Source: Candidatus Zhuqueibacterota bacterium (GTDB taxonomy: Bacteria; BS750m-G25). Taken from it: a DNA stretch of 64,000 nucleotides. Below the pieces are notes generated by a model. The model was given only the letters and a program-made list of their open reading frames with translations. It had not been told where the DNA came from and did not search any database. How positions within the stretch are numbered: the first letter of the stretch is position 1; each line of letters begins with the position of its first letter. The stretch spans positions 1 to 64,000 of the forward strand of contig JADHWK010000006.1 of assembly GCA_016783505.1 (NCBI GenBank). The letters are read 5' to 3'. Below are positions 1 to 64,000 of this stretch, piece after piece. The position numbers were made by a program, and so were the translations under genes.

Positions 1-3
1 AAG

Positions 4-216
4 ATGATTTTTAAAAGAGCCTGGATTTTACCCTTTCTGTGTTAGGCCCTATCATGCGGTCTGTTTAAAACGGAGAAAGGGGGCCGAGAGCATAAGTGGG
101 GTCCAATTTATAAACCGAAACTGACCTTTAAAGAACTTTCCCAGAAAAAGGAAGGTGTTGATTGGACCGGGGAAATTATATATTATTATGGTAATTCACC
201 ACTAAAATTACACTAA
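4..216 (+). pseudogene. Short lipoprotein frame broken by an in-frame TAG
   Basis: Reading from the ATG at 4 gives a basic start and a hydrophobic stretch (IFKRAWILPFLC), then a TAG at 43-45, then ALSCGLFK, which is a good lipobox (L-S-C-G). The frame stays open to a TAA at 214-216. Ignoring the TAG, it encodes a lipoprotein signal peptide plus about 52 hydrophilic residues. The signal peptide continuing across the stop is why I read this as a decayed small lipoprotein gene rather than chance. No family is recognised. The N-terminal stop may equally be a sequencing error. Confidence 0.35.
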
Positions 217-230
217 AAGGTATTGATAAC

Positions 231-258
231 TAGCTGAAAAATAGTTACTTTTCAGCTA
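231..258. promoter_or_regulatory. 10-bp-arm hairpin in the glnA leader
   Basis: TAGCTGAAAA (231-240) and TTTTCAGCTA (249-258) are perfect inverted repeats around an 8-nt loop, about 70 nt before the glnA start and followed by a run of A. It could be the terminator of the upstream remnant or an attenuator/operator for glnA. The sequence does not decide between these. Confidence 0.4.
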
Positions 259-329
259 TAAAAAAATGTCCTTGCTGCGGCAGTCAAAAATTTTGTGAAG
301 AACCATTCATTTTTCAATCAGGAGGGGCT

Positions 330-1655
330 ATGGGACAAAAGAAAGAGGGGATTTTGAAGAGGGTACGCGATGAAAAGATTTCCTTCATTCGTTTATGGTT
401 CACGGATATTCTAGGTCAGTTGAAGGGGTTTGCCATCACTCCGAGGGAGCTGGAGGGGGCGCTTGATCACGGGATGGGCTTTGACGGTTCCTCCATTGAG
501 GGGTTCGCCCGTATCCACGAGAGCGACCTTATAGCCGTGCCCGACCCCAACACCTTCGTCATCCTGCCCGATGAAATAGAGGAGATGAGCACCGCCCGTA
601 TGTTCTGCGATTTGACTACCCCGGAGGGAAAACCCTACGAGGGAGATCCCCGCTATGTTCTGAGGAGGAATTTAGCAAAAATAGAAAAGAAGGGTTATAC
701 CTTTTATGTGGGTCCTGAGATCGAATACTTCTATTTTGAGGATTCAAGCAGCACCGGCACTCTGGATTCGGGGGGCTACTTTGATTCCTCCATCATTGAT
801 AAAGGGACCTTGCTTCGAAAAAAAAGCATCAACGCCCTGGAATCCATGGGCATTAAGGTGGAATATTCCCATCACGAGGTGGCCCCGAGCCAGCACGAGA
901 TTGACCTTCGGTATTCGGATGCCTTCAACATGGCGGATTATGCCATTACCTACCGCTTTGTGGTAAAGGAGATTGCCCGCCGTAACGGGGCCTACGCCAC
1001 CTTCATGCCCAAACCCATCTACGGCGTCAACGGCAGCGGCATGCACACCCATCAGTCCATCTTCCAGGGGGATAAGAACCTGTTTTTCTGCGCCGACGGG
1101 GAATATCATCTCTCCGATTTCGCCAAGTCCTACATTGCCGGTCTGTTGACACATATCAGGGAGATTACTTCCATTCTGAACCAATGGGTGAACTCTTACA
1201 AGCGGCTGGTGGGGGGATACGAGGCGCCGGTGTACCTCTCGTGGGGCCAGAAGAACCGGTCGGCCCTGGTGCGGGTTCCCCGCTACCGGATCGGGCATGA
1301 ACAGGCCACCCGGGTCGAACTCCGCAGCCCCGACTCTGTGTGCAACCCATACCTGGCTTTCTCCGTTATGCTGGCGGCTGGAATGAAGGGGGTGGAGTCG
1401 GGCTATTCCCTTCCCCCGCCCGTCGAAGAGAACATCTTCGAGATGTCGCCCCGTGAGAAGGAGGCCTTAAACATTCAAAGCCTACCCGGTAATTTATATG
1501 AGGCGATCCTGGAGACTGAGAAAAGCGAACTCGTCAGGGAAGCCCTGGGGGATCATGTGTTCAATAAATTCATTCAAAACAAAAAGATCGAATGGGATAG
1601 CTACCGTTCCCAAGTTACCACCTATGAGCTGGATAAATATTTGCCTATTTTGTAA
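330..1655 (+). CDS. glnA: Glutamine synthetase, type I
   Basis: Cytoplasmic enzyme that makes glutamine from glutamate, ammonia and ATP; the central ammonium-assimilation step. The 441 residues match the usual GSI-alpha length. Visible signatures are GFDGSSIEGF (about residue 50), the metal-binding GPEIEYFYF, the ATP-binding NGSGMHTHQS (about 234), and the RVELRSPDS region near the active site. The Tyr-containing NLYDLPPEE adenylylation site of the beta type is replaced by NLYEAILETEKS, so adenylylation control is not evident. The ATG at 330 follows a strong ribosome site (AGGAGGGG) by a few bases. It stands alone, with a hairpin in its leader and a low-complexity repeat just downstream. Confidence 0.96.
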   Translation: MGQKKEGILKRVRDEKISFIRLWFTDILGQLKGFAITPRELEGALDHGMGFDGSSIEGFARIHESDLIAVPDPNTFVILPDEIEEMSTARMFCDLTTPEGKPYEGDPRYVLRRNLAKIEKKGYTFYVGPEIEYFYFEDSSSTGTLDSGGYFDSSIIDKGTLLRKKSINALESMGIKVEYSHHEVAPSQHEIDLRYSDAFNMADYAITYRFVVKEIARRNGAYATFMPKPIYGVNGSGMHTHQSIFQGDKNLFFCADGEYHLSDFAKSYIAGLLTHIREITSILNQWVNSYKRLVGGYEAPVYLSWGQKNRSALVRVPRYRIGHEQATRVELRSPDSVCNPYLAFSVMLAAGMKGVESGYSLPPPVEENIFEMSPREKEALNIQSLPGNLYEAILETEKSELVREALGDHVFNKFIQNKKIEWDSYRSQVTTYELDKYLPIL

Positions 1656-1664
1656 GGTGTCTTT

Positions 1665-1748
1665 AGAATATTGAATAATGAATGCCGAGTGATGAGATAA
1701 GAGGCACTTCGATATTCTATATTCCTTGTTCGACATTCAATATTCTCT
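1665..1748. repeat. Stuttering AT-rich intergenic repeat (GAATATTGAA type)
   Basis: The spacer after glnA is built from degenerate copies of one word on both strands: gaatattgaataatgaatg on the left and its near-complement cattcaatattc on the right. It resembles the other stuttering spacers at 23.2, 35.9, 45.3 and 52.2-52.4 kb in style but uses a different word. No gene is visible. Confidence 0.45.
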
Positions 1749-1840
1749 TATAATATGATGATAGCGTAATGGAGTCCGGTTAGTCACGGCTCTTAAACAA
1801 GACAAAAAGTCGGCCCTTAAAACTCGTTCTTTGTTTTTTA

Positions 1841-1869
1841 TTGACTCTTTTATAAAATTTCTTTATATT
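1841..1869 (+). promoter_or_regulatory. Sigma-70 promoter of the K+ channel gene
   Basis: TTGACT (1841-1846), 17-bp spacer, TATATT (1864-1869). The expected transcription start lies at about 1876, only a few bases before the ATG at 1879, so the message would be almost leaderless. The same promoter form is seen before several other genes here. Confidence 0.65.
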
Positions 1870-1878
1870 GATAAAGAA

Positions 1879-3036
1879 ATGCCGGGAAAAAGTTCACAGA
1901 TTATCGCCAATATCCTCCGGAGTAATCTGACCAAGGTTTTCTTAGGGATGGCGGTGGTGATGGTGGCTGGTGGGATGGCGGTGACCCTCTTCGAGCAGGC
2001 GGACACCGGGTTCAGTTCCGTGTTTGATTCCATCTGGTGGGCGCTGGTGACCATGACCACGGTGGGCTACGGAGACAAGGTGCCAGTGTCGGTGGCCGGA
2101 AGGTTAATCGGCATCGGGGTGATCATCTGCGGGGTGGCCTTAGTCTCCATGTTCACGGCTACTGTTTCATCCATCTTTGTGGCCAACAAAATCAGGGAGG
2201 GACAGGGATTGAAGGAAGTGAAATTTAAGAATCATCTCATCATCTGCGGCTGGAATTTTAACGCCGAACGGATTATTGAGGAGCTGAAGCAAAGCCCCAT
2301 CTATCGGAGTCATGCCATTATCATGGTCAATGAACTTCCCATAGAGGAGGTGGAAGAAATCCTGAGGAGACACCGGGATTTGAAGATGGGGTTCGTACGG
2401 GGGGATCACACCAAACTGGTCATTTTGGAGAGGGCCAACGTCAAGCAGGCCGCAGCGGTGATCGTCCTGCCAAATCTGGCCACCTCTTCCCCGGATAAAG
2501 CCGACGAGAAGACCATTCTGGCCACCCTGACCATCAAATCGGAGAATCCCAACATCAAGGTCTACGCCCACCTCCTTGACAAGGAAAATGAAATGCACCT
2601 TAAACGGGCCGACGCCGATGGGGTCATCGTATCCGACGAATTCTCCGGATTCCTGCTGGCCACCCACGTGGTCTCCCCGGGGATTCCTCAGATAATAAGC
2701 GAACTTCTGACCTATGGTCGGGGGAATGCTATCTTGCGGGAGCCGATCCCCCAAAACTTTGTGGGGAAAACCTTCGCCGAACTGGCTTCCTATTTTAAGG
2801 AGAAGAAGGACGTTATTCTCATCGGTCTTTTGTCCGAGGAGGATATTCTGCGGATGGATGATGTTCTTTCCGATGATACCTCCTCCATTGACGCCTTTAT
2901 CAAGCGCAAATTTGAGGAGTTGGGGAAACGGAAGGAGGAGTTGGAGCGGATTGTGGTGAACATCAATCCCGGTAGAGACAATGTGATCCAGACGGGGGAA
3001 GAGGCATTGGTCATCGGCCGCCCCGTCTCGGGCTGA
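1879..3036 (+). CDS. Two-TM potassium channel with RCK (TrkA-N/TrkA-C) domains
   Basis: An inner-membrane K+ channel of the MthK/Kch type. From the ATG at 1879 (385 aa), one TM helix lies at about 18-38, a pore helix follows, and the selectivity filter TTVGYGD is at 60-66, with a second TM helix to about 100. A Rossmann RCK domain starts at HLIICGWN (about 119) and normally binds a nucleotide or Ca2+ to gate the pore. A TrkA-C-like region and a long charged helix (KRKFEELGKRKEELERI) end the protein. The frame is open back to a TTG at 1831, but that lies upstream of the promoter at 1841-1869, so ATG 1879 is chosen. The neighbouring cyclic-nucleotide-binding gene could encode a signalling partner; this is inference. 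Confidence 0.88.
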   Translation: MPGKSSQIIANILRSNLTKVFLGMAVVMVAGGMAVTLFEQADTGFSSVFDSIWWALVTMTTVGYGDKVPVSVAGRLIGIGVIICGVALVSMFTATVSSIFVANKIREGQGLKEVKFKNHLIICGWNFNAERIIEELKQSPIYRSHAIIMVNELPIEEVEEILRRHRDLKMGFVRGDHTKLVILERANVKQAAAVIVLPNLATSSPDKADEKTILATLTIKSENPNIKVYAHLLDKENEMHLKRADADGVIVSDEFSGFLLATHVVSPGIPQIISELLTYGRGNAILREPIPQNFVGKTFAELASYFKEKKDVILIGLLSEEDILRMDDVLSDDTSSIDAFIKRKFEELGKRKEELERIVVNINPGRDNVIQTGEEALVIGRPVSG

Positions 3037-3351
3037 AGGAAAAGGAACCGATCGGAAACTATTCGCATTAACCCACATTTGGAATTTCATTATTAGTTGA
3101 TTGCTGATTGTTGATTGTCATGAAAAGAGAATTTTTAAAGCTAAAAGATATAAGACCTTATCGAATTGCTACTGAGCCTGCCGGTTAGAAATCAATACCT
3201 TAACAAAACTCACTGGAAACTAAAGGCTTTGACATTTTAACAATCAGCAACCTGCCCGTCCCGAAGGTTCGGAACAGGCGGGTTAACAATCAACAATAAA
3301 TCGTAGGTTTCTCAAGGATTTCAACACGTTGCATTAACGTCAGGGGAAAAA
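3037..3351. repeat. Intergenic spacer with inverted stuttering repeat and palindrome
   Basis: The left edge (3096-3119) reads ttgattgctgattgttgatt; the right edge (3238-3300) carries its inverse, aacaatcagcaac and aacaatcaacaat, around a palindrome (cctgcccgtccc...ggaacaggcggg, 3250-3281). Between them lies a decayed ORF fragment (3120-3188). The palindrome belongs to the CCCGA/TCGGG family seen elsewhere in the window. Confidence 0.5.
3120..3188 (+). pseudogene. N-terminal fragment resembling a four-helix-bundle (S23/IVP) protein
   Basis: ATG at 3120 opens MKREFLKLKDIRPYRIATE and stops at 3186-3188. The opening resembles the conserved N-terminus of the 23S rRNA intervening-sequence 'four helix bundle' proteins, which are often found beside such repeats in environmental genomes. 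Only about 22 residues remain, so the match rests on a short stretch from memory and is weak. Confidence 0.3.
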
Positions 3352-3861
3352 TTGGATCTTAAGGCATTATCACGCTGTAGCCTTTTCGATGGCCTGAACG
3401 AGGAGCGGTTGAAAGTGGTTGTTGGGTCTTTATCGGAGAAGGCTTATAGGGCCGGGGAAGTGATCGTCCAGGAGGGGGAAGTGGGGGATGAGCTTTTCAT
3501 TCTGATGGAGGGCGAGGTACAGATTACTAAAAGTCTAACCTTATTGCACCATTCCGGAGAAAGCGACCGCAGGGACAAGTCCCTGCTACGTCTTTCCGCA
3601 TTCGCCCATCCCTTCTTCGGGGAGATGTCCCTGATCGGGAAGGATTTTGCCCGCTCCGCCACGGTTACTTCCCTGACCAATACCGAATTTGCCGTCCTTA
3701 AACGAAAAGATTTTCTCAGGTTAGGAGAAAAGCATCAGGACATCGGCTTTGCCATTATCTACAACATTGCCAGGGTTCTATGCGACCGGCTGCGGAAGGC
3801 CAATCAGGATATATTGAAGCTGACCACAGCGTTTAGTCTAGCGTTGGAGACGGGGAGATAA
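3352..3861 (+). CDS. Stand-alone cyclic-nucleotide-binding domain protein
   Basis: A single CRP/FNR-type cyclic-nucleotide-binding domain fills the 169 residues: the beta-roll (VIVQEGEVGDELFILMEGEV) and the phosphate-binding cassette FFGEMSLIGKDFARSATVTS. There is no DNA-binding helix-turn-helix; the C-terminus is a short amphipathic helix (LCDRLRKANQDILKLTTAF). It is probably a cytosolic regulatory subunit rather than a transcription factor. The start is a TTG at 3352 with a CAGGGG ribosome site a few bases upstream. Its last ~90 bp and the following spacer are duplicated at 4724-4841. The K+ channel gene lies just upstream. Confidence 0.85.
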   Translation: MDLKALSRCSLFDGLNEERLKVVVGSLSEKAYRAGEVIVQEGEVGDELFILMEGEVQITKSLTLLHHSGESDRRDKSLLRLSAFAHPFFGEMSLIGKDFARSATVTSLTNTEFAVLKRKDFLRLGEKHQDIGFAIIYNIARVLCDRLRKANQDILKLTTAFSLALETGR

Positions 3862-3917
3862 TGCCGTTGAGGACAAAGAAAAAATTATATACAAGTATAA
3901 GCTAAGAAGGGGAAAGA

Positions 3918-4163
3918 ATGATGAATCCGCTTTTACAGCGTATTTCCGTTGACCCAAATGTCTGCTTCGGCAAACCCTGCATTCGTGGTACTCGAATCTG
4001 GGTATCCTTGCTTCTTGATTTCCTGGCCAATGGGATGGGCTTTGAGGATATTCTCGCAGAATATCCTCAACTGACGGAGGAGGATGTTCGGGCTGCCATA
4101 GCTTACGCATCCGAGATGGCCCGGGAACGATATGTTGAAATCCCAGCCGGGGCAACAGGATGA
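3918..4163 (+). CDS. DUF433 family antitoxin
   Basis: The 81 residues follow the DUF433 pattern closely: RISVDPNVCFGKPCIRGTRI at the start and LLDFLANGMGFEDILAEYPQLTEEDVRAAIAYA in the body, a winged/helix-turn-helix fold. DUF433 proteins are typically antitoxins of PIN-like DUF5615 toxins. The stop codon overlaps the start of the next gene by 4 bp (ATGA), which fits translational coupling. A ribosome site (AAGGGGAAAG) precedes the ATG. The pair sits between two segments that recur around the next TA pair. Confidence 0.88.
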   Translation: MMNPLLQRISVDPNVCFGKPCIRGTRIWVSLLLDFLANGMGFEDILAEYPQLTEEDVRAAIAYASEMARERYVEIPAGATG

Positions 4164-4537
4164 AGTTCAAGCTTGATGAGAACTTTGGAACTCGAACTCA
4201 GCAAACTTTCCGTGCTGCAGGACACGACGTTCAAACGATCCGTGACCAAGGGTTACAGGGATGTTCAGACCAGCATCTCTATAAAGCGAGTTGTTCGGAA
4301 CGGTGCTGTTTGGTGACACTGGATTTGGATTTCGCGGATATAACTCGTTTTCCACCAGTTCAGGCGAGCGGCATAGTTGTTATTCGGAGCCCACGGAATC
4401 CAACCCTTGCTTTACTGGAACAACTGGTGCAACAATTTTTACAAGCCCTCACTCAAATGCCGGTAGAGGGAAGGCTATGGGTTGTCGAAATTGGTCGGAT
4501 TCGAATACATCAATCAGAGTCAGAAGAAGGATCGTGA
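4160..4537 (+). CDS. DUF5615 PIN-like toxin
   Basis: 125 residues with the Mut7-C/PIN-like pattern: LDENFG at the N-terminus (acidic residues of the active site), VQTIRDQGLQGCSD, and LVTLDLDFADI with the paired acidic residues, then the usual SGIVVIRSP strand. Members are predicted ribonucleases. It overlaps the DUF433 gene by 4 bp and is expected to be held inactive by that protein. The frame looks intact. Confidence 0.87.
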   Translation: MKFKLDENFGTRTQQTFRAAGHDVQTIRDQGLQGCSDQHLYKASCSERCCLVTLDLDFADITRFPPVQASGIVVIRSPRNPTLALLEQLVQQFLQALTQMPVEGRLWVVEIGRIRIHQSESEEGS

Positions 4538-4591
4538 TGGTTTTCTTTCTCCAGGGTGGATGTGGGTGAAATTAATAGAAATAATCCATGT

Positions 4592-4710
4592 CCTTTTTTA
4601 TGAATAAATAAATTGCAATCTATTGTCTGGGAAAAACGGGGTCCCGATAGAGAATTGGAAATCCCTGTTTTTAATCTCATCCCTGAAATGGTTTAAGGGG
4701 TTCTTCGTCC
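4592..4710. repeat. Direct repeat R1, left copy
   Basis: About 115 bp starting tttttatgaataaataaattgcaatct and ending near ggggttcttc recurs at 5708-5823 with few mismatches and in the same orientation. The right copy abuts valS and may be its original leader. A 79-codon frame can be read here (4623-4862) but is an artefact of the two duplicated segments. Confidence 0.8.
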
Positions 4711-4723
4711 ACCTCTTTCTATA

Positions 4724-4841
4724 CCAGGGTTCTCTGCAACAGGCTGCGGAAGGCCAATCAAGATATTCTGAAGATGACCCCCCGCGTTTAGTCTGGCGTT
4801 GGAGACGGGGAGATAATGCTGCTGAGAAGAAAGAAAAAATT
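4724..4841 (+). pseudogene. Duplicated 3' end of the cyclic-nucleotide-binding gene
   Basis: This segment matches 3770-3886, which covers the last ~90 bp of the cNMP-binding gene plus ~25 bp of spacer: both share ccagggttct, ctgcggaaggccaatca and gcgttggagacggggagata. It has no start and is frame-damaged relative to the parent. It places the same left flank in front of the second TA pair as in front of the first. Confidence 0.78.
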
Positions 4842-5001
4842 ATTTATAATTTTTTTTCATAAGAGTTATAATACTACAGAAATTTATACTCACGTTAGCC
4901 AAGTGGGATATTGGCCGGATTAGAAACCCTTGGATTTATGCCAACTTCGCAAACACCCCGATCATTAAGCAACGTTCTCTACAAGTCAAGGAGAAGTGAT
5001 C

Positions 5002-5220
5002 ATGTCTGCTAAAGCTTCCAACTATGAAGAACAATTGGTTCGCGAAATCAAAGGGACGCCAGAGGAGTATCTACCGAATCTTCTTCAGATTGTTCACCTA
5101 TTTCGTGAGAGCGTGTCGTTAAAGCCTGCTGAGGCCAGCTTTCGCCAAGGTTGGAAAGAAACGCTGGTAGGTGAAACCCGGCCTGTGTCTGAATTATGGG
5201 AGGGCATTGATGCCGAATGA
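5002..5220 (+). CDS. Antitoxin partner of the RelE/ParE-type toxin
   Basis: A 72-residue acidic-to-neutral helical protein (NYEEQLVREIKGTPEEYLPNLL...FRESVSLKPAEASFRQGWKE) with no clear DNA-binding motif. ATG 5002 has AAGGAG eight bases upstream; an in-frame GTG at 4996 is less likely. It overlaps the toxin gene by 11 bp, the usual TA order. The name rests mainly on position beside a recognisable RelE/ParE toxin. Confidence 0.75.
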   Translation: MSAKASNYEEQLVREIKGTPEEYLPNLLQIVHLFRESVSLKPAEASFRQGWKETLVGETRPVSELWEGIDAE

Positions 5221-5572
5221 GCCAGCCGAGCCAGTGCAGGTCGAGTACACACAGGAATTTAAGCGCAATCTGCGGGCACTGGCGAAGAAGTATCGGCACA
5301 TTCGGTCTGATGTGCAACCCGTGATTGGTCGACTTCAGGCAGGTGAGGTTATCGGGAATCAGGTGCGGGGCACGCGCTATACCATCTTCAAGGTGCGGGT
5401 GCAGAATAGCGACATTCAGAAGGGTAAGCGCTCCGGCTATCGTCTCATCTATCAACTTAAAAGACCGACGAGTATTATTCTTGTAACCATTTTCTCCAAA
5501 CTTGACCAAGCGGATGTCTCAACTGAGAAGATACGGCTTATCATAAAAGAGTTTGACGAGCATTTCGCTTAA
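5210..5572 (+). CDS. RelE/ParE-family toxin
   Basis: 120 residues from ATG 5210 with the RelE/ParE superfamily pattern: VEYTQEFKRNLRALAKKYRHI at the N-terminus, then RYTIFKVRVQNSDIQKGKRSGYRLIYQL and the strand SIILVTIFSKLDQADVS. Members either cleave ribosome-bound mRNA or inhibit gyrase; which applies here cannot be read from the sequence. The frame opens further upstream but the ATG at 5210 overlapping the antitoxin stop is the natural start. Confidence 0.85.
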   Translation: MPNEPAEPVQVEYTQEFKRNLRALAKKYRHIRSDVQPVIGRLQAGEVIGNQVRGTRYTIFKVRVQNSDIQKGKRSGYRLIYQLKRPTSIILVTIFSKLDQADVSTEKIRLIIKEFDEHFA

Positions 5573-5653
5573 CACGCTATTTGTGGCTCATCCCGATTTC
5601 TCGGGATTCGCCCAAACCCATTAGACCTTACAAACAGAGGAAATTATAGAAAT

Positions 5654-5719
5654 ATGAAATGTGATCTCTGCGGGGGTAAGACTTCTAAACAATTGGTCAG
5701 CCATTCTCTTTTTTTATGA
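5654..5719 (+). pseudogene. Truncated YgiT/MqsA-type zinc-finger N-terminus
   Basis: ATG 5654, preceded by a ribosome-site-like AGAGGAAA, reads MKCDLCGGKTSKQLVSHS and stops at 5717-5719. MKC-x-x-CGG is the characteristic opening of YgiT/MqsA-type zinc-finger antitoxins. The reading breaks exactly where repeat R1 begins (about 5708), so the remainder of a third antitoxin was probably removed when the repeat copy was joined here. Confidence 0.5.
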
Positions 5720-5823
5720 ATAGATAAATTGCAATCTACTGTCTGGGAAAGACGGGAACCCGATAGAAAATTGGACACCCCTGTTTTTAATCTCATCCCT
5801 GGAATGGTTTAAAGGGTTCTTCA
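5708..5823. repeat. Direct repeat R1, right copy (valS leader)
   Basis: Near-identical to 4592-4710. It lies directly upstream of valS. I looked for a T-box (AGGGTGGNACCGCG-like antiterminator bulge) because valS is a T-box target in Firmicutes, and saw none. Confidence 0.78.
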
Positions 5824-5871
5824 TACATGGTTTTACATTAATCTGTTTTTGGATTGCTCGAGGTTCTAGTA

Positions 5872-8625
5872 GTGCCTGAAGAGATCGCTAAGGTTTACAA
5901 TCCTGAAGTAGTTGAGGATAAGTGGTATAAGTATTGGGAAGAAAAGGGCTATTTCCACGCCCGGGTGAACCCGGACAAAAAGCCATACACCGTGGTCATC
6001 CCGCCCCCCAACATAACCGGCATGTTGACCATGGGGCACATCCTGAACAACACCATCCAGGACATCTTAATCCGATACAAGCGGATGTCCGGACATGAGG
6101 CCCTGTGGATGCCGGGCACCGATCATGCCGGCATCGCCACCCAGAACGTAGTGGAGAAGGAACTAGCCAGGGAAGGACTGACCCGTCATGATCTGGGCCG
6201 GGAGGGGTTAGTGCAAAGAATCTGGGAATGGCGGGAAAAATACGGGGGGATTATCTTAGAGCAACTCCGGAAGCTGGGGGCCTCCTGCGACTGGGAGCGG
6301 GAGCGGTTCACCATGGATGAGGGACTCTCCCGGGCGGTGCGGATGGTCTTCGTCAAGCTCTACGAAAAGGGGTTAATTTATAAAGGAAGTTATATTATCA
6401 ACTGGTGCCCCCGCTGTCAGACGGCCCTGTCCGACGAAGAGGCGGAGCACCGGGAGATGAAATCCCATCTGTGGTATATCAAATACCCGCTTAAGGATGC
6501 CAGGGGTTTCATCGTGGTGGCCACTACCAGGCCTGAGACCATGTTGGGGGATACCGGGGTGGCGGTGAATCCGAAAGATAAAAGGTATCAGCAGCTAGTA
6601 GGGAAGAAGGCAATCCTGCCTTTGTTGAACCGGAAGATCCCCATCATCGCTGATGGATTTGTTGACCCGGCCTTCGGCACCGGAGCAGTGAAGGTGACCC
6701 CGGCCCATGACCCCAACGATTTCGATGTGGGAAACCGGCATAACCTGCCCTTTATCTGCGTGATGAACGAAGACGGGACCATGAACGAAAACGCTGGACC
6801 CAATTATCTTGGGATGGATCGGTTTGCCTGCCGGGAAGCTGTTCTGAAGGATTTAGAAAAGGATAAATTGGTGGCCAAAGTTGAGGATTATGCCCATTCT
6901 GTGGGTCACTGCTACCGCTGTGGCACCATGGTGGAGCCCTATCTTTCTGAGCAGTGGTTTGTCCGCATGAAGCCGCTGGCTAAGAAAGCCATCGCCGCTG
7001 TCAGGGATGGGAGGGTCCGGTTTCATCCCAAGCGCTGGGAGAAGACCTATTTCCACTGGCTGGAGAACGTTCGAGATTGGTGCATCTCCCGCCAGATCTG
7101 GTGGGGACACCGCTTACCTGTCTATTATTGCAGGGAATGCCAGGAAGAGACAGGAATGCGAAATTTAAAATTTAAAATGCAAAATGCAAAATCAAAAATT
7201 CAAAAGTCAGGAATAGAAAAGGGTATAATTATAGCGAAGACAAAGCCGGAGAAATGCCCTTATTGCGGGGCAGGGGAGATTTATCAGGATGAGAATGTGT
7301 TAGATACCTGGTTTTCCTCGTGGCTGTGGCCCTTCTCCACCCTGGGGTGGCCGGAAGAAAACGAAGACCTGTCGTATTTTTTCCCCACCGACACCCTGGT
7401 CACCGCCCCCGACATCATCTTCTTCTGGGTGGCCCGGATGATCATGGCCTCCCTGGAATTTATGGGTGAGGCCCCCTTTCGGGATGTCTACTTCACCGGG
7501 ATGATCCGGGACATCCAGGGCCGCAAGCTCAGCAAATCGTTGGGTAATTCCCCTGACCCTCTGGATGTCATCGCCTCCTATGGGGCCGACGCCCTCCGGT
7601 TTACTATGGTCAGTATCACCCCCCACGGCCAGGACCTCCTCTACGCCAATGAACTGGTGGAGATGGGCCGTAACTTTGCCAATAAGATCTGGAATGCTTC
7701 TAGGTTGATCCTGATGAATCTTAACGATGAGGACCTGCCCCTCTATGAACCGGAGGAATTAAAATCTGCCCCCTTGGAATTGATGGATCGCTGGATCTTG
7801 AGTCGGCTTCACCACACCATTGGATCGGTGACCCGGGCCCTGGACAACTACCGGTTCAATACGGCGGCCAAGGCCCTTTACCGCTTTTTCTGGGGGGACT
7901 TCTGCGATTGGTATCTGGAACTGGTCAAGGGCCGGTGGTATAATCCCAGGGAAGAGCGGGACCGGAGGCTGGCCTTATCGGTGGCCCTGTCAGTTCTGGA
8001 AAGCGGACTAAAGTTACTCCACCCCATTATGCCTTTTCTGACCGAAGAAATCTGGGACAAACTTAGAGAAAAGGATCGGCCCTCTGACCGGTGTTGTCCC
8101 ATAATTGTTTTCCCCTTTCCCAAAGCCCGAAAGCGCTGGATTGACCCCGGGGCGGAAGAGGAAATGGGTCTGATTCAGGGGGTGGTGGGGGCGGTAAGGA
8201 ACATCCGGGGGGTGATGGGGGTGCCCCCGGGAAAGCTTGCCCGGCTTGTGGTGCGGGGGGGCGGGGAAAACCAATGGGATGTTCTTAAGGCCAATGAGTC
8301 CTATCTGATCCAGTTGGCCAAGCTGGAGGGGGTTAAGTTCGATGGGAAAGGAATCCCCCAGGCGGCCAGCGCGGTGGTGGAGGGTCTGGAAGTGCTGGTC
8401 CCCATGGAGGGCCTCATTGACATTAACGTAGAAAGGGCCCGGCTAGAGAGGGAATTGAAGCGTGTTCAAGTCCTGCTGAGTGGGGTAGACCAAAAATTGG
8501 GCAATAAAGAATTTCTTAAGAAGGCGCCCAAGGGGATCATCGAAAGGGAGAGGAAAAAACAGCAGGATTACCGCCGAACCTGCGAAAAGATCAGGGAAAA
8601 CCTGGCGATGATCAGTAACACTTAA
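5872..8625 (+). CDS. valS: Valyl-tRNA synthetase
   Basis: Charges tRNA-Val with valine; class I synthetase. Signatures: YNPEVVEDKWYKYW opening, ATP-binding PPPNITGMLTMGH (HIGH motif as TMGH), editing-domain TTRPETMLGDTGVAV, WCISRQIWWGHRLP, the KMSKS loop as GRKLSKS, and a C-terminal coiled coil (VERARLERELKRVQVLLSGV). Length is about 917 aa from the GTG at 5872, which has GAGG ten bases upstream; a TTG at 5854 is an alternative. In the zinc region (CRECQEE...KCPYCG) an extra Lys/Asn/Gln-rich stretch, residues about 430-447, is encoded by a low-complexity repeat (7160-7212) that entered in frame. A terminator follows at 8651. Confidence 0.96.
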   Translation: MPEEIAKVYNPEVVEDKWYKYWEEKGYFHARVNPDKKPYTVVIPPPNITGMLTMGHILNNTIQDILIRYKRMSGHEALWMPGTDHAGIATQNVVEKELAREGLTRHDLGREGLVQRIWEWREKYGGIILEQLRKLGASCDWERERFTMDEGLSRAVRMVFVKLYEKGLIYKGSYIINWCPRCQTALSDEEAEHREMKSHLWYIKYPLKDARGFIVVATTRPETMLGDTGVAVNPKDKRYQQLVGKKAILPLLNRKIPIIADGFVDPAFGTGAVKVTPAHDPNDFDVGNRHNLPFICVMNEDGTMNENAGPNYLGMDRFACREAVLKDLEKDKLVAKVEDYAHSVGHCYRCGTMVEPYLSEQWFVRMKPLAKKAIAAVRDGRVRFHPKRWEKTYFHWLENVRDWCISRQIWWGHRLPVYYCRECQEETGMRNLKFKMQNAKSKIQKSGIEKGIIIAKTKPEKCPYCGAGEIYQDENVLDTWFSSWLWPFSTLGWPEENEDLSYFFPTDTLVTAPDIIFFWVARMIMASLEFMGEAPFRDVYFTGMIRDIQGRKLSKSLGNSPDPLDVIASYGADALRFTMVSITPHGQDLLYANELVEMGRNFANKIWNASRLILMNLNDEDLPLYEPEELKSAPLELMDRWILSRLHHTIGSVTRALDNYRFNTAAKALYRFFWGDFCDWYLELVKGRWYNPREERDRRLALSVALSVLESGLKLLHPIMPFLTEEIWDKLREKDRPSDRCCPIIVFPFPKARKRWIDPGAEEEMGLIQGVVGAVRNIRGVMGVPPGKLARLVVRGGGENQWDVLKANESYLIQLAKLEGVKFDGKGIPQAASAVVEGLEVLVPMEGLIDINVERARLERELKRVQVLLSGVDQKLGNKEFLKKAPKGIIERERKKQQDYRRTCEKIRENLAMISNT
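7160..7212 (+). repeat. AT-rich stuttering repeat inserted in frame in valS
   Basis: The DNA reads aatttaaaatttaaaatg, then caaaatgcaaaatcaaaaa, a degenerate repetition of aaatttaaaatgc. It is much more AT-rich than the flanking valS sequence and translates to NLKFKMQNAKSKIQKS. The synthetase family has no such segment between its Cys pairs as far as I know. It keeps the frame open. Confidence 0.75.
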
Positions 8626-8650
8626 CCGAGCACCGGAAATGGTAGATAGG

Positions 8651-8678
8651 GGCCAGTTTTTTCGCTGGCCTTTTTTTT
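8651..8678 (+). terminator. Rho-independent terminator of valS
   Basis: GGCCAG (8651-8656) and CTGGCC (8665-8670) form the stem, followed by eight T. It lies 25 bp after the valS stop. Confidence 0.85.
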
Positions 8679-8701
8679 GATAGAACATTACGAGAAAACA
8701 C

Positions 8702-8730
8702 TTGACTTTATTAAATGAAAATTGTAAATT
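8702..8730 (+). promoter_or_regulatory. Sigma-70 promoter of the AAA ATPase gene
   Basis: TTGACT (8702-8707), 17-bp spacer, TAAATT (8725-8730), 66 bp before the ATG at 8796. Confidence 0.65.
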
Positions 8731-8761
8731 AGATTCAACGCAATGGCTTATACTATGTAAT

Positions 8762-8776
8762 CACATAGACTATGTG
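8762..8776. promoter_or_regulatory. Perfect palindrome CACATAG-A-CTATGTG, possible operator
   Basis: Seven-base arms around a single A, between the promoter at 8702-8730 and the ATPase start at 8796. A further half-site actatgt lies at about 8752-8758. The position in the 5' leader suits a repressor site or a translation-blocking stem. No regulator is named by the sequence. Confidence 0.4.
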
Positions 8777-8795
8777 TTTACTTAACCTTTAATCC

Positions 8796-9929
8796 ATGGG
8801 CCAACTTTTTACATACAACGGTCCCGTAACGGGGACGGAACTGATCGGTCGGGATGGGATTATTGATGAAATCTTAGCTCACCTGAGGCGGGGACAAGAA
8901 GTTCTTGTCCTGGCCCCGAGGAAATACGGGAAGACGTCCATCCTTAAAGAAAGCCTGCGTCGGTTGCGTAAAGAGGGTTATCTAACCGGATTTGTGGACA
9001 CTTTTGAGTGCGCCTTCCAGGGGGAATTCGCCGGGAGGCTGGTGGAAGCGGTGTTGGCCAATGAGACCGGAAAGGTCAAAAATCTTGGGAAAATAGCGAG
9101 GCCCTTTCCCAATTCCCTTTTGAATAATACCCCGTTGGAGGATGCCTTATCCCGCTTTGGTGTTTTGCAGTCCCTGGGAATGAATGAGGGGGCCGAGGTT
9201 CAACGTCTTGGGGAGGTCTTGAATTTTCCCCAGCTATACGCCGAAGCCAAGGGGAAGAGGATGGTGTTTGCCATTGATGGGGTGGGGGAGGTAAGCCGGT
9301 GGAACGGTAAGTTGTTGGGATTGATGGAGACAACGTTAAAGAGGCATTCCCAGGTAACCTACCTTTTTTCGATGAACCAGGAAAGACAGAGACAGGCTGT
9401 CTATTCCCCAAAAACGGCCACGTTTTTTGGATCGGCCAAAGTGGTCGTAGTTCCCCTGTTGTCTGAGACCGCAGTTGCCCGTTATTTGATCCGAACCCTT
9501 CGTAGAGGGGGATTTCGGATCAGACTGGGGGTGGCCAAGTCAATTGCCAGGATGGTGGCTAGCCATCCCCATTATGTGAAGGTTCTGGCCCAGGCGGTCA
9601 TTGACGCCCTGCCAGAGCAGAAGCGGATAATCGAAGAGGGGGATATTGACCCCGGCTATCGGTTGGCCCTGAACTACGTTCGGGGTGAACTAGAACAGGT
9701 ATGGCTCAACCTGGGATCGGCCCCCTTTCAACGCCAGGTGGCCAAGGCCATGGCGGTGAACGGTGCCCTGCCTTATTCCAAGAAATTCTTCCCCCAGGTT
9801 GACAAAGCCCAGATATATTTTGCCCTCTCTGCGCTGGAACGTAAAGGGATCTTGAAGAAAGAAGCCCGGGGCTGCTATCGTTTTGTCAATCCCTTTTTCC
9901 CGGAATTTTTAAGGGAATTTGAAAGATGA
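8796..9929 (+). CDS. AAA ATPase with C-terminal winged helix (archaeal-type ATPase family)
   Basis: 377 residues. After ELIGRDGIIDEILAHLRRGQ comes a Walker A, APRKYGKTS (about 42-50), a Walker B, RMVFAIDGVGEV (about 160), a sensor-type strand (VTYLFSMNQERQ), and a C-terminal helical/winged-helix part (FALSALERKGILKKE...YRFVNPFFPEFLREF). This layout is that of the PF01637-type AAA ATPases, related to STAND and ORC proteins, that carry a wHTH after the ATPase. No substrate or partner can be inferred. It has its own promoter and a palindrome in the leader. Confidence 0.8.
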   Translation: MGQLFTYNGPVTGTELIGRDGIIDEILAHLRRGQEVLVLAPRKYGKTSILKESLRRLRKEGYLTGFVDTFECAFQGEFAGRLVEAVLANETGKVKNLGKIARPFPNSLLNNTPLEDALSRFGVLQSLGMNEGAEVQRLGEVLNFPQLYAEAKGKRMVFAIDGVGEVSRWNGKLLGLMETTLKRHSQVTYLFSMNQERQRQAVYSPKTATFFGSAKVVVVPLLSETAVARYLIRTLRRGGFRIRLGVAKSIARMVASHPHYVKVLAQAVIDALPEQKRIIEEGDIDPGYRLALNYVRGELEQVWLNLGSAPFQRQVAKAMAVNGALPYSKKFFPQVDKAQIYFALSALERKGILKKEARGCYRFVNPFFPEFLREFER

Positions 9930-9990
9930 ATCTTTAAAGAAATCCTCTGAAAAAGTGACAACTTGGAGATTAATAGGAGGAAATTTTAAG

Positions 9991-10095
9991 ATGTCAAAAC
10001 AAGACCAAATAGCCGAATATTATGTTGAAGAGGCTTATCGAAATATCCAGGATGCTATTGAAAGCTGTCTTGAGGCCCTTCAGAAAGTGTGGTAA
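9991..10095 (+). CDS. 34-residue helical protein of unknown function
   Basis: The ATG at 9991 follows TAGGAGG by about eight bases, as good a ribosome site as any in the window. The frame encodes MSKQDQIAEYYVEEAYRNIQ and continues DAIESCLEALQKVW, a single amphipathic acidic helix, then TAA. It is either a genuine small protein or the N-terminal remnant of a longer one. No family is recognised. The spacer to the next gene (10096-10203) holds no further frame I trust. Confidence 0.45.
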   Translation: MSKQDQIAEYYVEEAYRNIQDAIESCLEALQKVW

Positions 10096-10203
10096 GGAAG
10101 AGCTTAGGTGAAAGCCGTTATCAATTGGGGGTCCCCTAATCGCATTGGTAAAGCTTAAAAGGTCATTAGAGAAGTTCATAAAAATTCTAACCAGGAGGTT
10201 GAC

Positions 10204-11556
10204 ATGAAAAAGCTATTTTTCATCGTCGCGCTGTTGTCCTTGATGACAGCGGTTCTGGCTCAGGAAAAGGGGGTGGCTATCACCATTTACAACCAGAATC
10301 TGGGGCTGGTGAAGGAGGTGCGCCCAATGTTTTTTAAGAAAGGCATCAACGAGATGAAATTTCAGGATGTGGCCGCGAAAATAGACCCGACTTCCGTCCA
10401 TTTTAAGTCGCTGACGGCGCCGGAAAAAGTTGCTATTCTGGAACAGAACTATGAATACGACCTGGTCAGCTCAAGCAAGCTGCTGAACAAGTACATTGAT
10501 CAGGAGATCAAATTGTACACGGAAAAGGGAGATCTATTTCGGGGAAAGCTCCTTAATTCTTCACCCAAAGATGTCATTCTGGAGACCAAGGACGGGGGGA
10601 TCCAGGTGATCTCTCAGGAAAATATCCGGGACATCAACTTTCCCCAACTCCCCGAGGGGTTGATTACCAGACCGACCCTGATCTGGCTGCTGGATTGCGA
10701 AAAGCAGGGTGACCATAAAGCTGAAGTAAGCTATCTCACTGATGGGATTAACTGGCATACCGAATACGTAGCGGTAGTGGATAAAGATGATAAAAATCTT
10801 GAATTAGGGGGCTGGGTTTCCATTGACAACCGCTCGGGGGCAACCTATCAGGATGCCAAGGTGAAGCTGATGGCGGGAGAGATTCATCGGGTGAAACCGA
10901 AAAGGTATCCCCGAGATAGAATTTTGGCCGAGAGCTTTGCTGCGAAAGCAGCCCCCCAATTCGTGGAGAAACCCTTTTTTGAATATCACCTGTATACCCT
11001 TCAGAGAAAGACTACTATTAAAAATAATCAGATTAAGCAAATCTCATTGTTTCCTAACGCTCAGGTTAAAACGGATAAAATCCTCACTTACGATGGGGCA
11101 AAAGACAAGAAGAGCGTCCGGGTAAATCTGGAATTCATAAACAGCAAGAAGGCTGGGTTGGGTATCCCCCTGCCCGCGGGAAAGGTGCGGGTGTATAAGG
11201 AGGATGAGGATAAATCCCTGGAGTTCATCGGGGAGGATAAGATCGAACATACCCCGAAGGACGAGAAGGTGAGGGTGTTCGTGGGCAAGGCGTTCGACGT
11301 GGTGGGGGAGCGGATTCAGACCGAGTATGAGCGGAAGGGGAAACGGGCCCGGGAAGAAGAATACGAGATCACCTTGAGAAATCATAAGGACAAAGATGTG
11401 AATGTGGTGGTGGTCGAGCATCTTTATGGGGATTGGAAAATCTTGTCAAGTTCCCATACCTACAGAAAGAAGACCTCCACTGAGGTGGAGTTTCCCGTAA
11501 CCGTTCAGGCCGGGGGGGAGGTTAAAATAACATATCGGGTGAGGTATAGATTTTAA
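10204..11556 (+). CDS. Exported DUF4139 domain protein
   Basis: 450 residues beginning with a signal peptide (MKKLFFIVALLSLMTAVLAQ). The mature part has the DUF4139 pattern: VAITIYNQNLGLVKEVRPM near the start, VSYLTDGINWHTEYVAVVDKDDKNLELGGWVSIDN in the middle and a C-terminal beta-rich half with repeated charged strands. DUF4139 proteins are exported all-beta proteins of uncertain role; some are annotated as mucoidy inhibitor-like. The ATG at 10204 has a strong AGGAGG upstream. It appears monocistronic. Confidence 0.82.
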   Translation: MKKLFFIVALLSLMTAVLAQEKGVAITIYNQNLGLVKEVRPMFFKKGINEMKFQDVAAKIDPTSVHFKSLTAPEKVAILEQNYEYDLVSSSKLLNKYIDQEIKLYTEKGDLFRGKLLNSSPKDVILETKDGGIQVISQENIRDINFPQLPEGLITRPTLIWLLDCEKQGDHKAEVSYLTDGINWHTEYVAVVDKDDKNLELGGWVSIDNRSGATYQDAKVKLMAGEIHRVKPKRYPRDRILAESFAAKAAPQFVEKPFFEYHLYTLQRKTTIKNNQIKQISLFPNAQVKTDKILTYDGAKDKKSVRVNLEFINSKKAGLGIPLPAGKVRVYKEDEDKSLEFIGEDKIEHTPKDEKVRVFVGKAFDVVGERIQTEYERKGKRAREEEYEITLRNHKDKDVNVVVVEHLYGDWKILSSSHTYRKKTSTEVEFPVTVQAGGEVKITYRVRYRF

Positions 11557-11585
11557 TCCAAAGCGAAAAAATCCGAAATTCCAAT

Positions 11586-11650
11586 ACCTGCCCGCCACCC
11601 CGAGGACTCGGGGGCAGGTGTGTCGAAATCAGTCTGACGCCTGACCGATC
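11586..11650. repeat. Palindromic repeat cluster
   Basis: Two palindromes in tandem: cctgcccgccaccccgagga...tcgggggcaggt (about 11586-11619) and atcagtctgacgcctgaccgat (about 11627-11648). Both belong to families that recur at 14.6-14.9, 24.7, 39.4, 45.5-45.8 and 63.7-63.9 kb. Confidence 0.6.
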
Positions 11651-11707
11651 CAAAACAAACTCAAAACCCGAATATCAAACGCTCAATCTATAAAAAGGAG
11701 AAGAGTG

Positions 11708-11911
11708 ATGAAATCTATGTCAATTGATTTACCGGATAACTTGGCCGTGGCAGTTCAGAGTTACGTAAAAGCCGGTTTTTTCCGTTCTGAATTAGATGTT
11801 TTATTGGCTGCAATCTCTGAATTTGTCCGGAGGAACAGGATTGACCTAATGGAATGATTTGCCCGTGAAGATATCGAATGGGCAAAAAAGGGGGCCCGAA
11901 AAACCAAATGA
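11708..11911 (+). pseudogene. RHH-like antitoxin interrupted by an in-frame TGA
   Basis: From ATG 11708 the frame reads MKSMSIDLPDNLAVAVQSYV, then KAGFFRSELDVLLAAISEFVRR, and meets TGA at 11855-11857 after 49 codons. The same frame then continues FAREDIEWAKKGARKTK to a TGA at 11909-11911, which overlaps the toxin ATG at 11908 (ATGA). That coupling and the family-like tail show the antitoxin once ran to 11911. The stop is one base from CGA (Arg). A 49-residue truncated form could still bind DNA but would lack the likely toxin-binding tail. Confidence 0.7.
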
Positions 11912-12405
11912 GAATAATCGTTTGCGACGCTGGCCCGATCATTCATCTGCATGAAGCCGGTATTTTATCATTGTTTAAGAATGTGGGTGAGATTTTTTTG
12001 CCACATAGTGTATCAATGGAGGTTCTGGCTGCCACAGACCTTGCTGATAATTGGCCCGAATGGCTTCGAGTAGTTCAACTTGCTTCTTCTGAATTGAAAG
12101 AAGCCGAGATGTGGGCAAAGTTAGGAGATCTCCACGGGAGAGAGGCGGAGGCCTTTATTTTGGCTAGGACACAAAAAGCTGACTGGTTGCTGACAGATGA
12201 TTCGGCTGCGAGACTATTTGCTTCTCTATTAGGCGTAGAAGTGCACGGTTCTTTGGGTATTGTGCTTTGGAGTGTGGCTCAGGAACATCTGTCGCGAAGG
12301 CAAGCTGAACAAGCATTAAATAATCTTGAACGATCTTCCTTGTGGCTTTCTGCAAAGATATTTGATGAGGCACGAAAGGCACTCATTGATATGACATCTT
12401 CCTGA
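11908..12405 (+). CDS. DUF3368-type PIN-domain toxin
   Basis: 165 residues with a PIN-like fold: IIVCDAGPIIHLHEAG (first acidic residue), the strand IFLPHSVSMEVL, GREAEAFILAR (second acidic site) and WLLTDDSAARLFA (paired Asp), then LGVEVHGSLGIVLW. This is the DUF3368 arrangement, a predicted ribonuclease toxin. The frame extends upstream to 11878, but ATG 11908 overlapping the antitoxin's original stop is the natural start. The toxin frame is intact while its antitoxin is broken, which suggests the toxin is silent, weak, or controlled by the truncated protein. Confidence 0.8.
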   Translation: MRIIVCDAGPIIHLHEAGILSLFKNVGEIFLPHSVSMEVLAATDLADNWPEWLRVVQLASSELKEAEMWAKLGDLHGREAEAFILARTQKADWLLTDDSAARLFASLLGVEVHGSLGIVLWSVAQEHLSRRQAEQALNNLERSSLWLSAKIFDEARKALIDMTSS

Positions 12406-12450
12406 TAAGTAATCTATTCATCCTTACGTAGTCCATTACCGGGTGAAGTC

Positions 12451-14562
12451 GTGGTTGGAAACAGGCGGCAAAGTTCACCGGGGGTGTTGGATTCTCCCGT
12501 CCAATATGTAAAGGGCATAGGGCCCAAAAGGGCAGGCGTCCTGGGGCAGCATGGGGTTGAGACCGTTGCTGATCTTCTTTACTACCTCCCCCGGAAATAT
12601 CTGGACCGAACCACCATTACTAAGGTTAAAGACATCAAGGAAGGGGACGGGGAGATGACGGTGGTTGGCCGAGTGGAATCCTTCGGCATCAGGCGGGGGA
12701 GGAAACCCCGCTTCGTTCTCATCCTTTATGACAATACCGACTTCCTCACCTGTGTCTGGGTGGGTGGGGTTGACTACTGGAGGCATAAATTTCGTCCGGG
12801 GGAATTTTTGGCGGTGAGCGGTCGGCCCTCCTACTATGGGGGCTGGCAGATCTTCCATCCCGACTTCGACCGCCTGTCCGATGGGGAGGATGAGGAGCTG
12901 GTCAACACCGGGGCCATCATTTCCCTCTATCCATCCACGGCCCCGTTGAAGAAATTTTTTCTTACCAGCCGGGGCTTCCGCAGGGTGATTAAAGCCGCCT
13001 TAGACAGCACCCAAGGAAGGATCGGGGAGATCCTATCCGACGACATTATCAAACGGAACGGACTTTTTCCCCTAGAAGAGGCCTTAAATCAGGTTCATTT
13101 TCCCGATGATCTTTATCACAAGGAGCAGGCCTGGAAAAGGTTGAAGTTCGACGAGCTGTTCTTCTTTCAATTGATGCTGGCCTATCGAAGGAAAAGAGTT
13201 AAGACGGACAAAAAAGGGATTTCGTTCCCCAAAGTAGGGGTTCTCACCCGGAGATTGATCAAGCACCTACCCTTCCAACTAACGGATTCCCAGCACAAGG
13301 TTCTGCGTGAGATTTACTCTGACATGAAAAGCCCCAGGCCGATGAATCGGCTGCTCCAGGGGGATGTGGGGTCGGGCAAGACCGTGGTGGCCTTAGCTGC
13401 CATGATCATTGCCGTGGAGAACGGCTATCAGGCGGCCCTGATGGCCCCCACCGAAATCTTAGCCGAGCAGCATCATCTCACCACCCACCGTTTCCTGGAG
13501 AATCTGGGGTTGAAAGTGGTGTTATTGATTGGTGGGCAGGCTGTAAAGAAGCGGGAACAATTGTTAAGACAGATCAAGGAAGGTCAGGCCCAGTTCATCA
13601 TCGGCACCCACGCACTGATCCAGGAAGGGGTGGATTTTAAAAGGTTGGGGTTGGTAGTGATTGACGAACAGCACCGATTCGGGGTGATGCAGCGGGCTAT
13701 CCTGCGCAAGAAAGGCTTCTCGCCCGATGTGCTGGTGATGACGGCCACCCCCATCCCCCGAACGCTTTCCCTGACCCTTTACGGGGACCTGGACATCTCA
13801 ACCATCGAGGAGATGCCCAGCGGACGGAAGCCGATAGTGACCGTGGTCCGGGACGAATCAAAAAGGGCGGATCTTTACCGTTTTATCCAAGAAGAAGTCC
13901 AGAGAGGAAGGCAGGTCTATATCGTCTACCCCTTAGTGGAGGAGTCGGAGAAGGTGGACCTTGAGGACGCCACTCGGAACTGGAGGCGGTTGAAGGATGA
14001 GGTCTTTCCCCAGTTCCGGGTGGGGCTGTTGCACGGCAGGCTCAAGGGCGAGGAAAAGGAAGGGGTGATGGAGGTCTTCAAAGAGGGTCGGCTGGACATC
14101 CTGGTATGCACCACGGTGGTGGAGGTGGGGGTGGATGTGCCCAATGCCACGGTGATGGTGATCGAACACGCCGAACGGTTCGGGCTAACCCCACTGCATC
14201 AACTGCGGGGTCGGGTGGGCCGGGGTGGGGAAAGATCCTACTGCGTCCTGATGATCTCCGGCTATCCCTCCCCAGAAGCCAAAAGGAGGCTGAAGGTTAT
14301 GACCCGAACCACCGATGGATTTAAGATTGCTGAGACGGACCTGGAAATCCGGGGCCCCGGGGAGTTCTTCGGCACCAGGCAGCACGGCTTGCCCGAACTG
14401 ACCATCGCCAACCTGCTGACCGATGGGGAGATCCTACGACGGGCCCGAAGAGAGGCTTTTTCCTTAGTGGATCGGGACTCCAAGCTGATGAACCATCCCC
14501 GGGTGCGGGAGCACCTGATAAGGCGCTACCGGCATAAGTGGGAACTGGCGGGGGTGGGGTGA
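12451..14562 (+). CDS. recG: ATP-dependent DNA helicase RecG
   Basis: 703 residues, the usual RecG size. An N-terminal wedge/OB domain begins with VQYVKGIGPKRAGVLGQHGV; the helicase core has Walker A GDVGSGKTVVA (about residue 305), MAPTEILAEQH, VIDEQHRFGV (DEQH box, about 405), MTATPIPRTLSLTLYGD and the C-terminal RGRVGRG and TRQHGLPEL motifs. RecG remodels stalled replication forks and recombination intermediates. The start is a GTG at 12451. Its only near neighbour is the PIN toxin; a 394-bp repeat-filled spacer follows. Confidence 0.96.
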   Translation: MVGNRRQSSPGVLDSPVQYVKGIGPKRAGVLGQHGVETVADLLYYLPRKYLDRTTITKVKDIKEGDGEMTVVGRVESFGIRRGRKPRFVLILYDNTDFLTCVWVGGVDYWRHKFRPGEFLAVSGRPSYYGGWQIFHPDFDRLSDGEDEELVNTGAIISLYPSTAPLKKFFLTSRGFRRVIKAALDSTQGRIGEILSDDIIKRNGLFPLEEALNQVHFPDDLYHKEQAWKRLKFDELFFFQLMLAYRRKRVKTDKKGISFPKVGVLTRRLIKHLPFQLTDSQHKVLREIYSDMKSPRPMNRLLQGDVGSGKTVVALAAMIIAVENGYQAALMAPTEILAEQHHLTTHRFLENLGLKVVLLIGGQAVKKREQLLRQIKEGQAQFIIGTHALIQEGVDFKRLGLVVIDEQHRFGVMQRAILRKKGFSPDVLVMTATPIPRTLSLTLYGDLDISTIEEMPSGRKPIVTVVRDESKRADLYRFIQEEVQRGRQVYIVYPLVEESEKVDLEDATRNWRRLKDEVFPQFRVGLLHGRLKGEEKEGVMEVFKEGRLDILVCTTVVEVGVDVPNATVMVIEHAERFGLTPLHQLRGRVGRGGERSYCVLMISGYPSPEAKRRLKVMTRTTDGFKIAETDLEIRGPGEFFGTRQHGLPELTIANLLTDGEILRRARREAFSLVDRDSKLMNHPRVREHLIRRYRHKWELAGVG

Positions 14563-14956
14563 TCACGGATGACACGGATGTTGCGCCTGCCTGTCGGCAG
14601 ACAGGGATTCACACGGATTGATAATATTTTGAATAAAGAATCGGTGAAAATCTGCTTGAGCTAGTGTCATCTGTGTGCTACTTTTTCTAAAAGTTTTGGA
14701 ATTCTGTCCAGATCCGTATCTTCAGATCGGTTCTCAATTTATAGACGTTTTATTCTACAGATTTATTAGGTTTCGGAGTTACCCCGAGATCTCGGGGTTT
14801 ATAAACAGAATTGTGTGGAGTGCGTCCCGAGCCTTCGGGACGCATAAATTGACATCCCGAATGATCAGTCAGGCCCCTGACTGATCGGGACAGGCTGGTC
14901 AATTTACTACAAAATAGAATTTGTGAAAGGTAACAGCCGTTTTATAAGGACAATAC
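14563..14956. repeat. Palindrome-rich spacer before parA
   Basis: No gene. It holds at least four stems: cctgcctg-tcgg-cagacagg (about 14587-14606), ccccgag-atct-cgggg (about 14781-14797), gcgtcccgagc-cttcgggacgc (14822-14843), and a nested stem with outer arms AATTGAC/GTCAATT (14847-14853, 14898-14904) enclosing perfect 11-bp arms GATCAGTCAGG/CCTGACTGATC (14863-14873, 14876-14886) with a CC loop. The arrangement suggests repeats inserted into repeats. I saw no parS-like site here. Confidence 0.7.
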
Positions 14957-15721
14957 ATGGGTAAGGTTATCGTAATTGCCAATCAGAAGGGGGGGACGGG
15001 GAAGACAACCACCGCTGTTAACCTATCGGCGGCCATCGCGGTGGCCGAGCGGAAAACGCTGCTGGTGGACATTGACCCCCAGGCCAATTCCACCTCTGGA
15101 TTTGGGATCAATGCCCGCAAGAACCAGCGCACCATCTATGATGTGTTGATCAAAGAGCAGAAGCTTAGCCAGACCGTCCTTTCCACCGATATTGGTTATC
15201 TTGACCTGGTTCCCTCACACATCAAGCTGGTGGGGGCCGAGGTGGAGCTGGTGAGCATGATCGCCAGGGAACATATCCTACGTAAGGCCTTGGAGGGGGT
15301 AAAGGAAAACTATCGTTATGTCTTCATTGATTGTCCCCCCTCCCTGGGTCTTTTGACCTTGAACGGGCTCACGGCAGCCGATTCGATTCTCATCCCCATT
15401 CAGTGTGAATATTACGCCCTGGAAGGACTGGGCCAGCTTTTAAACACCATCAGACTGGTTCAAAAGTATCTGAACAAGAAACTTAGAATTGAGGGGGTGT
15501 TGTTGACGATGTATGATTCCCGGCTGAACCTGGCCAAACAGGTGGCCGAGGATGTTAGAAACTATTTCGGTGAAAAGGCTTTTCGAACGATTATTAATCG
15601 CAATGTAAAGTTGTCCGAGGCGCCCAGCTTCGGCCTCCCCATTATTCTCTACGATGCCATCTCCCGGGGGGCGGAAGACTATCTGGCCTTGGCGGAGGAG
15701 TTATTAAGCCATGAAGAATAA
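14957..15721 (+). CDS. parA: ParA/Soj chromosome-partitioning ATPase
   Basis: 254 residues with the deviant Walker A of the ParA/MinD family, [16 protein letters not shown] (about 9-24), [16 protein letters not shown] (Walker A' region), [16 protein letters not shown] (Walker B region) and the C-terminal [10 protein letters not shown]. It works with ParB on parS sites in chromosome segregation. It overlaps parB by 11 bp. Lack of an N-terminal HTH marks the chromosomal (short) type. Confidence 0.95.
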
Positions 15722-16568
15722 AGTCTTGGGCAGGGGGCTGGAAGCCCTGATCCCCATGCCGGAAGAGGAAGGAGTGGGGGTTCAGGAGATCGAGTTGGCC
15801 GGGATTAAGTCCAATCCCTACCAGCCCCGACAGCAATTCGATCGGGAGGGGTTTGAGGAACTGAAGCGGTCCATTGAGGAAAAAGGGATCATCCAGCCCA
15901 TTGCCGTTCGTAAGGCCGGGGATGGTTTTGAGGTCATCGCCGGGGAGAGGCGGGTGCGGGCCTGTAAGGAACTGGGGTGGGAGAAAATTGCTGCCTATGC
16001 GCTGGAAAATATTTCCGATGGGGAGATGCTGGAAATTGCCTTAGTGGAAAACATCCAGCGGGAAGATCTGAACCCCATGGAGTTGGCCCTGGCCTACCAG
16101 CGGTTGATCACAGAAAGGCACCTGACCCAGGAGGAGGTGGCCCAGCGGGTGGGCAAGGATCGGTCCACGGTGACCAATTTCTTAAGGCTCTTGAAACTTC
16201 CGGCTAAGGTTCAAGAAAGTCTACGAACCGGGGAGATCACGGTGGGACATGCCCGGGCGCTGGTCACTGTGGGCGGGGAAACCAACCAACTGGCAATCTG
16301 GGAAAAGATCGTCCGGCAGGGGCTCAACGTCCGTCAGGTGGAGAAGCTGGTGGGCGGGGGGACGCTAAGGCCGCCCGGGGCGGGCCCCTCACGTCCCAAA
16401 AAACTGTCTTATCTGATCGAGGCTGAGGATAAACTCCAGGGGATCCTGGGGACGAAGGTGAGAATAAAGCACCGGAAAAAAGGGGGGCACATCGAGATTG
16501 AATACTATTCCAATGAGGACCTGGAGAGGTTGATGGAGATTTTCTCAGCCATGGAAGAACGATATTAA
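15711..16568 (+). CDS. parB: ParB chromosome-partitioning protein
   Basis: 285 residues: the ParA-binding N-terminus ([15 protein letters not shown]), the CTPase/ParB-N region [20 protein letters not shown] with the nucleotide-binding [13 protein letters not shown] and [21 protein letters not shown], the HTH ([24 protein letters not shown]) and a C-terminal dimerisation segment. It is a CTP-dependent DNA clamp that spreads from parS. Co-translated with parA. No parS (TGTTTCACGTGAAACA-like) was noticed by eye in the window. Confidence 0.95.
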
Positions 16569-16610
16569 GAGAAACTATTTCCCAATGGTTTACCAAAAAA
16601 TTAACTTTCC

Positions 16611-19600
16611 ATGAAAAAGTTATCCTTAGTTTTAACCGGTGTTTCTTTGTTACCAGCCCTCCTTTTCTCCCAGACCTGGTGGGGGGGCAAACTACAAAGA
16701 CCAGAAGCAAGGAAAAGTCAGGTCGTCCGCACTAAAAAAGGGGAAGTCCAATCGGTGCTGGTCAGCCGGGATGGGGAGGTTCGGGTCAATACTATTGATC
16801 TGAACGAGGAGCTTTACGTTATTGTCCAGTTTAAGGATACCCCGTTGTTGTTGCAGAAAAAGCGGGAGCGGATGTCTCCGGGATCAATCGAAGCCCGATT
16901 TGGCCAGTTTGAAGCCGACTTGGCCAGGCTTCAGGCTAAGGTGGCCCCCCACCTGGCCCCGGAGGCTCCCACCTATCAAATTCTTAGGCGCTTTTCCAAA
17001 ATCTACTGCGGGGTTTCCCTGAAGGCATCAAGGGGTCTGGTGCAGACCCTTCATGGGCTTCCCTATGTTAAAAGCATCAGGGAAGTTAAGAAGGTTTACG
17101 CCCATCTGAACGAAAGCGTGGGCCTGATTGGGGCCGATTCGGTCTGGAGCCATTACGGGGTTATGGGGGATAGTATTGTAGTGGGCGTTTTGGACACCGG
17201 GATTGACTATACCCATCCCGCTTTAGGGAATGGGTTCGGCCCGGGCTTTAAGGTCATCGGGGGGTATGATGTGGCGAATCAGGATGAGGATCCTATGGAT
17301 GGTGTCGGGCATGGGACCCACGTGGCGGGGATCGTGGCCGCCGATGGGGACAGCATTCGGGGGGTGGCCCCCCGCGCCCTGCTGATGGCCTTTAAGGTGT
17401 TAACCGATGAGGGATGGGGATGGGAAGATTGGATCCTTGAGGGTATCGAGAGAGCCGTAGATCCCGATGGGGATCCCAATACTGATGACGCCGTTGATAT
17501 CATTAACCTCAGTTTGGGAGGCAGGGGTGACCCCGATGATCCCCTTTCTACGGCGGTGGACGGGGCAGTGGAATTGGGTGTAGTCTGCGTGATTTCGGCA
17601 GGAAATAACTTTAATTATAACTCCATTGGAAGCCCCGGAACAGCCCGGGCGGCGATCACAGTAGGGGCTACTGATAAATCCGACCAGATTGCCTATTTCA
17701 GTTCCCGGGGCCCTAATAAGATAACTTATGGCATAAAACCGGACCTCGTGGCTCCTGGGGTGGATATCCTCTCCTGTGACTTGGGGGGAGGGTTTGTGAA
17801 ACACGACGGCACCTCTATGTCGGCTCCCCATGTTGCCGGTGTGGCGGCACTGCTGTTAGACCTGTATCGGGACTGGACCCCGGCGATGATCAAATCGGCC
17901 CTGATGAGCCAGGGTGTGGACATAGGCGAGGATGTGTTTACCCAGGGAGCCGGGAGGGTGGATGCCTTAGCCTCTGCGGGAGTGGCTACCCTCACCAACC
18001 CGGCTAGCCTGAGCTTCGGTCTGGATGACGTAACCCAGGATTTATGGACGGTGACCGATACCCTAAATGTCATTAATGTTGATTCCCTACTACAGGATTA
18101 TGTTATCCAGTTTTCAGGGATGCTGGAGGGTCTTTCGCTAAGTGCTGACCCAGCAGGTTTTACCTTATTACCGGGCGGGGAACAGTCGGTCGTCATTGAA
18201 TTACTGGTGGATAATATCCTGCTTTCCTGGCCTGAAGAATATCCCCCCTCCTATGAGGGAGCATTGACGATTGGTGGAACCTCGGATACGCTGAACATCC
18301 CCTGGGCCCTGCTGAAAGCATCGGTGGTTCGGCTTACGTTTGACAGTCCCCGGCCAGGGGTCTTTATCAGCAGTAACGAGTATGCTATAACTGATGTTGA
18401 TTTAACCTGGGAAGCTGGTAATACAGTAGCTGAGGGGATTCTTCCCCGGGGGATTTATGATATCGTGACTCATTATTATGGTCTCACAACAAATAGATAT
18501 GTGTTTTGGGAGAATATGCTTATTGAGGGCTTTTTGGATACGCTGATTTCCTCTTCTGAAGCGATCCATGCCATTACCACTTGGGACCTCGACGAAGGGG
18601 GGAACCCTTTGGGCGGTGGTGATGAATTAAATAGCCACCAGAACATCATCCTTACCTTTCCTGATTCATCCTATTTCCGTGCCTACTCCCTTGGCTCTCC
18701 CATTTCAGATACCGTTATGACTTCAGATTTTAGTTCGGATTTTGAATTACAGGTAGTCCACCGACGGGTTATTCAGGGAAAATTTTATGTCATGTCCCAT
18801 AGTATAGAAGGATTGGTTATAGACACGGCCCTGGTCAACGACCCTTTTTCCTATGTTTCCCAGGCCCTTAATTTTCAATTTAATCCTAATATGGGAAATT
18901 ATTTTCTCACTTTTTTAGACGGCATACATGTTAAAAGGGATGAGATCGAATTCGGTTTCTTATTTGGTCAAATAGAACCCTACTACCCTGTAGAAAATCC
19001 CGACTCTATCCAGGCGTTCTTAACAAATAGAATAGCTCGGAAAGAAGTCGGATACATAACCGCTCTTGATGGTTGGGATATTGATCTGTATAATTTTGAG
19101 GATGTTATTCGTGGATATTATTTCTTTAGCAGACCTTTTTATGTCACCGAGGGGGACTCGGTGGCCAATAGCTGGTGGGTTCCCCCCAAAAAAATCGATG
19201 TGGTTTCCCCGACGGGGGGACAAATGTTCTTCGGTGGATCAGCGCCTTTTTGCTATTCTTACAACCTAAATAACTATTTTGGGAACCTATCCATTATGAA
19301 TTATCCTTACCCTACCGGACAAGCCAATGAAGTTAGATATTCGGATTTATTTAAATCCCGATATTGGATAATGCAAGATACCACCGTCCTGACAACCGAT
19401 ACCTTGTGGAATATTGAGCCCTTCACTGTTCAATCCCCGGCCTTGTATACCTTTATGGTTGAAAACCCGAACTACTATCTGGACCAGCTTCAGGGACAAT
19501 CCCAGCTCTGGATGACCTTTGACCTGGGACAGGATGACCCCAATTCCCCCACTTTAACCTCCTTTAAAATCAAAAATGACGAGCATCAGGTTACCAGTCA

Positions 19601-20297
19601 ACTGGATCTTGATGAAACCGCAATCGTCGAACTGACAGCGGCGGATTTTATAGTAGAGGATTGGATGCTCGGCTATTTCGGCTATCAGGATGTAGCCCAG
19701 GTCGGGCTATACTACAAGCTTTTCGATGGGGAGGACTGGGGTGAGATACCCTTGGTGGAGAGCCAAGCCGATTTTGACAGCTCCTACGGTCGTTTTTTCA
19801 CCGCTGATCTAACCCCCATTACCAGCCAATATCCCGAAAGCACCGTTGTGGATTTGAAGGTCTTCGTTTCCGACTTCAGCGGCAACATCACTGAGCAGAT
19901 TTTCCACCCTGCTTTTAAAATTGGAAATGTCATTATTACCGGGGTTGAAGGGGAACGTATGCAGGCTGAAATTGGTATCCCTCTCGCCTTTGCCTTGGAT
20001 CAGAACTATCCCAACCCTTTTAATCCAGAGACGGTCATAAGGTATCATTTACCCCAGGCCTCAAAGGTCGTTTTAAAAATATACAACATATTGGGTGAGG
20101 AGGTGAAGATCCTAGTTGATGTACATCAGGTTGCCGGTTCATATACTATTAGCTGGGATGGACGGAATCAACTAGGGAAGCCGGTGGCCTCGGGGATTTA
20201 TTTTTGTCGGATCACCTCCGGGCCTGCGGGTGACAACTTTGCTGGTTACGATCAGAGGAATTTTACTAGGGTAAGAAAAATGGTGCTTCTACGATAA
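16611..20297 (+). CDS. Exported subtilisin-like (S8) peptidase with T9SS sorting domain
   Basis: 1228 residues: signal peptide (MKKLSLVLTGVSLLPALLFS), an I9-like propeptide region, then the S8 catalytic domain with Asp in VGVLDTGID (about 196), His in GHGTHVAGI (about 233) and Ser in GTSMSAPHVAG (about 402). A long beta-rich middle of unknown family follows, and the end (about 1130-1228) is a type-A sorting domain, DQNYPNPFNPETVIRYHLP with a terminal basic tail. Such proteins cross the outer membrane by type IX secretion and are attached to or released from the surface. It begins 42 bp after parB, so it may be read with the partition genes, though function is unrelated. The next gene starts within its stop codon. 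Confidence 0.93.
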   Translation: MKKLSLVLTGVSLLPALLFSQTWWGGKLQRPEARKSQVVRTKKGEVQSVLVSRDGEVRVNTIDLNEELYVIVQFKDTPLLLQKKRERMSPGSIEARFGQFEADLARLQAKVAPHLAPEAPTYQILRRFSKIYCGVSLKASRGLVQTLHGLPYVKSIREVKKVYAHLNESVGLIGADSVWSHYGVMGDSIVVGVLDTGIDYTHPALGNGFGPGFKVIGGYDVANQDEDPMDGVGHGTHVAGIVAADGDSIRGVAPRALLMAFKVLTDEGWGWEDWILEGIERAVDPDGDPNTDDAVDIINLSLGGRGDPDDPLSTAVDGAVELGVVCVISAGNNFNYNSIGSPGTARAAITVGATDKSDQIAYFSSRGPNKITYGIKPDLVAPGVDILSCDLGGGFVKHDGTSMSAPHVAGVAALLLDLYRDWTPAMIKSALMSQGVDIGEDVFTQGAGRVDALASAGVATLTNPASLSFGLDDVTQDLWTVTDTLNVINVDSLLQDYVIQFSGMLEGLSLSADPAGFTLLPGGEQSVVIELLVDNILLSWPEEYPPSYEGALTIGGTSDTLNIPWALLKASVVRLTFDSPRPGVFISSNEYAITDVDLTWEAGNTVAEGILPRGIYDIVTHYYGLTTNRYVFWENMLIEGFLDTLISSSEAIHAITTWDLDEGGNPLGGGDELNSHQNIILTFPDSSYFRAYSLGSPISDTVMTSDFSSDFELQVVHRRVIQGKFYVMSHSIEGLVIDTALVNDPFSYVSQALNFQFNPNMGNYFLTFLDGIHVKRDEIEFGFLFGQIEPYYPVENPDSIQAFLTNRIARKEVGYITALDGWDIDLYNFEDVIRGYYFFSRPFYVTEGDSVANSWWVPPKKIDVVSPTGGQMFFGGSAPFCYSYNLNNYFGNLSIMNYPYPTGQANEVRYSDLFKSRYWIMQDTTVLTTDTLWNIEPFTVQSPALYTFMVENPNYYLDQLQGQSQLWMTFDLGQDDPNSPTLTSFKIKNDEHQVTSQLDLDETAIVELTAADFIVEDWMLGYFGYQDVAQVGLYYKLFDGEDWGEIPLVESQADFDSSYGRFFTADLTPITSQYPESTVVDLKVFVSDFSGNITEQIFHPAFKIGNVIITGVEGERMQAEIGIPLAFALDQNYPNPFNPETVIRYHLPQASKVVLKIYNILGEEVKILVDVHQVAGSYTISWDGRNQLGKPVASGIYFCRITSGPAGDNFAGYDQRNFTRVRKMVLLR

Positions 20298-21010
20298 TGA
20301 ATAACGAACTTCTTTTTGTCGCTATGACCGGCTTCGGACTTGGGGGGACGCTGTTGGCCTTCGCTCTGGGGGGTAAGGATTGGATTAAGGCCATCATTGG
20401 GGTGAACATCATTTTAGCCAATATCTTTGTCACCAAACAAATGAACCTATTTGGAATTGCTGCCACCGGGGGAAACATCCTCTACGGATCCATCTTCCTG
20501 GCCACCGACCTGCTCTGCGAGCATTATGATAAAAAGGAAGCCCGGGATGGGGTGATGATGGGATTCTTCTTCGCCCTGTTCTTTCTGGTGGTCTCTCAGC
20601 TCATTTTGGTGTTTATTCCCAATAAATGGGATACCGTTCAGGAAAGCATGAAGCATATCTTTGGCTTTGTTCCCCGCATCATCTTCGCCTCCCTGGTGGC
20701 CTACCTGGTCAGCCAGCTTCACGATGTGTGGATGTATCACAAAATTAAAATTTTCAAACCAGCCAAAAAATGGCTCTGGTTACGTAACAATGGGTCCACC
20801 TGGCTCAGTCAATTGATAGACAGTGTGGTTTTCTCCCTTGTTGCTTTTTGGGGCACGATGCCGTTTTCTGTGGTTCTTCAGATCATTTTCACCACCTACG
20901 TCCTGAAGATTATCGTCGCCGCCTGCGATACCCCGTTTATTTATTTGAGTTATGCTATTAAAGGGAGAAGAAAACCATTACTCTTTACAGCAACTAGCCC
21001 CGAGAAATGA
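20297..21010 (+). CDS. VUT family (YhhQ-like) queuosine-precursor transporter
   Basis: 237 residues with about six TM helices. The pattern NILYGSIFLATDLLCEHYDKKEARDGVMMGF and the C-terminal LSQLIDSVVFSLVAFWGTMPF are typical of the YhhQ/VUT family, which imports preQ0/preQ1 or queuine for queuosine in tRNA. The ATG overlaps the subtilase stop (TAATG). An extra insertion, KIKIFKPAKKWLWLRN, sits before the conserved SQLIDS motif. Confidence 0.85.
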   Translation: MNNELLFVAMTGFGLGGTLLAFALGGKDWIKAIIGVNIILANIFVTKQMNLFGIAATGGNILYGSIFLATDLLCEHYDKKEARDGVMMGFFFALFFLVVSQLILVFIPNKWDTVQESMKHIFGFVPRIIFASLVAYLVSQLHDVWMYHKIKIFKPAKKWLWLRNNGSTWLSQLIDSVVFSLVAFWGTMPFSVVLQIIFTTYVLKIIVAACDTPFIYLSYAIKGRRKPLLFTATSPEK

Positions 21011-21876
21011 TCTCTACGATTTTAATAAGCCTTCGTCCCAATCAGTGGACGAAGAATCTTTTCCTCTTCGCCGGCATCGTTTTTTCCCGTCAGTTGACGA
21101 ATATGGAGGCCTTAACCAAGGTCCTGGGGGGCTTTATCGCTTTCTGTCTCCTTTCCAGTGCCAACTATCTGATCAACGATGTGCTGGACATAGAGGAGGA
21201 CAGGCAGCATCCGGTCAAGTCCCGGAGGCCTATTCCCAGCGGGGCGTTATCGGTCAGGCTGGCGGTGGCCGTTGCCCTGGGGATGATGGCCGGGGGGTTG
21301 CTGCTATCTTTCCTCCTTAATCCCGTGTTCGGACTGGTTGCCCTGGGTTATCTGGTGTTGACCGTGGCCTATTCCTTAGCCCTGAAAAATGTGGTGCTGG
21401 TGGACATCCTGACGGTGGCAGTGGGGTATGTGCTGCGGGCCATCGGGGGGGCGGCGGTGATCGGGGTGGAAATCTCCTCCTGGCTTCTGATCTGCACCAT
21501 CCTACTTTCCCTGTTTTTGGTATTGGGCAAGCGGAGGGGGGATCTGGTTTTGGCGGTTTCTAATCCCAGCGGAAATCGGAGAACCTTGCAAAAATATGAC
21601 CTGACCCTGTTGGATCAGATGATCACCATCACCGGCGCAGCGGCTATTCTGTCCTATGCCCTGTATACCATGTCGGCACGTACGGTTGGCGAGTTTCATA
21701 CCGAGAACCTGCGGTATACCTTAATCTTCGTCGTCTACGGCATCTTCCGTTATCTTTACCTGCTTCGGAAAGGGGAGGGGCGGGCGCCGGAAGAAATTCT
21801 AATCACAGACAAACCCCTGCTTATAAATTTGATCCTATGGGCTGGGTGTGTGGGTTTAGTTATTTACAGTTACTAA
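21007..21876 (+). CDS. UbiA-type prenyltransferase (decaprenyl-phosphate phosphoribosyltransferase-like)
   Basis: 289 residues, about nine TM helices. RPNQWTKNLFLFAG at the start and the acidic motif NYLINDVLDIEEDRQHP(VKSRRPIPSG) are the diagnostic pattern of the DPPR-synthase branch of the UbiA superfamily; the first aspartate-rich motif binds the Mg-prenyl-phosphate. Members transfer phosphoribose to polyprenyl phosphate for arabinose-type glycans, but other substrates exist, so the specific reaction is inferred. ATG 21007 overlaps the previous TGA by 4 bp, implying coupling with the YhhQ gene. Confidence 0.85.
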   Translation: MISTILISLRPNQWTKNLFLFAGIVFSRQLTNMEALTKVLGGFIAFCLLSSANYLINDVLDIEEDRQHPVKSRRPIPSGALSVRLAVAVALGMMAGGLLLSFLLNPVFGLVALGYLVLTVAYSLALKNVVLVDILTVAVGYVLRAIGGAAVIGVEISSWLLICTILLSLFLVLGKRRGDLVLAVSNPSGNRRTLQKYDLTLLDQMITITGAAAILSYALYTMSARTVGEFHTENLRYTLIFVVYGIFRYLYLLRKGEGRAPEEILITDKPLLINLILWAGCVGLVIYSY

Positions 21877-21880
21877 GAAC

Positions 21881-21908
21881 GATCCGGCATCTTACGGATG
21901 TCTTTTTA
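21881..21908 (+). terminator. Probable terminator after the UbiA gene
   Basis: ATCCG...CGGAT stem followed by TCTTTTTAT, five bases after the UbiA stop. Confidence 0.55.
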
Positions 21909-21947
21909 TCGCCCCGTATAATTTTCAAGCAATCATAAGCTGCCTTA

Positions 21948-21968
21948 AACACGGTCACAGACCGTGTT
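21948..21968. promoter_or_regulatory. Perfect 9-bp-arm palindrome before the DUF362 gene
   Basis: AACACGGTC (21948-21956), ACA loop, GACCGTGTT (21960-21968). No T-run follows, so it is more likely an operator or mobile palindrome than a terminator. Confidence 0.4.
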
Positions 21969-22020
21969 AGATACCTTTCTGACATTTTATAGTTATGCGA
22001 TTTATTAAATCTCCATCTTT

Positions 22021-23106
22021 ATGATGAACTCCAAAGTAGCCGTATTGAAAACTTCGCCCGAGTCGGTAATTGAAGATTATGGAAAGCTGATGCGGCTGGC
22101 GGAATACGAAAAATACCTACCTAAGGATAAAAACACCGCCTTAAAGATAAACATCTCCTGGCATACCTTCTACCCTGCCTGTTCGTCCGCTCCCTGGCAG
22201 CTGGACGGTGTTATCAAAACCCTTCTAGAAGACGGTTATCCCCGGGAAAAACTGTACGGCTGCCATAATAAGACGGTGGTGGTGAGTGCTAAGAGAGGGG
22301 AAATCAATAACAAACAGAAACAGGTTGTAGTTGATAAATACGGGCTGAAGAACGTTCACCTCTACGAAAATGAAGAATGGGTGACCTATGAGCCTAAGGG
22401 GGATATGCTGGTGTTGCCGGAGATCTACCCCGATGGAATCCGTATCCCCAGACGTCTGATCGGGGACAATGTTATCCATCTGCCCACCATGAAGACACAT
22501 GTGTTTACCACCATTACTGGAGCCATGAAGAATGCCTTCGGGGGGCTGTTGCACGACAAGCGGCACCACACCCATTCGGTCATTCACGAAACGTTGGTGG
22601 ACCTGCTGACCATTCAACGGGAAATACACCCGGGGATCTTCGCAGTGATGGACGGGGCATTCGCCGGGGACGGACCCGGTCCCCGGTGCATGGTGCCCCA
22701 TGTCAAAGGTTACATTTTGGCTTCCAGGGATCAGGTGGCCATTGATGCCGTAGCCGCAAAAATGATGGGGATTGACCCATTGTCCCTGAAATTCATCCGG
22801 TTAGCCCACCAGCGGGGATTGGGCTGCGGGGATCCGGCTGAGATTGAGATCGTGGGGGACGACATTGAAGGTATTAACTGGGGTTTCTCAAGGAACGGAA
22901 ACACCCTCGCCTCCTGGGGTCAAAAGCTAATCTACTGGGGCCCTTTGAAGCCTCTGGAAAAATTCCTATTAGGGACGGCTATTGCCCCCTGGTCCTATTT
23001 AGCCTCCTTTCTCTATCATGACGTCTATTGGTATCCCTTCGTCGGCAGGAAGAGGGTGAAGGAAAGTTTGGAGACGGAATGGGGGCGATTGTTCGAGCGG
23101 TACTGA
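22021..23106 (+). CDS. DUF362 domain protein
   Basis: 361 residues. The DUF362 pattern is clear: KVAVLKTSPESV at the start, LKINISWHTFYPACSSAPWQLDGVI, then VIHLPTMKTHVFTTITGAMKNAFGGL and the C-terminal half with VMDGAFAGDGPGPR and VAIDAVAAKMMGI. DUF362 proteins are of uncertain enzymatic role; some are fused to ferredoxin domains, but no CxxCxxC cluster is present here. The start ATG 22021 has no strong ribosome site (tccatctttATGATG). It stands alone between a palindrome and a repeat. Confidence 0.8.
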   Translation: MMNSKVAVLKTSPESVIEDYGKLMRLAEYEKYLPKDKNTALKINISWHTFYPACSSAPWQLDGVIKTLLEDGYPREKLYGCHNKTVVVSAKRGEINNKQKQVVVDKYGLKNVHLYENEEWVTYEPKGDMLVLPEIYPDGIRIPRRLIGDNVIHLPTMKTHVFTTITGAMKNAFGGLLHDKRHHTHSVIHETLVDLLTIQREIHPGIFAVMDGAFAGDGPGPRCMVPHVKGYILASRDQVAIDAVAAKMMGIDPLSLKFIRLAHQRGLGCGDPAEIEIVGDDIEGINWGFSRNGNTLASWGQKLIYWGPLKPLEKFLLGTAIAPWSYLASFLYHDVYWYPFVGRKRVKESLETEWGRLFERY

Positions 23107-23163
23107 CTTCGGGTGATTAATTCTAAATTCAACATTGACCGAAGGTTCGCTGTAGTGAAAAAA

Positions 23164-23279
23164 CACTGAATTGTTGATTGTTAATTGCCAATTGTTAAAA
23201 CCTAGGTTCCAGCATCAATCAGCAATCATCAATGAGCAATCCTTTCAATGTCATTCGGTGTTTTCTGAATCTGGGTTAA
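23164..23279. repeat. Dispersed stuttering repeat, copy 1 (TGATTGTTAATTG family)
   Basis: Starts cactgaattgttgattgtta and contains ttccagcatcaatcagcaa, ending at tttctgaatctgggtt. Copies 2 and 3 are at 35851-35980 and 52218-52290 with the same order of words. The left and right halves are inverse complements of each other in a loose way, so the transcript can fold. Confidence 0.75.
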
Positions 23280-23316
23280 TTTTAGGGGATTGAACTTCTA
23301 AAATCTGGGAGGTAGC

Positions 23317-24081
23317 ATGAAAAAAATCTTTTTGGTTCTAGTATTGTTACTTGTCTTTGGTTCCTGGGCCTTTCCCCAGGGCATGAAGACCGCCGAGATC
23401 AAAGGGTTGATTGACTCCCCCACAGCCGGCTCCTTGAAGAGGGCCCAGTATGATTTTGAGGTGAGGCTCTTCCCCGGGGGTGGGGCCTTGGCCGGTTTTT
23501 CCATCGGGCTTTTCGACCGGCTAATGATGGGCATCTTCTACGGGGGGGAAAGCATCATTGCCGATTCGGCCATCAACTGGAACGCCCAACCGGGGGTGAT
23601 CTTCAAATACCGGCTGTTTGAGGAGACGATGAAGTTCCCCGCCCTTTCTATCGGCTACTCCTCGCAGGGCTACGGGGCCTACAATGATTCCACCAAGCGG
23701 TATGCCATCAAGGCCAAAGGGTTCTTCGTGGTGGCCGGGAGAAACTTTAAGGTGGACGGACTGGGTTTTTTGGGCGTGCACGGAGGGATCAACTACAATC
23801 CCCAGGAAAAGATGACGGGGGGGGATCGGCCTGACCTCTACGTAGGCCTGGATAAATCCATCAACGAGGAAATCTCCGTGGTCGCCGAATACGACTTCGC
23901 CTGGAATGATTTGAAAGATTCCTCATTTAAAATCAATACCACAGGCTATCTCAACGCCGGCTTGAGGTGGACCTTTGCCTCCCGGATCAGCATCGAACTG
24001 GATTTTAAGAACATCCTCAAAAAGAACGAGGCTCCGGGGGTCAGTCGGGAGATTAAAATCAATTATTTGGAGTCATTTTAA
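23317..24081 (+). CDS. Outer-membrane beta-barrel protein (YjbH-like)
   Basis: 254 residues with a clear signal peptide (MKKIFLVLVLLLVFGSWAFPQ). The rest is alternating amphipathic strands: FSIGLFDRLMMGIFYGGES, PALSIGYSSQGYGAYND, DLYVGLDKSINEEISVVAEYDF and GLRWTFASRISIELDFKNIL, ending in a Phe (YLESF) typical of outer-membrane barrels. It resembles YjbH/exopolysaccharide-type barrels in which strands are read as IGYSSQGYG. Function unknown. ATG has GGGAGG upstream. Confidence 0.7.
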   Translation: MKKIFLVLVLLLVFGSWAFPQGMKTAEIKGLIDSPTAGSLKRAQYDFEVRLFPGGGALAGFSIGLFDRLMMGIFYGGESIIADSAINWNAQPGVIFKYRLFEETMKFPALSIGYSSQGYGAYNDSTKRYAIKAKGFFVVAGRNFKVDGLGFLGVHGGINYNPQEKMTGGDRPDLYVGLDKSINEEISVVAEYDFAWNDLKDSSFKINTTGYLNAGLRWTFASRISIELDFKNILKKNEAPGVSREIKINYLESF

Positions 24082-24150
24082 CCACCCGGGGCAGCTTCAG
24101 GCATTGGTCAACATGGGAATCGTAGGGGAGGCCTGGAAACAAAAGTTGAA

Positions 24151-24172
24151 GTGCTAACAAATTTGTTAGCAC
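24151..24172. promoter_or_regulatory. Perfect 22-bp palindrome, likely operator
   Basis: GTGCTAACAAA and its exact complement TTTGTTAGCAC meet with no loop, 25 bp before the start of the CxxCH lipoprotein gene. A further partial word (tgttagt) follows at about 24179-24185. No T-run follows, so a terminator is unlikely. A dimeric repressor site is the simplest reading. Confidence 0.5.
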
Positions 24173-24196
24173 CAAAATGTTAGTAAAAAAGGGGTA

Positions 24197-24685
24197 ATGA
24201 AAATGATATTTAGGGCAAGAAAGGAATTAATTCTCATTCCTATTGCGGTAGCGGTGTTCTTAGCGATAGGCTGCTACACCCTTATCCGCCATCCCGACTT
24301 GAAGGATCAGGCCGATGATCAAGGGCCCACTCATATCCATTACGGCAATGTCTGCACCGATTGTCATGGGAGCTATCATGACTTTTACCCCTATCCCGCC
24401 TTTCGTTCCGATTATTCCTACTATCGCTGGCGGGGCTATTACGATTATCCCTGGTGGTGGGATTGGTATTATTATCCTAGCTACGATGGGGATGAACTAC
24501 TCCTGAAGCCTAAGGAAAGGCGCTTCTTCGGCCGTCGGCGGGGGCTGGATGATCAGGGTCGTTATTCCAGTCCTTCGCGGCGAAGGGAAAGCGGTGGCCG
24601 GGGTGAGGGGGTTAAGAGGAGCAGCCCCCCGAGGAAGGAGAATAAACAGGAGAGGCCCAAGAAAAAGCGCCGAGGCCTGGAATAA
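24197..24685 (+). CDS. Tyr/Trp-rich lipoprotein with a single CxxCH motif
   Basis: 162 residues. The N-terminus is a lipoprotein signal (LIPIAVAVFLAIGC, lipid Cys about 23). Then comes NVCTDCHGSYHDF, a CxxCH motif that could hold a c-type heme or zinc, and an aromatic stretch with WRGYYDYPWWWDWYYYPSYD. The last ~55 residues are Arg/Lys/Ser/Pro rich and probably disordered. A single CxxCH with flanking His and many Tyr/Trp is unusual. The palindrome at 24151 suggests its own regulation. I do not recognise a family. Confidence 0.65.
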   Translation: MKMIFRARKELILIPIAVAVFLAIGCYTLIRHPDLKDQADDQGPTHIHYGNVCTDCHGSYHDFYPYPAFRSDYSYYRWRGYYDYPWWWDWYYYPSYDGDELLLKPKERRFFGRRRGLDDQGRYSSPSRRRESGGRGEGVKRSSPPRKENKQERPKKKRRGLE

Positions 24686-24782
24686 CAAAGATGAACTTAG
24701 CCCCCTCGGGGCAATCGGTCAGGCGCCCGACTGACTGGAATAATGGCCTACAGCGACGTTAAAATAGCAAAAAAAAGATGAA

Positions 24783-26048
24783 ATGACACGAATTTCTTCA
24801 ATCTGCGGTTTTGGGTTTTTCTTGTTGTCTGCGCTGATTATAAAAATCCCATCGGCTTGGTGCCAGGAGGAGATGGTCATCTTGACCCGGTCCTTTGGCG
24901 TCGGGGCTAGGGCCATGGGGATGGGAGGGGCCTACGTGGGGGTATGTGACGATTTTACCGCTACTCAATTCAACCCGGCCGGGCTGGCTCAGATTCGGAG
25001 AATCGAAATCCAGACCGGTCTTTCCCATCTTTTCGCCCACCATGAGGGCGCCTATTATGGTACTACAAAAAAGGATATGACGGGCTATACCCGAATAAAT
25101 ACTATAGGAGTTGTCTTTCCCTATCCGGTCTACCGGGGAAGCCTGGTTTTTGCGGCTGGATATAATCGGGCAATCAGCTTTGACGGTTCGGCCACCTTTA
25201 CGGGATATAATCCGGTGCAAGTTGCGAAGGTGGATGCCCTTGAGCTTGAGAACGGGGGATTGGGGCCCATCACCTTAGCCAGTGCGGTGGACTTTTTAAA
25301 AGACCTCTCCTTAGGATTTTCCTTAGACATCTGGATGGGAAAGGACGAATATAGCTGGCAGGTTGAGAAACATATTTTAGACAGTTTCGGGAACGTATAT
25401 ATAGATTCCACTCTTAACGATAATATCAGCACGAAATTCACTGGCATTACCCTTAAATTCGGTTGTCTCTATCGGATGGGGTCAACCCTTCGGGTGGGCG
25501 CAGTAATCTCACCCCCGATCACACTTACTGCTGAAGAGACATGGAATATGTCTGATGAGGTGAGGGATGTGGATACGACGGTATTTTCCTCGTGGTCTGG
25601 GGATTACACCTACAAAATTCGACGGCCCTTTTCCTTTGCCGCAGGGCTATCCCTTTCCTTCGCCTTTCTGCTCCTTACCGCCGATTGGAGCTACACTGAT
25701 TGGCGGCAGATGAAATATACCTACCCGGCTGAATTTCTGAGGAAAAACCCGGGCTTTCGGAATGGGTATCGGGCCACCACCCGGACACGTATTGGGTTGG
25801 AATTTCCGGTTCCCCGTACGGGCTTAAGGCTGCGGGGTGGATACGGGGTTGATCCGCTGGCTTATCAATGTCATCAAATTAAAAAAGATAGGCACTATTT
25901 TTCGTTGGGGGCGGGTATCACTTTCACGGGAAAGGTGGCGGTTGACCTCGCCTTTGTCCGGGAAGAATGGGAAATGGCTACTACAGGTTACATTGTTGAG
26001 GACATACGTCACGATAAAATCTTCTTTACTGCTACCTTTCGGATATAA
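24783..26048 (+). CDS. OmpP1/FadL-PorV-like outer-membrane protein
   Basis: 421 residues with a signal peptide (FGFFLLSALIIKIPSAWCQ) and the family's opening pattern RSFGVGARAMGMGGAYVGVCDDFTATQFNPAGLA, shared by FadL/OmpP1 transporters and T9SS PorV. The rest is barrel strands (GLSLSFAFLLLTADWSYTDW, YFSLGAGITFTGKVAVDLAF) and it ends TATFRI. It could import hydrophobic compounds or act as a shuttle for sorted proteins; its 14-strand-like length is closer to FadL. Confidence 0.8.
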   Translation: MTRISSICGFGFFLLSALIIKIPSAWCQEEMVILTRSFGVGARAMGMGGAYVGVCDDFTATQFNPAGLAQIRRIEIQTGLSHLFAHHEGAYYGTTKKDMTGYTRINTIGVVFPYPVYRGSLVFAAGYNRAISFDGSATFTGYNPVQVAKVDALELENGGLGPITLASAVDFLKDLSLGFSLDIWMGKDEYSWQVEKHILDSFGNVYIDSTLNDNISTKFTGITLKFGCLYRMGSTLRVGAVISPPITLTAEETWNMSDEVRDVDTTVFSSWSGDYTYKIRRPFSFAAGLSLSFAFLLLTADWSYTDWRQMKYTYPAEFLRKNPGFRNGYRATTRTRIGLEFPVPRTGLRLRGGYGVDPLAYQCHQIKKDRHYFSLGAGITFTGKVAVDLAFVREEWEMATTGYIVEDIRHDKIFFTATFRI

Positions 26049-26193
26049 GTTGCGGGGTTAATCCGTAAGGATTTTATAGGGCCTTAAAATGGTAACAGTA
26101 TTTTGGTCAGTTTTTATAAAATAACTGTTGCTGTTCCATCCCGTAGCAGTTTTAAAACACCCATAGCAGAGATAGGAAATGGGGTGAAAAACC

Positions 26194-28164
26194 ATGGTTG
26201 TCAAAGAAAAAGGATTGAAGGGAGTGAACGAGGAACTTTTGGCCCTCCAGGAAATATCCACCTCCATCCAGGAGACATTGGAACTAAATGATGTATTGCA
26301 GAAGGTCGCCGATGGTATTGTCAGGATTCTGGGATTTAATGTCTCGGTCATTTTATTGAAAGATAGGGAAGGGGACCTTGGTCGGGTCGTCGCCCTGTCA
26401 TCTGAGGCTGGCCTGGTTAAGAAGATCGAACGAATCCTGGAATGCAGATTCACCGATATTCAATTTCCCGCCGCAAGGGACTACAGTGAAAGTGTTCAGA
26501 AAGTGCTGGATGGACAAGTTGTGGTGAGTGAAAGCCTTCATGAACTGGCCAGACCGACGTTGAGCAAAACGGTCTGTTTGGCTCTACAAAGAGCGGGAGA
26601 CGTCAAAACATTTATCGTGGTTCCTCTATCCGCTAAGGGAGAAATTATTGGGGCCATTTTAGCTTCTTCACCAAGGGTGGGAATATCGGAAAAGGAACGG
26701 GGATCATTAATTTCTTTTGCCAACCAGGCGGCCCTCGCTGTCGAGAACAGCCGGTTGTTCCAGGAAACCCGAAGGAGCCTGTCCGACCTCTCTATCCTGA
26801 ACAAGGTCAGCCAGGCCATCAGTTCCACCCTTAACCTCGGGGAGATATGCGATCTTGTGGTCAAGACGGTGGCTTCAGCCATGGTGGCCAAGATCTGCAC
26901 CATCCGGTTTGTGGAGGGGGATGAGCTGACGGTAGGGACCGCCTTCGGATACAGCGATGAGGAGGCCCGGGGCCATCGGATACCCATAGACGAGCGATTG
27001 GCCGAGATTGTGCGGGATAAGCGGTCTTTCGTAGTTGAGGACTTATGGGCGGATGCCGGGCTTCCCAAAAGCCGGTGGCAGCGCATGAAGAAGGAGGGGG
27101 TACGTTCCTTCCTGGGGGTTCCCATAATTTCCCTGGGGAAGACCACCGCCATTTTAAGCGTCTACAAGGAAGTCCCCCATGCCTTTGGTAAGGGGGATAT
27201 CAGGCTTCTTTCCACCATTGCCAATCAGGTGGCGGTGGCCCTGGAGAACGCCCGGCTGTATCAGGAAGTGATGGATTCAGAAAAGAAATACGAAACCCTG
27301 GTAGAGCAGTCCAATGATGCTATTTATATTCTGCAAGAAGGAAAGTTTGTCTACATTAATCCCACATTTGAGGAGCTTTTGGGTTATAGTCTGACAGAGA
27401 CTTCCGCTGTCGGGTTCGATTTTATGAAACTGGTGGCCCCGAAGAGTCAGGATTTGATCAAAGCGAGGATGGAAAAAAGCGCCAGGGGGAAAACTGTTCC
27501 CCTGCGGTACGAGTTCAAGGGGTTGACAAAAGATGGCCGCGAAATAGATTTCGATGTCAGCATTACCCATATTGATTACCAGGACAAACCGGCGACCCAG
27601 GGAATATTGCGGGATATTACAGAGAGAAAGAAAATGGAGCAGAGACTGGTGGAATCGGAGAAAAAGTACCGGGCTTTAGTGGAGAACGTGCCCAATGTCA
27701 TCTATCGGGATGAGCCGGACGGGAGGACGTTCTACATGAGTCCCTATATTGAAAAGATGATTGGCTACCGGCCCGAGGACTTCTACGGCGATCAGGAGCT
27801 GTGGTGGAAGGTGATCCATCCGGATGACCAGGCCGGGGTCCGGGGAAAATTAGATCGGATGCTAAAGACCGGGGAGGAGTTCCGCTGGGAATACCGGATG
27901 CGCCATAGAAACAGGAAGGACATCATCTGGACCTACGATAGAGCCGTTGCGGTAAGGGATGAAAAGGGCAATATTCTCTATTTTGAGGGGATATTGCAGG
28001 ATATTACTGACAGAAAAATAGCAGAAGAGGAATTGAAAAGACTGAACGAGGAGTTGACCAAAAAAATTGATGCCCTGGAAACGTTTAAAAAGGTCACCGT
28101 GGACCGGGAGCTGAAGATGATTGAACTGAAGAAAAGAATAAAGGAATTAGAGGGGGGGGGTTAA
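26194..28164 (+). CDS. GAF-GAF-PAS-PAS sensory protein without kinase domain
   Basis: 656 residues: two GAF domains (about 10-190 and 195-375, each ending in the FANQAALAVENSRL / IANQVAVALENARL helix), then two PAS domains with PAC-type ends (GILRDITERKK and GILQDITDRKI), and a terminal coiled coil (FKKVTVDRELKMIELKKRIKELE) of the type seen in sensor proteins lacking a catalytic domain. It should pass its signal through protein contacts. It is 17 bp before the broken histidine-kinase gene, an operon arrangement that suggests it senses for that kinase. ATG 26194 has a weak ribosome site (ggggtgaa). Confidence 0.85.
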   Translation: MVVKEKGLKGVNEELLALQEISTSIQETLELNDVLQKVADGIVRILGFNVSVILLKDREGDLGRVVALSSEAGLVKKIERILECRFTDIQFPAARDYSESVQKVLDGQVVVSESLHELARPTLSKTVCLALQRAGDVKTFIVVPLSAKGEIIGAILASSPRVGISEKERGSLISFANQAALAVENSRLFQETRRSLSDLSILNKVSQAISSTLNLGEICDLVVKTVASAMVAKICTIRFVEGDELTVGTAFGYSDEEARGHRIPIDERLAEIVRDKRSFVVEDLWADAGLPKSRWQRMKKEGVRSFLGVPIISLGKTTAILSVYKEVPHAFGKGDIRLLSTIANQVAVALENARLYQEVMDSEKKYETLVEQSNDAIYILQEGKFVYINPTFEELLGYSLTETSAVGFDFMKLVAPKSQDLIKARMEKSARGKTVPLRYEFKGLTKDGREIDFDVSITHIDYQDKPATQGILRDITERKKMEQRLVESEKKYRALVENVPNVIYRDEPDGRTFYMSPYIEKMIGYRPEDFYGDQELWWKVIHPDDQAGVRGKLDRMLKTGEEFRWEYRMRHRNRKDIIWTYDRAVAVRDEKGNILYFEGILQDITDRKIAEEELKRLNEELTKKIDALETFKKVTVDRELKMIELKKRIKELEGGG

Positions 28165-28181
28165 TCGGTGGGGAAGAGAGG

Positions 28182-30929
28182 ATGAAAAGGAACATTTTAT
28201 TCCTCGCTGCGACTGTTCTCATCATTATCGTATTGGTGGCGGTGGGCCGTAAGGTCTATAAAGATACAGAGAAGGCGGTGGTCAGGCAGTTCAACCAGCA
28301 GCAGATGCTGATGGCCAGTCAGGCGGCGCAGGGGATAGAAGATTATTTTAATGGGGTAAAAGAAGAATTGCTGTTGTTATCAAAAATGACCACCATCCAA
28401 TACCTTGAGCCGCAATCTTATTTTGAGGAAATGGATAGGGTTCGGAGGTCCTTTATGCCTTCTTAATAAATTGACGGCACCTTGCTTTACCATCCAGAAC
28501 ATCCCGAGATGGTGGGAAACAGCATTTTTCAGAGGGATGAGAGTTGCTACCAGTGCCACCAGTCATTTGATCTGCAAGAAGAGATGGTCAAAGGAGGGGC
28601 AGGAATGGGGATTTATCCGGTGCAAATCGGTCAAAAGAAACCGATCGCTTTTTCGCCCGTCCGGATTGAAAACTAACTATGGTCCATCGCCGTCGGAGCC
28701 CCCTACTTGGAGATTACTCATCTGGTGAGGAAAAGCTCAAGAGGGATCTTCGGACTCATGGGGGGTATTATGGCGATTATTATTGGAGGGGCTGTTTTGG
28801 TTTTGTGGATAAATGCCAAAAGAACAAAAGATATGGAACATACTAATCATCTGGAGACGGAAACTAAACTAAAGGGGGAGATCGAAAGTTCGGAGAAGCA
28901 ATATCGGGAGCTGGTGGAGCGGGCCAACGATGGGGTCTGGATGCTGGATAAGAACCACGTGACCCTGTTTGCCAACCGGCGCATGTCCGAGATCACCGGT
29001 TATGATGAGCTGGTGGGGAGGCCCGCCTTCCTTTTCTTTAACGAAGAGAGCCAAAAGAAAATAGCCGAAGAGAACAAGAAGAGACTCCGGGGGGAAAGTT
29101 CCCGTTACGAGGTGGGGATTACCACCCGGGATGGAAAGCAGATCCCGGTTATGATCAGCGGTTCGCCCCGATTTGACGATAAGGGAAACTTCCTGGGTAC
29201 CTTTGGGATTGTTACCGACATCTCTGAACGAAAGAAGATTGAAGAGGAGCTTAAGCGGATCAACGAGGAGTTGAAAAAGGGCGAAGCGGCCACCCTAAAC
29301 GTTCTGTCAGACATTCATGAGACGAACCAGCAGCTTCGTGAGGCCACCAGGCAGTTGGAGGCATTTAGCCGCATCTCCAGCGAGATTATTCAGGAGCGGG
29401 AGCCGGCGAAGATATGTGCTATTACCGCCCAGGCTATTCAGGAATATTCTAATTATGGCCGGGTTTCCATATCCCTGTTAGAGGAGGACGGCAGCGCTAG
29501 ACACATCACCCAGGCCGGTTATACCGAGGAAGAGAAGGGCCGATTGAAGCAGAAACTGGCCCTGATAAAAAGGCTGGGCCAGGGCCTTTTCGAAAATAAA
29601 TCGTATAGGGTCGGTGGGTGTTGTTTTCTTCCCCGGGGGAAGAAAGAGGCTATCAAGGGGGAGCGGGGATGGCATCCCGACGATCTTTTGCTCATTCCCC
29701 TCACCGGTCGTGAAGGGGTGATGATAGGGTTCATCCTGGTGGATGACCCTAAGAATGGCCGCCTTCCTGCGGTGGATACCTTACGACCGCTGGTGCTGTT
29801 TGCCAATCAGGCGGCTATGGCTATTGAGGATGCCCGGCTGGATCGGGAGATCCGGGAGACCCGGGACTACTTGGAGAACTTAGTGGACTCATCGGTGGAT
29901 GCTATCCTCACCACCGACCGTAAGGGACGTATCACCTTTGCCAGCCGGGGAGCCTCGGCCATCTTCGGCTATGATCCCGAAGAGGCCCTGGGCCGGCCGG
30001 TGGCGGAGTTTTACGACAAAGGGATAGAAGAAGCGGTGAAAATTGACCACATTTTGAGAAGAAAAGGCAAAATTAAGGACTACGAGATTGAGATAGTCTC
30101 CAAGGACGGCCGCCACGTTCCCTGCAGCCTGTCGGCTGCCATCCTTCGGAATGGGGGGGGAAGGCCTATCGGAACGGTGGGCGTCATTAAGGATTTTACC
30201 GAGAGGAAAATGCTGGAGCGGGAACTCCTCCATGCCGAGAAATTGGCTTCCTTAGGCCGACTCACGGCTGGGGTGATGCACGAGATCCTGAACCCCCTGA
30301 ACATTATTTCTGGTAATGTGCAACTACTTCAGCGAAAGAAAGACTTTGACATCACCCCCCGGATCAAGAAAGCGCTGGATATTATAGAAGCTCAGGTGGG
30401 CCGGATCGTCAAAATTACCGATGGATTGCTTCGTTTTTCCCGCCAGAAGATACCCGGGCGAAAGCCTATCCATATCGGTCAACTTATCGAAAAAACCCTG
30501 TCCTTGGTGGAGCATGAAACCAGGCTGGAGAACATCACCATTGTCAAACAATTCGACCCCCACACCCCAATAATCCAGGGTGATACCGATCAACTCTCAC
30601 AGGTGGTGATGAACCTTATTAACAACGCCCGGGACGCCATGCCCGAAGGGGGGACGATGACGATTACTACAAAGGGTGTTGAGGATGAGCGGGGTAGTTG
30701 GGTTCAGGTTGAATTTATGGACACCGGGGTGGGGATAGCCCCGGAAAACCTTTCCAAGATCTTCGATCCTTTCTACACCTCAAAAGAAGTGGGGAAGGGC
30801 ACCGGGCTGGGGCTTTCGGTGTCATTGGGCATCATCGAAGGCCATGGGGGGACCATTTCGGTCCAGAGCAAGGTGGGAAAAGGAACCACCTTCAGCGTTA
30901 AGCTGCCCGTAATGAGGGAGGAAAGTTAA
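28182..30929 (+). pseudogene. Membrane histidine kinase interrupted by three in-frame stops
   Basis: One continuous frame from ATG 28182 to 30929 is broken by TAA TAA at 28464-28469 and TAA at 28674-28676. The N-terminal TM (MKRNILFLAATVLIIIVLVAV) and periplasmic sensor, including a CYQCHQ (CxxCH) motif, lie before or between the stops. After the last stop the frame is open: TM, PAS (YRELVERANDGVWMLDKNH), GAF, PAS, HisKA with H-box GVMHEILNPLNII, and HATPase with VVMNLINNARDAMPEGG, DTGVGIAP and GKGTGLGLSV. An intact kinase half (740 aa from about 28707) could be made by internal initiation. The CxxCH suggests a heme-type sensor. Confidence 0.75.
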
Positions 30930-30944
30930 AAATTGAGAATTATT

Positions 30945-31411
30945 ATGGCTAATATGAACATCAAAAAGCTAACCCACGTTCTATCTAAAAAGAACGAAGT
31001 CCTATTTGCTTTTCTCTTTGGCTCCCAGGCTAAAGCAAGGCCCCGGCCTGGGTCCGATGTAGACATCGCCGTATATCTGAAAGATGGGTAGGGTCCCGAA
31101 GACATAAACAGGATCTGGAGTGACCTGGAGGATGTCTTAAGGTCTGATGTTGATCTGGTCGTTTTAAACCAGGCCCCCAGCACCGTCGCCTGGACAGCCA
31201 TTAGGGGTACACCCCTGTTCATCAAAGATTATCGTTTCTTTCTTGAGTTTATGCTTCGGGTTTCCCAGGAGGCGGAGGATTTTCAGGGGTTTATCCTAGA
31301 TTGGTTGCGGTGGCGAGAGCGTATAAAGTTGGGGGCTAAAGGTGAGGGGAATCCCCTGACCTATGATCAGAAGGTAGCTATCATAAATAATGAAGAACAA
31401 AAGATATCTTA
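30945..31411 (+). pseudogene. MNT-type nucleotidyltransferase interrupted by TAG
   Basis: ATG 30945 begins MANMNIKKLTHVLSKKNE, then FAFLFGSQAKARPRPGSDVDIAVYL, the GSx10DxD signature of minimal nucleotidyltransferases. TAG at 31089-31091 cuts the frame after 48 codons. The frame continues VDLVVLNQAPSTVAWTAIRGTPLFIKD and on to 31411, overlapping the next gene's start at 31390. The downstream part is family-typical, so the stop is a lesion. These proteins usually pair with a HEPN protein; none is seen here. Confidence 0.6.
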
Positions 31412-32358
31412 AAGAATATCAGGTCGGTGAGCGTTTCACTGGGTTTTTCGTCCTTCGGAAAAAAGAGATGAAATCCCGCAAGGACGGGGATCCCTACCTG
31501 GTTCTGGAGTTTGGGGATCGGTCCGGGAGACTTTCAGGGAATGTCTGGGATGACGCTAAAACCTTGTATCATGACCTTAAGGTCGGGGGGGTGGTGAGGC
31601 TCAGGGGGATGATCACCACCTTTCGGGATGAACCCCAGGTTTCCGTTGAACGGGTGCGTTCCGCAACCGATAAAGATGTATACGATGTGAAGGACCTGCT
31701 GCCCGCCCTCGATGATGATGTGGGTGAACTGTTGGGGCAGTTACAGGATGTTGTCAAAACTGTGTCCAATCCTCCTTTACAAAAGCTGCTTGATCTGTTT
31801 TTCAGCAATCAGGATTTTTTAGATAAGTTTAAAACCGCCCCCGGGGGGAAGCTGTGGCACCATGCCTGTCTGGGGGGGCTGCTGAAACATACCCTGTCGG
31901 TGCTCAGGATCTGTGAGGCAGCGGCTCGGGAATATCCCCTCGTAGACAGAGACCTATTGGTGACCGGGGCCCTCCTGCACGATGTGGGAAAGATATACGA
32001 ATTTGAATACCGGACCTTTATTGATTATTCCGACCAGGGGCGACTTCATGGGCATATCGTTATCGGCGAGCGGATGGTGGCCGATAAGATTGGCCAGATC
32101 AATGACTTTCCAGATGAATTAAGGGACCGTTTGCTGCATCTCATGTTAAGTCACCAGGGGAGGCAGGAGTACGGGTCCCCGGTGGTCCCCAAAATGCTGG
32201 AGGCCATCATTCTATACTTCGCTGACGATATGGATGCCAAGGCAGACGGCTTTTCCCGAATTATTAAACAGCAGAGGGAATCAGGCAAGCGCTGGAGCGA
32301 CTGGGTGCATCTTCTGGATCGGTTTATTTTTCTGGGGGAAGAGGGGGAGAAAACATAG
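31390..32358 (+). CDS. OB-fold and HD-domain exoribonuclease, YhaM-like
   Basis: 322 residues. An N-terminal OB-fold (YLVLEFGDRSGRLSGNVWDDAKTLY) is followed by an HD domain with HTLSVLRICEAAAREYP, the HD pair in LLHDVGKIYEFEY, and LHGHIVIGERMV. This order defines YhaM-type 3'-5' exoribonucleases, metal-dependent enzymes that degrade short RNA and DNA. The start ATG overlaps the end of the MNT frame. No catalytic residue appears missing. Confidence 0.88.
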   Translation: MKNKRYLKEYQVGERFTGFFVLRKKEMKSRKDGDPYLVLEFGDRSGRLSGNVWDDAKTLYHDLKVGGVVRLRGMITTFRDEPQVSVERVRSATDKDVYDVKDLLPALDDDVGELLGQLQDVVKTVSNPPLQKLLDLFFSNQDFLDKFKTAPGGKLWHHACLGGLLKHTLSVLRICEAAAREYPLVDRDLLVTGALLHDVGKIYEFEYRTFIDYSDQGRLHGHIVIGERMVADKIGQINDFPDELRDRLLHLMLSHQGRQEYGSPVVPKMLEAIILYFADDMDAKADGFSRIIKQQRESGKRWSDWVHLLDRFIFLGEEGEKT

Positions 32359-32412
32359 GATTAAGGAAATTATGTAAATGTGAAAGAGTTTTCAAAAGGG
32401 GGGGCGTATGAA

Positions 32413-32640
32413 ATGACTACTAAAGAGAAAACAAGGATAAAACGCTGCAAGCGTTGCAACGAAGTTTTGGATCGTATTTGGTTTAATACTCTGATGACAG
32501 AGGAATGGTCCTGGAACGGGGAAGGTTATAATGAGTGCACCGCATGGCATAGTCTCCTTACCGATCCGGAACAGCCTGTTCAGTGTCCATACTGTGACCA
32601 AGTGGTCGGTACAGGCCTTGATTTCGGTTTTGGGCTATAA
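32413..32640 (+). CDS. Small zinc-ribbon protein
   Basis: 75 residues from ATG 32413, which lies 8-10 bp after GGGGGG. CKRCNE near the N-terminus and CPYCDQVVG near the C-terminus make two CxxC knuckles, separated by a Trp-rich middle (RIWFNTLMTEEWSWNGEGYNEC). This is a likely zinc-ribbon. No known function. A GTG at 32380 would add 11 residues. Confidence 0.6.
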   Translation: MTTKEKTRIKRCKRCNEVLDRIWFNTLMTEEWSWNGEGYNECTAWHSLLTDPEQPVQCPYCDQVVGTGLDFGFGL

Positions 32641-32676
32641 GGATTAAATGAAAATAAAGAGAAAGAGGCGTGAAAA

Positions 32677-33246
32677 TTGAAATATGATCCAAACAAACAC
32701 CACCGCCGTTCAATTCGATTAAAAGAATATGATTACTCGCAGGCCGGGGTATATTTTATCACAATATGCACAAAAAACCGGGAATGTTTGTTTGGCAGGG
32801 TGGTGAATGGATTGATGGAATTATCGCCGTTCGGTGTAATTGCACACCAATTTTGGTTTGAAATACCAAAACATTTTGACAATGTCGAATTGGATGAATT
32901 TAACGCCATGCCTAATCATATACACGGGATAATTGAAATTACATCCGACAATCAAATCGCATACAACGTAGGGGCAATTCGTGAATTGCCCCTACCAAAA
33001 TTGCCCATACATGTTCAACGGCGAAAAATGTTGATTCCGAGAATCGTCGGATATTACAAAATGAATACCGCAAAACGCATAAATCAAATGCGCAACACCC
33101 CAGGTATACCCGTATGGCAGCGCAATTATTATGAACACATTATCCGCAATGAAGATGATTTAAACAAGATCAGGAGATATATAATAAACAATCCCATTAA
33201 ATGGGAATCGGACAGGGAGAATCCTAAGAAAATAAAACAGGGATAA
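32677..33246 (+). mobile_element. RAYT transposase (REP-associated tyrosine transposase, Y1_Tnp)
   Basis: 189 residues. The opening RRSIRLKEYDYSQAGVYFITICTKNRECLFG, the HUH motif in FNAMPNHIHGIIEI and the catalytic-Tyr region GYYKMNTAKRIN, followed by VWQRNYYEHIIRNEDDLNKI, match RAYT-type Y1 transposases, which act on REP palindromes. A perfect palindrome (32969-32996) lies inside the gene and is translated as VGAIRELPLPKLP. This is unusual and may mean the transposase copied its own target into itself. The start is an alternative TTG/GTG-type codon (TTG at 32677). Confidence 0.85.
32969..32996. repeat. REP-like palindrome inside the RAYT gene
   Basis: GTAGGGGCAATTC (13 bp), GT, GAATTGCCCCTAC (13 bp): a perfect stem-loop. 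It lies in the RAYT frame without breaking it. A diverged second copy is at about 37071-37095. Confidence 0.85.
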
Positions 33247-33250
33247 CAAA

Positions 33251-33276
33251 GGCCCAGATCTGGTCCGGGTTTTTTA
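33251..33276. terminator. Stem between RAYT and mazG
   Basis: GGCCCAGATCTGGTCCGGG followed by TTTTTT. It can serve RAYT (plus strand). The stem includes the perfect CCAGATCTGG. Confidence 0.45.
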
Positions 33277-33286
33277 AATCTTTGTT

Positions 33287-34069
33287 TCATACCGTCTTTT
33301 TGATCCGATTCCAGATCTCATCCATTTCCCCTAAGGTGGCCCTCCGAATGTCCTTTCCGCTCTTCTTCAGTTCAACCTCGATGCGTTTAAAGCGGCGGAT
33401 GAACTTGTCAATGGTCATTCTTAAGGAATCCTCGGCGCTTAAGCCGAGGAAGCGGGATAGGTTGACCAGTGAGAATAAAAGATCGCCGAACTCCTCCTCG
33501 AGCTTGGCCTGATCTTTCTCCCGGTAGGCCGCTTTGAATTCGGCTAGTTCTTCGTCCAGTTTTTCGATAACCCCTTTGATATCGTCCCACTCGAACCCCA
33601 CCCCGGCCGCCTTCTCCTGGACCCGGTGGGCCCGAATTAACGAGGAAAGCTCCCGGGGAACTCCATTCAATACCGATTTTTCCTTTTCAGCTTGTTTTAT
33701 CCTTTCCCACTGATTGATTACCTGGGCGGCATCTTTGGCCTTTGCCGTGCCGAACACGTGGGGGTGACGCCGGATTAGCTTTTCGTTGATCAAATAAAGG
33801 ACATCTTTTATGGTGAAGCGACCGGTCTCCTCGGCTATCCTAGCGTGGAAGACTATATGCAGGAGAAGGTCCCCCAGTTCCTCCTTCAATTCGTCGTAGC
33901 GCTCGTTGTCAATGGACTCCAGTACTTCATAGACCTCCTCCAAAAGATAAGGCCTCAGCGACCTATGGGTCTGCTCCCGATCCCAGGGGCAGCCCCGTTC
34001 GCTTCTTAATTTTTTCATGATCTTCAGTAACCGATCAAATTCTCCGGTAGCCATATCCTTCTTCTCCAT
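33287..34069 (-). CDS. mazG: Nucleoside triphosphate pyrophosphohydrolase MazG
   Basis: 260 residues, the two-domain MazG length. The N-terminal half has CPWDREQTHRSLRPYLLEEVYEVLESI and LKEELGDLLLHIVFHARIAEE (the EExxE and ExxD metal-binding helices); the second half repeats the scheme (IEKLDEELAEFKAA, LEEEFGDLLFSLVNLSRFLG). It hydrolyses NTPs and dNTPs to the monophosphate, clearing damaged nucleotides. Transcribed opposite to its neighbours; its promoter is at 34079-34107 on the minus strand, back to back with that of the next plus-strand gene. Confidence 0.93.
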   Translation of the reverse strand: MEKKDMATGEFDRLLKIMKKLRSERGCPWDREQTHRSLRPYLLEEVYEVLESIDNERYDELKEELGDLLLHIVFHARIAEETGRFTIKDVLYLINEKLIRRHPHVFGTAKAKDAAQVINQWERIKQAEKEKSVLNGVPRELSSLIRAHRVQEKAAGVGFEWDDIKGVIEKLDEELAEFKAAYREKDQAKLEEEFGDLLFSLVNLSRFLGLSAEDSLRMTIDKFIRRFKRIEVELKKSGKDIRRATLGEMDEIWNRIKKTV

Positions 34070-34078
34070 TTTTATTTT

Positions 34079-34107
34079 AAGATATTAAAAGAAATCCACT
34101 TTGTCAA
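34079..34107 (-). promoter_or_regulatory. Sigma-70 promoter of mazG
   Basis: On the minus strand: TTGACA (34107-34102), 17-bp spacer, TATCTT (34084-34079), about 10 bp before the ATG of mazG, again nearly leaderless. Confidence 0.55.
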
Positions 34108-34117
34108 TAAAAAAGGG

Positions 34118-34146
34118 TTGTATTTTTGAATAAAATTTATTATTAT
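34118..34146 (+). promoter_or_regulatory. Sigma-70 promoter of the cohesin-like operon
   Basis: TTGTAT (34118-34123), 17-bp spacer, TATTAT (34141-34146), 40 bp before the TTG start at 34186. It diverges from the mazG promoter. Confidence 0.55.
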
Positions 34147-34185
34147 AAGAAATGTAGAAATATAGTTAAATTCAGGTTCCCTTAA

Positions 34186-35820
34186 TTGACCCTTAACAAA
34201 CTTTTTCAAACTCTGATAATTTTTATGATGGCGGAGTCCGTCTGGGCCCAGCTTCCCATCCCGCTGCGGATCGTCAACCGGAACCCTACCGTGGAGGAGG
34301 CCTCTTCAGGGGGAAAGCCGGCGGTGCCCGACACTAACTACTTCTTCCCCCATTACAGCGATGACCGCCATCGTTCCTCCTACGACCAACTGGTGGGGCA
34401 GGAGTTCTGGGCTGATGTGATGGTGGATACGGTGATTTCCTCTACCTATAAGGTGGCCTCCTGCAGCGTCAGGGTGGCCTGGAATTTAGCGGTCATTCGC
34501 CTTCAGGAGGTTCGGATCGGTGATATGTGGGGGTTTGGTGTGGATTCTGGCCTCACCTTTCAGGTCAACAGTCAGACCGTTTCCCAGGACAGTTTTCTTT
34601 TAGACCCTTTGGTTTCCCAGAACTCCCGGGCGGTGGAGGTGGAGTTAACCACCCCATCATCTGTAGGGCCGGACGGGGAGTCGTCCCTGTTTAAACTCCG
34701 ATTTCAGGTAGCGGCCCCCGGTGTATCCCCGATTGACATCACCGCTGCTGAAGTAAAAGATCAGTATGGGGTGCCGTTCACACTGTACTATATAACTTCT
34801 TCCGGCAGCAATGGCTGGGCCAAGTTCATTCTGGGCGATTTCGGCGGGGACCATAATGATTGGATTCCGGACTCCGAAGTGGATTACCGGGATCTTGTCC
34901 CCTTAGCCGTCAACTTTGGCCGCTCTATCGGGGATACGGCCCTTACCCTACCGGATGATTCCGTCTTCTGGCGGGGGAGGCTGGACATCGGACCTACCAG
35001 CACCGGTGGGGTTGACGGTATTCCCCAGCAAGACGGCCGCATTGATTTTGAGGATCTGGTCCTTTTCTCCATCAATTACGGACGTTCCTATCAGGGGACG
35101 TTCGACCAGAAAGGCATTCCCCATCCCAACCCCCAAGTGACCGTGCGCTGGCGAGGCTGGCCGGAGGAGGCCCCGGGGGATTCCTTCACCTGCGACCTGG
35201 TGGTCGAAAATATAGCCTCCTTGAAGGCCTTCCGGGTGGTGCTGGAATATGACTCCCGTGCCTTGGCTTTGGGATCGGTGGATGAGGGGCGTTGGTTGAA
35301 GGATGAAAGGAGAGTCTTTTTCCATTCTTCTAGAAAAACCGAAGGAGGGGTTGGCATTCTTGACCTTTCGGCAGCCTTATTAGAGGGTACCGCCTCCGGG
35401 GATGGGGAGCTGGTCCGGTTTTGTTTTCATTCCCGACCAGGACAAATTTTTAGTCCACCCCGGGTGGTGTTGGACCTCAGGGATGGGATTAATCGAAGGA
35501 TAAGCTATCGGTGGACATATGGGACCGGGGAAACCCTGGCCGGTGAATTTCGTCTCGGGTCCAATTACCCCAATCCGTTCAATGCCAACACTGCAATCCC
35601 ATTTGTCATTGACCAGGAAGGATCGGTGTCTTTGTCGGTAGTAAATTCAAAGGGACAGGTCATTTCCCCTTTGTTTAACGGTTTGAGGCAGCCCGGGATA
35701 TACCAGGTCATCTGGGATGCTACCGACGGGGATGGCCTTAAGGTGGCCAGCGGCCCCTATTTTATCCTGCTGGAACAGGGTCCCCGGAGGGCGGTCAGAA
35801 GGGTACTGATTTTGAGATGA
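34186..35820 (+). CDS. Exported cohesin/dockerin-like protein with T9SS sorting domain
   Basis: 544 residues. Signal peptide (LFQTLIIFMMAESVWAQ) after a TTG start. Two beta-sandwich stretches of cohesin type (VSVRVAWNLAVIRLQEVRI near 90; DLVVENIASLKAFRVVLEYDS near 350), and between them two dockerin-like loops, SEVDYRDLVPLAVNFGRS and GRIDFEDLVLFSINYGRS, each with a D-x-D-x-x-D-L pattern suited to Ca2+ binding. The end is a sorting domain (FRLGSNYPNPFNANTAIPF...RRVLILR). It probably builds a surface assembly through cohesin-dockerin-like contacts; the partner may be the next protein. Two genes follow that seem to belong with it. Confidence 0.75.
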   Translation: MTLNKLFQTLIIFMMAESVWAQLPIPLRIVNRNPTVEEASSGGKPAVPDTNYFFPHYSDDRHRSSYDQLVGQEFWADVMVDTVISSTYKVASCSVRVAWNLAVIRLQEVRIGDMWGFGVDSGLTFQVNSQTVSQDSFLLDPLVSQNSRAVEVELTTPSSVGPDGESSLFKLRFQVAAPGVSPIDITAAEVKDQYGVPFTLYYITSSGSNGWAKFILGDFGGDHNDWIPDSEVDYRDLVPLAVNFGRSIGDTALTLPDDSVFWRGRLDIGPTSTGGVDGIPQQDGRIDFEDLVLFSINYGRSYQGTFDQKGIPHPNPQVTVRWRGWPEEAPGDSFTCDLVVENIASLKAFRVVLEYDSRALALGSVDEGRWLKDERRVFFHSSRKTEGGVGILDLSAALLEGTASGDGELVRFCFHSRPGQIFSPPRVVLDLRDGINRRISYRWTYGTGETLAGEFRLGSNYPNPFNANTAIPFVIDQEGSVSLSVVNSKGQVISPLFNGLRQPGIYQVIWDATDGDGLKVASGPYFILLEQGPRRAVRRVLILR

Positions 35821-35850
35821 ACCTAAATCCGGGAAGTGAACACTGAAAAA

Positions 35851-35980
35851 TACTGAATTGTTGATTGTTAATTGTCAATTGTTAAAACCCAGACTCCAGC
35901 ATCAATCAGCAATCAGCAATTAGCAATCATTTCAGTATCATTTCCCAAGATCGTTCCGACAGTGTTTTCCGAATCTGGTA
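35851..35980. repeat. Dispersed stuttering repeat, copy 2
   Basis: Starts tactgaattgttgattgtta and continues through ccagcatcaatcagcaatc to tttccgaatctggta. Closely matches 23164-23279; the shared core is about 80 bp. It separates two genes of the cohesin-like set. Confidence 0.78.
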
Positions 35981-35996
35981 TGAACAGGCAGCGATT

Positions 35997-37070
35997 ATGA
36001 GAAGCAGTTCCTTTCTGTTGATTTTTTTGGTGGGCTCGACCCTAAGGGCCCAGCCCGTAGGGGTTCGCTTTGACCCATCCCGGTTAACTACCAACGTGGC
36101 CGTCGGGGACAGCTTTCGCTTGGCGGTAGTCCTGAACAGCACGGCTACTTTTGTGCGGGGGACACATCTGAAGATAGAATTCAGTGACACCGTTCTGACC
36201 CCCGGAAGGGTTGATCTGGGAACATTATTCACCCAGACCAGTGCCGCATACTTCTTTGATTACCACACTGATACCCGGGATTCATCCCTGGTCTTGGATG
36301 CGGCGGTATTAGGCTACGGCCGATACTTTAACGGTCCCGGGGTCTTATTCTGGATTAGTTTCCATGCATTAGGTGTCGGAGACATTCAGTTAATTATTAC
36401 TGAACTGAATTTATTTGATGTGGATGGTGATTCTGTAGAAGCTGAAGGCTTCGCTGGTTATGTAAAAGTGGCCCAGAGCGATGAGTGGCCCCCGGGACCG
36501 GTGACCCATTTTACTGCCACTGCCGGGCGGGACGGACATATTTTCTTAAGCTGGCATAACCCGGACGATTTTGATTTTCGTGAGACGATGATCCGGCGAA
36601 AGGTGGGGGAATTTCCAAACAGCCATACTGACGGGGACATCGTTTACGCCGGTCCGGCAGAGGGCTTTCACGATACCAGGCTGCAGCAGGGGATAACCTT
36701 TTACTATCAGGCATATAGTTATGACGATGAGATTCCGCCCAATTATTCTTCAGGGGTTGGGGACACGGCGACCACTCAGTTCCTGGGAACCTACGCCGCC
36801 CCCAATCCCTTTAATCCGGACCGGGAGACGGTCAAAATTGCCTTTATGTTAGAGGAGGACGCCCGGCTAACCATAGAGATTTTCGATGCTTTCGGACGCC
36901 GAGTTATTACCTTGATAGAGGATGAATTCATATGGGCCCGGGAACAAAACCAGGTGTTTTGGGATGGAGAGAATCAGAGGGGAGATCAGGTGGCCAACGG
37001 CGTGTATATCTATCGGTTAAGAACAAATAGGGGTTACAAAAGAATAGGGAAAATTGGTGTTGTGCGCTAA
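35997..37070 (+). CDS. Exported cohesin-like/Fn3 protein with T9SS-type C-terminus
   Basis: 357 residues. Signal peptide (MRSSSFLLIFLVGSTLRAQ), a cohesin-like beta sandwich to about residue 150 (VAVGDSFRLAVVLNSTATF, LKIEFSDTVLTPGRVDLG), an Fn3-like module (VTHFTATAGRDGHIFLSWHNPDDFDF), and a C-terminal FlgD-Ig/sorting module beginning TYAAPNPFNPDRETVKIAFML and ending KRIGKIGVVR. The ATG at 35998-ish follows the repeat copy; no strong ribosome site is visible. Paired in order with the preceding dockerin-like protein, it may be its partner (inference). Confidence 0.75.
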   Translation: MRSSSFLLIFLVGSTLRAQPVGVRFDPSRLTTNVAVGDSFRLAVVLNSTATFVRGTHLKIEFSDTVLTPGRVDLGTLFTQTSAAYFFDYHTDTRDSSLVLDAAVLGYGRYFNGPGVLFWISFHALGVGDIQLIITELNLFDVDGDSVEAEGFAGYVKVAQSDEWPPGPVTHFTATAGRDGHIFLSWHNPDDFDFRETMIRRKVGEFPNSHTDGDIVYAGPAEGFHDTRLQQGITFYYQAYSYDDEIPPNYSSGVGDTATTQFLGTYAAPNPFNPDRETVKIAFMLEEDARLTIEIFDAFGRRVITLIEDEFIWAREQNQVFWDGENQRGDQVANGVYIYRLRTNRGYKRIGKIGVVR

Positions 37071-38007
37071 ATGGGCAATTCGTAAATTGCCCCTGCGTCT
37101 TTTTATCATAGCCTTTGGGGTTGGGGGGTTACAACCGGTTTTTGGTGGAGATAAAGGGGACGGAGGCTATGCCGGGGGATTTTTGCGGTTCGGGGTGGGG
37201 GCCCGAGCCCTGGGAATGGGTAACGCCTTTGTTGCCGTGGCCGATGACCCCACCTCCTGCTACTGGAACCCGGCCGGGCTAACTCGGGTGGGGGGAATCG
37301 GTTTCACCACCTCCACTATCCTGATGTCCCTGGGGAGGAGGCTGGATTACATCGGATTGGTTCGACCCATTACCCATCTGCGGGCTATTGGGGTGGGCTT
37401 TGTGAACTTTGGCCTAGGGGATATCGAGGGGCGGGATCAGTATGGACTTCCTACCCAAAAGTTCAGCTTTCGGGAAAGCGCCCTTTTGGTCTCTTATGGA
37501 TTTATCCTGCGGGAAGGACTGGGGGTTGGTCTTACCGGGAAGCTCTTAAACAGCAGCTTGGCTAATTATCGAGCCTATGGGGCGGGTGTGGATGTGGGGC
37601 TCTTATGGAAACCCATTACCTCGGCGACAGTGGGTGTGGTGGCCCAGGATGTCTACACCTATCTGAAATGGGACACACCGGCCAGCCATGGGGAGCGGTT
37701 TCCTATCCACTTCAAGGTGGCCTTTTCCAACGCCGTTTTGGACAGCGCCCTTCAATTTTCTATTGCTTATGATAAAAACATAGAACAGGCTCCGGGCCGC
37801 CATCTGGGAATAGAATATTGGTTTCAGAAAACGATTGGGTTTCGCATAGGTAGGGAGGGAAATGATACCGTCTTTGGCCTGGGAATAATCTACCGTACCT
37901 TTCACTTTGATTACGGCTTTCGGCCTGATTCCATGGGTGAGGGCGGGGTGCATGCCCTGGATGTTGGATTCCGTTTGCCAGGCCGATTGATAAGGCTTTC
38001 GCCTTAG
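37054..38007 (+). CDS. PorV/PorQ-like outer-membrane protein
   Basis: Up to 317 residues; the frame overlaps the previous gene's end by 17 bp. The mature part opens GGFLRFGVGARALGMGNAFVAVADDPTSCYWNPAGLTRVGG, the PorV/UPF0164 pattern, and ends in barrel strands (VHALDVGFRLPG). PorV-type proteins shuttle sorted cargo at the type IX secretion site, which fits two upstream sorted proteins. The start is uncertain (TTG 37054, GTG 37057 or TTG 37060). The n-region of the signal peptide, KWAIRKLPLR, is encoded by a REP-like palindrome (37071-37095). Confidence 0.82.
   Translation: MVLCAKWAIRKLPLRLFIIAFGVGGLQPVFGGDKGDGGYAGGFLRFGVGARALGMGNAFVAVADDPTSCYWNPAGLTRVGGIGFTTSTILMSLGRRLDYIGLVRPITHLRAIGVGFVNFGLGDIEGRDQYGLPTQKFSFRESALLVSYGFILREGLGVGLTGKLLNSSLANYRAYGAGVDVGLLWKPITSATVGVVAQDVYTYLKWDTPASHGERFPIHFKVAFSNAVLDSALQFSIAYDKNIEQAPGRHLGIEYWFQKTIGFRIGREGNDTVFGLGIIYRTFHFDYGFRPDSMGEGGVHALDVGFRLPGRLIRLSP
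37071..37095. repeat. REP-like palindrome forming a signal-peptide n-region
   Basis: ATGGGCAATTCGTAAATTGCCC-type stem; GGGCAATTCGTAAATTGCCC matches the RAYT-internal palindrome (GGGGCAATTC-GT-GAATTGCCCC) with one mismatch. It sits across the stop of the previous gene and the start of the PorV-like gene. Confidence 0.75.
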
Positions 38008-38015
38008 AATTTTTC

Positions 38016-38044
38016 TTGACTATTTCCTTTGAATTTATTACATT
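38016..38044 (+). promoter_or_regulatory. Sigma-70 promoter of the DUF3098-like/tRNA-Val unit
   Basis: TTGACT (38016-38021), 17-bp spacer, TACATT (38039-38044), 25 bp before the ATG at 38069. Confidence 0.6.
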
Positions 38045-38068
38045 TCATATTGTAAAAAAGGATGAATC

Positions 38069-38332
38069 ATGGCAAAAGGAATCCGGGGGGGAAAGCGAAG
38101 GGTCATAAAAGAGCAGAAACTGCTCGGTTTCGTGGGACGGGAAAATTATCTCTTTTTTCTGGGGGGTGTTGGGGTCCTAATCTTGGGGTTTATCTTTCTC
38201 TCTATTGGACCTTGGGACAGTTTTTGGTCATTAACGCTGGCCCCCATCCTGTTGATCATCGGTTATATCATTTTGATTCCCCTGTCCATTCTCTACAAAA
38301 AAAAGAAGGGGGGAGACAATCCGGGCGGTTAG
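38069..38332 (+). CDS. Small two-TM protein, DUF3098-like
   Basis: 87 residues. The pattern LLGFVGRENYLFFLGGVGVLILGFIFLSIG, then SLTLAPILLIIGYIILIPLSILY, resembles DUF3098: a basic Arg-Glu-Asn-Tyr start to TM1, a short loop and the L-APIL- motif in TM2. Function unknown. Its last three codons and TAG stop (38323-38332) lie inside the 5' end of tRNA-Val, so both must come from one transcript. ATG 38069 follows aaaaaggatgaatc. Confidence 0.7.
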   Translation: MAKGIRGGKRRVIKEQKLLGFVGRENYLFFLGGVGVLILGFIFLSIGPWDSFWSLTLAPILLIIGYIILIPLSILYKKKKGGDNPGG

Positions 38333-38397
38333 CTCAGTTGGTTTAGAGTGTCTGCCTTACAAGCAGAAAGTCGGCAGTTCGAATCTGCCACCGCCCA
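38323..38397 (+). tRNA. tRNA-Val (TAC)
   Basis: 75 nt. Acceptor stem GGGCGGT/ACCGCCC, D-loop AGTTGGTTT, anticodon loop CTTACAA (TAC), T-loop TTCGAAT and discriminator A. All four stems pair. It starts within the stop region of the upstream small gene, so it is processed from that message. Confidence 0.95.
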
Positions 38398-38416
38398 CAG
38401 AAAGTTAAAATGTTTG

Positions 38417-38445
38417 TTGACAAAGCCGCGAATTTTTCGTAAATT
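38417..38445 (+). promoter_or_regulatory. Sigma-70 promoter of the tRNA-Asp/GIY-YIG unit
   Basis: TTGACA (38417-38422), 17-bp spacer, TAAATT (38440-38445), 33 bp before the first tRNA-Asp copy. It is the only good promoter visible between tRNA-Val and the intact tRNA-Asp at 38793. Confidence 0.65.
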
Positions 38446-38477
38446 TAAATAGGTTATTTACTGAAAGTTTTTTTTAG

Positions 38478-38546
38478 GGGGTCGTAGTTCAGTTGGCTAG
38501 AACGCCGGTCTGTCATCCCGATGGTTCGGGACGAGTTCGAGTCTCG
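38478..38546 (+). pseudogene. Broken tRNA-Asp, copy 1 (palindrome in anticodon/variable region, no 3' acceptor strand)
   Basis: Identical to intact tRNA-Asp through the D-arm and to the anticodon GTC, then cccgatggttcggga replaces the 3' anticodon stem and variable loop. The T-arm is present, but the 3' acceptor strand (CGGCCCC) is missing and the sequence turns into tggatgcctgATG of the GIY-YIG gene. It cannot fold as a functional tRNA. Confidence 0.8.
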
Positions 38547-38557
38547 GTGGATGCCTG

Positions 38558-38815
38558 ATGTTTTATGTGTATTTATTGCAGAGTGAAAAAGATGGTTCTT
38601 TCTACATTGGATATACCTCAAATTTAGAACTCAGAATAAAGGAACACAATAATGGGAAAGGACGTTACACCAACAAGAAAACACCATGGTCATTGGTTTA
38701 TGTGGAAAGATTTGCGATAAAAAGCGATGCTTTAAGACGGGAGAGATTTTTAAAAAGGCAGAAAAATAGGGCTTTTTATGAAAAGTTGATACGGGGTCGT
38801 AGTTCAGTTGGCTAG
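38558..38815 (+). CDS. GIY-YIG nuclease domain protein between two tRNA-Asp copies
   Basis: 85 residues: FYVYLLQS...SFYIGYTSNLELRIKEHNNGK is the GIY-YIG core with the conserved Arg; the catalytic Glu is in ALRRERFLKRQK. It starts 12 bp after the truncated tRNA-Asp (38478-38546), and its stop TAG (38813-38815) lies inside the D-loop of the intact tRNA-Asp at 38793. The last residues (GRSSVG) are translated tRNA sequence. Single-domain GIY-YIG proteins of this size are related to homing nucleases and to UvrC. The layout fits a nuclease that cuts and duplicates tRNA-Asp; that is inference. Confidence 0.85.
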   Translation: MFYVYLLQSEKDGSFYIGYTSNLELRIKEHNNGKGRYTNKKTPWSLVYVERFAIKSDALRRERFLKRQKNRAFYEKLIRGRSSVG

Positions 38816-38866
38816 AACGCCGGCCTGTCACGCCGGAGGTCGCGAGTTCGAGTCTCGTCGGCCCCG
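38793..38866 (+). tRNA. tRNA-Asp (GTC), intact copy
   Basis: 74 nt. Acceptor GGGGTCG/CGGCCCC, D-arm GTTC/GAAC, anticodon arm CCGGC-CTGTCAC-GCCGG with anticodon GTC, T-arm GCGAG-TTCGAGT-CTCGT (4-5 pairs) and discriminator G. Three other tRNA-Asp-like sequences nearby are broken. It has no promoter of its own in the 20 bp before it, which is coding sequence of the GIY-YIG gene. Confidence 0.95.
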
Positions 38867-38870
38867 CCCG

Positions 38871-38924
38871 AAATAGCCTCCTCAAGTTCTTAAGAAAAAT
38901 AACTTGACCGGAGGCTATTTTTTG
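38871..38924 (+). terminator. Terminator after intact tRNA-Asp
   Basis: AAATAGCCTCC and GGAGGCTATTT pair, with an inner stem TCAAGTT/AACTTGA, followed by a T-run (38918-38923). Confidence 0.75.
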
Positions 38925-39012
38925 AGACTTCCGACAAATACTAGGTTTGGTTTCTGATGTAAAAAATTCTTGATCTGGTTAAACAGTTATTTGCCGAAGG
39001 TTTTTTTATTGG

Positions 39013-39090
39013 GGGGTCGTAGTTCAGTTGGCTAGAACGCCGGTCTGTCATCCCGATGGTTCGGGACGAGTTCGGGTCTCGTCGGCCCTC
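39013..39090 (+). pseudogene. Broken tRNA-Asp, copy 3 (left edge of island)
   Basis: Same palindrome-bearing form as copy 1 (ctgtcatcccgatggttcgggacgag), but with a full-length 3' strand CGGCCCT; the anticodon stem cannot form. Upstream, ttatttgccgaaggttttttta resembles the sequence before copy 1. It is one of a pair of direct repeats with 43494-43571. Confidence 0.8.
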
Positions 39091-39099
39091 CGAATGCCA

Positions 39100-39480
39100 A
39101 AAGGCTTTCCCTCTTCATCCAACCTATCGAAAAAGTCTACCAAGCTACACACACCACCATCCCCATAGCTACGCCCCGCTTAAACGGATCAACGTAAAAC
39201 TTCCACGGTCGCATTGAAGATGAACTCTGTACCACCGAAACCTTTACCTATGAAAAAGAACTTCTGGATAAAATAATAAGCTATATGCTGTTCTATCACT
39301 TCAAACGCCCACACCAAGGCCTCAGCAATAACAACGGGCGTCCCTCTACATTATACCTTTACATCAAAACTAAACTACCTAATGCAACACCATCCTTGAC
39401 ATTCCTACCGCCAATCATCTTGGATCGGATCCCAATCAGTCGGGCGCATGACCGATCCACCCAAAACAACTGCTCCAACA
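39100..39480 (+). pseudogene. Remnant of an integrase-core (DDE) transposase
   Basis: A frame read with a TAA inside it gives IATPRLNGS, FHGRIEDELC and the C-terminal YHFKRPHQGLSNNNGRPSTLYLY. The order NG, then H-GRIE-EL, then R-PHQGL is that of IS3/IS481-type integrase-core transposases. Only the C-terminal ~90 residues remain. A palindrome (atcagtcgggcgcatgaccgat) follows at about 39436-39458. It marks a mobile-element insertion at the left edge of the island. Confidence 0.65.
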
Positions 39481-39543
39481 AACACGCCCCACTAATAGTG
39501 GGGAGGTCTTATCCATTGAGGTCAATATTACTTAATTTTTTAC

Positions 39544-39572
39544 TTGACTTTCAACAAATTAATTATTATATT
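39544..39572 (+). promoter_or_regulatory. Sigma-70 promoter of the island operon
   Basis: TTGACT (39544-39549), 17-bp spacer, TATATT (39567-39572); both hexamers are near-consensus. Confidence 0.7.
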
Positions 39573-39577
39573 TAGGA

Positions 39578-39593
39578 GTATGTACGTACATAC
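39578..39593. promoter_or_regulatory. Perfect palindrome GTATGTACGTACATAC at the transcription start
   Basis: A 16-bp perfect palindrome begins six bases after the -10 of the island promoter, a classic repressor position. A related word on the other strand (gtaagtatgtatatg) lies near the right end of the island at about 43352. No regulator gene is seen within the island. Confidence 0.55.
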
Positions 39594-39616
39594 ATACTTC
39601 TAAAATTGTAACCTCT

Positions 39617-40537
39617 ATGATCAAGATAACTAAAACAATCAAGATTTCAATACGCCAGGAAGAGTGGATCAAATCTAAAAAGATTAACTTTTCAGAGTGG
39701 GTAAGACAGAAATTAGATGCAGAAATTGATCAACAACTCAAATTGGGAAATAAAGACAGATTCAAGGCTGTTATATTAGCTGCTGGCAAAGATACTAACC
39801 TTTTTCCGCTCACTGAAGATATACCCAAAGCTCTACTTGATGTCAAGGGAAAAACTATCCTCCAGCGACAGATTGAAATGCTTAGGATGATCGGGATAAA
39901 TGATATTGCAGTCGTGCGAGGTTACAAAAAGGATCAGATAAACTTCCCTAATCTGGAGTACTTTGATAATGATGATTATGAAAATACAGGAATTTTAGTT
40001 TCTTTATTTCTTGCCAGGAAATTTATGGATGGAGATATGGTAGTTTTGTACGGTGACATTCTTTTTGAAATAGGCATACTAAAAAGACTAATAGAAACAC
40101 GATACAACACTACTCTAGTTGTTGATAGAGGTTGGAAAAGGCGCTATCAGGTTAGTCATGAAGAGCATCCTTCTGCTCCTGAGTTGACTACCCTATCTGA
40201 CAAAGAGCGGGAGATTGAAATTAGTTCAGTTGGCGTCGGTTTACCTGAAACTAATTCAACATCTGAATTTATCGGGTTAGCTAAATTATCAACCAGTGCC
40301 TGTTCAGTTCTCAAGGATCTTTATGAAAAAGTTTATTGTGTAAATAAGGATAAGAAATTTTACCAGACTGAACATATTAGAAATGCATCCTTCGTCGACT
40401 TTATTCAAGAATTGATAAATCGGGGAGAAAAAGTGTCTGCTTTAGAAATTTGGCGGAAATGGATAGATGTAGACACGTTTGAAGACTACAGAAATGCATG
40501 GAAACTTTTAGACGAAATAACTGGGAGCGAAAAATGA
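39617..40537 (+). CDS. LicC/PntC-like sugar- or phospho-alcohol nucleotidyltransferase
   Basis: 306 residues. About 33 N-terminal residues look like a short helical/RHH-like leader (ISIRQEEWIKSKKINFSEWVRQKLD). Then the nucleotidyltransferase signature FKAVILAAGKDTNLFPLTED, PKALLDVKGKTIL; DGDMVVLYGDILFE supplies the metal-binding Asp. This is the fold of CTP:phosphocholine cytidylyltransferase (LicC) and phosphonate nucleotidyltransferases (PntC). The substrate cannot be read. ATG of the next gene overlaps its stop (ATGA). Sequence is much more AT-rich than the flanks. First gene after the promoter and palindrome. Confidence 0.78.
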   Translation: MIKITKTIKISIRQEEWIKSKKINFSEWVRQKLDAEIDQQLKLGNKDRFKAVILAAGKDTNLFPLTEDIPKALLDVKGKTILQRQIEMLRMIGINDIAVVRGYKKDQINFPNLEYFDNDDYENTGILVSLFLARKFMDGDMVVLYGDILFEIGILKRLIETRYNTTLVVDRGWKRRYQVSHEEHPSAPELTTLSDKEREIEISSVGVGLPETNSTSEFIGLAKLSTSACSVLKDLYEKVYCVNKDKKFYQTEHIRNASFVDFIQELINRGEKVSALEIWRKWIDVDTFEDYRNAWKLLDEITGSEK

Positions 40538-40962
40538 GAATTGTTTATTCATATTATGTGTTAGATATTGTTCATAGAGGGCATTTGTTAATGATGAAAA
40601 ACGCCAAAGCAATAGCCGGAGTGGATGGTAAGTTAATAGTGGGAATTCTTACCGATGAGGCAGTTTTGGAAAAAAAGCCAAATAAACCGACACTATCATT
40701 TGAGGAAAGAATTGAACTGGCGAGTGCAATAAAATATGTGGATGTTGCAGTCGCACAAGAAACTTATTCACCATTGCCCAATGTTATGAGAATTAAACCT
40801 GATATATTGATGGAAAGTGCAAGTCATGATGAAGAAGAAATTGAAAAGGCAAGGGAATATATGGCGAGTATTAAAGGCAAAGTTATTGTCATTCCATACT
40901 TTCCCTCACAATCATCAACCGAAATAAAAAACATCATAGTTGAAAATAGTAAAAGAGAATAG
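40534..40962 (+). CDS. TagD-like cytidylyltransferase
   Basis: 142 residues. YYVLDIVHRGHLLMMKNAK contains the HxGH motif, KLIVGILTDEAVLEKKPNKP is the typical strand-loop, and SQSSTEIKNII corresponds to the ISTTxIK signature of the glycerol-3-phosphate/ethanolamine-phosphate cytidylyltransferase superfamily. Similar domains precede phosphoenolpyruvate mutase in phosphonate pathways. The ATG at 40534 is chosen because it overlaps the previous stop by ATGA and follows GGGAGCG. Together with the preceding protein it suggests two CTP-dependent activation steps. Confidence 0.8.
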   Translation: MRIVYSYYVLDIVHRGHLLMMKNAKAIAGVDGKLIVGILTDEAVLEKKPNKPTLSFEERIELASAIKYVDVAVAQETYSPLPNVMRIKPDILMESASHDEEEIEKAREYMASIKGKVIVIPYFPSQSSTEIKNIIVENSKRE

Positions 40963-40995
40963 TACGGGATTACACAATATTAACAGGAGTGGAAA

Positions 40996-42297
40996 ATGGC
41001 AAATGAATTAACTGAGTCTGTAAACCTGCAGATTAGGCACTGGCAAAAGAAAATGTTCTGGCTGATGTGGATAACCTACGCCTCATTTTATCTGGGGCGC
41101 GTAAATATCTCAGTAGCTTTGCCTGGAATAATGGACGAGTTTGGCTTAACAAAAACTAATATAGGATGGGTTTTGAGTAGTCTGTTTGCACTGTATGCAA
41201 TTGGGCAATTTATCAATGGTCAGCTGGGCGATAGACTAAATTCTAGGAGAATCATTACAATTGGATTGTTATCATCGGCGGTTTTAAATGTTATTTTTGG
41301 GTTCATCGGTGGCATATTAGGTCTTATGGTTGTTATATGGGGATTGAATGGATATTTCCAATCAATGGGTTGGGGACCTACTGTAAAAGCGATGGCAAAT
41401 TGGTTTCCCCAAAATATAAGAGGTAAAATTTCCGGACGTCTGGGTACCTGCTACATTATTGGAGGAGCGCTTTCATGGCTGCTGGCTGGCACGATTATTA
41501 GATATTTTAATTGGCGTTTTACCTTCTGGTTACCTTCCTTAGTGATGATACTTATTGCTGTTCATTGGTTTATTCGTGCAAGAAACGCGCCTGAAGAAAT
41601 AGGGTTACCAAGTTTAGAAGAGCAAGAAAAAGGTATTGAAAACACACAGGTTCGCAAAGATGAGCATATTGGTTTTCGTAAAACATTAAAGATCACTCTT
41701 TTAAATCCCTATGTTTGGTTTGCGGCCTTTGGATTGTTTGGGTTAAACATTGTGCGTTACGGTTTTATGAGCTGGGCACCGACTTATATGTTTGAAGAGC
41801 AAGGTGCAACAATTTCATTAGCAGCTTATAAGGCAATTGCTTTTCCTATAGCTGGGGGTCTTGGTGCAATATTTGCCGGCTGGGCATCAGATAAGATGTT
41901 TAATAACCGAAGGGCGCCGATTGCTTTTATCATGCTGATTTTATTAGCTGTATTCTGCTACCTATACAGAATAGTTCCTGGAGAAAACTGGATTGTGAGT
42001 TTAATTATATTATTATTGATTGGCTTTTTTACTTTTGGTCCTCATATACTGGTGGTAGCTGCATTACCAGCGGACTTAGGTTCACGTAAAGCTGCTTCAT
42101 CTGTAACCGGTTTCATAGATGCAATGGGATATGTGGGAGCAAGCTTAACTGGTGTTGGAACTGGTTATCTTATAGACAAATTTAATTGGGATGCTGCTTT
42201 TTACTTCTGGATTTTTGGTGCACTCATGGCTGCAGCTATGATGATTTTTATTTGGAAATTTGAACTAAAAAGAGGAGAATATGAAAATGAGTATTAG
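40996..42297 (+). CDS. MFS transporter of the organophosphate:phosphate antiporter (OPA) type
   Basis: 433 residues, about 12 TM helices. FWLMWITYASFYLGRVNISVALPGIMDEFGLTKTNIGWVLSSLFALYAIGQFINGQLGDRLNSRRII is close to GlpT/UhpT-type OPA proteins (Y-R-x-N after TM1). GYFQSMGWGPTVKAMANWFP is a further OPA signature. Such transporters exchange inorganic phosphate for glycerol-3-phosphate, hexose phosphates or related phospho-compounds. It lies between cytidylyltransferases and a porin, so the substrate is probably a phosphate or phosphonate ester used in CTP activation (inference). RBS AACAGGAGTGG precedes the ATG. Confidence 0.85.
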   Translation: MANELTESVNLQIRHWQKKMFWLMWITYASFYLGRVNISVALPGIMDEFGLTKTNIGWVLSSLFALYAIGQFINGQLGDRLNSRRIITIGLLSSAVLNVIFGFIGGILGLMVVIWGLNGYFQSMGWGPTVKAMANWFPQNIRGKISGRLGTCYIIGGALSWLLAGTIIRYFNWRFTFWLPSLVMILIAVHWFIRARNAPEEIGLPSLEEQEKGIENTQVRKDEHIGFRKTLKITLLNPYVWFAAFGLFGLNIVRYGFMSWAPTYMFEEQGATISLAAYKAIAFPIAGGLGAIFAGWASDKMFNNRRAPIAFIMLILLAVFCYLYRIVPGENWIVSLIILLLIGFFTFGPHILVVAALPADLGSRKAASSVTGFIDAMGYVGASLTGVGTGYLIDKFNWDAAFYFWIFGALMAAAMMIFIWKFELKRGEYENEY

Positions 42298-43297
42298 AGT
42301 TCATGTTAAAATTATGGTTTCAATTTTTGTTAGTGTCCTTTTATTGGCAAGGGGAATTTTACATGCACAGCAATCTTCCGGTATGAAGATTTCAGGTTTA
42401 GCCTACAACGCCTACTACTACGATTTTTCTAAAGGTTCACAGGATAAAAATGGGTTCGATTTAACCCGATTGTATCTTACCTTCAAGAAAGGTCTATCTG
42501 AAAATATTGGCATTCGAGTCACTACTGACATAGGCCGTGTTTCCAATGATCAGGAGAAAGGATATTACCGGCTTTATCTTAAATATGGATATGTCGAATT
42601 GAAGAAACCATCCTGGAAGGTTAAACTCCTGGTAGGCCTGCACTATGTTCCATTGTTGGCATTTCAGGAAAACATTTGGGGTTATCGTTCTATAAGCAAA
42701 ATGCTTACCGATCTTGAACATAAACAGACCTCATCAGACCTGGGACTGAAGCTTCATGGTCAATTTCACAAAGAGTACGGAGAATATGCTTTCTCCTTTG
42801 TGAATGGTGAGGGATACAACCAACCAGAAATGGGCAAACACAAAGGGTTCTATGGACGAATATCCCTTAGACCTTTCCCCATTAGTATACATGGGCTTCG
42901 GTTGACGGGGTTCGCTTCCCACATTCAACATGATCAGGACTCCTCAACCACACTCACTACGGGATTTGCCACCCTTGAATCCAACCGATTAACTCTTGGT
43001 GCTGAGTTCTCAGCGGGCAATGATAAAATAGGCAGCCAGAAGACCAAATTTTTAGGCTATTCTTTCTTCAGTGTTTTCAAACTTACTTCTAAATGGACTA
43101 TCATTGGCAGAATGGACTGGTTTGACCCTGACACAAGGACAAAAAAGAATTCCCATCTGAGGAAAATCATAGGGATCGGATATTGGATAAGTAAAGATGT
43201 AGAATTGGTTTTTGACTACCAAGGGGTTCAATATGACGAAGGAATTTCGTATATAAATTCGGACATCCTTTATACTCATCTACATTTTAATTTTTAA
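42281..43297 (+). CDS. Porin-like outer-membrane beta-barrel
   Basis: 338 residues. Signal peptide (VSIFVSVLLLARGILHAQ). The mature part is a series of amphipathic strands (YYYDFSKGSQDKNGFDLTRLYLTFKK, GYYRLYLKYGYVELKK, FFSVFKLTSKWTIIGRMDWF) and ends in an aromatic (THLHFNF), as outer-membrane barrels do. It may be a phosphate-selective-porin-like channel; the match is only in style. The start overlaps the transporter stop by 17 bp, implying co-translation. Confidence 0.72.
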   Translation: MKMSIRVHVKIMVSIFVSVLLLARGILHAQQSSGMKISGLAYNAYYYDFSKGSQDKNGFDLTRLYLTFKKGLSENIGIRVTTDIGRVSNDQEKGYYRLYLKYGYVELKKPSWKVKLLVGLHYVPLLAFQENIWGYRSISKMLTDLEHKQTSSDLGLKLHGQFHKEYGEYAFSFVNGEGYNQPEMGKHKGFYGRISLRPFPISIHGLRLTGFASHIQHDQDSSTTLTTGFATLESNRLTLGAEFSAGNDKIGSQKTKFLGYSFFSVFKLTSKWTIIGRMDWFDPDTRTKKNSHLRKIIGIGYWISKDVELVFDYQGVQYDEGISYINSDILYTHLHFNF

Positions 43298-43463
43298 AGC
43301 CAGTGGGTATATTGAAGGCGAGCGAATCAGGACAAGTAATTTTATTGAATATGTAAGTATGTATATGTTTGCCGATACACGCTACTTATATTGATAATTA
43401 ACATGAAGTTAGTAGCAACTAAAATTCTTGCACTGAAAATGTATATTTTATAATAACGTGTTG

Positions 43464-43571
43464 GGGAAAAATAGGGTAATAAAAAGTTGATACGGGTTCG
43501 TAGTTCAGTTGGTTAGGACACCGGCCTGTCATCCTGATGGTTCGGGACGGGATCGAGTCTCGTCGGCCCCG
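43464..43571 (+). pseudogene. GIY-YIG 3' remnant plus broken tRNA-Asp, copy 4 (right edge of island)
   Basis: 43464-43493 (gaaaaatagg...aaaaagttgatacggg) matches the 3' end of the GIY-YIG gene just before the intact tRNA-Asp. It is joined to a tRNA-Asp-like sequence (43494-43571) that has the palindrome (catcctgatggttcgggac), one acceptor mismatch (GGGTTCG) and the 3' strand CGGCCCC. So the whole GIY-YIG-tRNA junction was copied to the far side of the island. Confidence 0.75.
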
Positions 43572-43575
43572 CTTG

Positions 43576-43622
43576 CCCCCACTAATGATTATTTCCTTAG
43601 CAAAAGTGGGGGTTTTCTTTTT
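43576..43622. terminator. Bidirectional terminator at the island's right edge
   Basis: CCCCCACT (43576-43583) pairs with AGTGGGGG (43605-43612), followed by TTTTCTTTTTT. It can also end the nhaC gene from the minus side. Confidence 0.7.
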
Positions 43623-43624
43623 TA

Positions 43625-45286
43625 TCAAACCTTTTTCCCAAAAATCCTCAAAATCACCACCAACAATAAAATTCCAAAAATCAAAGAAATCACCGGGGAT
43701 ATTCCAAATCCCGCTGGTAAGTAGCCGAACAAAACACCGACCCCGGCGGTGGTCAGCGCATAGGGTATCTGGGTGCGTACATGGTCAATATGGTCGGCTC
43801 CGGAGGCCATTGAGGACATGATGGTGGTGTCGGAAATGGGGGAGCAGTGATCCCCGAAGCAGGAGCCGGCGAGCACGGCGGCGATGGTGCCCATCAGAAT
43901 GGAAAATCCCACCCTGGGGTCTATGGCTGCATCTATTGGGACCCGGTGGGCGATGGGGATGATGATGGGCATCAGGATGGCCATGGTGCCCCAGGAGGTC
44001 CCGGTGGCAAACCCGATGAAGGCGGCTATCAGAAAGGCTATCATCGGGATAAAATGGGGCGAGAGCAGCCCTTTAGTTACCCCAATTACGTAATTGGCGG
44101 TGCCCAGGTCTGCGCACACCTTTCCGATGGACCAGGCCAACACTAGTATAATCATGGCGATTATCATTGACCGCACCCCTACCATAAAGGCTTCCACCGT
44201 CTGTCCCAGGGTCAAGATCCGCTGGGAAAGGGCCAATATGCCCGCCAACGCCGCCCCGGAGAAGGAGGCCCACATGAGTACCCGGAAGGAGTCGGCTTCA
44301 CCGATAATCTGATATAAGGGGACCCCCTGGGCCCCGCTTCCCAGGGTCCGCCATCCGTCCCACCAGAGGCCGAGGACGGTGACCAGGATGACGGTGAGGA
44401 TGGGCAGTAGGGCGTTGCGGGCCCGGGGGGGGACAGTATCGGGGGGCATACCTTGGGTCAGTTCTTTATCCGATAGGGGAACAGCCCCGTCCGCCAGCAC
44501 CTTTCCTTCCTTCCTGCTTCTCCGTTCCGCACGCGCCATTGGGCCGTAGTCACGGCCCATCAAAGCCAACAGCACGATGAAGATCAGGGTGAGCAGGCTG
44601 TAAAAGCGATAAGGGATGGTCTGGATGAAGGTCAGATAAATGTTTCGCTGGATGTCCAGGTTTACGAAAGCGTCCCTGATTAAGCCCATCTCAAACCCGA
44701 TCCAGGTGGAGATTAAGGCCACGGAGGCCACCGGGGCGGCGGTGGAGTCAACGATGTAGGAGAGCTTCTCCCGGGATATGCGCAAGCGGTCAGTGAAGGG
44801 TCGCATGGTGTTGCCCACGATCAAGGTGTTGGCGTAATCGTCGAAGAAGATCAAAACGCCCATGGCCCATGTGGCTAGCTGCCCCGTGCGTGGGGTGTGG
44901 GCAAATGTGGATATTCGGTCAACTATGCCCTTTGCTCCCCCGGATCGGGTAATGATCCCCACCATCCCCCCGAGGATGAGGCTGAACATGATAATGGAGG
45001 CGTGATCCCGGTCGGCTAATGCCGGTATCAAATAGGAATCCAGGGTGCGCATAAGTCCGATGATGGGGTTCCAATGGGCTATAAACCAGGCCCCCAGCCA
45101 GACCCCGCAGAACAGGGAGAGGATGACCTGGCGGGACAGGAGGGCTAAGAGGATGGCTAAGATGGGGGGAAGAAGGCTCAAAAAACCGTAACCATCCGGA
45201 GGAGATGAGGCGGCATTCTCGGCCCAGGACGAACCGGGAATCAGACTCAATGCTATAATGGAGAAGAAAAAAACAGTTCGAGCCAT
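43625..45286 (-). CDS. Na+/H+ antiporter, NhaC family
   Basis: 553 residues from the Met at 45286; the frame is open to 45343 but that part (PNLPVFQSSIIPC) is translated low-complexity spacer. A first helix after the start is hydrophobic, then about 12 TM helices with NhaC-family motifs: IIMFSLILGGMVGIITRSGGAKGI, MGVLIFFDDYANTLIVGNTMRPFTDR, STAAPVASVALISTWIGFE, and GFATGTSWGTMAILMPIIIPI with GSCFGDHCSPISDTTIMSS. It exports Na+ in exchange for protons. It faces the island across a shared terminator. Confidence 0.88.
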   Translation of the reverse strand: MARTVFFFSIIALSLIPGSSWAENAASSPPDGYGFLSLLPPILAILLALLSRQVILSLFCGVWLGAWFIAHWNPIIGLMRTLDSYLIPALADRDHASIIMFSLILGGMVGIITRSGGAKGIVDRISTFAHTPRTGQLATWAMGVLIFFDDYANTLIVGNTMRPFTDRLRISREKLSYIVDSTAAPVASVALISTWIGFEMGLIRDAFVNLDIQRNIYLTFIQTIPYRFYSLLTLIFIVLLALMGRDYGPMARAERRSRKEGKVLADGAVPLSDKELTQGMPPDTVPPRARNALLPILTVILVTVLGLWWDGWRTLGSGAQGVPLYQIIGEADSFRVLMWASFSGAALAGILALSQRILTLGQTVEAFMVGVRSMIIAMIILVLAWSIGKVCADLGTANYVIGVTKGLLSPHFIPMIAFLIAAFIGFATGTSWGTMAILMPIIIPIAHRVPIDAAIDPRVGFSILMGTIAAVLAGSCFGDHCSPISDTTIMSSMASGADHIDHVRTQIPYALTTAGVGVLFGYLPAGFGISPVISLIFGILLLVVILRIFGKKV

Positions 45287-45307
45287 GGGATATTCTCTAC
45301 ACGGAAT

Positions 45308-45378
45308 AATGGAAGATTGGAAGACTGGAAGATTGGGATCCATCCATCCATTCTTCCATCATTCCAACATTCCAATTG
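45308..45378. repeat. Stuttering repeat (GGAAGATTGGAAG / CCATTCTTCC type)
   Basis: ggaagattggaagactggaag, then ccatccatccattcttccatc and cattccaacattccaattg: one word repeated and then its complement. It lies just upstream of the nhaC start. Confidence 0.5.
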
Positions 45379-45816
45379 TGAGCGAAGCGAACTTTATTCT
45401 ATTTTTGTAAAATTACACATTCTACCTGAAAAAGTAAAGAGAAAAATGAAGTTTTTAATTGATTTTAAGGATTAGATTTTATATATTATAAAGAAATGGG
45501 GATAAAAAGGCTGTAAATCAGTCGGGCGGGCCTGTTGCAGAACTATTGTAATTGATAATTTAGGGGTTATTTTAAAACCGCTCTAAAGAGCGGTTCTGGT
45601 TAACTAATTGTTAAACAAAACGTTAACCAGTCCGCATTTGTCCGCCTAGGGTAGGAGGCTACGCTTAATCTTATCCCGATAGTTCGGGATAGGTTCTGGA
45701 CATTAGCAACTTTTACTAGCTGTGCCACAGGCCCGGGCGCCTGACCGAAGGCTTCCCTATAAAATCGCTGAAGGTTCGGATTTCGGAGACGGGGAGGGTT
45801 ATCCATTTATCCAATT
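45379..45816. repeat. Spacer with several palindromes before the GH2-like gene
   Basis: No convincing gene. Stems: AACCGCTCT-AA-AGAGCGGTT (45576-45595), CTGGTTAAC...GTTAACCAG (about 45596-45630), tatcccga-tag-ttcgggata (about 45672-45692), and halves of the cagtcgggcg / gcgcctgaccga family (about 45517 and 45735). AACCGCTCT-AA-AGAGCGGTT has the same REP-like shape (short arms, two-base loop) as the RAYT-gene palindrome. Confidence 0.6.
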
Positions 45817-48435
45817 ATGCAATTATCCATTTACTTGAAGGTTCACATATTGGGATTACGCTTCTTGTTCGCCCGTCTTTTGATCTTATGTTCCCTGCTG
45901 CTGGCCGGTGTTTCGGGCTTCTTCCCCCAGGCCGCCCTGGGGATAGTGTTCTATGAGCGCCCCCCGGGGGACGATGGCCGTAACTTATGGGGAGAACCCC
46001 ATATGGAAGGTAAGGCTGTCCAAATCTTTCCCCTGAACGGAAGATGGAGATGGCAGCGGGGGGAAGATGGGGGGAGCGTTTCCGTTCCCGGCTGTTATCT
46101 GGGGGAAGATGGGATCATCTTCCATAGGTATTTCGATCTCCCCTCTCAATGGCAAGATCGTCACCTCAAGCTGGTGGCCTTGGGTATTAACTATCGCTGC
46201 TCGATCAGCCTGAACGGGGTTTATCTGGCTGCTCACGAGGGGGGGTATGTCTCCTTTTCCGTAGACTTGGCCCCGGAATTCCTTAATTTCGGGGGGACCA
46301 ACGAGATCGAGATTAAGGTAGATAATGAGCTTGACCCCAGGTATACCATCCCCCCGAGGTCCCAGATTTGGGGTTGGCGAAACTACGGCGGGATCTTCCG
46401 GGACATCTATCTTCTTTCAACCCCCCGGACTTTCGTAGACGGGGCTCGGCTGCGGTCCACCCTTGAAGAAGACCTTCGAAGGGGGACTCTGGGGGTAGAA
46501 ATTCGCTTTAAGAGCTTCACCACAACGCCGCCCGGGGTATCCCCTCCCCCGGGGTCACGTTTTTCCTATGTTCTGGAGATTCGTCGGGGGGAGGGGGGGA
46601 GGCTGGTAGCCCGCACCCCGAAAAGGCCCTTGGAGTTTGGGAGTAAGCAGGTGCTCAGAAAAAAAGAGGAGATTGAGATAAAAAATCCCGATCTCTGGAA
46701 TCCCGGGGATCCCAGGCTTTATCGATTGGAAATTTTTCTTTTTCAGGAAAAGGAGCTGGTTGATCGCTACCGTATCCATTTCGGTATGAAGGACCTAAGG
46801 ATCGTTGACGGGGATTTCGTGCTGAATGGTGACTGGTTGGTCCTGCGCGGCCTTCTTTATCATGAGGAAGCCCCGGGGATGGGGAGCGCCCTGTCCTTCG
46901 ACCGAATGGAGAAAGATGTAATAACATTGAAGGAAACCGGGGCGAATATGGTTCGGTTAGCTTATCCCCCCCACCCGGTTTTCCTCGATTACTGCGACCG
47001 ATATGGTCTCCTTGTGCTGGAGGAAATTCCCCTCCGACAATTTCCACCATCCCTGTTAGCGGCTGAGGCGATCAAATCCCTGGCAAGGCGTTATTTGAAG
47101 GGGATGATCCTCCGGGATCGGCATCACCCTTCGGTGTTGGGCTGGGGGTTGGCCGCGGGGTTGGCTTCCCCGGATGAAAGAAGTCGGGAATTTCTGGAGG
47201 CTCTGGTCCCCCTGGCCCGGGAACTGGATGACCGGCCCCTGTTTTACGGGGCTTTATGGCACTCCGGTGATGTGTGCGGGGAGGTATTGGATTTTGCGGT
47301 GTTGGAGCTTCCCTCCGGGGATGTCGAGGATATGCTGAGCCAAAGGATGACGCGATTTCCCAGCTCCCCGGTGGTGGTCAGTCTGCTGTGCCGGACCCTG
47401 TATCGGGAACCCCTGGCCCTGCTGGCAGATACCCGCTTTCGGGGCGGGCAACTGGGAAAGTTATGGGGTAGGATTAATCAGATTAGGGGGGTTGATGGGG
47501 AACTGGTGGCGGCTCTGAAAGATTGGTATGGGGATCAACCCCTGCTGGTCCCCCCCGGGGGAGACCCCTTTCTTCAGCCGGCGGGATTGATTACCCCAGA
47601 GGGGACAAAGAAAGCACTCTTTGGGACGGTTCAAGATCTCTTCTCCAGCCACCCTGGATCAGTACTCCCGGATCAACACCCGCTAGAGGAATTTCCCGCC
47701 GCCTTCCCCGTAGGGGGACTTCTGTTGGTTGTCCTGTTTATACTCGGCTATCGAAAAAGCACGCACTTCCGGGGAAATCTCAAAAGGACCTTTGCCCATT
47801 CCCACGGATTTTTTGTTGACGTAAAGGGGAAACGCTATCTGAGGTTGGCTCCCAGCCTTTTTCTGGGACTGTTGATCTGCGGGGCCCAGGCCATCACCCT
47901 ATCGGGGCTTTTCTACCGATTCAGGGAGAGTCAGCCCCTAAATTATGCGCTGGTTCATTTGATTGGAAACGGTTCCCTATCCTCAAAGATCTTTCGTCTT
48001 ATATGGAAACCACCGTCCTCCATACTGGCTATCTTTCTGGTAAGCGCAGTTTTTTTTCTATTACTGGCCTTAGTCTTAAGGTTAGCGGCCTTTACCTTTA
48101 AGGCCGGGCTGAGGTTCAAACAGGCGGTCACCTTTTCCATCTGGTCAGGGGCCAGCTTTCTGTTTTTGATACCCGTCACCATTCTGTTCTATCGATTAAT
48201 CTCCATTTCTTCCTTATTCTGGCCTTCTGTAGGATTAGTCCTTTTGCTTATCCTCTGGTTTGTTCTTCGTTTCCAGAAGGGGCTGCGGGTGATCTTCGGT
48301 TGGTCATGGCTGCGGGTATGGGTCTTAAGCGGAGTGGTCGTCCTCATCCTGGGGTTTGCCCTCGGGCTTTATCTTGGGGAAACACGGGCCACCCTCGATT
48401 ATTGGGGTTACTTCTTAGGGGAAATCGTGCGCTGA
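45817..48435 (+). CDS. GH2-like pseudo-glycosidase fused to a polytopic membrane domain
   Basis: 872 residues. N-terminal TM/signal (FLFARLLILCSLLLAGVSGFF), then a GH2-type jelly-roll and Ig-like part (VPGCYLGEDGIIFHRYFDLP, WGWRNYGGIFRDIYLL) and a TIM-barrel-like part (LRGLLYHEEAPGMGSALSFDRMEKDVITLKETGANMVRLAYPPHPVFLDYCDRYGLLVLEEIPL). The acid/base site expected as WSLGNE reads GWGLAAGLASPDE, and the nucleophile region lacks a suitable Glu, so it is probably not a hydrolase. After about 630 there are 5-6 TM helices (FPVGGLLLVVLFILG to LILGFALGLYLG). It likely binds a glycan and acts in the envelope. Confidence 0.75.
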   Translation: MQLSIYLKVHILGLRFLFARLLILCSLLLAGVSGFFPQAALGIVFYERPPGDDGRNLWGEPHMEGKAVQIFPLNGRWRWQRGEDGGSVSVPGCYLGEDGIIFHRYFDLPSQWQDRHLKLVALGINYRCSISLNGVYLAAHEGGYVSFSVDLAPEFLNFGGTNEIEIKVDNELDPRYTIPPRSQIWGWRNYGGIFRDIYLLSTPRTFVDGARLRSTLEEDLRRGTLGVEIRFKSFTTTPPGVSPPPGSRFSYVLEIRRGEGGRLVARTPKRPLEFGSKQVLRKKEEIEIKNPDLWNPGDPRLYRLEIFLFQEKELVDRYRIHFGMKDLRIVDGDFVLNGDWLVLRGLLYHEEAPGMGSALSFDRMEKDVITLKETGANMVRLAYPPHPVFLDYCDRYGLLVLEEIPLRQFPPSLLAAEAIKSLARRYLKGMILRDRHHPSVLGWGLAAGLASPDERSREFLEALVPLARELDDRPLFYGALWHSGDVCGEVLDFAVLELPSGDVEDMLSQRMTRFPSSPVVVSLLCRTLYREPLALLADTRFRGGQLGKLWGRINQIRGVDGELVAALKDWYGDQPLLVPPGGDPFLQPAGLITPEGTKKALFGTVQDLFSSHPGSVLPDQHPLEEFPAAFPVGGLLLVVLFILGYRKSTHFRGNLKRTFAHSHGFFVDVKGKRYLRLAPSLFLGLLICGAQAITLSGLFYRFRESQPLNYALVHLIGNGSLSSKIFRLIWKPPSSILAIFLVSAVFFLLLALVLRLAAFTFKAGLRFKQAVTFSIWSGASFLFLIPVTILFYRLISISSLFWPSVGLVLLLILWFVLRFQKGLRVIFGWSWLRVWVLSGVVVLILGFALGLYLGETRATLDYWGYFLGEIVR

Positions 48436-48453
48436 TTAAGTGTTAAATTTGTA

Positions 48454-48481
48454 TTGATTTTCATGAAAAATGTATTATCTT
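48454..48481 (+). promoter_or_regulatory. Possible promoter of smc
   Basis: TTGATT (48454-48459), 16-bp spacer, TATCTT (48476-48481). About 110 bp before the start of smc; weaker than others in the window. Confidence 0.35.
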
Positions 48482-48590
48482 TAGAATAGTGGGTATTGTC
48501 TCTTTAGAGTCTTATGGATAAATTAGTAATGATTCCAGCATTTCCTGATCCCGAGAAAGATTGTAGATAGGATTAATATGGTGAACTTAT

Positions 48591-51500
48591 ATGTATTTAT
48601 CCAAGGTTGAATTGCGGGGTTTCAAATCGTTTGCCCAGAAGACGAAGATCACCTTCAGCGATGGTCTGACGGGCTTTGTGGGGCCAAACGGGTGTGGGAA
48701 GACCAACATTGTGGATGCCATCCGCTGGGTTTTGGGGGAGCAAAAGGCAGGACTTCTGCGAAGCAACCGGATGGAAAACGTCATCTTTGATGGTACCAGT
48801 ACCCGCAGACCCCTGGGGATGGCGGAGGTGTCCCTGACCATCGAAAACACCCGCAACATCCTGCCCATCGAATACGGTGAGGTGGAGATCATCCGCAGGC
48901 TGTTCCGTTCCGGGGAGAGCCAGTACCTGTTGAACCGTTCTCCCTGCCGCCTGAAGGACATCGTGGACCTGTTTATGGATACCGGTATGGGTTCTGATGC
49001 CTATTCTATCATCGAACTTAAGATGGTGGAAGACATCCTTAAACCCGAGGGGTCAGAAAGACGGCGACTGATTGAGGAGGCGGCCGGGGTGACCAAATAC
49101 AAAGAGCGACGCCGGGCCGCCCAGCGGAAGCTGATCACAACGGAACAGGACCTGGTGAGGGTGGGTGATATTATTTCTGAGGTAAAGAGGAATGTAATCT
49201 CCCTTAAGCGTCAGGCGGGCCGGGCGGAAAGGGTCCAGAAACTTAAGGAGGAACTAAAGGCCTCTGAGATCCGGCTGGCCCAGATTGAATTTGCCAGGCT
49301 AACCGGGGAGGGAGGGTGTCTGAAAGACCGGATAGTTAGGTTTCAAGATGAGGAGCTTTCCCTGGCGGCCCGAATATCCCGGGCCCAGGAGGGACTGGAG
49401 AAATGGAGGACTGATGGGTCGGCATTGGAAGCCCAAGGGGCCGATCACCAAGCCACCTGGGATCAGATCTCCAGACAGATCCATCATTTTCAAAATGAAA
49501 TGCTCATATCCCAGGAGAGGATACGCGCCCTTAAGGAAAATAGCCAGCGGCTAAGAGACGAGAGGGAAAGACTGAAGAAACGGGTTGAGGAGCAGGGCCG
49601 GAAAGTGACCGAGCTGGGGGAAAAGATCATCGGGCTGGACCGTGAATTGACCGATTTAGAGACACTGCGATCTCCCCGGCAGGATGGATTGATGCGCTTA
49701 GGTAGGGAGTTGGGGGATCTGCGGAACCAGGCTCAGGGGGCACGGGAAAGAAATTTAGATCTCCTGAGACAGGCTTTCCTGAAGGAGGGTGAGCGGGTTA
49801 AGCTCCAGTCCAGAGTTGAGAATATCGAACATCTGATCGCCAGGCTAAAGGCTGAGGGAAGCGATCTCGAAGGGGTAATTGCCGCCAAAGAAAATGAACT
49901 TGAGGGGTTGAGGCACACCTTGGTGGAGCTTCTGGGGAGGCAAGAAAGCTTGGCTGCTGAGATGAGGAAGGTCAGCGGGGATTTGAAAGTGGAGGAAGAA
50001 AAACAGATAGCTTTTGGGGAAAGACATCGTGCTCTTCAGCAGAAGGTGGGAATTGCCAGGGCGAAGATTGATTTTCTGAACCGCTTGGTTGGTGAGAAGG
50101 GGGACCCGTCGGGAGCGGCATTTTTGCTAAAGCGGAGACTTTCCGGCATCCAGGGGAGGGTGGGTGACCTGATCGAAGTCCCCCCCAACTACCGTCGGGC
50201 CGTAGAAGCGGCCCTGGGTCCGGCCGCCTGGTTCTTAGTGGTGAGGACCATCACCGACGCCCTCAAATGCATCGCCCTCCTAAAGAAGGAGCAAAAGCCC
50301 GGGGTCACCTTCATCGTTCTTGATAAATTTGCTACTTTCAAATGGAAAGCCCCGGGGGTGGTCTCCACCAAATCCCACTCCGGGGTTCACGGATGGGGAA
50401 AGGATCTGGTTAGCTGCCTTTCTCAATACCGGTCGGTGGTGGAGTTTCTGCTGGGGGACGTGCTGGTGGTGGCGGATCTTTCTATGGTGCACCAGTTCCA
50501 AAAGAGGAAGGGGGGGGATGGGGTGCGGTGGGTAACGATGGACGGCGAGGTTATCCAGGCTGCCGGGGGCATCATCGGCTGGGGGGGAGCTTCCCCGGCC
50601 ACCCTATGGGACCGCAAACAACAGTCCCAAGAGCTGGGACGGCAGATTCAGACGGATACGGCAGAACTGAACATATTGGAAGGGAAAATAGAAAAACATA
50701 AGGCTAAGCAGGAGGGTTTGCGCGCCCGTGAAAAAGAATTGAAGGATCAGCTTGAGGTTCTGGGTACCGATCGCTCCGATGCGGGGTTAAAACAGTCCAC
50801 CTACCGATTAGAAATGGACAGGGCCCGGGAGGCACTGAAGTCCAACCGGGAAGAGGGGCATAAGTTACACCAGGAATTGAAACAGGTTCGTTCGGAACTT
50901 TCCCGTACAGACGGGGAACTGGGGGAGATCAGACAGCAACGGGAGGACCTTGAAACCCGCAGTGCCGGGCTTTTTCTGATCCTGGAGGAGAAGGAGGCCG
51001 ACCAGAAAAGGGCCGCCTCTGACCTGCAGGAGTTGGATCTCCAATTGATCAGAAAGAAGGGCGAACGGGAGAACTTCATCGCTGAACAGGAACGGCGGAA
51101 CGAGATCGTCCGGGAGGCCGAGAGCATCCTTCTGGATGTGCGGGGCCGGGAAAAGGCATCGGCCTCGGAAGAAGAGACGTTGCTAAAGGATGTAACCGAG
51201 AGGGAACTAAAGCTGGCCGAGCTCTCACGAAAGCTGGGCCTGGTGGAGGAGAAGAAGGCCAGGGTGGCGGACCGGCTGGGGCGGATGAAAGACCGCATAG
51301 CAGAAAGAGAGAGGGGCATTGCCGCCCAGAAGGAGAAACGGACCGAGATCCGGGAGCGTATTCATGGGCTTGAGCTTGAGCTGTCCGGGATCAAGGGTAA
51401 AGCCGAAGCTTTGAGGGATCGAATACGGAGGGAGTTTCAGGTGGACCTGGAGACCCTTAAAGCCCCGGCTGAGGGGGAGGCACCGGATTCTGTCCCTGAG

Positions 51501-52133
51501 ATTACCCGGAAGATTGATCAACTGCGGCAGAGATTGGATCGGGCAGGGCCGGTCAATCTGTTAGCCCTGGAGGAGTATAAGAAGGCCAAAAAACGCCTGG
51601 ATTTTCTGATTCCCCAGCGGCAGGATCTGCTGGAAGCCAAGGCTACCCTGCGGGAGACCATTGTCCATTTAGACAAAACGGCCCGTAAGCGGTTCAAAGA
51701 TACCTTAGATAAGATCCATAAGAACTTTCAGGCCATTTTCGCTGATTTGTTTGACGGGGGGGAAGTGGAATTGCACCTGGGGGATGGAGACCCCTTAGAG
51801 GCGCAAATTGAGATCGCCGCCAGGCCCAAAGGCAAGCGCTTGAAGGCCCTTAATTTGCTCTCTGGTGGCGAGAAGGCCCTGACTGCCACCGCCCTGCTGT
51901 TTGCCATCTATATGGTTAAACCCAGCCCATTCTGCATATTAGACGAGGTGGATGCCCCCCTGGATGACGCCAACATTGACCGCTTTTTGGGCTTGTTGCG
52001 CCGCTTTTATCCCACCACTCAGTTTATCCTGGTGACCCACAACAAGAAGACCATGGAGGCCGCTGACAGCCTCTACGGGGTGACCATGGAGGAGGAGGGG
52101 GTGTCAAAGGTAGTGTCGGTGAAATTTGAATGA
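48591..52133 (+). CDS. smc: Chromosome segregation protein SMC
   Basis: 1180 residues, the usual length. The N-terminal head has VELRGFKSFA and Walker A GPNGCGKTNIVDAIRWVLGEQ; long coiled coils (about 160-500 and 680-1000) flank a hinge (about 515-670, GDLIEVPPNYRRAVEAALGPAAWFLVV); the C-terminal head has NLLSGGEKALTATALLFAIYM (about 1085), Walker B FCILDEVDAPLDDANIDRF and LVTHNKKTMEAAD. It organises and segregates the chromosome together with ParB-loaded complexes; parA/parB lie 33 kb upstream in this window. ScpA and ScpB are not seen here. The ATG is at 48591 (weak ribosome site). Confidence 0.97.
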   Translation: MYLSKVELRGFKSFAQKTKITFSDGLTGFVGPNGCGKTNIVDAIRWVLGEQKAGLLRSNRMENVIFDGTSTRRPLGMAEVSLTIENTRNILPIEYGEVEIIRRLFRSGESQYLLNRSPCRLKDIVDLFMDTGMGSDAYSIIELKMVEDILKPEGSERRRLIEEAAGVTKYKERRRAAQRKLITTEQDLVRVGDIISEVKRNVISLKRQAGRAERVQKLKEELKASEIRLAQIEFARLTGEGGCLKDRIVRFQDEELSLAARISRAQEGLEKWRTDGSALEAQGADHQATWDQISRQIHHFQNEMLISQERIRALKENSQRLRDERERLKKRVEEQGRKVTELGEKIIGLDRELTDLETLRSPRQDGLMRLGRELGDLRNQAQGARERNLDLLRQAFLKEGERVKLQSRVENIEHLIARLKAEGSDLEGVIAAKENELEGLRHTLVELLGRQESLAAEMRKVSGDLKVEEEKQIAFGERHRALQQKVGIARAKIDFLNRLVGEKGDPSGAAFLLKRRLSGIQGRVGDLIEVPPNYRRAVEAALGPAAWFLVVRTITDALKCIALLKKEQKPGVTFIVLDKFATFKWKAPGVVSTKSHSGVHGWGKDLVSCLSQYRSVVEFLLGDVLVVADLSMVHQFQKRKGGDGVRWVTMDGEVIQAAGGIIGWGGASPATLWDRKQQSQELGRQIQTDTAELNILEGKIEKHKAKQEGLRAREKELKDQLEVLGTDRSDAGLKQSTYRLEMDRAREALKSNREEGHKLHQELKQVRSELSRTDGELGEIRQQREDLETRSAGLFLILEEKEADQKRAASDLQELDLQLIRKKGERENFIAEQERRNEIVREAESILLDVRGREKASASEEETLLKDVTERELKLAELSRKLGLVEEKKARVADRLGRMKDRIAERERGIAAQKEKRTEIRERIHGLELELSGIKGKAEALRDRIRREFQVDLETLKAPAEGEAPDSVPEITRKIDQLRQRLDRAGPVNLLALEEYKKAKKRLDFLIPQRQDLLEAKATLRETIVHLDKTARKRFKDTLDKIHKNFQAIFADLFDGGEVELHLGDGDPLEAQIEIAARPKGKRLKALNLLSGGEKALTATALLFAIYMVKPSPFCILDEVDAPLDDANIDRFLGLLRRFYPTTQFILVTHNKKTMEAADSLYGVTMEEEGVSKVVSVKFE

Positions 52134-52540
52134 TTTTAAATCAGAAATGTTCAACCTAAATCCAAAAATTGTCTACGGTTTGTCCCCAGATCGTTCCGAT
52201 AGGGGATATTAAAAAACCACTGAATTGTTGATTGTTAATTGCTAATTGTTAAAACCCAGACTCCAGCATCAATCAGCAATCATTTCAGCGTAATTAAACG
52301 TCTCGGAAATTCCAAGAAAGAGCTTTAAAGCAGATCAGAATATCAGAAAATCAGTAGGAAGAAGACCAGATTATCAGGGTATCAGACTTTATCCTGATGT
52401 TCTGATCTACTGATATCCTTCCGACTGATATTCTGATCACCTGATACACTTATTTCCATTATTTCAGTTGCCCCGTAGAGGCTAAGTTCGTGTTTTGCTA
52501 ATCTGGGTTAAATGCCGTTTAAAATTTAGGGGGGAAAGTG
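52134..52540. repeat. Repeat-rich spacer: stuttering repeat copy 3 and ATCAGAATATCAG repeat
   Basis: 52218-52290 is copy 3 of the tgaattgttgattgttaatt repeat (ending catcaatcagcaatc). 52335-52450 is a different stutter: atcagaatatcagaaaatcag, then tgatgttctgatctactgata, then ccttccgactgatattctgat. No gene or terminator with confidence. Confidence 0.7.
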
Positions 52541-53938
52541 ATGAGATTATTATCAAAAATTTGGGGTGCGGTTTTTCCTTTATTGGTGTGTTTGTCCCCG
52601 GTCTCAGGGAGGCCCGCACTCGGGGATCACCGTTTCGAAGTGGATTATGCCCAGTTCCGGATGGGGGGGGAATATGTCTGCTTAGAGGTCTACTACTCTA
52701 TTTTTCGGGAAGGGCTGAAGTTTGTCCAGGATAAGGAGGGGAATTACCGGGCCAACTTTAACATCACCGCCCAGATATACCGGGGGGATTCCCTGCTGGT
52801 GGAGGAGAGCTGGGATAACGTAAATTACGCCAAAGACTTGGACGAGATCGGCCCCGGCCAGAGACTGCCCAATATCTCTAAATTTCGTATCAAAGCTGGC
52901 AATTACCGGTTAAGGGTGACTGTCACCGACCTCCATTCTGGGATAAGTGCCTCTCAGGAAGAAGGGGTGACCATCGTTCCCTTTGACCCGGATCATTTGG
53001 CCATCAGCGACCTCGAGCTTTCCACTACTATCCAGAAGGACACCTCCCAAAGCAAATTTTGCAAGAATAATTTCCGGGTCATTCCCAATCCGGGCCGGCT
53101 GTATGGAACCGATTTCACGCTGGTATATTATTATGCCGAGATATACAATCTGGACTACAAGGGGTCCGGGGATTCTTGTTTTTCGGTGACCTATCGGGTG
53201 TTGGACAGTAATCTGAAGGAGGTCAAAACCTACCCGGCGAAGGTGAGGAAAAAGGCGGGCTCCTCGGCGGTTGAAGTAGGGGCTTTGCCCATTGCTGTGT
53301 TGGCCTCGGGCAGCTTTTTTCTCGATATTGGGGTAACCGACATCAGCACTGGGGAGACGGCTTCAGTCCGAAAGAAATTCTTCGTTTACCGGCAGGCCGA
53401 TTTTGCCGGGGCCGGACTTAAGGAGGAAAATATCTATGCCCAGATGGGGGAGGACCAGATAGCCGAACAGTTTGATCGGATCAGATACATCATCGGCAGG
53501 GACGGAAAAAAGATGTTTGGGGATCTGCCCCTGAATGGAAAGAGACAATTTCTTTACCAGTTCTGGTGTTCCCGGGATCCGGATCCCACCACCCCCATCA
53601 ACGAGTACCAGGTCGAATTCCAACGTCGGTTCGACCAAGCCAACACCAAGTTTTCCGGCCTCAGGGAGGGGTGGCGCTCCGACCGGGGACGGGTGCTCAT
53701 CGTATACGGGAACCCCGACTTCATTGAACACCACACCGCCGAACCTGGGGTGAGGGATTATGAGATCTGGCAGTATGACTCCTTAGAGGGGGGGGTGGTC
53801 TTCGTTTTCGCCGATCGGTCGGGTTTTGGGGATTATGAGCTGATCCATTCCACCAAAAAGGATGAACTCCACAACTACAACTGGCCGAGTCTCATCCAGG
53901 TGGAGCGGTCCCCAATGGGCCCAGCCATTTCCAGATAA
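52541..53938 (+). CDS. GWxTD-domain exported protein
   Basis: 465 residues from ATG 52541 (GGGGGGAAAG upstream). A signal peptide (IWGAVFPLLVCLSPVSGRPALG) precedes a beta-rich region and a C-terminal GWxTD domain: KRQFLYQFWCSRDPDPTTPINEYQVEFQRRFDQANTKFS, then GWRSDRGRVLIVYGNPD, the signature for which the domain is named. GWxTD proteins are frequent in FCB bacteria and of unknown function. The gene order GWxTD then small secreted coil then TPR is a likely operon. Confidence 0.8.
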   Translation: MRLLSKIWGAVFPLLVCLSPVSGRPALGDHRFEVDYAQFRMGGEYVCLEVYYSIFREGLKFVQDKEGNYRANFNITAQIYRGDSLLVEESWDNVNYAKDLDEIGPGQRLPNISKFRIKAGNYRLRVTVTDLHSGISASQEEGVTIVPFDPDHLAISDLELSTTIQKDTSQSKFCKNNFRVIPNPGRLYGTDFTLVYYYAEIYNLDYKGSGDSCFSVTYRVLDSNLKEVKTYPAKVRKKAGSSAVEVGALPIAVLASGSFFLDIGVTDISTGETASVRKKFFVYRQADFAGAGLKEENIYAQMGEDQIAEQFDRIRYIIGRDGKKMFGDLPLNGKRQFLYQFWCSRDPDPTTPINEYQVEFQRRFDQANTKFSGLREGWRSDRGRVLIVYGNPDFIEHHTAEPGVRDYEIWQYDSLEGGVVFVFADRSGFGDYELIHSTKKDELHNYNWPSLIQVERSPMGPAISR

Positions 53939-53967
53939 AAGGCCTCAAAAATTTTTTGAAAAAATGC

Positions 53968-53996
53968 TTGCGAATTAAACTTTTATTTATTATATT
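53968..53996 (+). promoter_or_regulatory. Sigma-70 promoter of the coil/TPR unit
   Basis: TTGCGA (53968-53973), 17-bp spacer, TATATT (53991-53996), 69 bp before the ATG at 54065. Confidence 0.55.
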
Positions 53997-54064
53997 ACTT
54001 TTGAGAATCTAGAAAAACCATACATTTGTCTAAAAAGAAGTACAGTAAAAAAGGGAGGGGGATC

Positions 54065-54388
54065 ATGGGAAAAAGGTATTTTATCCCCATAATAGTTACC
54101 TTGCTGGTAACAGCCTTTTGGGCGGGGAACGTTTTCGGTCAAGAAGAGGCAGAACCCACCGTTGATGTGGAAAGCATGACTGAGGCAATTACAGATTCAA
54201 TAAGCGAGGTTTTTGCCGATTCCTTAATCTACTATCGGGAATTATTCAAGAGAAGTTATTCGGATTCCATGGCTCAGCTTGAAGGCCGCTTAAGGGCTTT
54301 TTACCTCGATTCATTGGATTTTTATCGTAAATCTTTGGACGAAGCCAGGATGACTATCCAAAAGGCTAAGGAAAGGGAAAATAGATGA
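54065..54388 (+). CDS. Secreted coiled-coil protein, probable 5' part of a split TPR gene
   Basis: 107 residues from ATG 54065 with GGAGGGGATC upstream. Signal peptide (YFIPIIVTLLVTAFWAGNVFGQ), then an acidic segment (EEAEPTVDVESMTEAITDSI) and an amphipathic coil (ELFKRSYSDSMAQLEGRLRAFYLDSLDFYRKSL). It ends KERENR. The next frame (54423) reads on naturally if one base is removed near 54371-54383, and the frame is open from 54354 (IDETLVNNYYNYINMLFDTEDE). So this and the next entry are probably one gene split by a frameshift. Confidence 0.65.
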   Translation: MGKRYFIPIIVTLLVTAFWAGNVFGQEEAEPTVDVESMTEAITDSISEVFADSLIYYRELFKRSYSDSMAQLEGRLRAFYLDSLDFYRKSLDEARMTIQKAKERENR

Positions 54389-54422
54389 AACCCTGGTTAA
54401 TAATTACTATAATTATATAAAT

Positions 54423-55601
54423 ATGTTATTTGACACTGAGGATGAAAAGGTCTATCCGGTCACTATAGGGGAGGCAAATCTCTTTTTGAATCTATTCCCG
54501 CAAACAAAGCCAGCCCCCGACATCTTATTCCGATTGGCTTCTTCCTATGAAGAACGGAAGGGGGGCGGGTTGCTTGGTGGGGGAAAAGAGGTGAAAAACG
54601 CGGTGGTTTTATATCTTAAATTCTTATACTTTTATCCCGGCTCAATACGGGAGAGGGATGCCCAGAATAGATTAAAGAAGCTGGTAATCGGAAAGAAGGA
54701 CTTTGAGAAGACCGAGCAGGATATATTGGCCCTTATACGGAAAGAACTATCAGAAAAGGATAAATATCTGCAATATGTTGATTATCTGGAGGACCTGGCG
54801 AGGCTAAACGATGATGATATTAAGGAACTGGCACTGACTGAGTGCAATAACTACCTGAATGCTTTCAAGGAGGCTGAGAAGGATGATCAGGTTATCGTAA
54901 TTATGGGGGACCTACTTTCGCAACTAAAGAGATATGAGCAGGCCGTATCAGCTTATCAAAAGATCGAATATTTATATCCTGAGAGTTATTATTATGCCCG
55001 TGCTCTGTATAATATTGGCAAACTTTATGCGTTCCAGTTGAAAAAGAGGGATGAGGCCTCAAATATCCTTCAGGAATTAGTTATTAAATACCCGAAAGAT
55101 ACATATTCTGGCTTCGCCCAATACCTTATAGCCGAGCTGGCTGAAAAAAAGAAGAAGGGGGAAAGGCAAGCGATAGCTGAATATCAAAAGATGGTTGAGA
55201 ATTACCCCCAGCATCTGAAAACCCCCGACGCTTTGCTGGCTATGGGAAGGATCTATTCGGTAAAGCTGAAGCAGTATCAGGAAGCCATAAAGTCCTATGA
55301 AAAAATCGCCTTCCAATATCCGCAGAGCGGGATGGGTGGTCAGGCATTGGCCCTGGCGGGGGAGGTTTATGAGAAGAAATTGAAGAGATATAACGAAGCC
55401 GCCGAGAAATATATTCAGATTGCCGACCTTTTTCCCCAGGACTCCCTGGTATTACCAAAACTAATGGAAGCAGCAGGGCTTTATGAAAGCAAAGTAAAGG
55501 AGAGAACCAAAGCGATTAATACCTATCAGAGGGTGATATCGAATTTTCCAGGGACTAAAGAGGCAGAAGGAGCGAGGAAAAAGATAGAAAAACTAAAATA
55601 A
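54423..55601 (+). CDS. Tetratricopeptide-repeat protein, probable 3' part of a split gene
   Basis: 392 residues of TPR-like helices: DILFRLASSYEERK, YEQAVSAYQKIEYLYPESYYYARALYNIGKLYA, RDEASNILQELVIKYPKDT, RQAIAEYQKMVENYPQHLKTPDALLAMGRIYS, YQEAIKSYEKIAFQYPQ, TKAINTYQRVISNFPGTKEAEGARKKIEKLK. No signal peptide of its own and no ribosome site at ATG 54423 (aattatataaat before it), which supports the view that it is fused to 54065-54388. TPRs bind other proteins; a periplasmic scaffold is likely. Confidence 0.75.
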   Translation: MLFDTEDEKVYPVTIGEANLFLNLFPQTKPAPDILFRLASSYEERKGGGLLGGGKEVKNAVVLYLKFLYFYPGSIRERDAQNRLKKLVIGKKDFEKTEQDILALIRKELSEKDKYLQYVDYLEDLARLNDDDIKELALTECNNYLNAFKEAEKDDQVIVIMGDLLSQLKRYEQAVSAYQKIEYLYPESYYYARALYNIGKLYAFQLKKRDEASNILQELVIKYPKDTYSGFAQYLIAELAEKKKKGERQAIAEYQKMVENYPQHLKTPDALLAMGRIYSVKLKQYQEAIKSYEKIAFQYPQSGMGGQALALAGEVYEKKLKRYNEAAEKYIQIADLFPQDSLVLPKLMEAAGLYESKVKERTKAINTYQRVISNFPGTKEAEGARKKIEKLK

Positions 55602-55655
55602 TAGCCGAAGGCCAAAGCAATTAAAACCGTAAGATCGAATCATTAACCCAGAGAA

Positions 55656-55680
55656 TTCCGTCTTTTTTGACGGATTTTCT
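55656..55680 (+). terminator. Terminator after the TPR gene
   Basis: CCGTC (55658-55662) and GACGG (55669-55673) stem with ATT flanks, followed by TTTTCTTTT. Confidence 0.7.
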
Positions 55681-55684
55681 TTTA

Positions 55685-55713
55685 TTGACATTATGGGCAA
55701 TAATTCTTAAATT
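55685..55713 (+). promoter_or_regulatory. Sigma-70 promoter of the C25 peptidase gene
   Basis: TTGACA (55685-55690), 17-bp spacer, TAAATT (55708-55713), 39 bp before the ATG at 55753, with GGAGAG just upstream of the start. Confidence 0.65.
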
Positions 55714-55752
55714 AAAAAATAAATTGATAACAAAATTCATTTGGAGAGATAA

Positions 55753-58700
55753 ATGAAAAGGGCGATATTATTTTTACAGATCCTTAGCTTTTCCTTCGTC
55801 CTTGGCTTGGCACTCTTAGTCCTTCGGGTCAATGCTGAATCCCGATGGGTCTCCCTGAACACCATCCCCGGTGACCGCACTGAAATTTCCGTTCTATCAT
55901 CGGATGACTTCCGTACGGTCATCCGAGTGACGGTGCCCGGGATGTCGGTTGCGGATTTTAGCAGGAACGGTGAGACCTTTCAGGTTCTAACGATTCCCGA
56001 TGCGGGGACCTCAACGGATGAGGGGAAACCCCAGCTTCCCTTAATCCGAAGGCTGGTGGCCGTACCCCCGGATAGGGGGATTCACCTGAAGATCCTGAAA
56101 GAAGAACATCACCTGCTTTCCGGGTATCGGGTGGTCCCCTATCAAAAACCGCCCCTGAGGGGGGAATCACAAGTGGAAGGCTGGGTTATTGACGAGACCT
56201 TTTATTCAAAAGATGATTACTTACCGGAAAGTCCGGTCAGACTGGAGGAGCCCGTCATTCTGCGTGATTTCCGGGCCGTGCCCTTAGTGATAGAGCCCGT
56301 AAGCTACAATCCGGTCAGGGGAGAGCTAATGGTCACCACCCAAATCGTGGTCGAGTTAAGCTACGCTGGCGCTGGGACGGGGAATGTGAAAACCCGGCCC
56401 TACGGCCCCCGGTCCCGGGCCTTTGACGGGATCTATCGGCGGACTTTATTAAATTATGACCAGGTCGCTTCCACCACCGAACTGGGGGATGAGGGGCGGA
56501 TGCTGATCATAACCCACGATAATTTTTACGATAATGTTATCCCCTTGGCCGAATGGAAACACCGCAAGGGTATCCCCACTACGGTGGTGGCCTTATCAGA
56601 GATCGGAGCCAACCCCTCCCCGGATGAGATCAAAGATTTCATCTCCGATGCCTACTTCAACTGGGGAGTTTCCCCTGAATATGTACTGTTCGTCGGGGAT
56701 GTTCAATATATCCCCTGGTGGGTGGGGGTGCACGGCTCCCGTACCGACCACCGCTACGCCACCTTGGAGGGCGACGACTTCCTGGCCGATGTCATCCTGG
56801 GCCGGTTTTCGGTGCAGACCCCAGCGGAGGCCGACACGGTGGTGCAGAAATCCATCGCCTACGAAAGGGATCCCTATTTAGATGAAACGAACTGGTATAC
56901 CAGCGCCATGGTCATCGCCTCAGCCGACAACCTTGATCCTGAAAACGGTCAATTGGCGGCCAACCTCTTTATAAATCATGGGTTTACCACCGTAGATGAG
57001 CTGCAGGAGATCCAAGGTACCGCAACCTTCTCCGCGGTGGAAAACGGGTTAAACCAGGGCCGGAGCTGGGTTTTCTATATCGGCCACGGATCACCCAATG
57101 GTTGGACCAGCGTCCATCCTAACTTCACTACCGGTGACATTGATTCGCTGACCCACGGGCACAAAATCCCGGCTATCATCTCCATCGCCTGTTCCAATGC
57201 CGATTTAGACCGGCCCGGGGATGTCTTCGGCGAGGTGTGGATGAAAGGCCGCGTTTCCGGGGGGGCGGCCAACTTCCTCGGGTTCACTGAACTGGTGTCA
57301 TTCTACACCTCCGATTCGCTGGGCCGGGGGGTCCTTTACGGCTATTTCGACGAGAACATCCATACCTTCGGGGGAGCCACCGACTACGGTAGGCTGTTCA
57401 TGTATCAATATTTCGGTAGTACAGGTCAGGAGACCATGGAGCAGTGCATCGTCCTGGGGGATCCAGAGCAGAACGTGTGGTCGGGGTTACCCGTTCTGCT
57501 TACCGTGATCCGACCGGAAATGGCTCGGATTGGCTGTTCTGAGTATGAAGTAGGCGTCTTTATAGAGGGCAACCCGGTTGAGGGGGCCCTTGTCTGTGTT
57601 TTGAATGATGAGCTGTATGCGTCAGGATACACGGAGGAGGACGGCGGGATCACCCTCATATTAGACCCGCCCCCCCAGACCCCGGGAGAAGACCTCTTTT
57701 TAACAGTCACTGCCCATAATGCCCTTCCTTACATAGACACTGTTCAGGTGGGTGGCTGGTATGGTGTTCTGACCGGGGCGGTCACCGACGCTGCCACCGG
57801 GGATTCCCTGGCCGAAGCCGTGGTTACTGTTGGGGAGATTGGGTTGGTAGACACCACCGGTGAGGACGGCCTTTTTCTGTTTGAGGAGGTTCCCGAATGG
57901 AACTATACGGTTACGGTGACCCGGGAGGGTTATCTGGATTGGTATCAGGAGGGGGTGGTGGTGGATTCCGGCCAGACCACGGTGCTTGATGCGGGACTGC
58001 TCCATCCCGAATTTGTGGTGGATGTGGATTCTTCGGGGATCCATATTACCCTGCTTCCTGGGGGGGAGACCAATGTAGTTTTCAATATTCTGAATCCGGG
58101 GAACGGCCCCTTAGAGTATGGAATCGGTCTGGAATATCCCGGTTGGACCGACTCTGTTAATCTTGATCAGCCCTTGTTTTCCTATGATCTGGGGATGCTA
58201 ACCGGGGACGAAAGGCTTTTGGGGGTGGAGTTTGATTCAAGTTTCTTCTACGTCTCCGGGGCCAACAATTCTGCTCAGCCCAATTACATCTATGTTTTTG
58301 ATCGGGATGGTAATTTGGTGAGGGCTTTTGAGCAGCCCGGCGGGTCTGCGGGATGGGGTTTCCGGGATTTGGCCTGGGATGGGCAGTTTTTATACGGGAG
58401 TTTCGGTCCCGAGATTACCGTCTTTGATCCGGTGGGCAATTATGTAGGTGGGATACCGGGTCCGATTCAGCCCAGCCGGGCTATTGCTTATGATCCGGGG
58501 ACGGATCATTTCTGGGTGGCCGGGGTGAACACGGGTCTTTATGAGATTGACCGGCAGGGGGATGTGATCAGTAGCTATCCTTGTAGCCTGCGGGTCTACG
58601 GGCTGGCCTGGCGGGGGGATGACTTAGAGGGGGCCAATCTTCACCTGTTCTCCCGGGAGGGGACCGATCAGGTCTCCACGGTGAGCAAGTTTAATCCTTC

Positions 58701-59340
58701 TCGGGGAGAGTTAATTCCTTTGGGTAGCTTGCCCTTTATGGATGGGGATCGAGCCATGGGGGCGGCCCTTACTGGGGATTGGATTCCGGCTAAGTGGGTA
58801 TTATTGGGGTTGATTAACGGTCCTACGGTCAGGCTGGAGGGTTACATCGTCGGGGATAACCTGATCTGGGTGCGGCCCTCACCCCGGGAGGGGACGGTAG
58901 CCGGGGGGGAGGCCCAGTCGGTCATCGTCCACTTAAACACTGTGGGACTTGAGGAGGGGACATACACCGGTGAAATCCACATTCAGCACTCGGCGGTCGG
59001 GGAGGAAGGGGTCATTCCGGTTACCTTGACGGTTCAGGCCCTCTCGGTGTCTGAAAGGGAATCGTTTAAATTACCGACTGATTATGAATTATTCCAGAAC
59101 TATCCCAATCCCTTCAATCCCTCCACTACCATACAGTATGGTCTGCCCGAACCCGGTAGGGTAACCCTAAAAGTTTACAACATATCTGGTCAGGAGGTAG
59201 CCACCTTGGCTGATGAACATCAACCTGCCGGTTACCACCAGATAAGTTGGGATGCAACCGGTCATTCGTCAGGTATCTATTTTTACCAAATTCAAGCGGG
59301 GGAGTTTCAGAAGGTGAGAAAGATTATTTTTTTGAAGTGA
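55753..59340 (+). CDS. Gingipain-like C25 cysteine peptidase with T9SS sorting domain
   Basis: 1195 residues. Signal peptide (LQILSFSFVLGLALLVLRVNA), a propeptide-type region to about 230, then the C25 catalytic domain: MLIITHDNFYDNVIPLAEWKHRKG, EYVLFVGDVQ, His in WVFYIGHGSPNGW (about 444) and Cys in IISIACSNADLD (about 480). Ig-like and carboxypeptidase-regulatory-like domains follow (TGAVTDAATGDSLAEAVVTVG), a beta-propeller-like part (about 790-1050), and the sorting domain NYPNPFNPSTTIQYGLPEPG...FQKVRKIIFLK. It cleaves proteins outside the cell after export by type IX secretion. The sorting-domain end is nearly identical in DNA to that of the next gene. Confidence 0.9.
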   Translation: MKRAILFLQILSFSFVLGLALLVLRVNAESRWVSLNTIPGDRTEISVLSSDDFRTVIRVTVPGMSVADFSRNGETFQVLTIPDAGTSTDEGKPQLPLIRRLVAVPPDRGIHLKILKEEHHLLSGYRVVPYQKPPLRGESQVEGWVIDETFYSKDDYLPESPVRLEEPVILRDFRAVPLVIEPVSYNPVRGELMVTTQIVVELSYAGAGTGNVKTRPYGPRSRAFDGIYRRTLLNYDQVASTTELGDEGRMLIITHDNFYDNVIPLAEWKHRKGIPTTVVALSEIGANPSPDEIKDFISDAYFNWGVSPEYVLFVGDVQYIPWWVGVHGSRTDHRYATLEGDDFLADVILGRFSVQTPAEADTVVQKSIAYERDPYLDETNWYTSAMVIASADNLDPENGQLAANLFINHGFTTVDELQEIQGTATFSAVENGLNQGRSWVFYIGHGSPNGWTSVHPNFTTGDIDSLTHGHKIPAIISIACSNADLDRPGDVFGEVWMKGRVSGGAANFLGFTELVSFYTSDSLGRGVLYGYFDENIHTFGGATDYGRLFMYQYFGSTGQETMEQCIVLGDPEQNVWSGLPVLLTVIRPEMARIGCSEYEVGVFIEGNPVEGALVCVLNDELYASGYTEEDGGITLILDPPPQTPGEDLFLTVTAHNALPYIDTVQVGGWYGVLTGAVTDAATGDSLAEAVVTVGEIGLVDTTGEDGLFLFEEVPEWNYTVTVTREGYLDWYQEGVVVDSGQTTVLDAGLLHPEFVVDVDSSGIHITLLPGGETNVVFNILNPGNGPLEYGIGLEYPGWTDSVNLDQPLFSYDLGMLTGDERLLGVEFDSSFFYVSGANNSAQPNYIYVFDRDGNLVRAFEQPGGSAGWGFRDLAWDGQFLYGSFGPEITVFDPVGNYVGGIPGPIQPSRAIAYDPGTDHFWVAGVNTGLYEIDRQGDVISSYPCSLRVYGLAWRGDDLEGANLHLFSREGTDQVSTVSKFNPSRGELIPLGSLPFMDGDRAMGAALTGDWIPAKWVLLGLINGPTVRLEGYIVGDNLIWVRPSPREGTVAGGEAQSVIVHLNTVGLEEGTYTGEIHIQHSAVGEEGVIPVTLTVQALSVSERESFKLPTDYELFQNYPNPFNPSTTIQYGLPEPGRVTLKVYNISGQEVATLADEHQPAGYHQISWDATGHSSGIYFYQIQAGEFQKVRKIIFLK

Positions 59341-59360
59341 AATTTAAACCCTTCTCATTT

Positions 59361-59403
59361 AAAAGGCCTATTCATTCATCTTGAGTAGGTCTTTTGTTTT
59401 TTT
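59361..59403 (+). terminator. Terminator after the C25 gene (copied after the next gene)
   Basis: AAAAGGCCTA (59361-59370) and TAGGTCTTTT (59386-59395) pair, followed by a T-run. The same stem with near-identical flanks is at 61939-61981. Confidence 0.8.
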
Positions 59404-59413
59404 GATTTTCTTC

Positions 59414-59442
59414 TTGATTCTATCTCCACAATTCACTATATT
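59414..59442 (+). promoter_or_regulatory. Sigma-70 promoter of the LVIVD-repeat gene
   Basis: TTGATT (59414-59419), 17-bp spacer, TATATT (59437-59442). The leader to 59699 is about 250 bp long and holds no other feature I can name. Confidence 0.55.
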
Positions 59443-59698
59443 TGCTCTGCAGGCCTTTCCATTCGGAGCCTCCTCTGAACTGGTTAGCCCCTTAAAGATA
59501 CCCCTGTTAAGCTACTAATCTTGGTAGGGCTATTGTTGGTTTGCCAACTGAAGTAGTCTATCCGGCTAAGGATTTCAGGGGTTTATTAGTTGTCTTGTTA
59601 TTCTGAAAAGGAAATAACTACTTTCATTAAGGGAGGAGACTAAAATAAAGATGTTAGACCCGCCATACAAAATTCAACGAACAAATGAGGAGATCATT

Positions 59699-61918
59699 AT
59701 GTTTTTGAAATATTGTAAAATCTTATTAGAGACAGTAATGATTGCAATCTTATTTTGCAGTCTTGCTTTTGGCCAGAATAACAGACCAGCAAATGTGCCC
59801 CCAGAACAGCTCCCATCAAGGGATATTCGCCACCATGTAAATTACATACCGCAGGAGACTTTTCAAGCCTTCAGCGATAGTAATACTACACTAATAGGAT
59901 GGTGGGCAAGAGATCCCTGTTATGCCGTGGATGTATTGGGTAACATTGCCTATTTTGGTAATGGGGGCTATCTTGAAGTTGTAGATATATACGATCCGGC
60001 AAATCCCGATGAATTAGGAAAGATATTAACTCCGTCAGAAGTTAGAGGCGTTGCCGTCAGCGGCAGTTACGCCTATGTGGCCAATGGGTGGTATGGGTTA
60101 CGCATCATTGACGTCTCCACCCCTTCCTCTCCGCAAGAAGTGGGCTTCTTTGATACGGGGGACCTTGCTTTTGGCGTTGCAGTCAGCGGCAGTTACGCCT
60201 ATGTGGCCGATAGGAGTGATGGTTTACGCATCATTGACGTCTCCACCCCTTCCTCTCCGCAAGAGGTGGGCTTCTTTGATACGGGGGACCTTGCTTTTGG
60301 CGTTGCAGTCAGCGGCAGTTACGCCTATGTGGCCGATTGGGATGATGGTTTACGCATCATTGACGTTTCCACCCCTTCTTCTCCGCAAGAAGTGGGCTTC
60401 TTTGATACGGGTGGCGAAGCTTTAGGTGTTGCCGTCAGCGGCAGTTACGCCTATGTGGCCGATTGGGATGATGGTTTACGCATCATTGACGTTTCCACCC
60501 CTTCTTCTCCGCAAGAAGTGGGCTTCTTTGATATGGGTGGCTTGGCTTTAGGCGTTGCCGTCAGCGGCAGTTACGCCTATGTGGCCGATGGGGCGGATGG
60601 TTTACGCATCATTGACGTCTCCACTCCCTCCTCTCCGCAAGAAGTGGGCTTCTTTGATATGGGTGGCTTGGCTTTAGGCGTTGCCGTCAGCGGCAGTTAC
60701 GCCTATGTGGCCGATGGTTTACGCATCATTGACGTCTCCACCCCCTCCTCTCCGCAAGAAGTGGGCTTCTTTGATACGGGTAGCTGGGCTCAAGACGTTG
60801 CCGTCAGCGGCAGTTACGCCTATGTGGCCTATGGGTTGGATGGTTTACGCATCATTGACGTCTCCACCCCCTCCTCTCCGCAAGAAGTGGGCTTCTTTGA
60901 TACGAGTAATAATGCTCGGGGCGTTGCCGTCAGCGGCAGTTACGCCTATGTGGCCGATGGGAATGCTGGTTTACGCATCATTGACGTCTCCACCCCTTCC
61001 TCTCCGCAAGAAGTGGGGTTCTTTTTTATGGGGCACAGGGCTTTGGGCGTTGCCGTCAGCGGCAGTTACGCCTATGTGGTCGGGGATGGTTTACGCATCA
61101 TAGACGTCTCCACCCCTTCCTCTCCGCAAGAAGTGGGCTTCTTTGATACGGGTAGCTGGGCTTTAGGCGTTGCCGTCAGCGGCAGTTACGCCTATGTGGC
61201 CGATGGGGGGAATGGGTTACGCATCATAGACGTCTCCACCCCTTCCTCTCCGCAAGAAGTGGGCTTCTTTGATACGGGTGGCGAAGCTTTAGGCGTTGCC
61301 GTCAGCGGCAGTTACGCCTATGTGGCCGATGGGTCTGCTGGTTTACGCATCATTGACGTCTCCACTCCCTCCTCTCCGCAAGAAGTGGGCTTCTTTGATA
61401 CGAGTAGCTATGCTCGTGGCGTTGCCGTCAGCGGCAGTTACGCCTATGTGGCCGATTACTCTGATGGTTTACGCATCATTGACGTCTCCACCCCTTCCTC
61501 TCCGCAAGAAGTGGGCTTCTTTGATACGGGTGGCGAAGCTTTAGGCGTTGCCGTCAGCGGCAGTTACGTCTATGTGGCCGATGGGTTGTATGGTATGTAT
61601 ATTATACAGAACGATCTACTATTAGTTATTAATGAAGAGTCCAGCTATTCCCCAGGGAATTTCTTATTAGCTCAAAATTATCCCAATCCATTTAATCCAA
61701 TAACAACCTTTAAATACGGCCTTCCAAAAGAGTCAAATGTAACCCTGAAGATATTTAACATCCTCGGAAGAAAAGTGACCACCTTGGCTGATGAACATAA
61801 ACCTCCCGGTTACCACCAGATAAGTTGGGATGCAACCGGTCATTCGTCAGGTATCTATTTTTATCAAATTCAAGCGGGTGAGTTTCAGAAGGTGAGAAAG
61901 ATGATTTTTTTTAAGTGA
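59699..61918 (+). CDS. Exported LVIVD-repeat protein with T9SS sorting domain
   Basis: 739 residues from ATG 59699 (GAGGAG eight bases upstream); signal peptide ILLETVMIAILFCSLAFGQ. One diverged repeat is followed by 13 near-identical 42-residue LVIVD-type units (60042 to about 61610), each GVAVSGSYAYVA-x(5)-GLRIIDVS, TPSSPQEVGFFD and four variable residues. Repeats form beta-propeller blades. The scaffold is invariant; changes cluster at two short patches (e.g. NGWYG, DRSDG, DWDDG and GDLAF, GGEAL, SSYAR). Units 6 and 9 are shorter. The end is a sorting domain (NYPNPFNPITTFKYGLP). It is likely a surface adhesin or binding protein. Confidence 0.88.
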   Translation: MFLKYCKILLETVMIAILFCSLAFGQNNRPANVPPEQLPSRDIRHHVNYIPQETFQAFSDSNTTLIGWWARDPCYAVDVLGNIAYFGNGGYLEVVDIYDPANPDELGKILTPSEVRGVAVSGSYAYVANGWYGLRIIDVSTPSSPQEVGFFDTGDLAFGVAVSGSYAYVADRSDGLRIIDVSTPSSPQEVGFFDTGDLAFGVAVSGSYAYVADWDDGLRIIDVSTPSSPQEVGFFDTGGEALGVAVSGSYAYVADWDDGLRIIDVSTPSSPQEVGFFDMGGLALGVAVSGSYAYVADGADGLRIIDVSTPSSPQEVGFFDMGGLALGVAVSGSYAYVADGLRIIDVSTPSSPQEVGFFDTGSWAQDVAVSGSYAYVAYGLDGLRIIDVSTPSSPQEVGFFDTSNNARGVAVSGSYAYVADGNAGLRIIDVSTPSSPQEVGFFFMGHRALGVAVSGSYAYVVGDGLRIIDVSTPSSPQEVGFFDTGSWALGVAVSGSYAYVADGGNGLRIIDVSTPSSPQEVGFFDTGGEALGVAVSGSYAYVADGSAGLRIIDVSTPSSPQEVGFFDTSSYARGVAVSGSYAYVADYSDGLRIIDVSTPSSPQEVGFFDTGGEALGVAVSGSYVYVADGLYGMYIIQNDLLLVINEESSYSPGNFLLAQNYPNPFNPITTFKYGLPKESNVTLKIFNILGRKVTTLADEHKPPGYHQISWDATGHSSGIYFYQIQAGEFQKVRKMIFFK
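60042..61610 (+). repeat. 13 tandem 126-bp repeats inside the LVIVD gene
   Basis: The DNA units (ggcgttgccgtcagcggcag, tacgcctatgtggccgat) are nearly identical at silent sites as well as in protein, with a 126-bp period, so the array expanded or was homogenised recently. Two units lack about three codons after tatgtggcc. Confidence 0.95.
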
Positions 61919-61938
61919 GATTTAAACCCTTTTCATTT

Positions 61939-61981
61939 AAAAGGCCTATTCATTCATCTTGAGTAGGCTTTTTGTTTTTTT
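61939..61981 (+). terminator. Terminator after the LVIVD gene
   Basis: AAAAGGCCTA (61939-61948) and TAGGCTTTTT (61964-61973), then a T-run; near-copy of the one at 59361. Confidence 0.8.
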
Positions 61982-61991
61982 GAATTTATAC

Positions 61992-62019
61992 TTGATTTTT
62001 AAAGATTAATTGCTATATT
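61992..62019 (+). promoter_or_regulatory. Sigma-70 promoter of the beta-helix gene
   Basis: TTGATT (61992-61997), 16-bp spacer, TATATT (62014-62019), about 80 bp before the probable start at 62100. Confidence 0.55.
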
Positions 62020-62099
62020 AAATGATGTAATCCTAATTTACTGGAATCCAAACCTTCCTGAGTGTTATATTCCTACCTGTATTATGTAAGGAGACTAAA

Positions 62100-63698
62100 A
62101 CGAGAAAATTATTTAAAAGCTTTTACTTCGGATTGTTTATGGTCGCCATAGCAAATGCAACCATCATCAATGTCCCGGGAGATCAACCGACAATTCAGGC
62201 TGGGATCAATATTGCAGTGAATGGTGACACTATTCTTGTCCAACCTGGCAGCTATGTAGAAAACATCAATTTTAACGGAAAAAATATTGTTGTAGGATCA
62301 TTGTTTCTAACAACAGGCGACACTGCCTACATCTCACAGACCGTGATTGATGGAGACTCCAGCGGAAGTGTTGTAACGTTTGAGAATAGTGAGGATACGA
62401 CGGCGGTGTTAAGGGGGTTTACGATTACAAACGGTTCGTATGGTTCTGGTGGTGGGATTTACTGCTTGAATTCCAGTCCAAGATTGGTGAATGTGACAAT
62501 GATAGGTAATTCTGCTGATGAATATGGTGGCGGTATTTTCTGTAGTGATGAATCCAGCCCAAGTTTGGAGAATGTTACGATAAGTGGGAATACGGCTGAT
62601 GATGGTGGTGGGATTTACTGTTATGAATCCAGCCCGAGTTTAATAAATGTGACGGTGAGTGGAAACACATCCTCTTCTTACGGCGGCGGGATTTGCTGCA
62701 TTGTTAATTCCAATCTGAGTTTTGTGAACGTGACAATAACAAATAATTATGCTTATTCTGGGGGAGGGATTTGGTGTGTTGAATCCAGCCCGAGTTTGGA
62801 GAATGTGACCATAATAGTAAATTCTGCTATAAATGGTGGCGGGATTTTCTGTGATGTCAACTCCAGCCCGAGTTTGGATAATGTTACGATAAGTGGGAAT
62901 ACGGCTGTTTATTCTGGCGGCGGGATTTACTGTCGGAATAATTCTATCCCAAGTTTGTCGAATGTAACCATAAGCGAGAATACGGCTCATATTGGTGGTG
63001 GGATTTACTGTCATGATAATTCCAACCCGACTTTGATAAATACCGTCCTCTGGAACGATTTGTCGCAGGAGATTTATTTCTGCCAATATGGAGACTCAAG
63101 TTCCATTACAATCGCCTATTCCGATGTGCAGGGTGGGCAAGATAGTATTGTAACCAACGACAATGGCACTGTGAACTGGCTGGAAGGGAATATTGATACC
63201 GATCCGCTGTTTGTTGATGCTACAAGTGGTGATTTTCACCATCAAGAAGGTTCCCCCTGTATAGATGCAGGAATACCAGACACTTCTGGGTTAAATCTAC
63301 CACTTTGGGATTTAGATGGTAATCAGCGTATCTGGGATGGTGATGGAGACGGTTCAGCGATTATTGATATGGGTGCTTATGAATATGGTTCTCCGTCAGT
63401 TGTCGGGATAGATGATAATGCTATGGTTGAACTAATAAGCTTTAATCTTTACCAAAATTACCCCAATCCCTTCAACCATATGAGCACAATCAAATACGGG
63501 TTTCCCAAAGAGTCAAAGGTAACCTTGAAGATCTTTGACATCCTAGGGCGGGAAGTGACTACTTTGGTCAATGAACATCAGACTGCCGGTTATTATCAGG
63601 TAAGTTGGGATGCATCCGGTTATTCGTCTGGTATCTATTTTTATCAAATTCAAGCTGGTGAGTTTCGGAAGGTGAGGAAGATGGTTTTGTTGAAATAA
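62100..63698 (+). CDS. Exported parallel beta-helix protein with T9SS sorting domain; possible ACG start
   Basis: About 532 residues if started at the ACG at 62100. The first ATG/GTG/TTG is a TTG at 62133, which would leave a signal peptide of only about 9 residues (FMVAIANA). Reading from ACG 62100 gives a full signal (RKLFKSFYFGLFMVAIANA), and AAGGAG lies at 62087-62092, the usual distance. The mature protein has repeated beta-helix rungs (GGGIYCLNSSPRLVNVTM, GGGIFCSDESSPSLENVTISGN, GGGIYCHDNSNPTLINT), each with a Cys and GGGI turn, and ends with NYPNPFNHMSTIKYGFPKES...RKVRKMVLLK. It is a surface-exposed, adhesin-like or polysaccharide-binding protein. Confidence 0.75.
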   Translation, partial: TRKLFKSFYFGLFMVAIANATIINVPGDQPTIQAGINIAVNGDTILVQPGSYVENINFNGKNIVVGSLFLTTGDTAYISQTVIDGDSSGSVVTFENSEDTTAVLRGFTITNGSYGSGGGIYCLNSSPRLVNVTMIGNSADEYGGGIFCSDESSPSLENVTISGNTADDGGGIYCYESSPSLINVTVSGNTSSSYGGGICCIVNSNLSFVNVTITNNYAYSGGGIWCVESSPSLENVTIIVNSAINGGGIFCDVNSSPSLDNVTISGNTAVYSGGGIYCRNNSIPSLSNVTISENTAHIGGGIYCHDNSNPTLINTVLWNDLSQEIYFCQYGDSSSITIAYSDVQGGQDSIVTNDNGTVNWLEGNIDTDPLFVDATSGDFHHQEGSPCIDAGIPDTSGLNLPLWDLDGNQRIWDGDGDGSAIIDMGAYEYGSPSVVGIDDNAMVELISFNLYQNYPNPFNHMSTIKYGFPKESKVTLKIFDILGREVTTLVNEHQTAGYYQVSWDASGYSSGIYFYQIQAGEFRKVRKMVLLK

Positions 63699-63718
63699 GG
63701 CCAAATAACCAAACCAAG

Positions 63719-63861
63719 TGTAGCCGCACCCCGAAACTTCGGGGTGCGTAATTATCATTCAGTCGGGCTCCAGCCGATCAGTCTGGCGCCTGATTGTTGG
63801 CAGGCATAAAGTCATGCCTGCGGCAGGCAGGCGCCTATGGCGTGACCTGCGGCTACATTCA
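63719..63861. repeat. Nested composite palindrome
   Basis: Perfect outer arms TGTAGCCGCA (63719-63728) and TGCGGCTACA (63848-63857) enclose GCACCCCGAA-AC-TTCGGGGTGC (63726-63747), then tcagtcgggctccagccgatc and gtctggcgcctgatt (63759-63796), then GGCAGGCAT...ATGCCTGC and ggcaggcaggcgcc (63800-63834). Several families of palindromes seem to have inserted into one another. Confidence 0.75.
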
Positions 63862-63897
63862 AAAAAAGAGCCCATCAAATGATGGGGCTTTTTATTT
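63862..63897 (+). terminator. Terminator downstream of the beta-helix gene
   Basis: AGCCCATC (63869-63876), AAAT loop, GATGGGGCT (63881-63889), then TTTTTATTT, with a complementary A-run before the stem. The last ~100 bp (63898-64000) hold nothing I can name. Confidence 0.8.
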
Positions 63898-64000
63898 CTG
63901 CCTGTCCCCTAAAACTGGGAATAAGTTTTGTTGCTTCAAGGTTGCACCTTGAAGCATTACTTAGGGAATAGAAGGAAGTATAAATTTTAGATACAAAAAA

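Follow-up and report, generated by a model that had tools for sequence, protein, structure and literature searches.

The small GIY-YIG nuclease ORF lodged at a tRNA-Asp gene of a Candidatus Zhuqueibacterota bacterium is, with a probability that we put at roughly 0.7, a mobile, free-standing nuclease gene for which tRNA genes serve as landing sites and which is copied by homing-like repair. The ORF lies in a window of 64,000 nucleotides (contig JADHWK010000006.1), by which we mean the whole stretch of DNA analysed here. Genome comparisons, made at the sequence level, show insertion polymorphism, partial tRNA duplication, tandem amplification and a displaced promoter in some loci of this ORF family. 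The sequence-only reading of the window had proposed that the arrival of a nuclease gene at a tRNA led to a partial duplication of this tRNA, the intact copy then being tied to an upstream promoter; all three steps are now supported comparatively.

At the window locus, all elements lie on the forward strand. A sigma-70-like promoter, TTGACA-17-TAAATT (38417–38445, 10 of 12 matches), stands 5' of a defunct 5' copy of tRNA-Asp (38478–38546). It is followed by the nuclease ORF of 85 aa and UPF0213 type (38558–38815), an intact tRNA-Asp(GUC) found by ARAGORN and, with 69 bits, by Rfam (38793–38866), and an intrinsic terminator hairpin with a T tail (38871–38924), whose strength is reflected in a folding z-score of −5.5. 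This order and all coordinates, as first described, hold on re-examination. The ORF indeed starts 12 nt past the broken copy, and its last seven codons and TAG stop lie inside the intact tRNA, the stop coinciding with tRNA positions 21–23 in the D-loop. Two points hold only in part: the promoter-like site is present, but chance alone would give 1.0 site of this kind in the kb scanned, and the downstream tRNA-Asp is the only intact copy in so far as the assembly contains no other, but this assembly is just 60% complete. The broken copy is nearly identical to the intact tRNA-Asp over positions 1–38 and diverges ahead of the 3' acceptor strand, which, as had been noticed, is missing; neither ARAGORN nor Rfam calls a tRNA in it. 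What had been overlooked is that the 12 nt following anticodon GTCA (CGCCGGAGGTCG, tRNA positions 39–50) are swapped for a 16-nt foreign hairpin, TCCCGATGGTTCGGGA (38516–38531), after which the copy resumes at position 51 and continues to about position 65.

Also overlooked were two further defunct tRNA-Asp copies 3' of the unit, again on the forward strand. The second copy (39013–39090) is 96% identical to the first, carries the same hairpin at 39051–39066 and has a leader resembling that of the first. The third (approximately 43494–43568), with hairpin TCCTGATGGTTCGGGA at 43532–43547, is directly preceded by what is left of a second GIY-YIG ORF, a degraded 3' tail (43466–43493, GAAAAATAGGG...AAAAGTTGATACGGG, recognized by direct comparison); a second unit was therefore once present at the locus. 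The ORF of this downstream unit has shrunk to its tail, and the unit now holds the 4.4-kb low-GC insert between the outer defunct copies (39100–43465, forward strand). The insert has mostly 34–43% GC, versus about 50–60% in the flanking protein-coding DNA, and encodes an NTP transferase, a cytidylyltransferase-like protein, an MFS transporter and a possible porin. A possible remnant of an IS-type integrase was recognized in it by eye alone, and the corresponding region (39100–39400) gave no Pfam match. The remaining three GIY-YIG ORFs of this genome are located at tRNA-Pro, tRNA-Ala and tRNA-Asn, where defunct copies of the respective tRNA are found as well, and all four ORFs have a partial tRNA copy across from the intact tRNA.

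Scanning 84,980 species genomes yielded 80 homologous loci from many phyla; the query was a three-row alignment, a broad alignment being too little conserved for the scan, and the 80 relatives are therefore skewed towards the window's protein. With loci of shared ancestry counted separately as non-independent rows, 49 of the 80 ORFs have an intact tRNA no more than 100 bp away, as do 1.7% of positions drawn at random from these loci (binomial P ~1e-65). All 49 share the strand of the tRNA, and the family adjoins at least 15 tRNA isotypes. The association is thus found in relatives as well, and so is the duplication of tRNA ends: a partial copy of the neighbouring tRNA lies on the other side of the ORF, at a significant level, in 28 of 51 testable loci. 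About one third of the relatives have no recognisable tRNA nearby, which counts against homing. At three loci (L022, L038 and L039), GIY-YIG ORFs without a tRNA are flanked instead by direct copies of dispersed palindromic repeats. The stop codon of the ORF falls inside the tRNA at 13 loci, as TAG in 11 of them and often by way of the conserved U8-A9-G10.

The units occur in two layouts, namely 5' fragment, ORF and intact tRNA as in the window (type B), or intact tRNA, ORF and 3' fragment (type A). The expectation that the intact tRNA lies downstream of the ORF hence applies to type B, but not to type A, which is at least as common and has the intact tRNA upstream. In eight genomes, several of them from cultured type strains, one to ten ORF copies each are found at different tRNAs. 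The family is present in 91 of 148 Bacteroidota genomes (61%), with up to 21 copies, and in this sample, which is separate from the 80 loci, 23 of 30 loci lie within 250 bp of a same-strand tRNA. Bacteroidota genomes also contain tandem units of 320–380 bp, among them an array of three near-identical units with an intact tRNA-Ser at its end (G254). These units carry no integrase or recombinase, the GIY-YIG ORF being their sole content, and we thus rejected an integrase-driven island. Islands inserted by tyrosine integrases between attL and attR resemble the units in using a tRNA, leaving a partial tRNA repeat and restoring a functional tRNA, yet they differ in having an integrase and a fixed att core, whereas the part duplicated here may be 5' or 3'.

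The same data make it unlikely that the ORF is a passive passenger, that is, an unrelated small ORF carried and tolerated in the spacer of tRNA loci that are prone to recombination and duplicate unaided. Hairpin-bearing defunct copies do occur without a nearby ORF, at two Algoriphagus loci (L169 and L174) and in arrays of one Chitinophagaceae genome (G066), as such a passenger would allow, though these orphans can equally be read as scars of lost units. Against it, the ORFs found at different tRNAs and in many phyla belong to a single protein family and share the strand of the tRNA, and the protein is under purifying selection with its catalytic residues retained.

Mobility of the unit is best seen where occupied and empty versions of one site can be compared. 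We examined a tRNA-Asp locus downstream of a gene that we take to be of DUF58 type in 31 genomes (Flavobacteriaceae and one related MAG). Two are occupied in the type-B layout, one has a GIY-YIG ORF after the tRNA, and 28 lack the ORF, 27 of these having a single tRNA-Asp and one having two. Hence, in this sample, 27 of the 28 genomes lacking the ORF do have a single uninterrupted tRNA-Asp at the orthologous site, in line with the sequence-only reading. For the lineage of the window itself we found no empty site, which counts against homing. At the accA–tRNA-Asp locus of Algoriphagus, one genome contains two tandem 380-bp units, flanked by direct repeats of tRNA plus terminator, and others with 95–98% identical accA contain none; these unoccupied sites hold tRNA-Asp pairs. 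Judged from these comparisons, presence and absence at a fixed site among relatives is found in Algoriphagus and Flavobacteriaceae, lineages other than that of the window. A tRNA-Asp cluster stands upstream of accA, in either orientation, in Algoriphagus relatives (L167–L196).

The empty sites contradict the idea that the ORF is a housekeeping UPF0213 gene, like yazA in Firmicutes, that came to stand beside a tRNA by chance. Although it belongs to the same protein family, and one yazA-type gene was seen in a conventional operon, the polymorphism, multicopy genomes, tandem arrays, stop-bearing copies and many tRNA sites leave this idea barely credible.

The occupied and unoccupied sites also bear on the promoter. 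TAnnTTTG, the promoter consensus of Bacteroidetes, occurs within 60 nt of the tRNA-Asp in 24 of the 28 unoccupied loci. At three occupied type-B loci of Bacteroidota, this element precedes the defunct copy, and no TAnnTTTG was found in the ORF or ahead of the intact tRNA. As such, the dependence of the intact tRNA on an upstream promoter, as originally suggested, agrees with the lack of a TAnnTTTG element of its own at these three loci. Where the promoter is recognisable, its position as read from the DNA is before the defunct copy. The unit may be retained because, in type B, the ORF comes to separate the working tRNA from its native promoter.

The window ORF matches the Pfam family GIY-YIG (PF01541, E=8e-18), and with sequence profiles its closest structural relatives are those of UPF0213 (E=3e-23), followed by SLX1. 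The AlphaFold model (pLDDT 89) gives the same order, with UPF0213 structure 1zg2 as best match, then SLX1, and a weaker match to I-TevI. Among 68 homologues, Y5, Y16, G18, H30 and E62 are invariant and R26 is kept in at least 90%; the window protein retains these residues, whose catalytic role we assume from I-TevI and UvrC. Pairs with estimable dS give dN/dS values of 0.04–0.23, consistent with a protein under purifying selection. Some ORF copies also carry stop codons, as a selfish gene with repeated gain and loss would be expected to show. According to Pfam and the model, the 85 aa comprise the catalytic domain only, with no separate DNA-binding region. UPF0213/YazA/YhbQ proteins (PDB 1zg2, 1ywl) share size, fold and catalytic motif with the window protein, but the yazA-type gene inspected sits in a conventional operon, whereas the window family is multicopy, polymorphic and located at tRNAs. 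With SLX1, detectable similarity is in the sequence and fold of the GIY-YIG domain; unlike the window protein, SLX1 has a RING domain and the partner SLX4, and is not mobile.

A tree of 78 proteins is poorly resolved and places the window protein, with weak support, among Bacteroidota proteins found mostly at tRNA-Asp. The tRNA isotype is clustered on this tree yet switches often, with 45 changes versus a mean of 57 after shuffling (0 of 200 shuffles). The family also has 18 phage matches; the single one inspected has no annotated tRNA adjoining it.

In the defunct copies, an unrelated hairpin takes the place of a tRNA stretch over its full length, and mostly has the form [CT]CCCGA(n)TCGGG[AG]. 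Ala, Met and Leu copies have their entire anticodon arm swapped, Pro copies the T arm, and tRNA-Asp copies positions 39–50, in the window and at two other loci, L043 and L066, of which L066 has a different hairpin; swap hairpins of other sequence are also found in G177 and G254. The replaced stretches are themselves inverted repeats, with 69 summed terminal pairs versus 7.7 in random stretches (0 of 20,000) and 52 versus 5.4 in a reduced set, values to be read with the fact that tRNA arms are inverted repeats anyway and that the maximal repeat of the defunct copy served to set the boundaries, a choice accounting for about one extra pair in three cases. Some of the swapped stretches (AACCACTAGGTT, ACAGTCTGT and GAGTCTC) are non-arm sequence. 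The hairpins crowd near the ORFs, with 0.81 per kb within about 200 bp versus 0.063 per kb over whole loci. By pattern searches, all four exact TCCCGAN4TCGGGA sites of A. vanfongensis lie at defunct tRNA-Asp copies of one locus, and all ten sites of one Chitinophagaceae MAG are at defunct copies of tRNA-Asp, Arg, Leu or Ser. The same kind of search counted 226 TCCCGA-N4-TCGGGA hairpins in the window's genome, some inside other repeats, versus 0 in a reversed control; five of them are in the window (5591, 14825, 38516, 39051 and 45674). They form a dispersed family with varying loops and, by eye, no common flank.

Several arrangements of these hairpins were seen besides. At L012 (188–261) and L223, the same hairpin seemingly takes the place of the core in a different dispersed repeat (GTCATTGCGA...GAAGCAATC), and at L014 (1416) and L015 (2109) the apparently intact tRNA-Leu(CAG) and tRNA-Ser(GCT) have variable arms that are TCCCGA-type hairpins. 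Eleven 107-nt tandem tRNA-Pro-like repeats end at a GIY-YIG ORF in L138 (329–1473; a site shared with L060, Poribacteria MAG); they have no readable anticodon, and the copies inspected contain a TTCCGA-type hairpin. The Chitinophagaceae genome G066 (L212–L215) has tandem defunct copies of tRNA-Arg (68-nt period), Leu and Ser with hairpins, and no GIY-YIG ORF adjoins these arrays among the detected matches.

The hairpins raise a different explanation, in which the nuclease recognizes hairpins or cruciforms rather than sequence and drives both its own insertion at tRNAs and the hairpin swaps. A minimal, SLX1-like, structure-specific GIY-YIG nuclease would then define a class of mobile element exploiting hairpin DNA, with tRNA insertion, host dependence and, by itself or with a partner, a swap of inverted repeats in the spare tRNA copies for unrelated hairpins, with cuts at the stem base. 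The ranking of I-TevI below both UPF0213 and SLX1, a nuclease of branched DNA, the inverted-repeat nature of the swapped segments and the crowding of hairpins near the ORFs all speak for it. However, the 226 hairpins of the window's genome face only four nuclease genes, hairpins occur in other repeats as well, the clustering of isotypes on the tree suggests some sequence preference, and the window also encodes a Y1 transposase. We therefore regard both the structure-specific activity and the element class built on it as rather improbable. The transposase in question (Y1_Tnp; IS200-like, RAYT-type) is encoded at 32677–33246, about 5 kb upstream of the unit. REP palindromes of RAYTs are hairpins that lie by a Y1 transposase gene and have one flanking tetranucleotide in common. 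As regards a RAYT as possible source of the hairpins, no TCCCGA hairpin lies beside the transposase gene of the window, and inspection by eye showed no flank common to the hairpins.

A toxin–antidote pair, with the cognate tRNA as RNA target of the protein and the defunct copy as a decoy RNA restraining it, could explain why much tRNA sequence is kept in the defunct copies and why the isotype association is partly stable. Yet the swapped segment varies by locus between the D, anticodon and T regions, and the defunct copies are decayed or truncated and fold no better than shuffles, so that conserved RNA structure in them was rejected. Moreover, we know of no GIY-YIG RNase, and we consider such a pair very improbable.

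A free-standing mobile gene, our preferred reading, has its closest parallel in SegB, which is reportedly a free-standing GIY-YIG homing endonuclease encoded within the cluster of tRNA genes in T-even phages (Brok-Volchanskaya 2008). SegB cuts inside tRNA genes and drives tandem tRNA–segB amplification (PMC13096335), by way of microhomology that the 5' end of the tRNA shares with the 3' end of segB (PMC13096335; PMC2988022). Its reported motif, RAWTSGAAC (PMC13096335; PMC2988022), resembles, by our own comparison, the tRNA T arm in reverse complement (GGATTCGAACC). Both nuclease genes stand beside tRNA genes, outside any intron or intein; unlike SegB, the window family is chromosomal, occurs in many bacterial phyla and at 15 or more isotypes, and has a partial tRNA copy at many insertions. 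SegB and I-TevI further have additional DNA-binding parts, whereas the window protein, as known from sequence and model, is a bare 85-aa domain, which speaks against carrying the SegB model over unchanged. Homing endonucleases of group I introns in tRNA genes share the GIY-YIG nuclease and the tRNA target, yet at the window locus the tRNA is duplicated, not split; an intron was rejected, since only tRNAs match Rfam in the window and the intact tRNA is contiguous.

By analogy to SegB homing, the GIY-YIG protein would cut or nick the cognate tRNA gene in a copy of the locus lacking the ORF, and recombination with the tRNA sequences beside the ORF would copy the unit in. As the genome comparisons show, the ORF is inserted in tRNA loci along with a partial tandem tRNA copy, leaving one full tRNA; the spare copy decays afterwards, and units can repeat in tandem. 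The intact tRNA adjoining the ORF looks uncleaved, which counts against homing, as does the fact that SLX1, the closest solved relative outside UPF0213, recognizes structure and not sequence.

To our knowledge, free-standing GIY-YIG homing genes beside tRNAs are otherwise known from phages only, and we found no earlier description of the chromosomal arrangement in the literature searched, which covered few subscription journals and no preprints. The arrangement on bacterial chromosomes is related to that of SegB and, by sequence, widespread, with most tRNA types and many bacterial phyla represented, and with cultured strains among the carriers whose relatives keep one clean tRNA at that site. 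Annotation pipelines are affected too, as defunct copies can be called as tRNAs, e.g. at 39013–39091 of the window. The ORF family would provide a simple source of broken and tandem tRNA copies in bacterial genomes. We know of no mechanism for the precise exchange of an inverted repeat for a hairpin; this swap is the trace left by some process acting on DNA and, of all our findings, perhaps the most novel.
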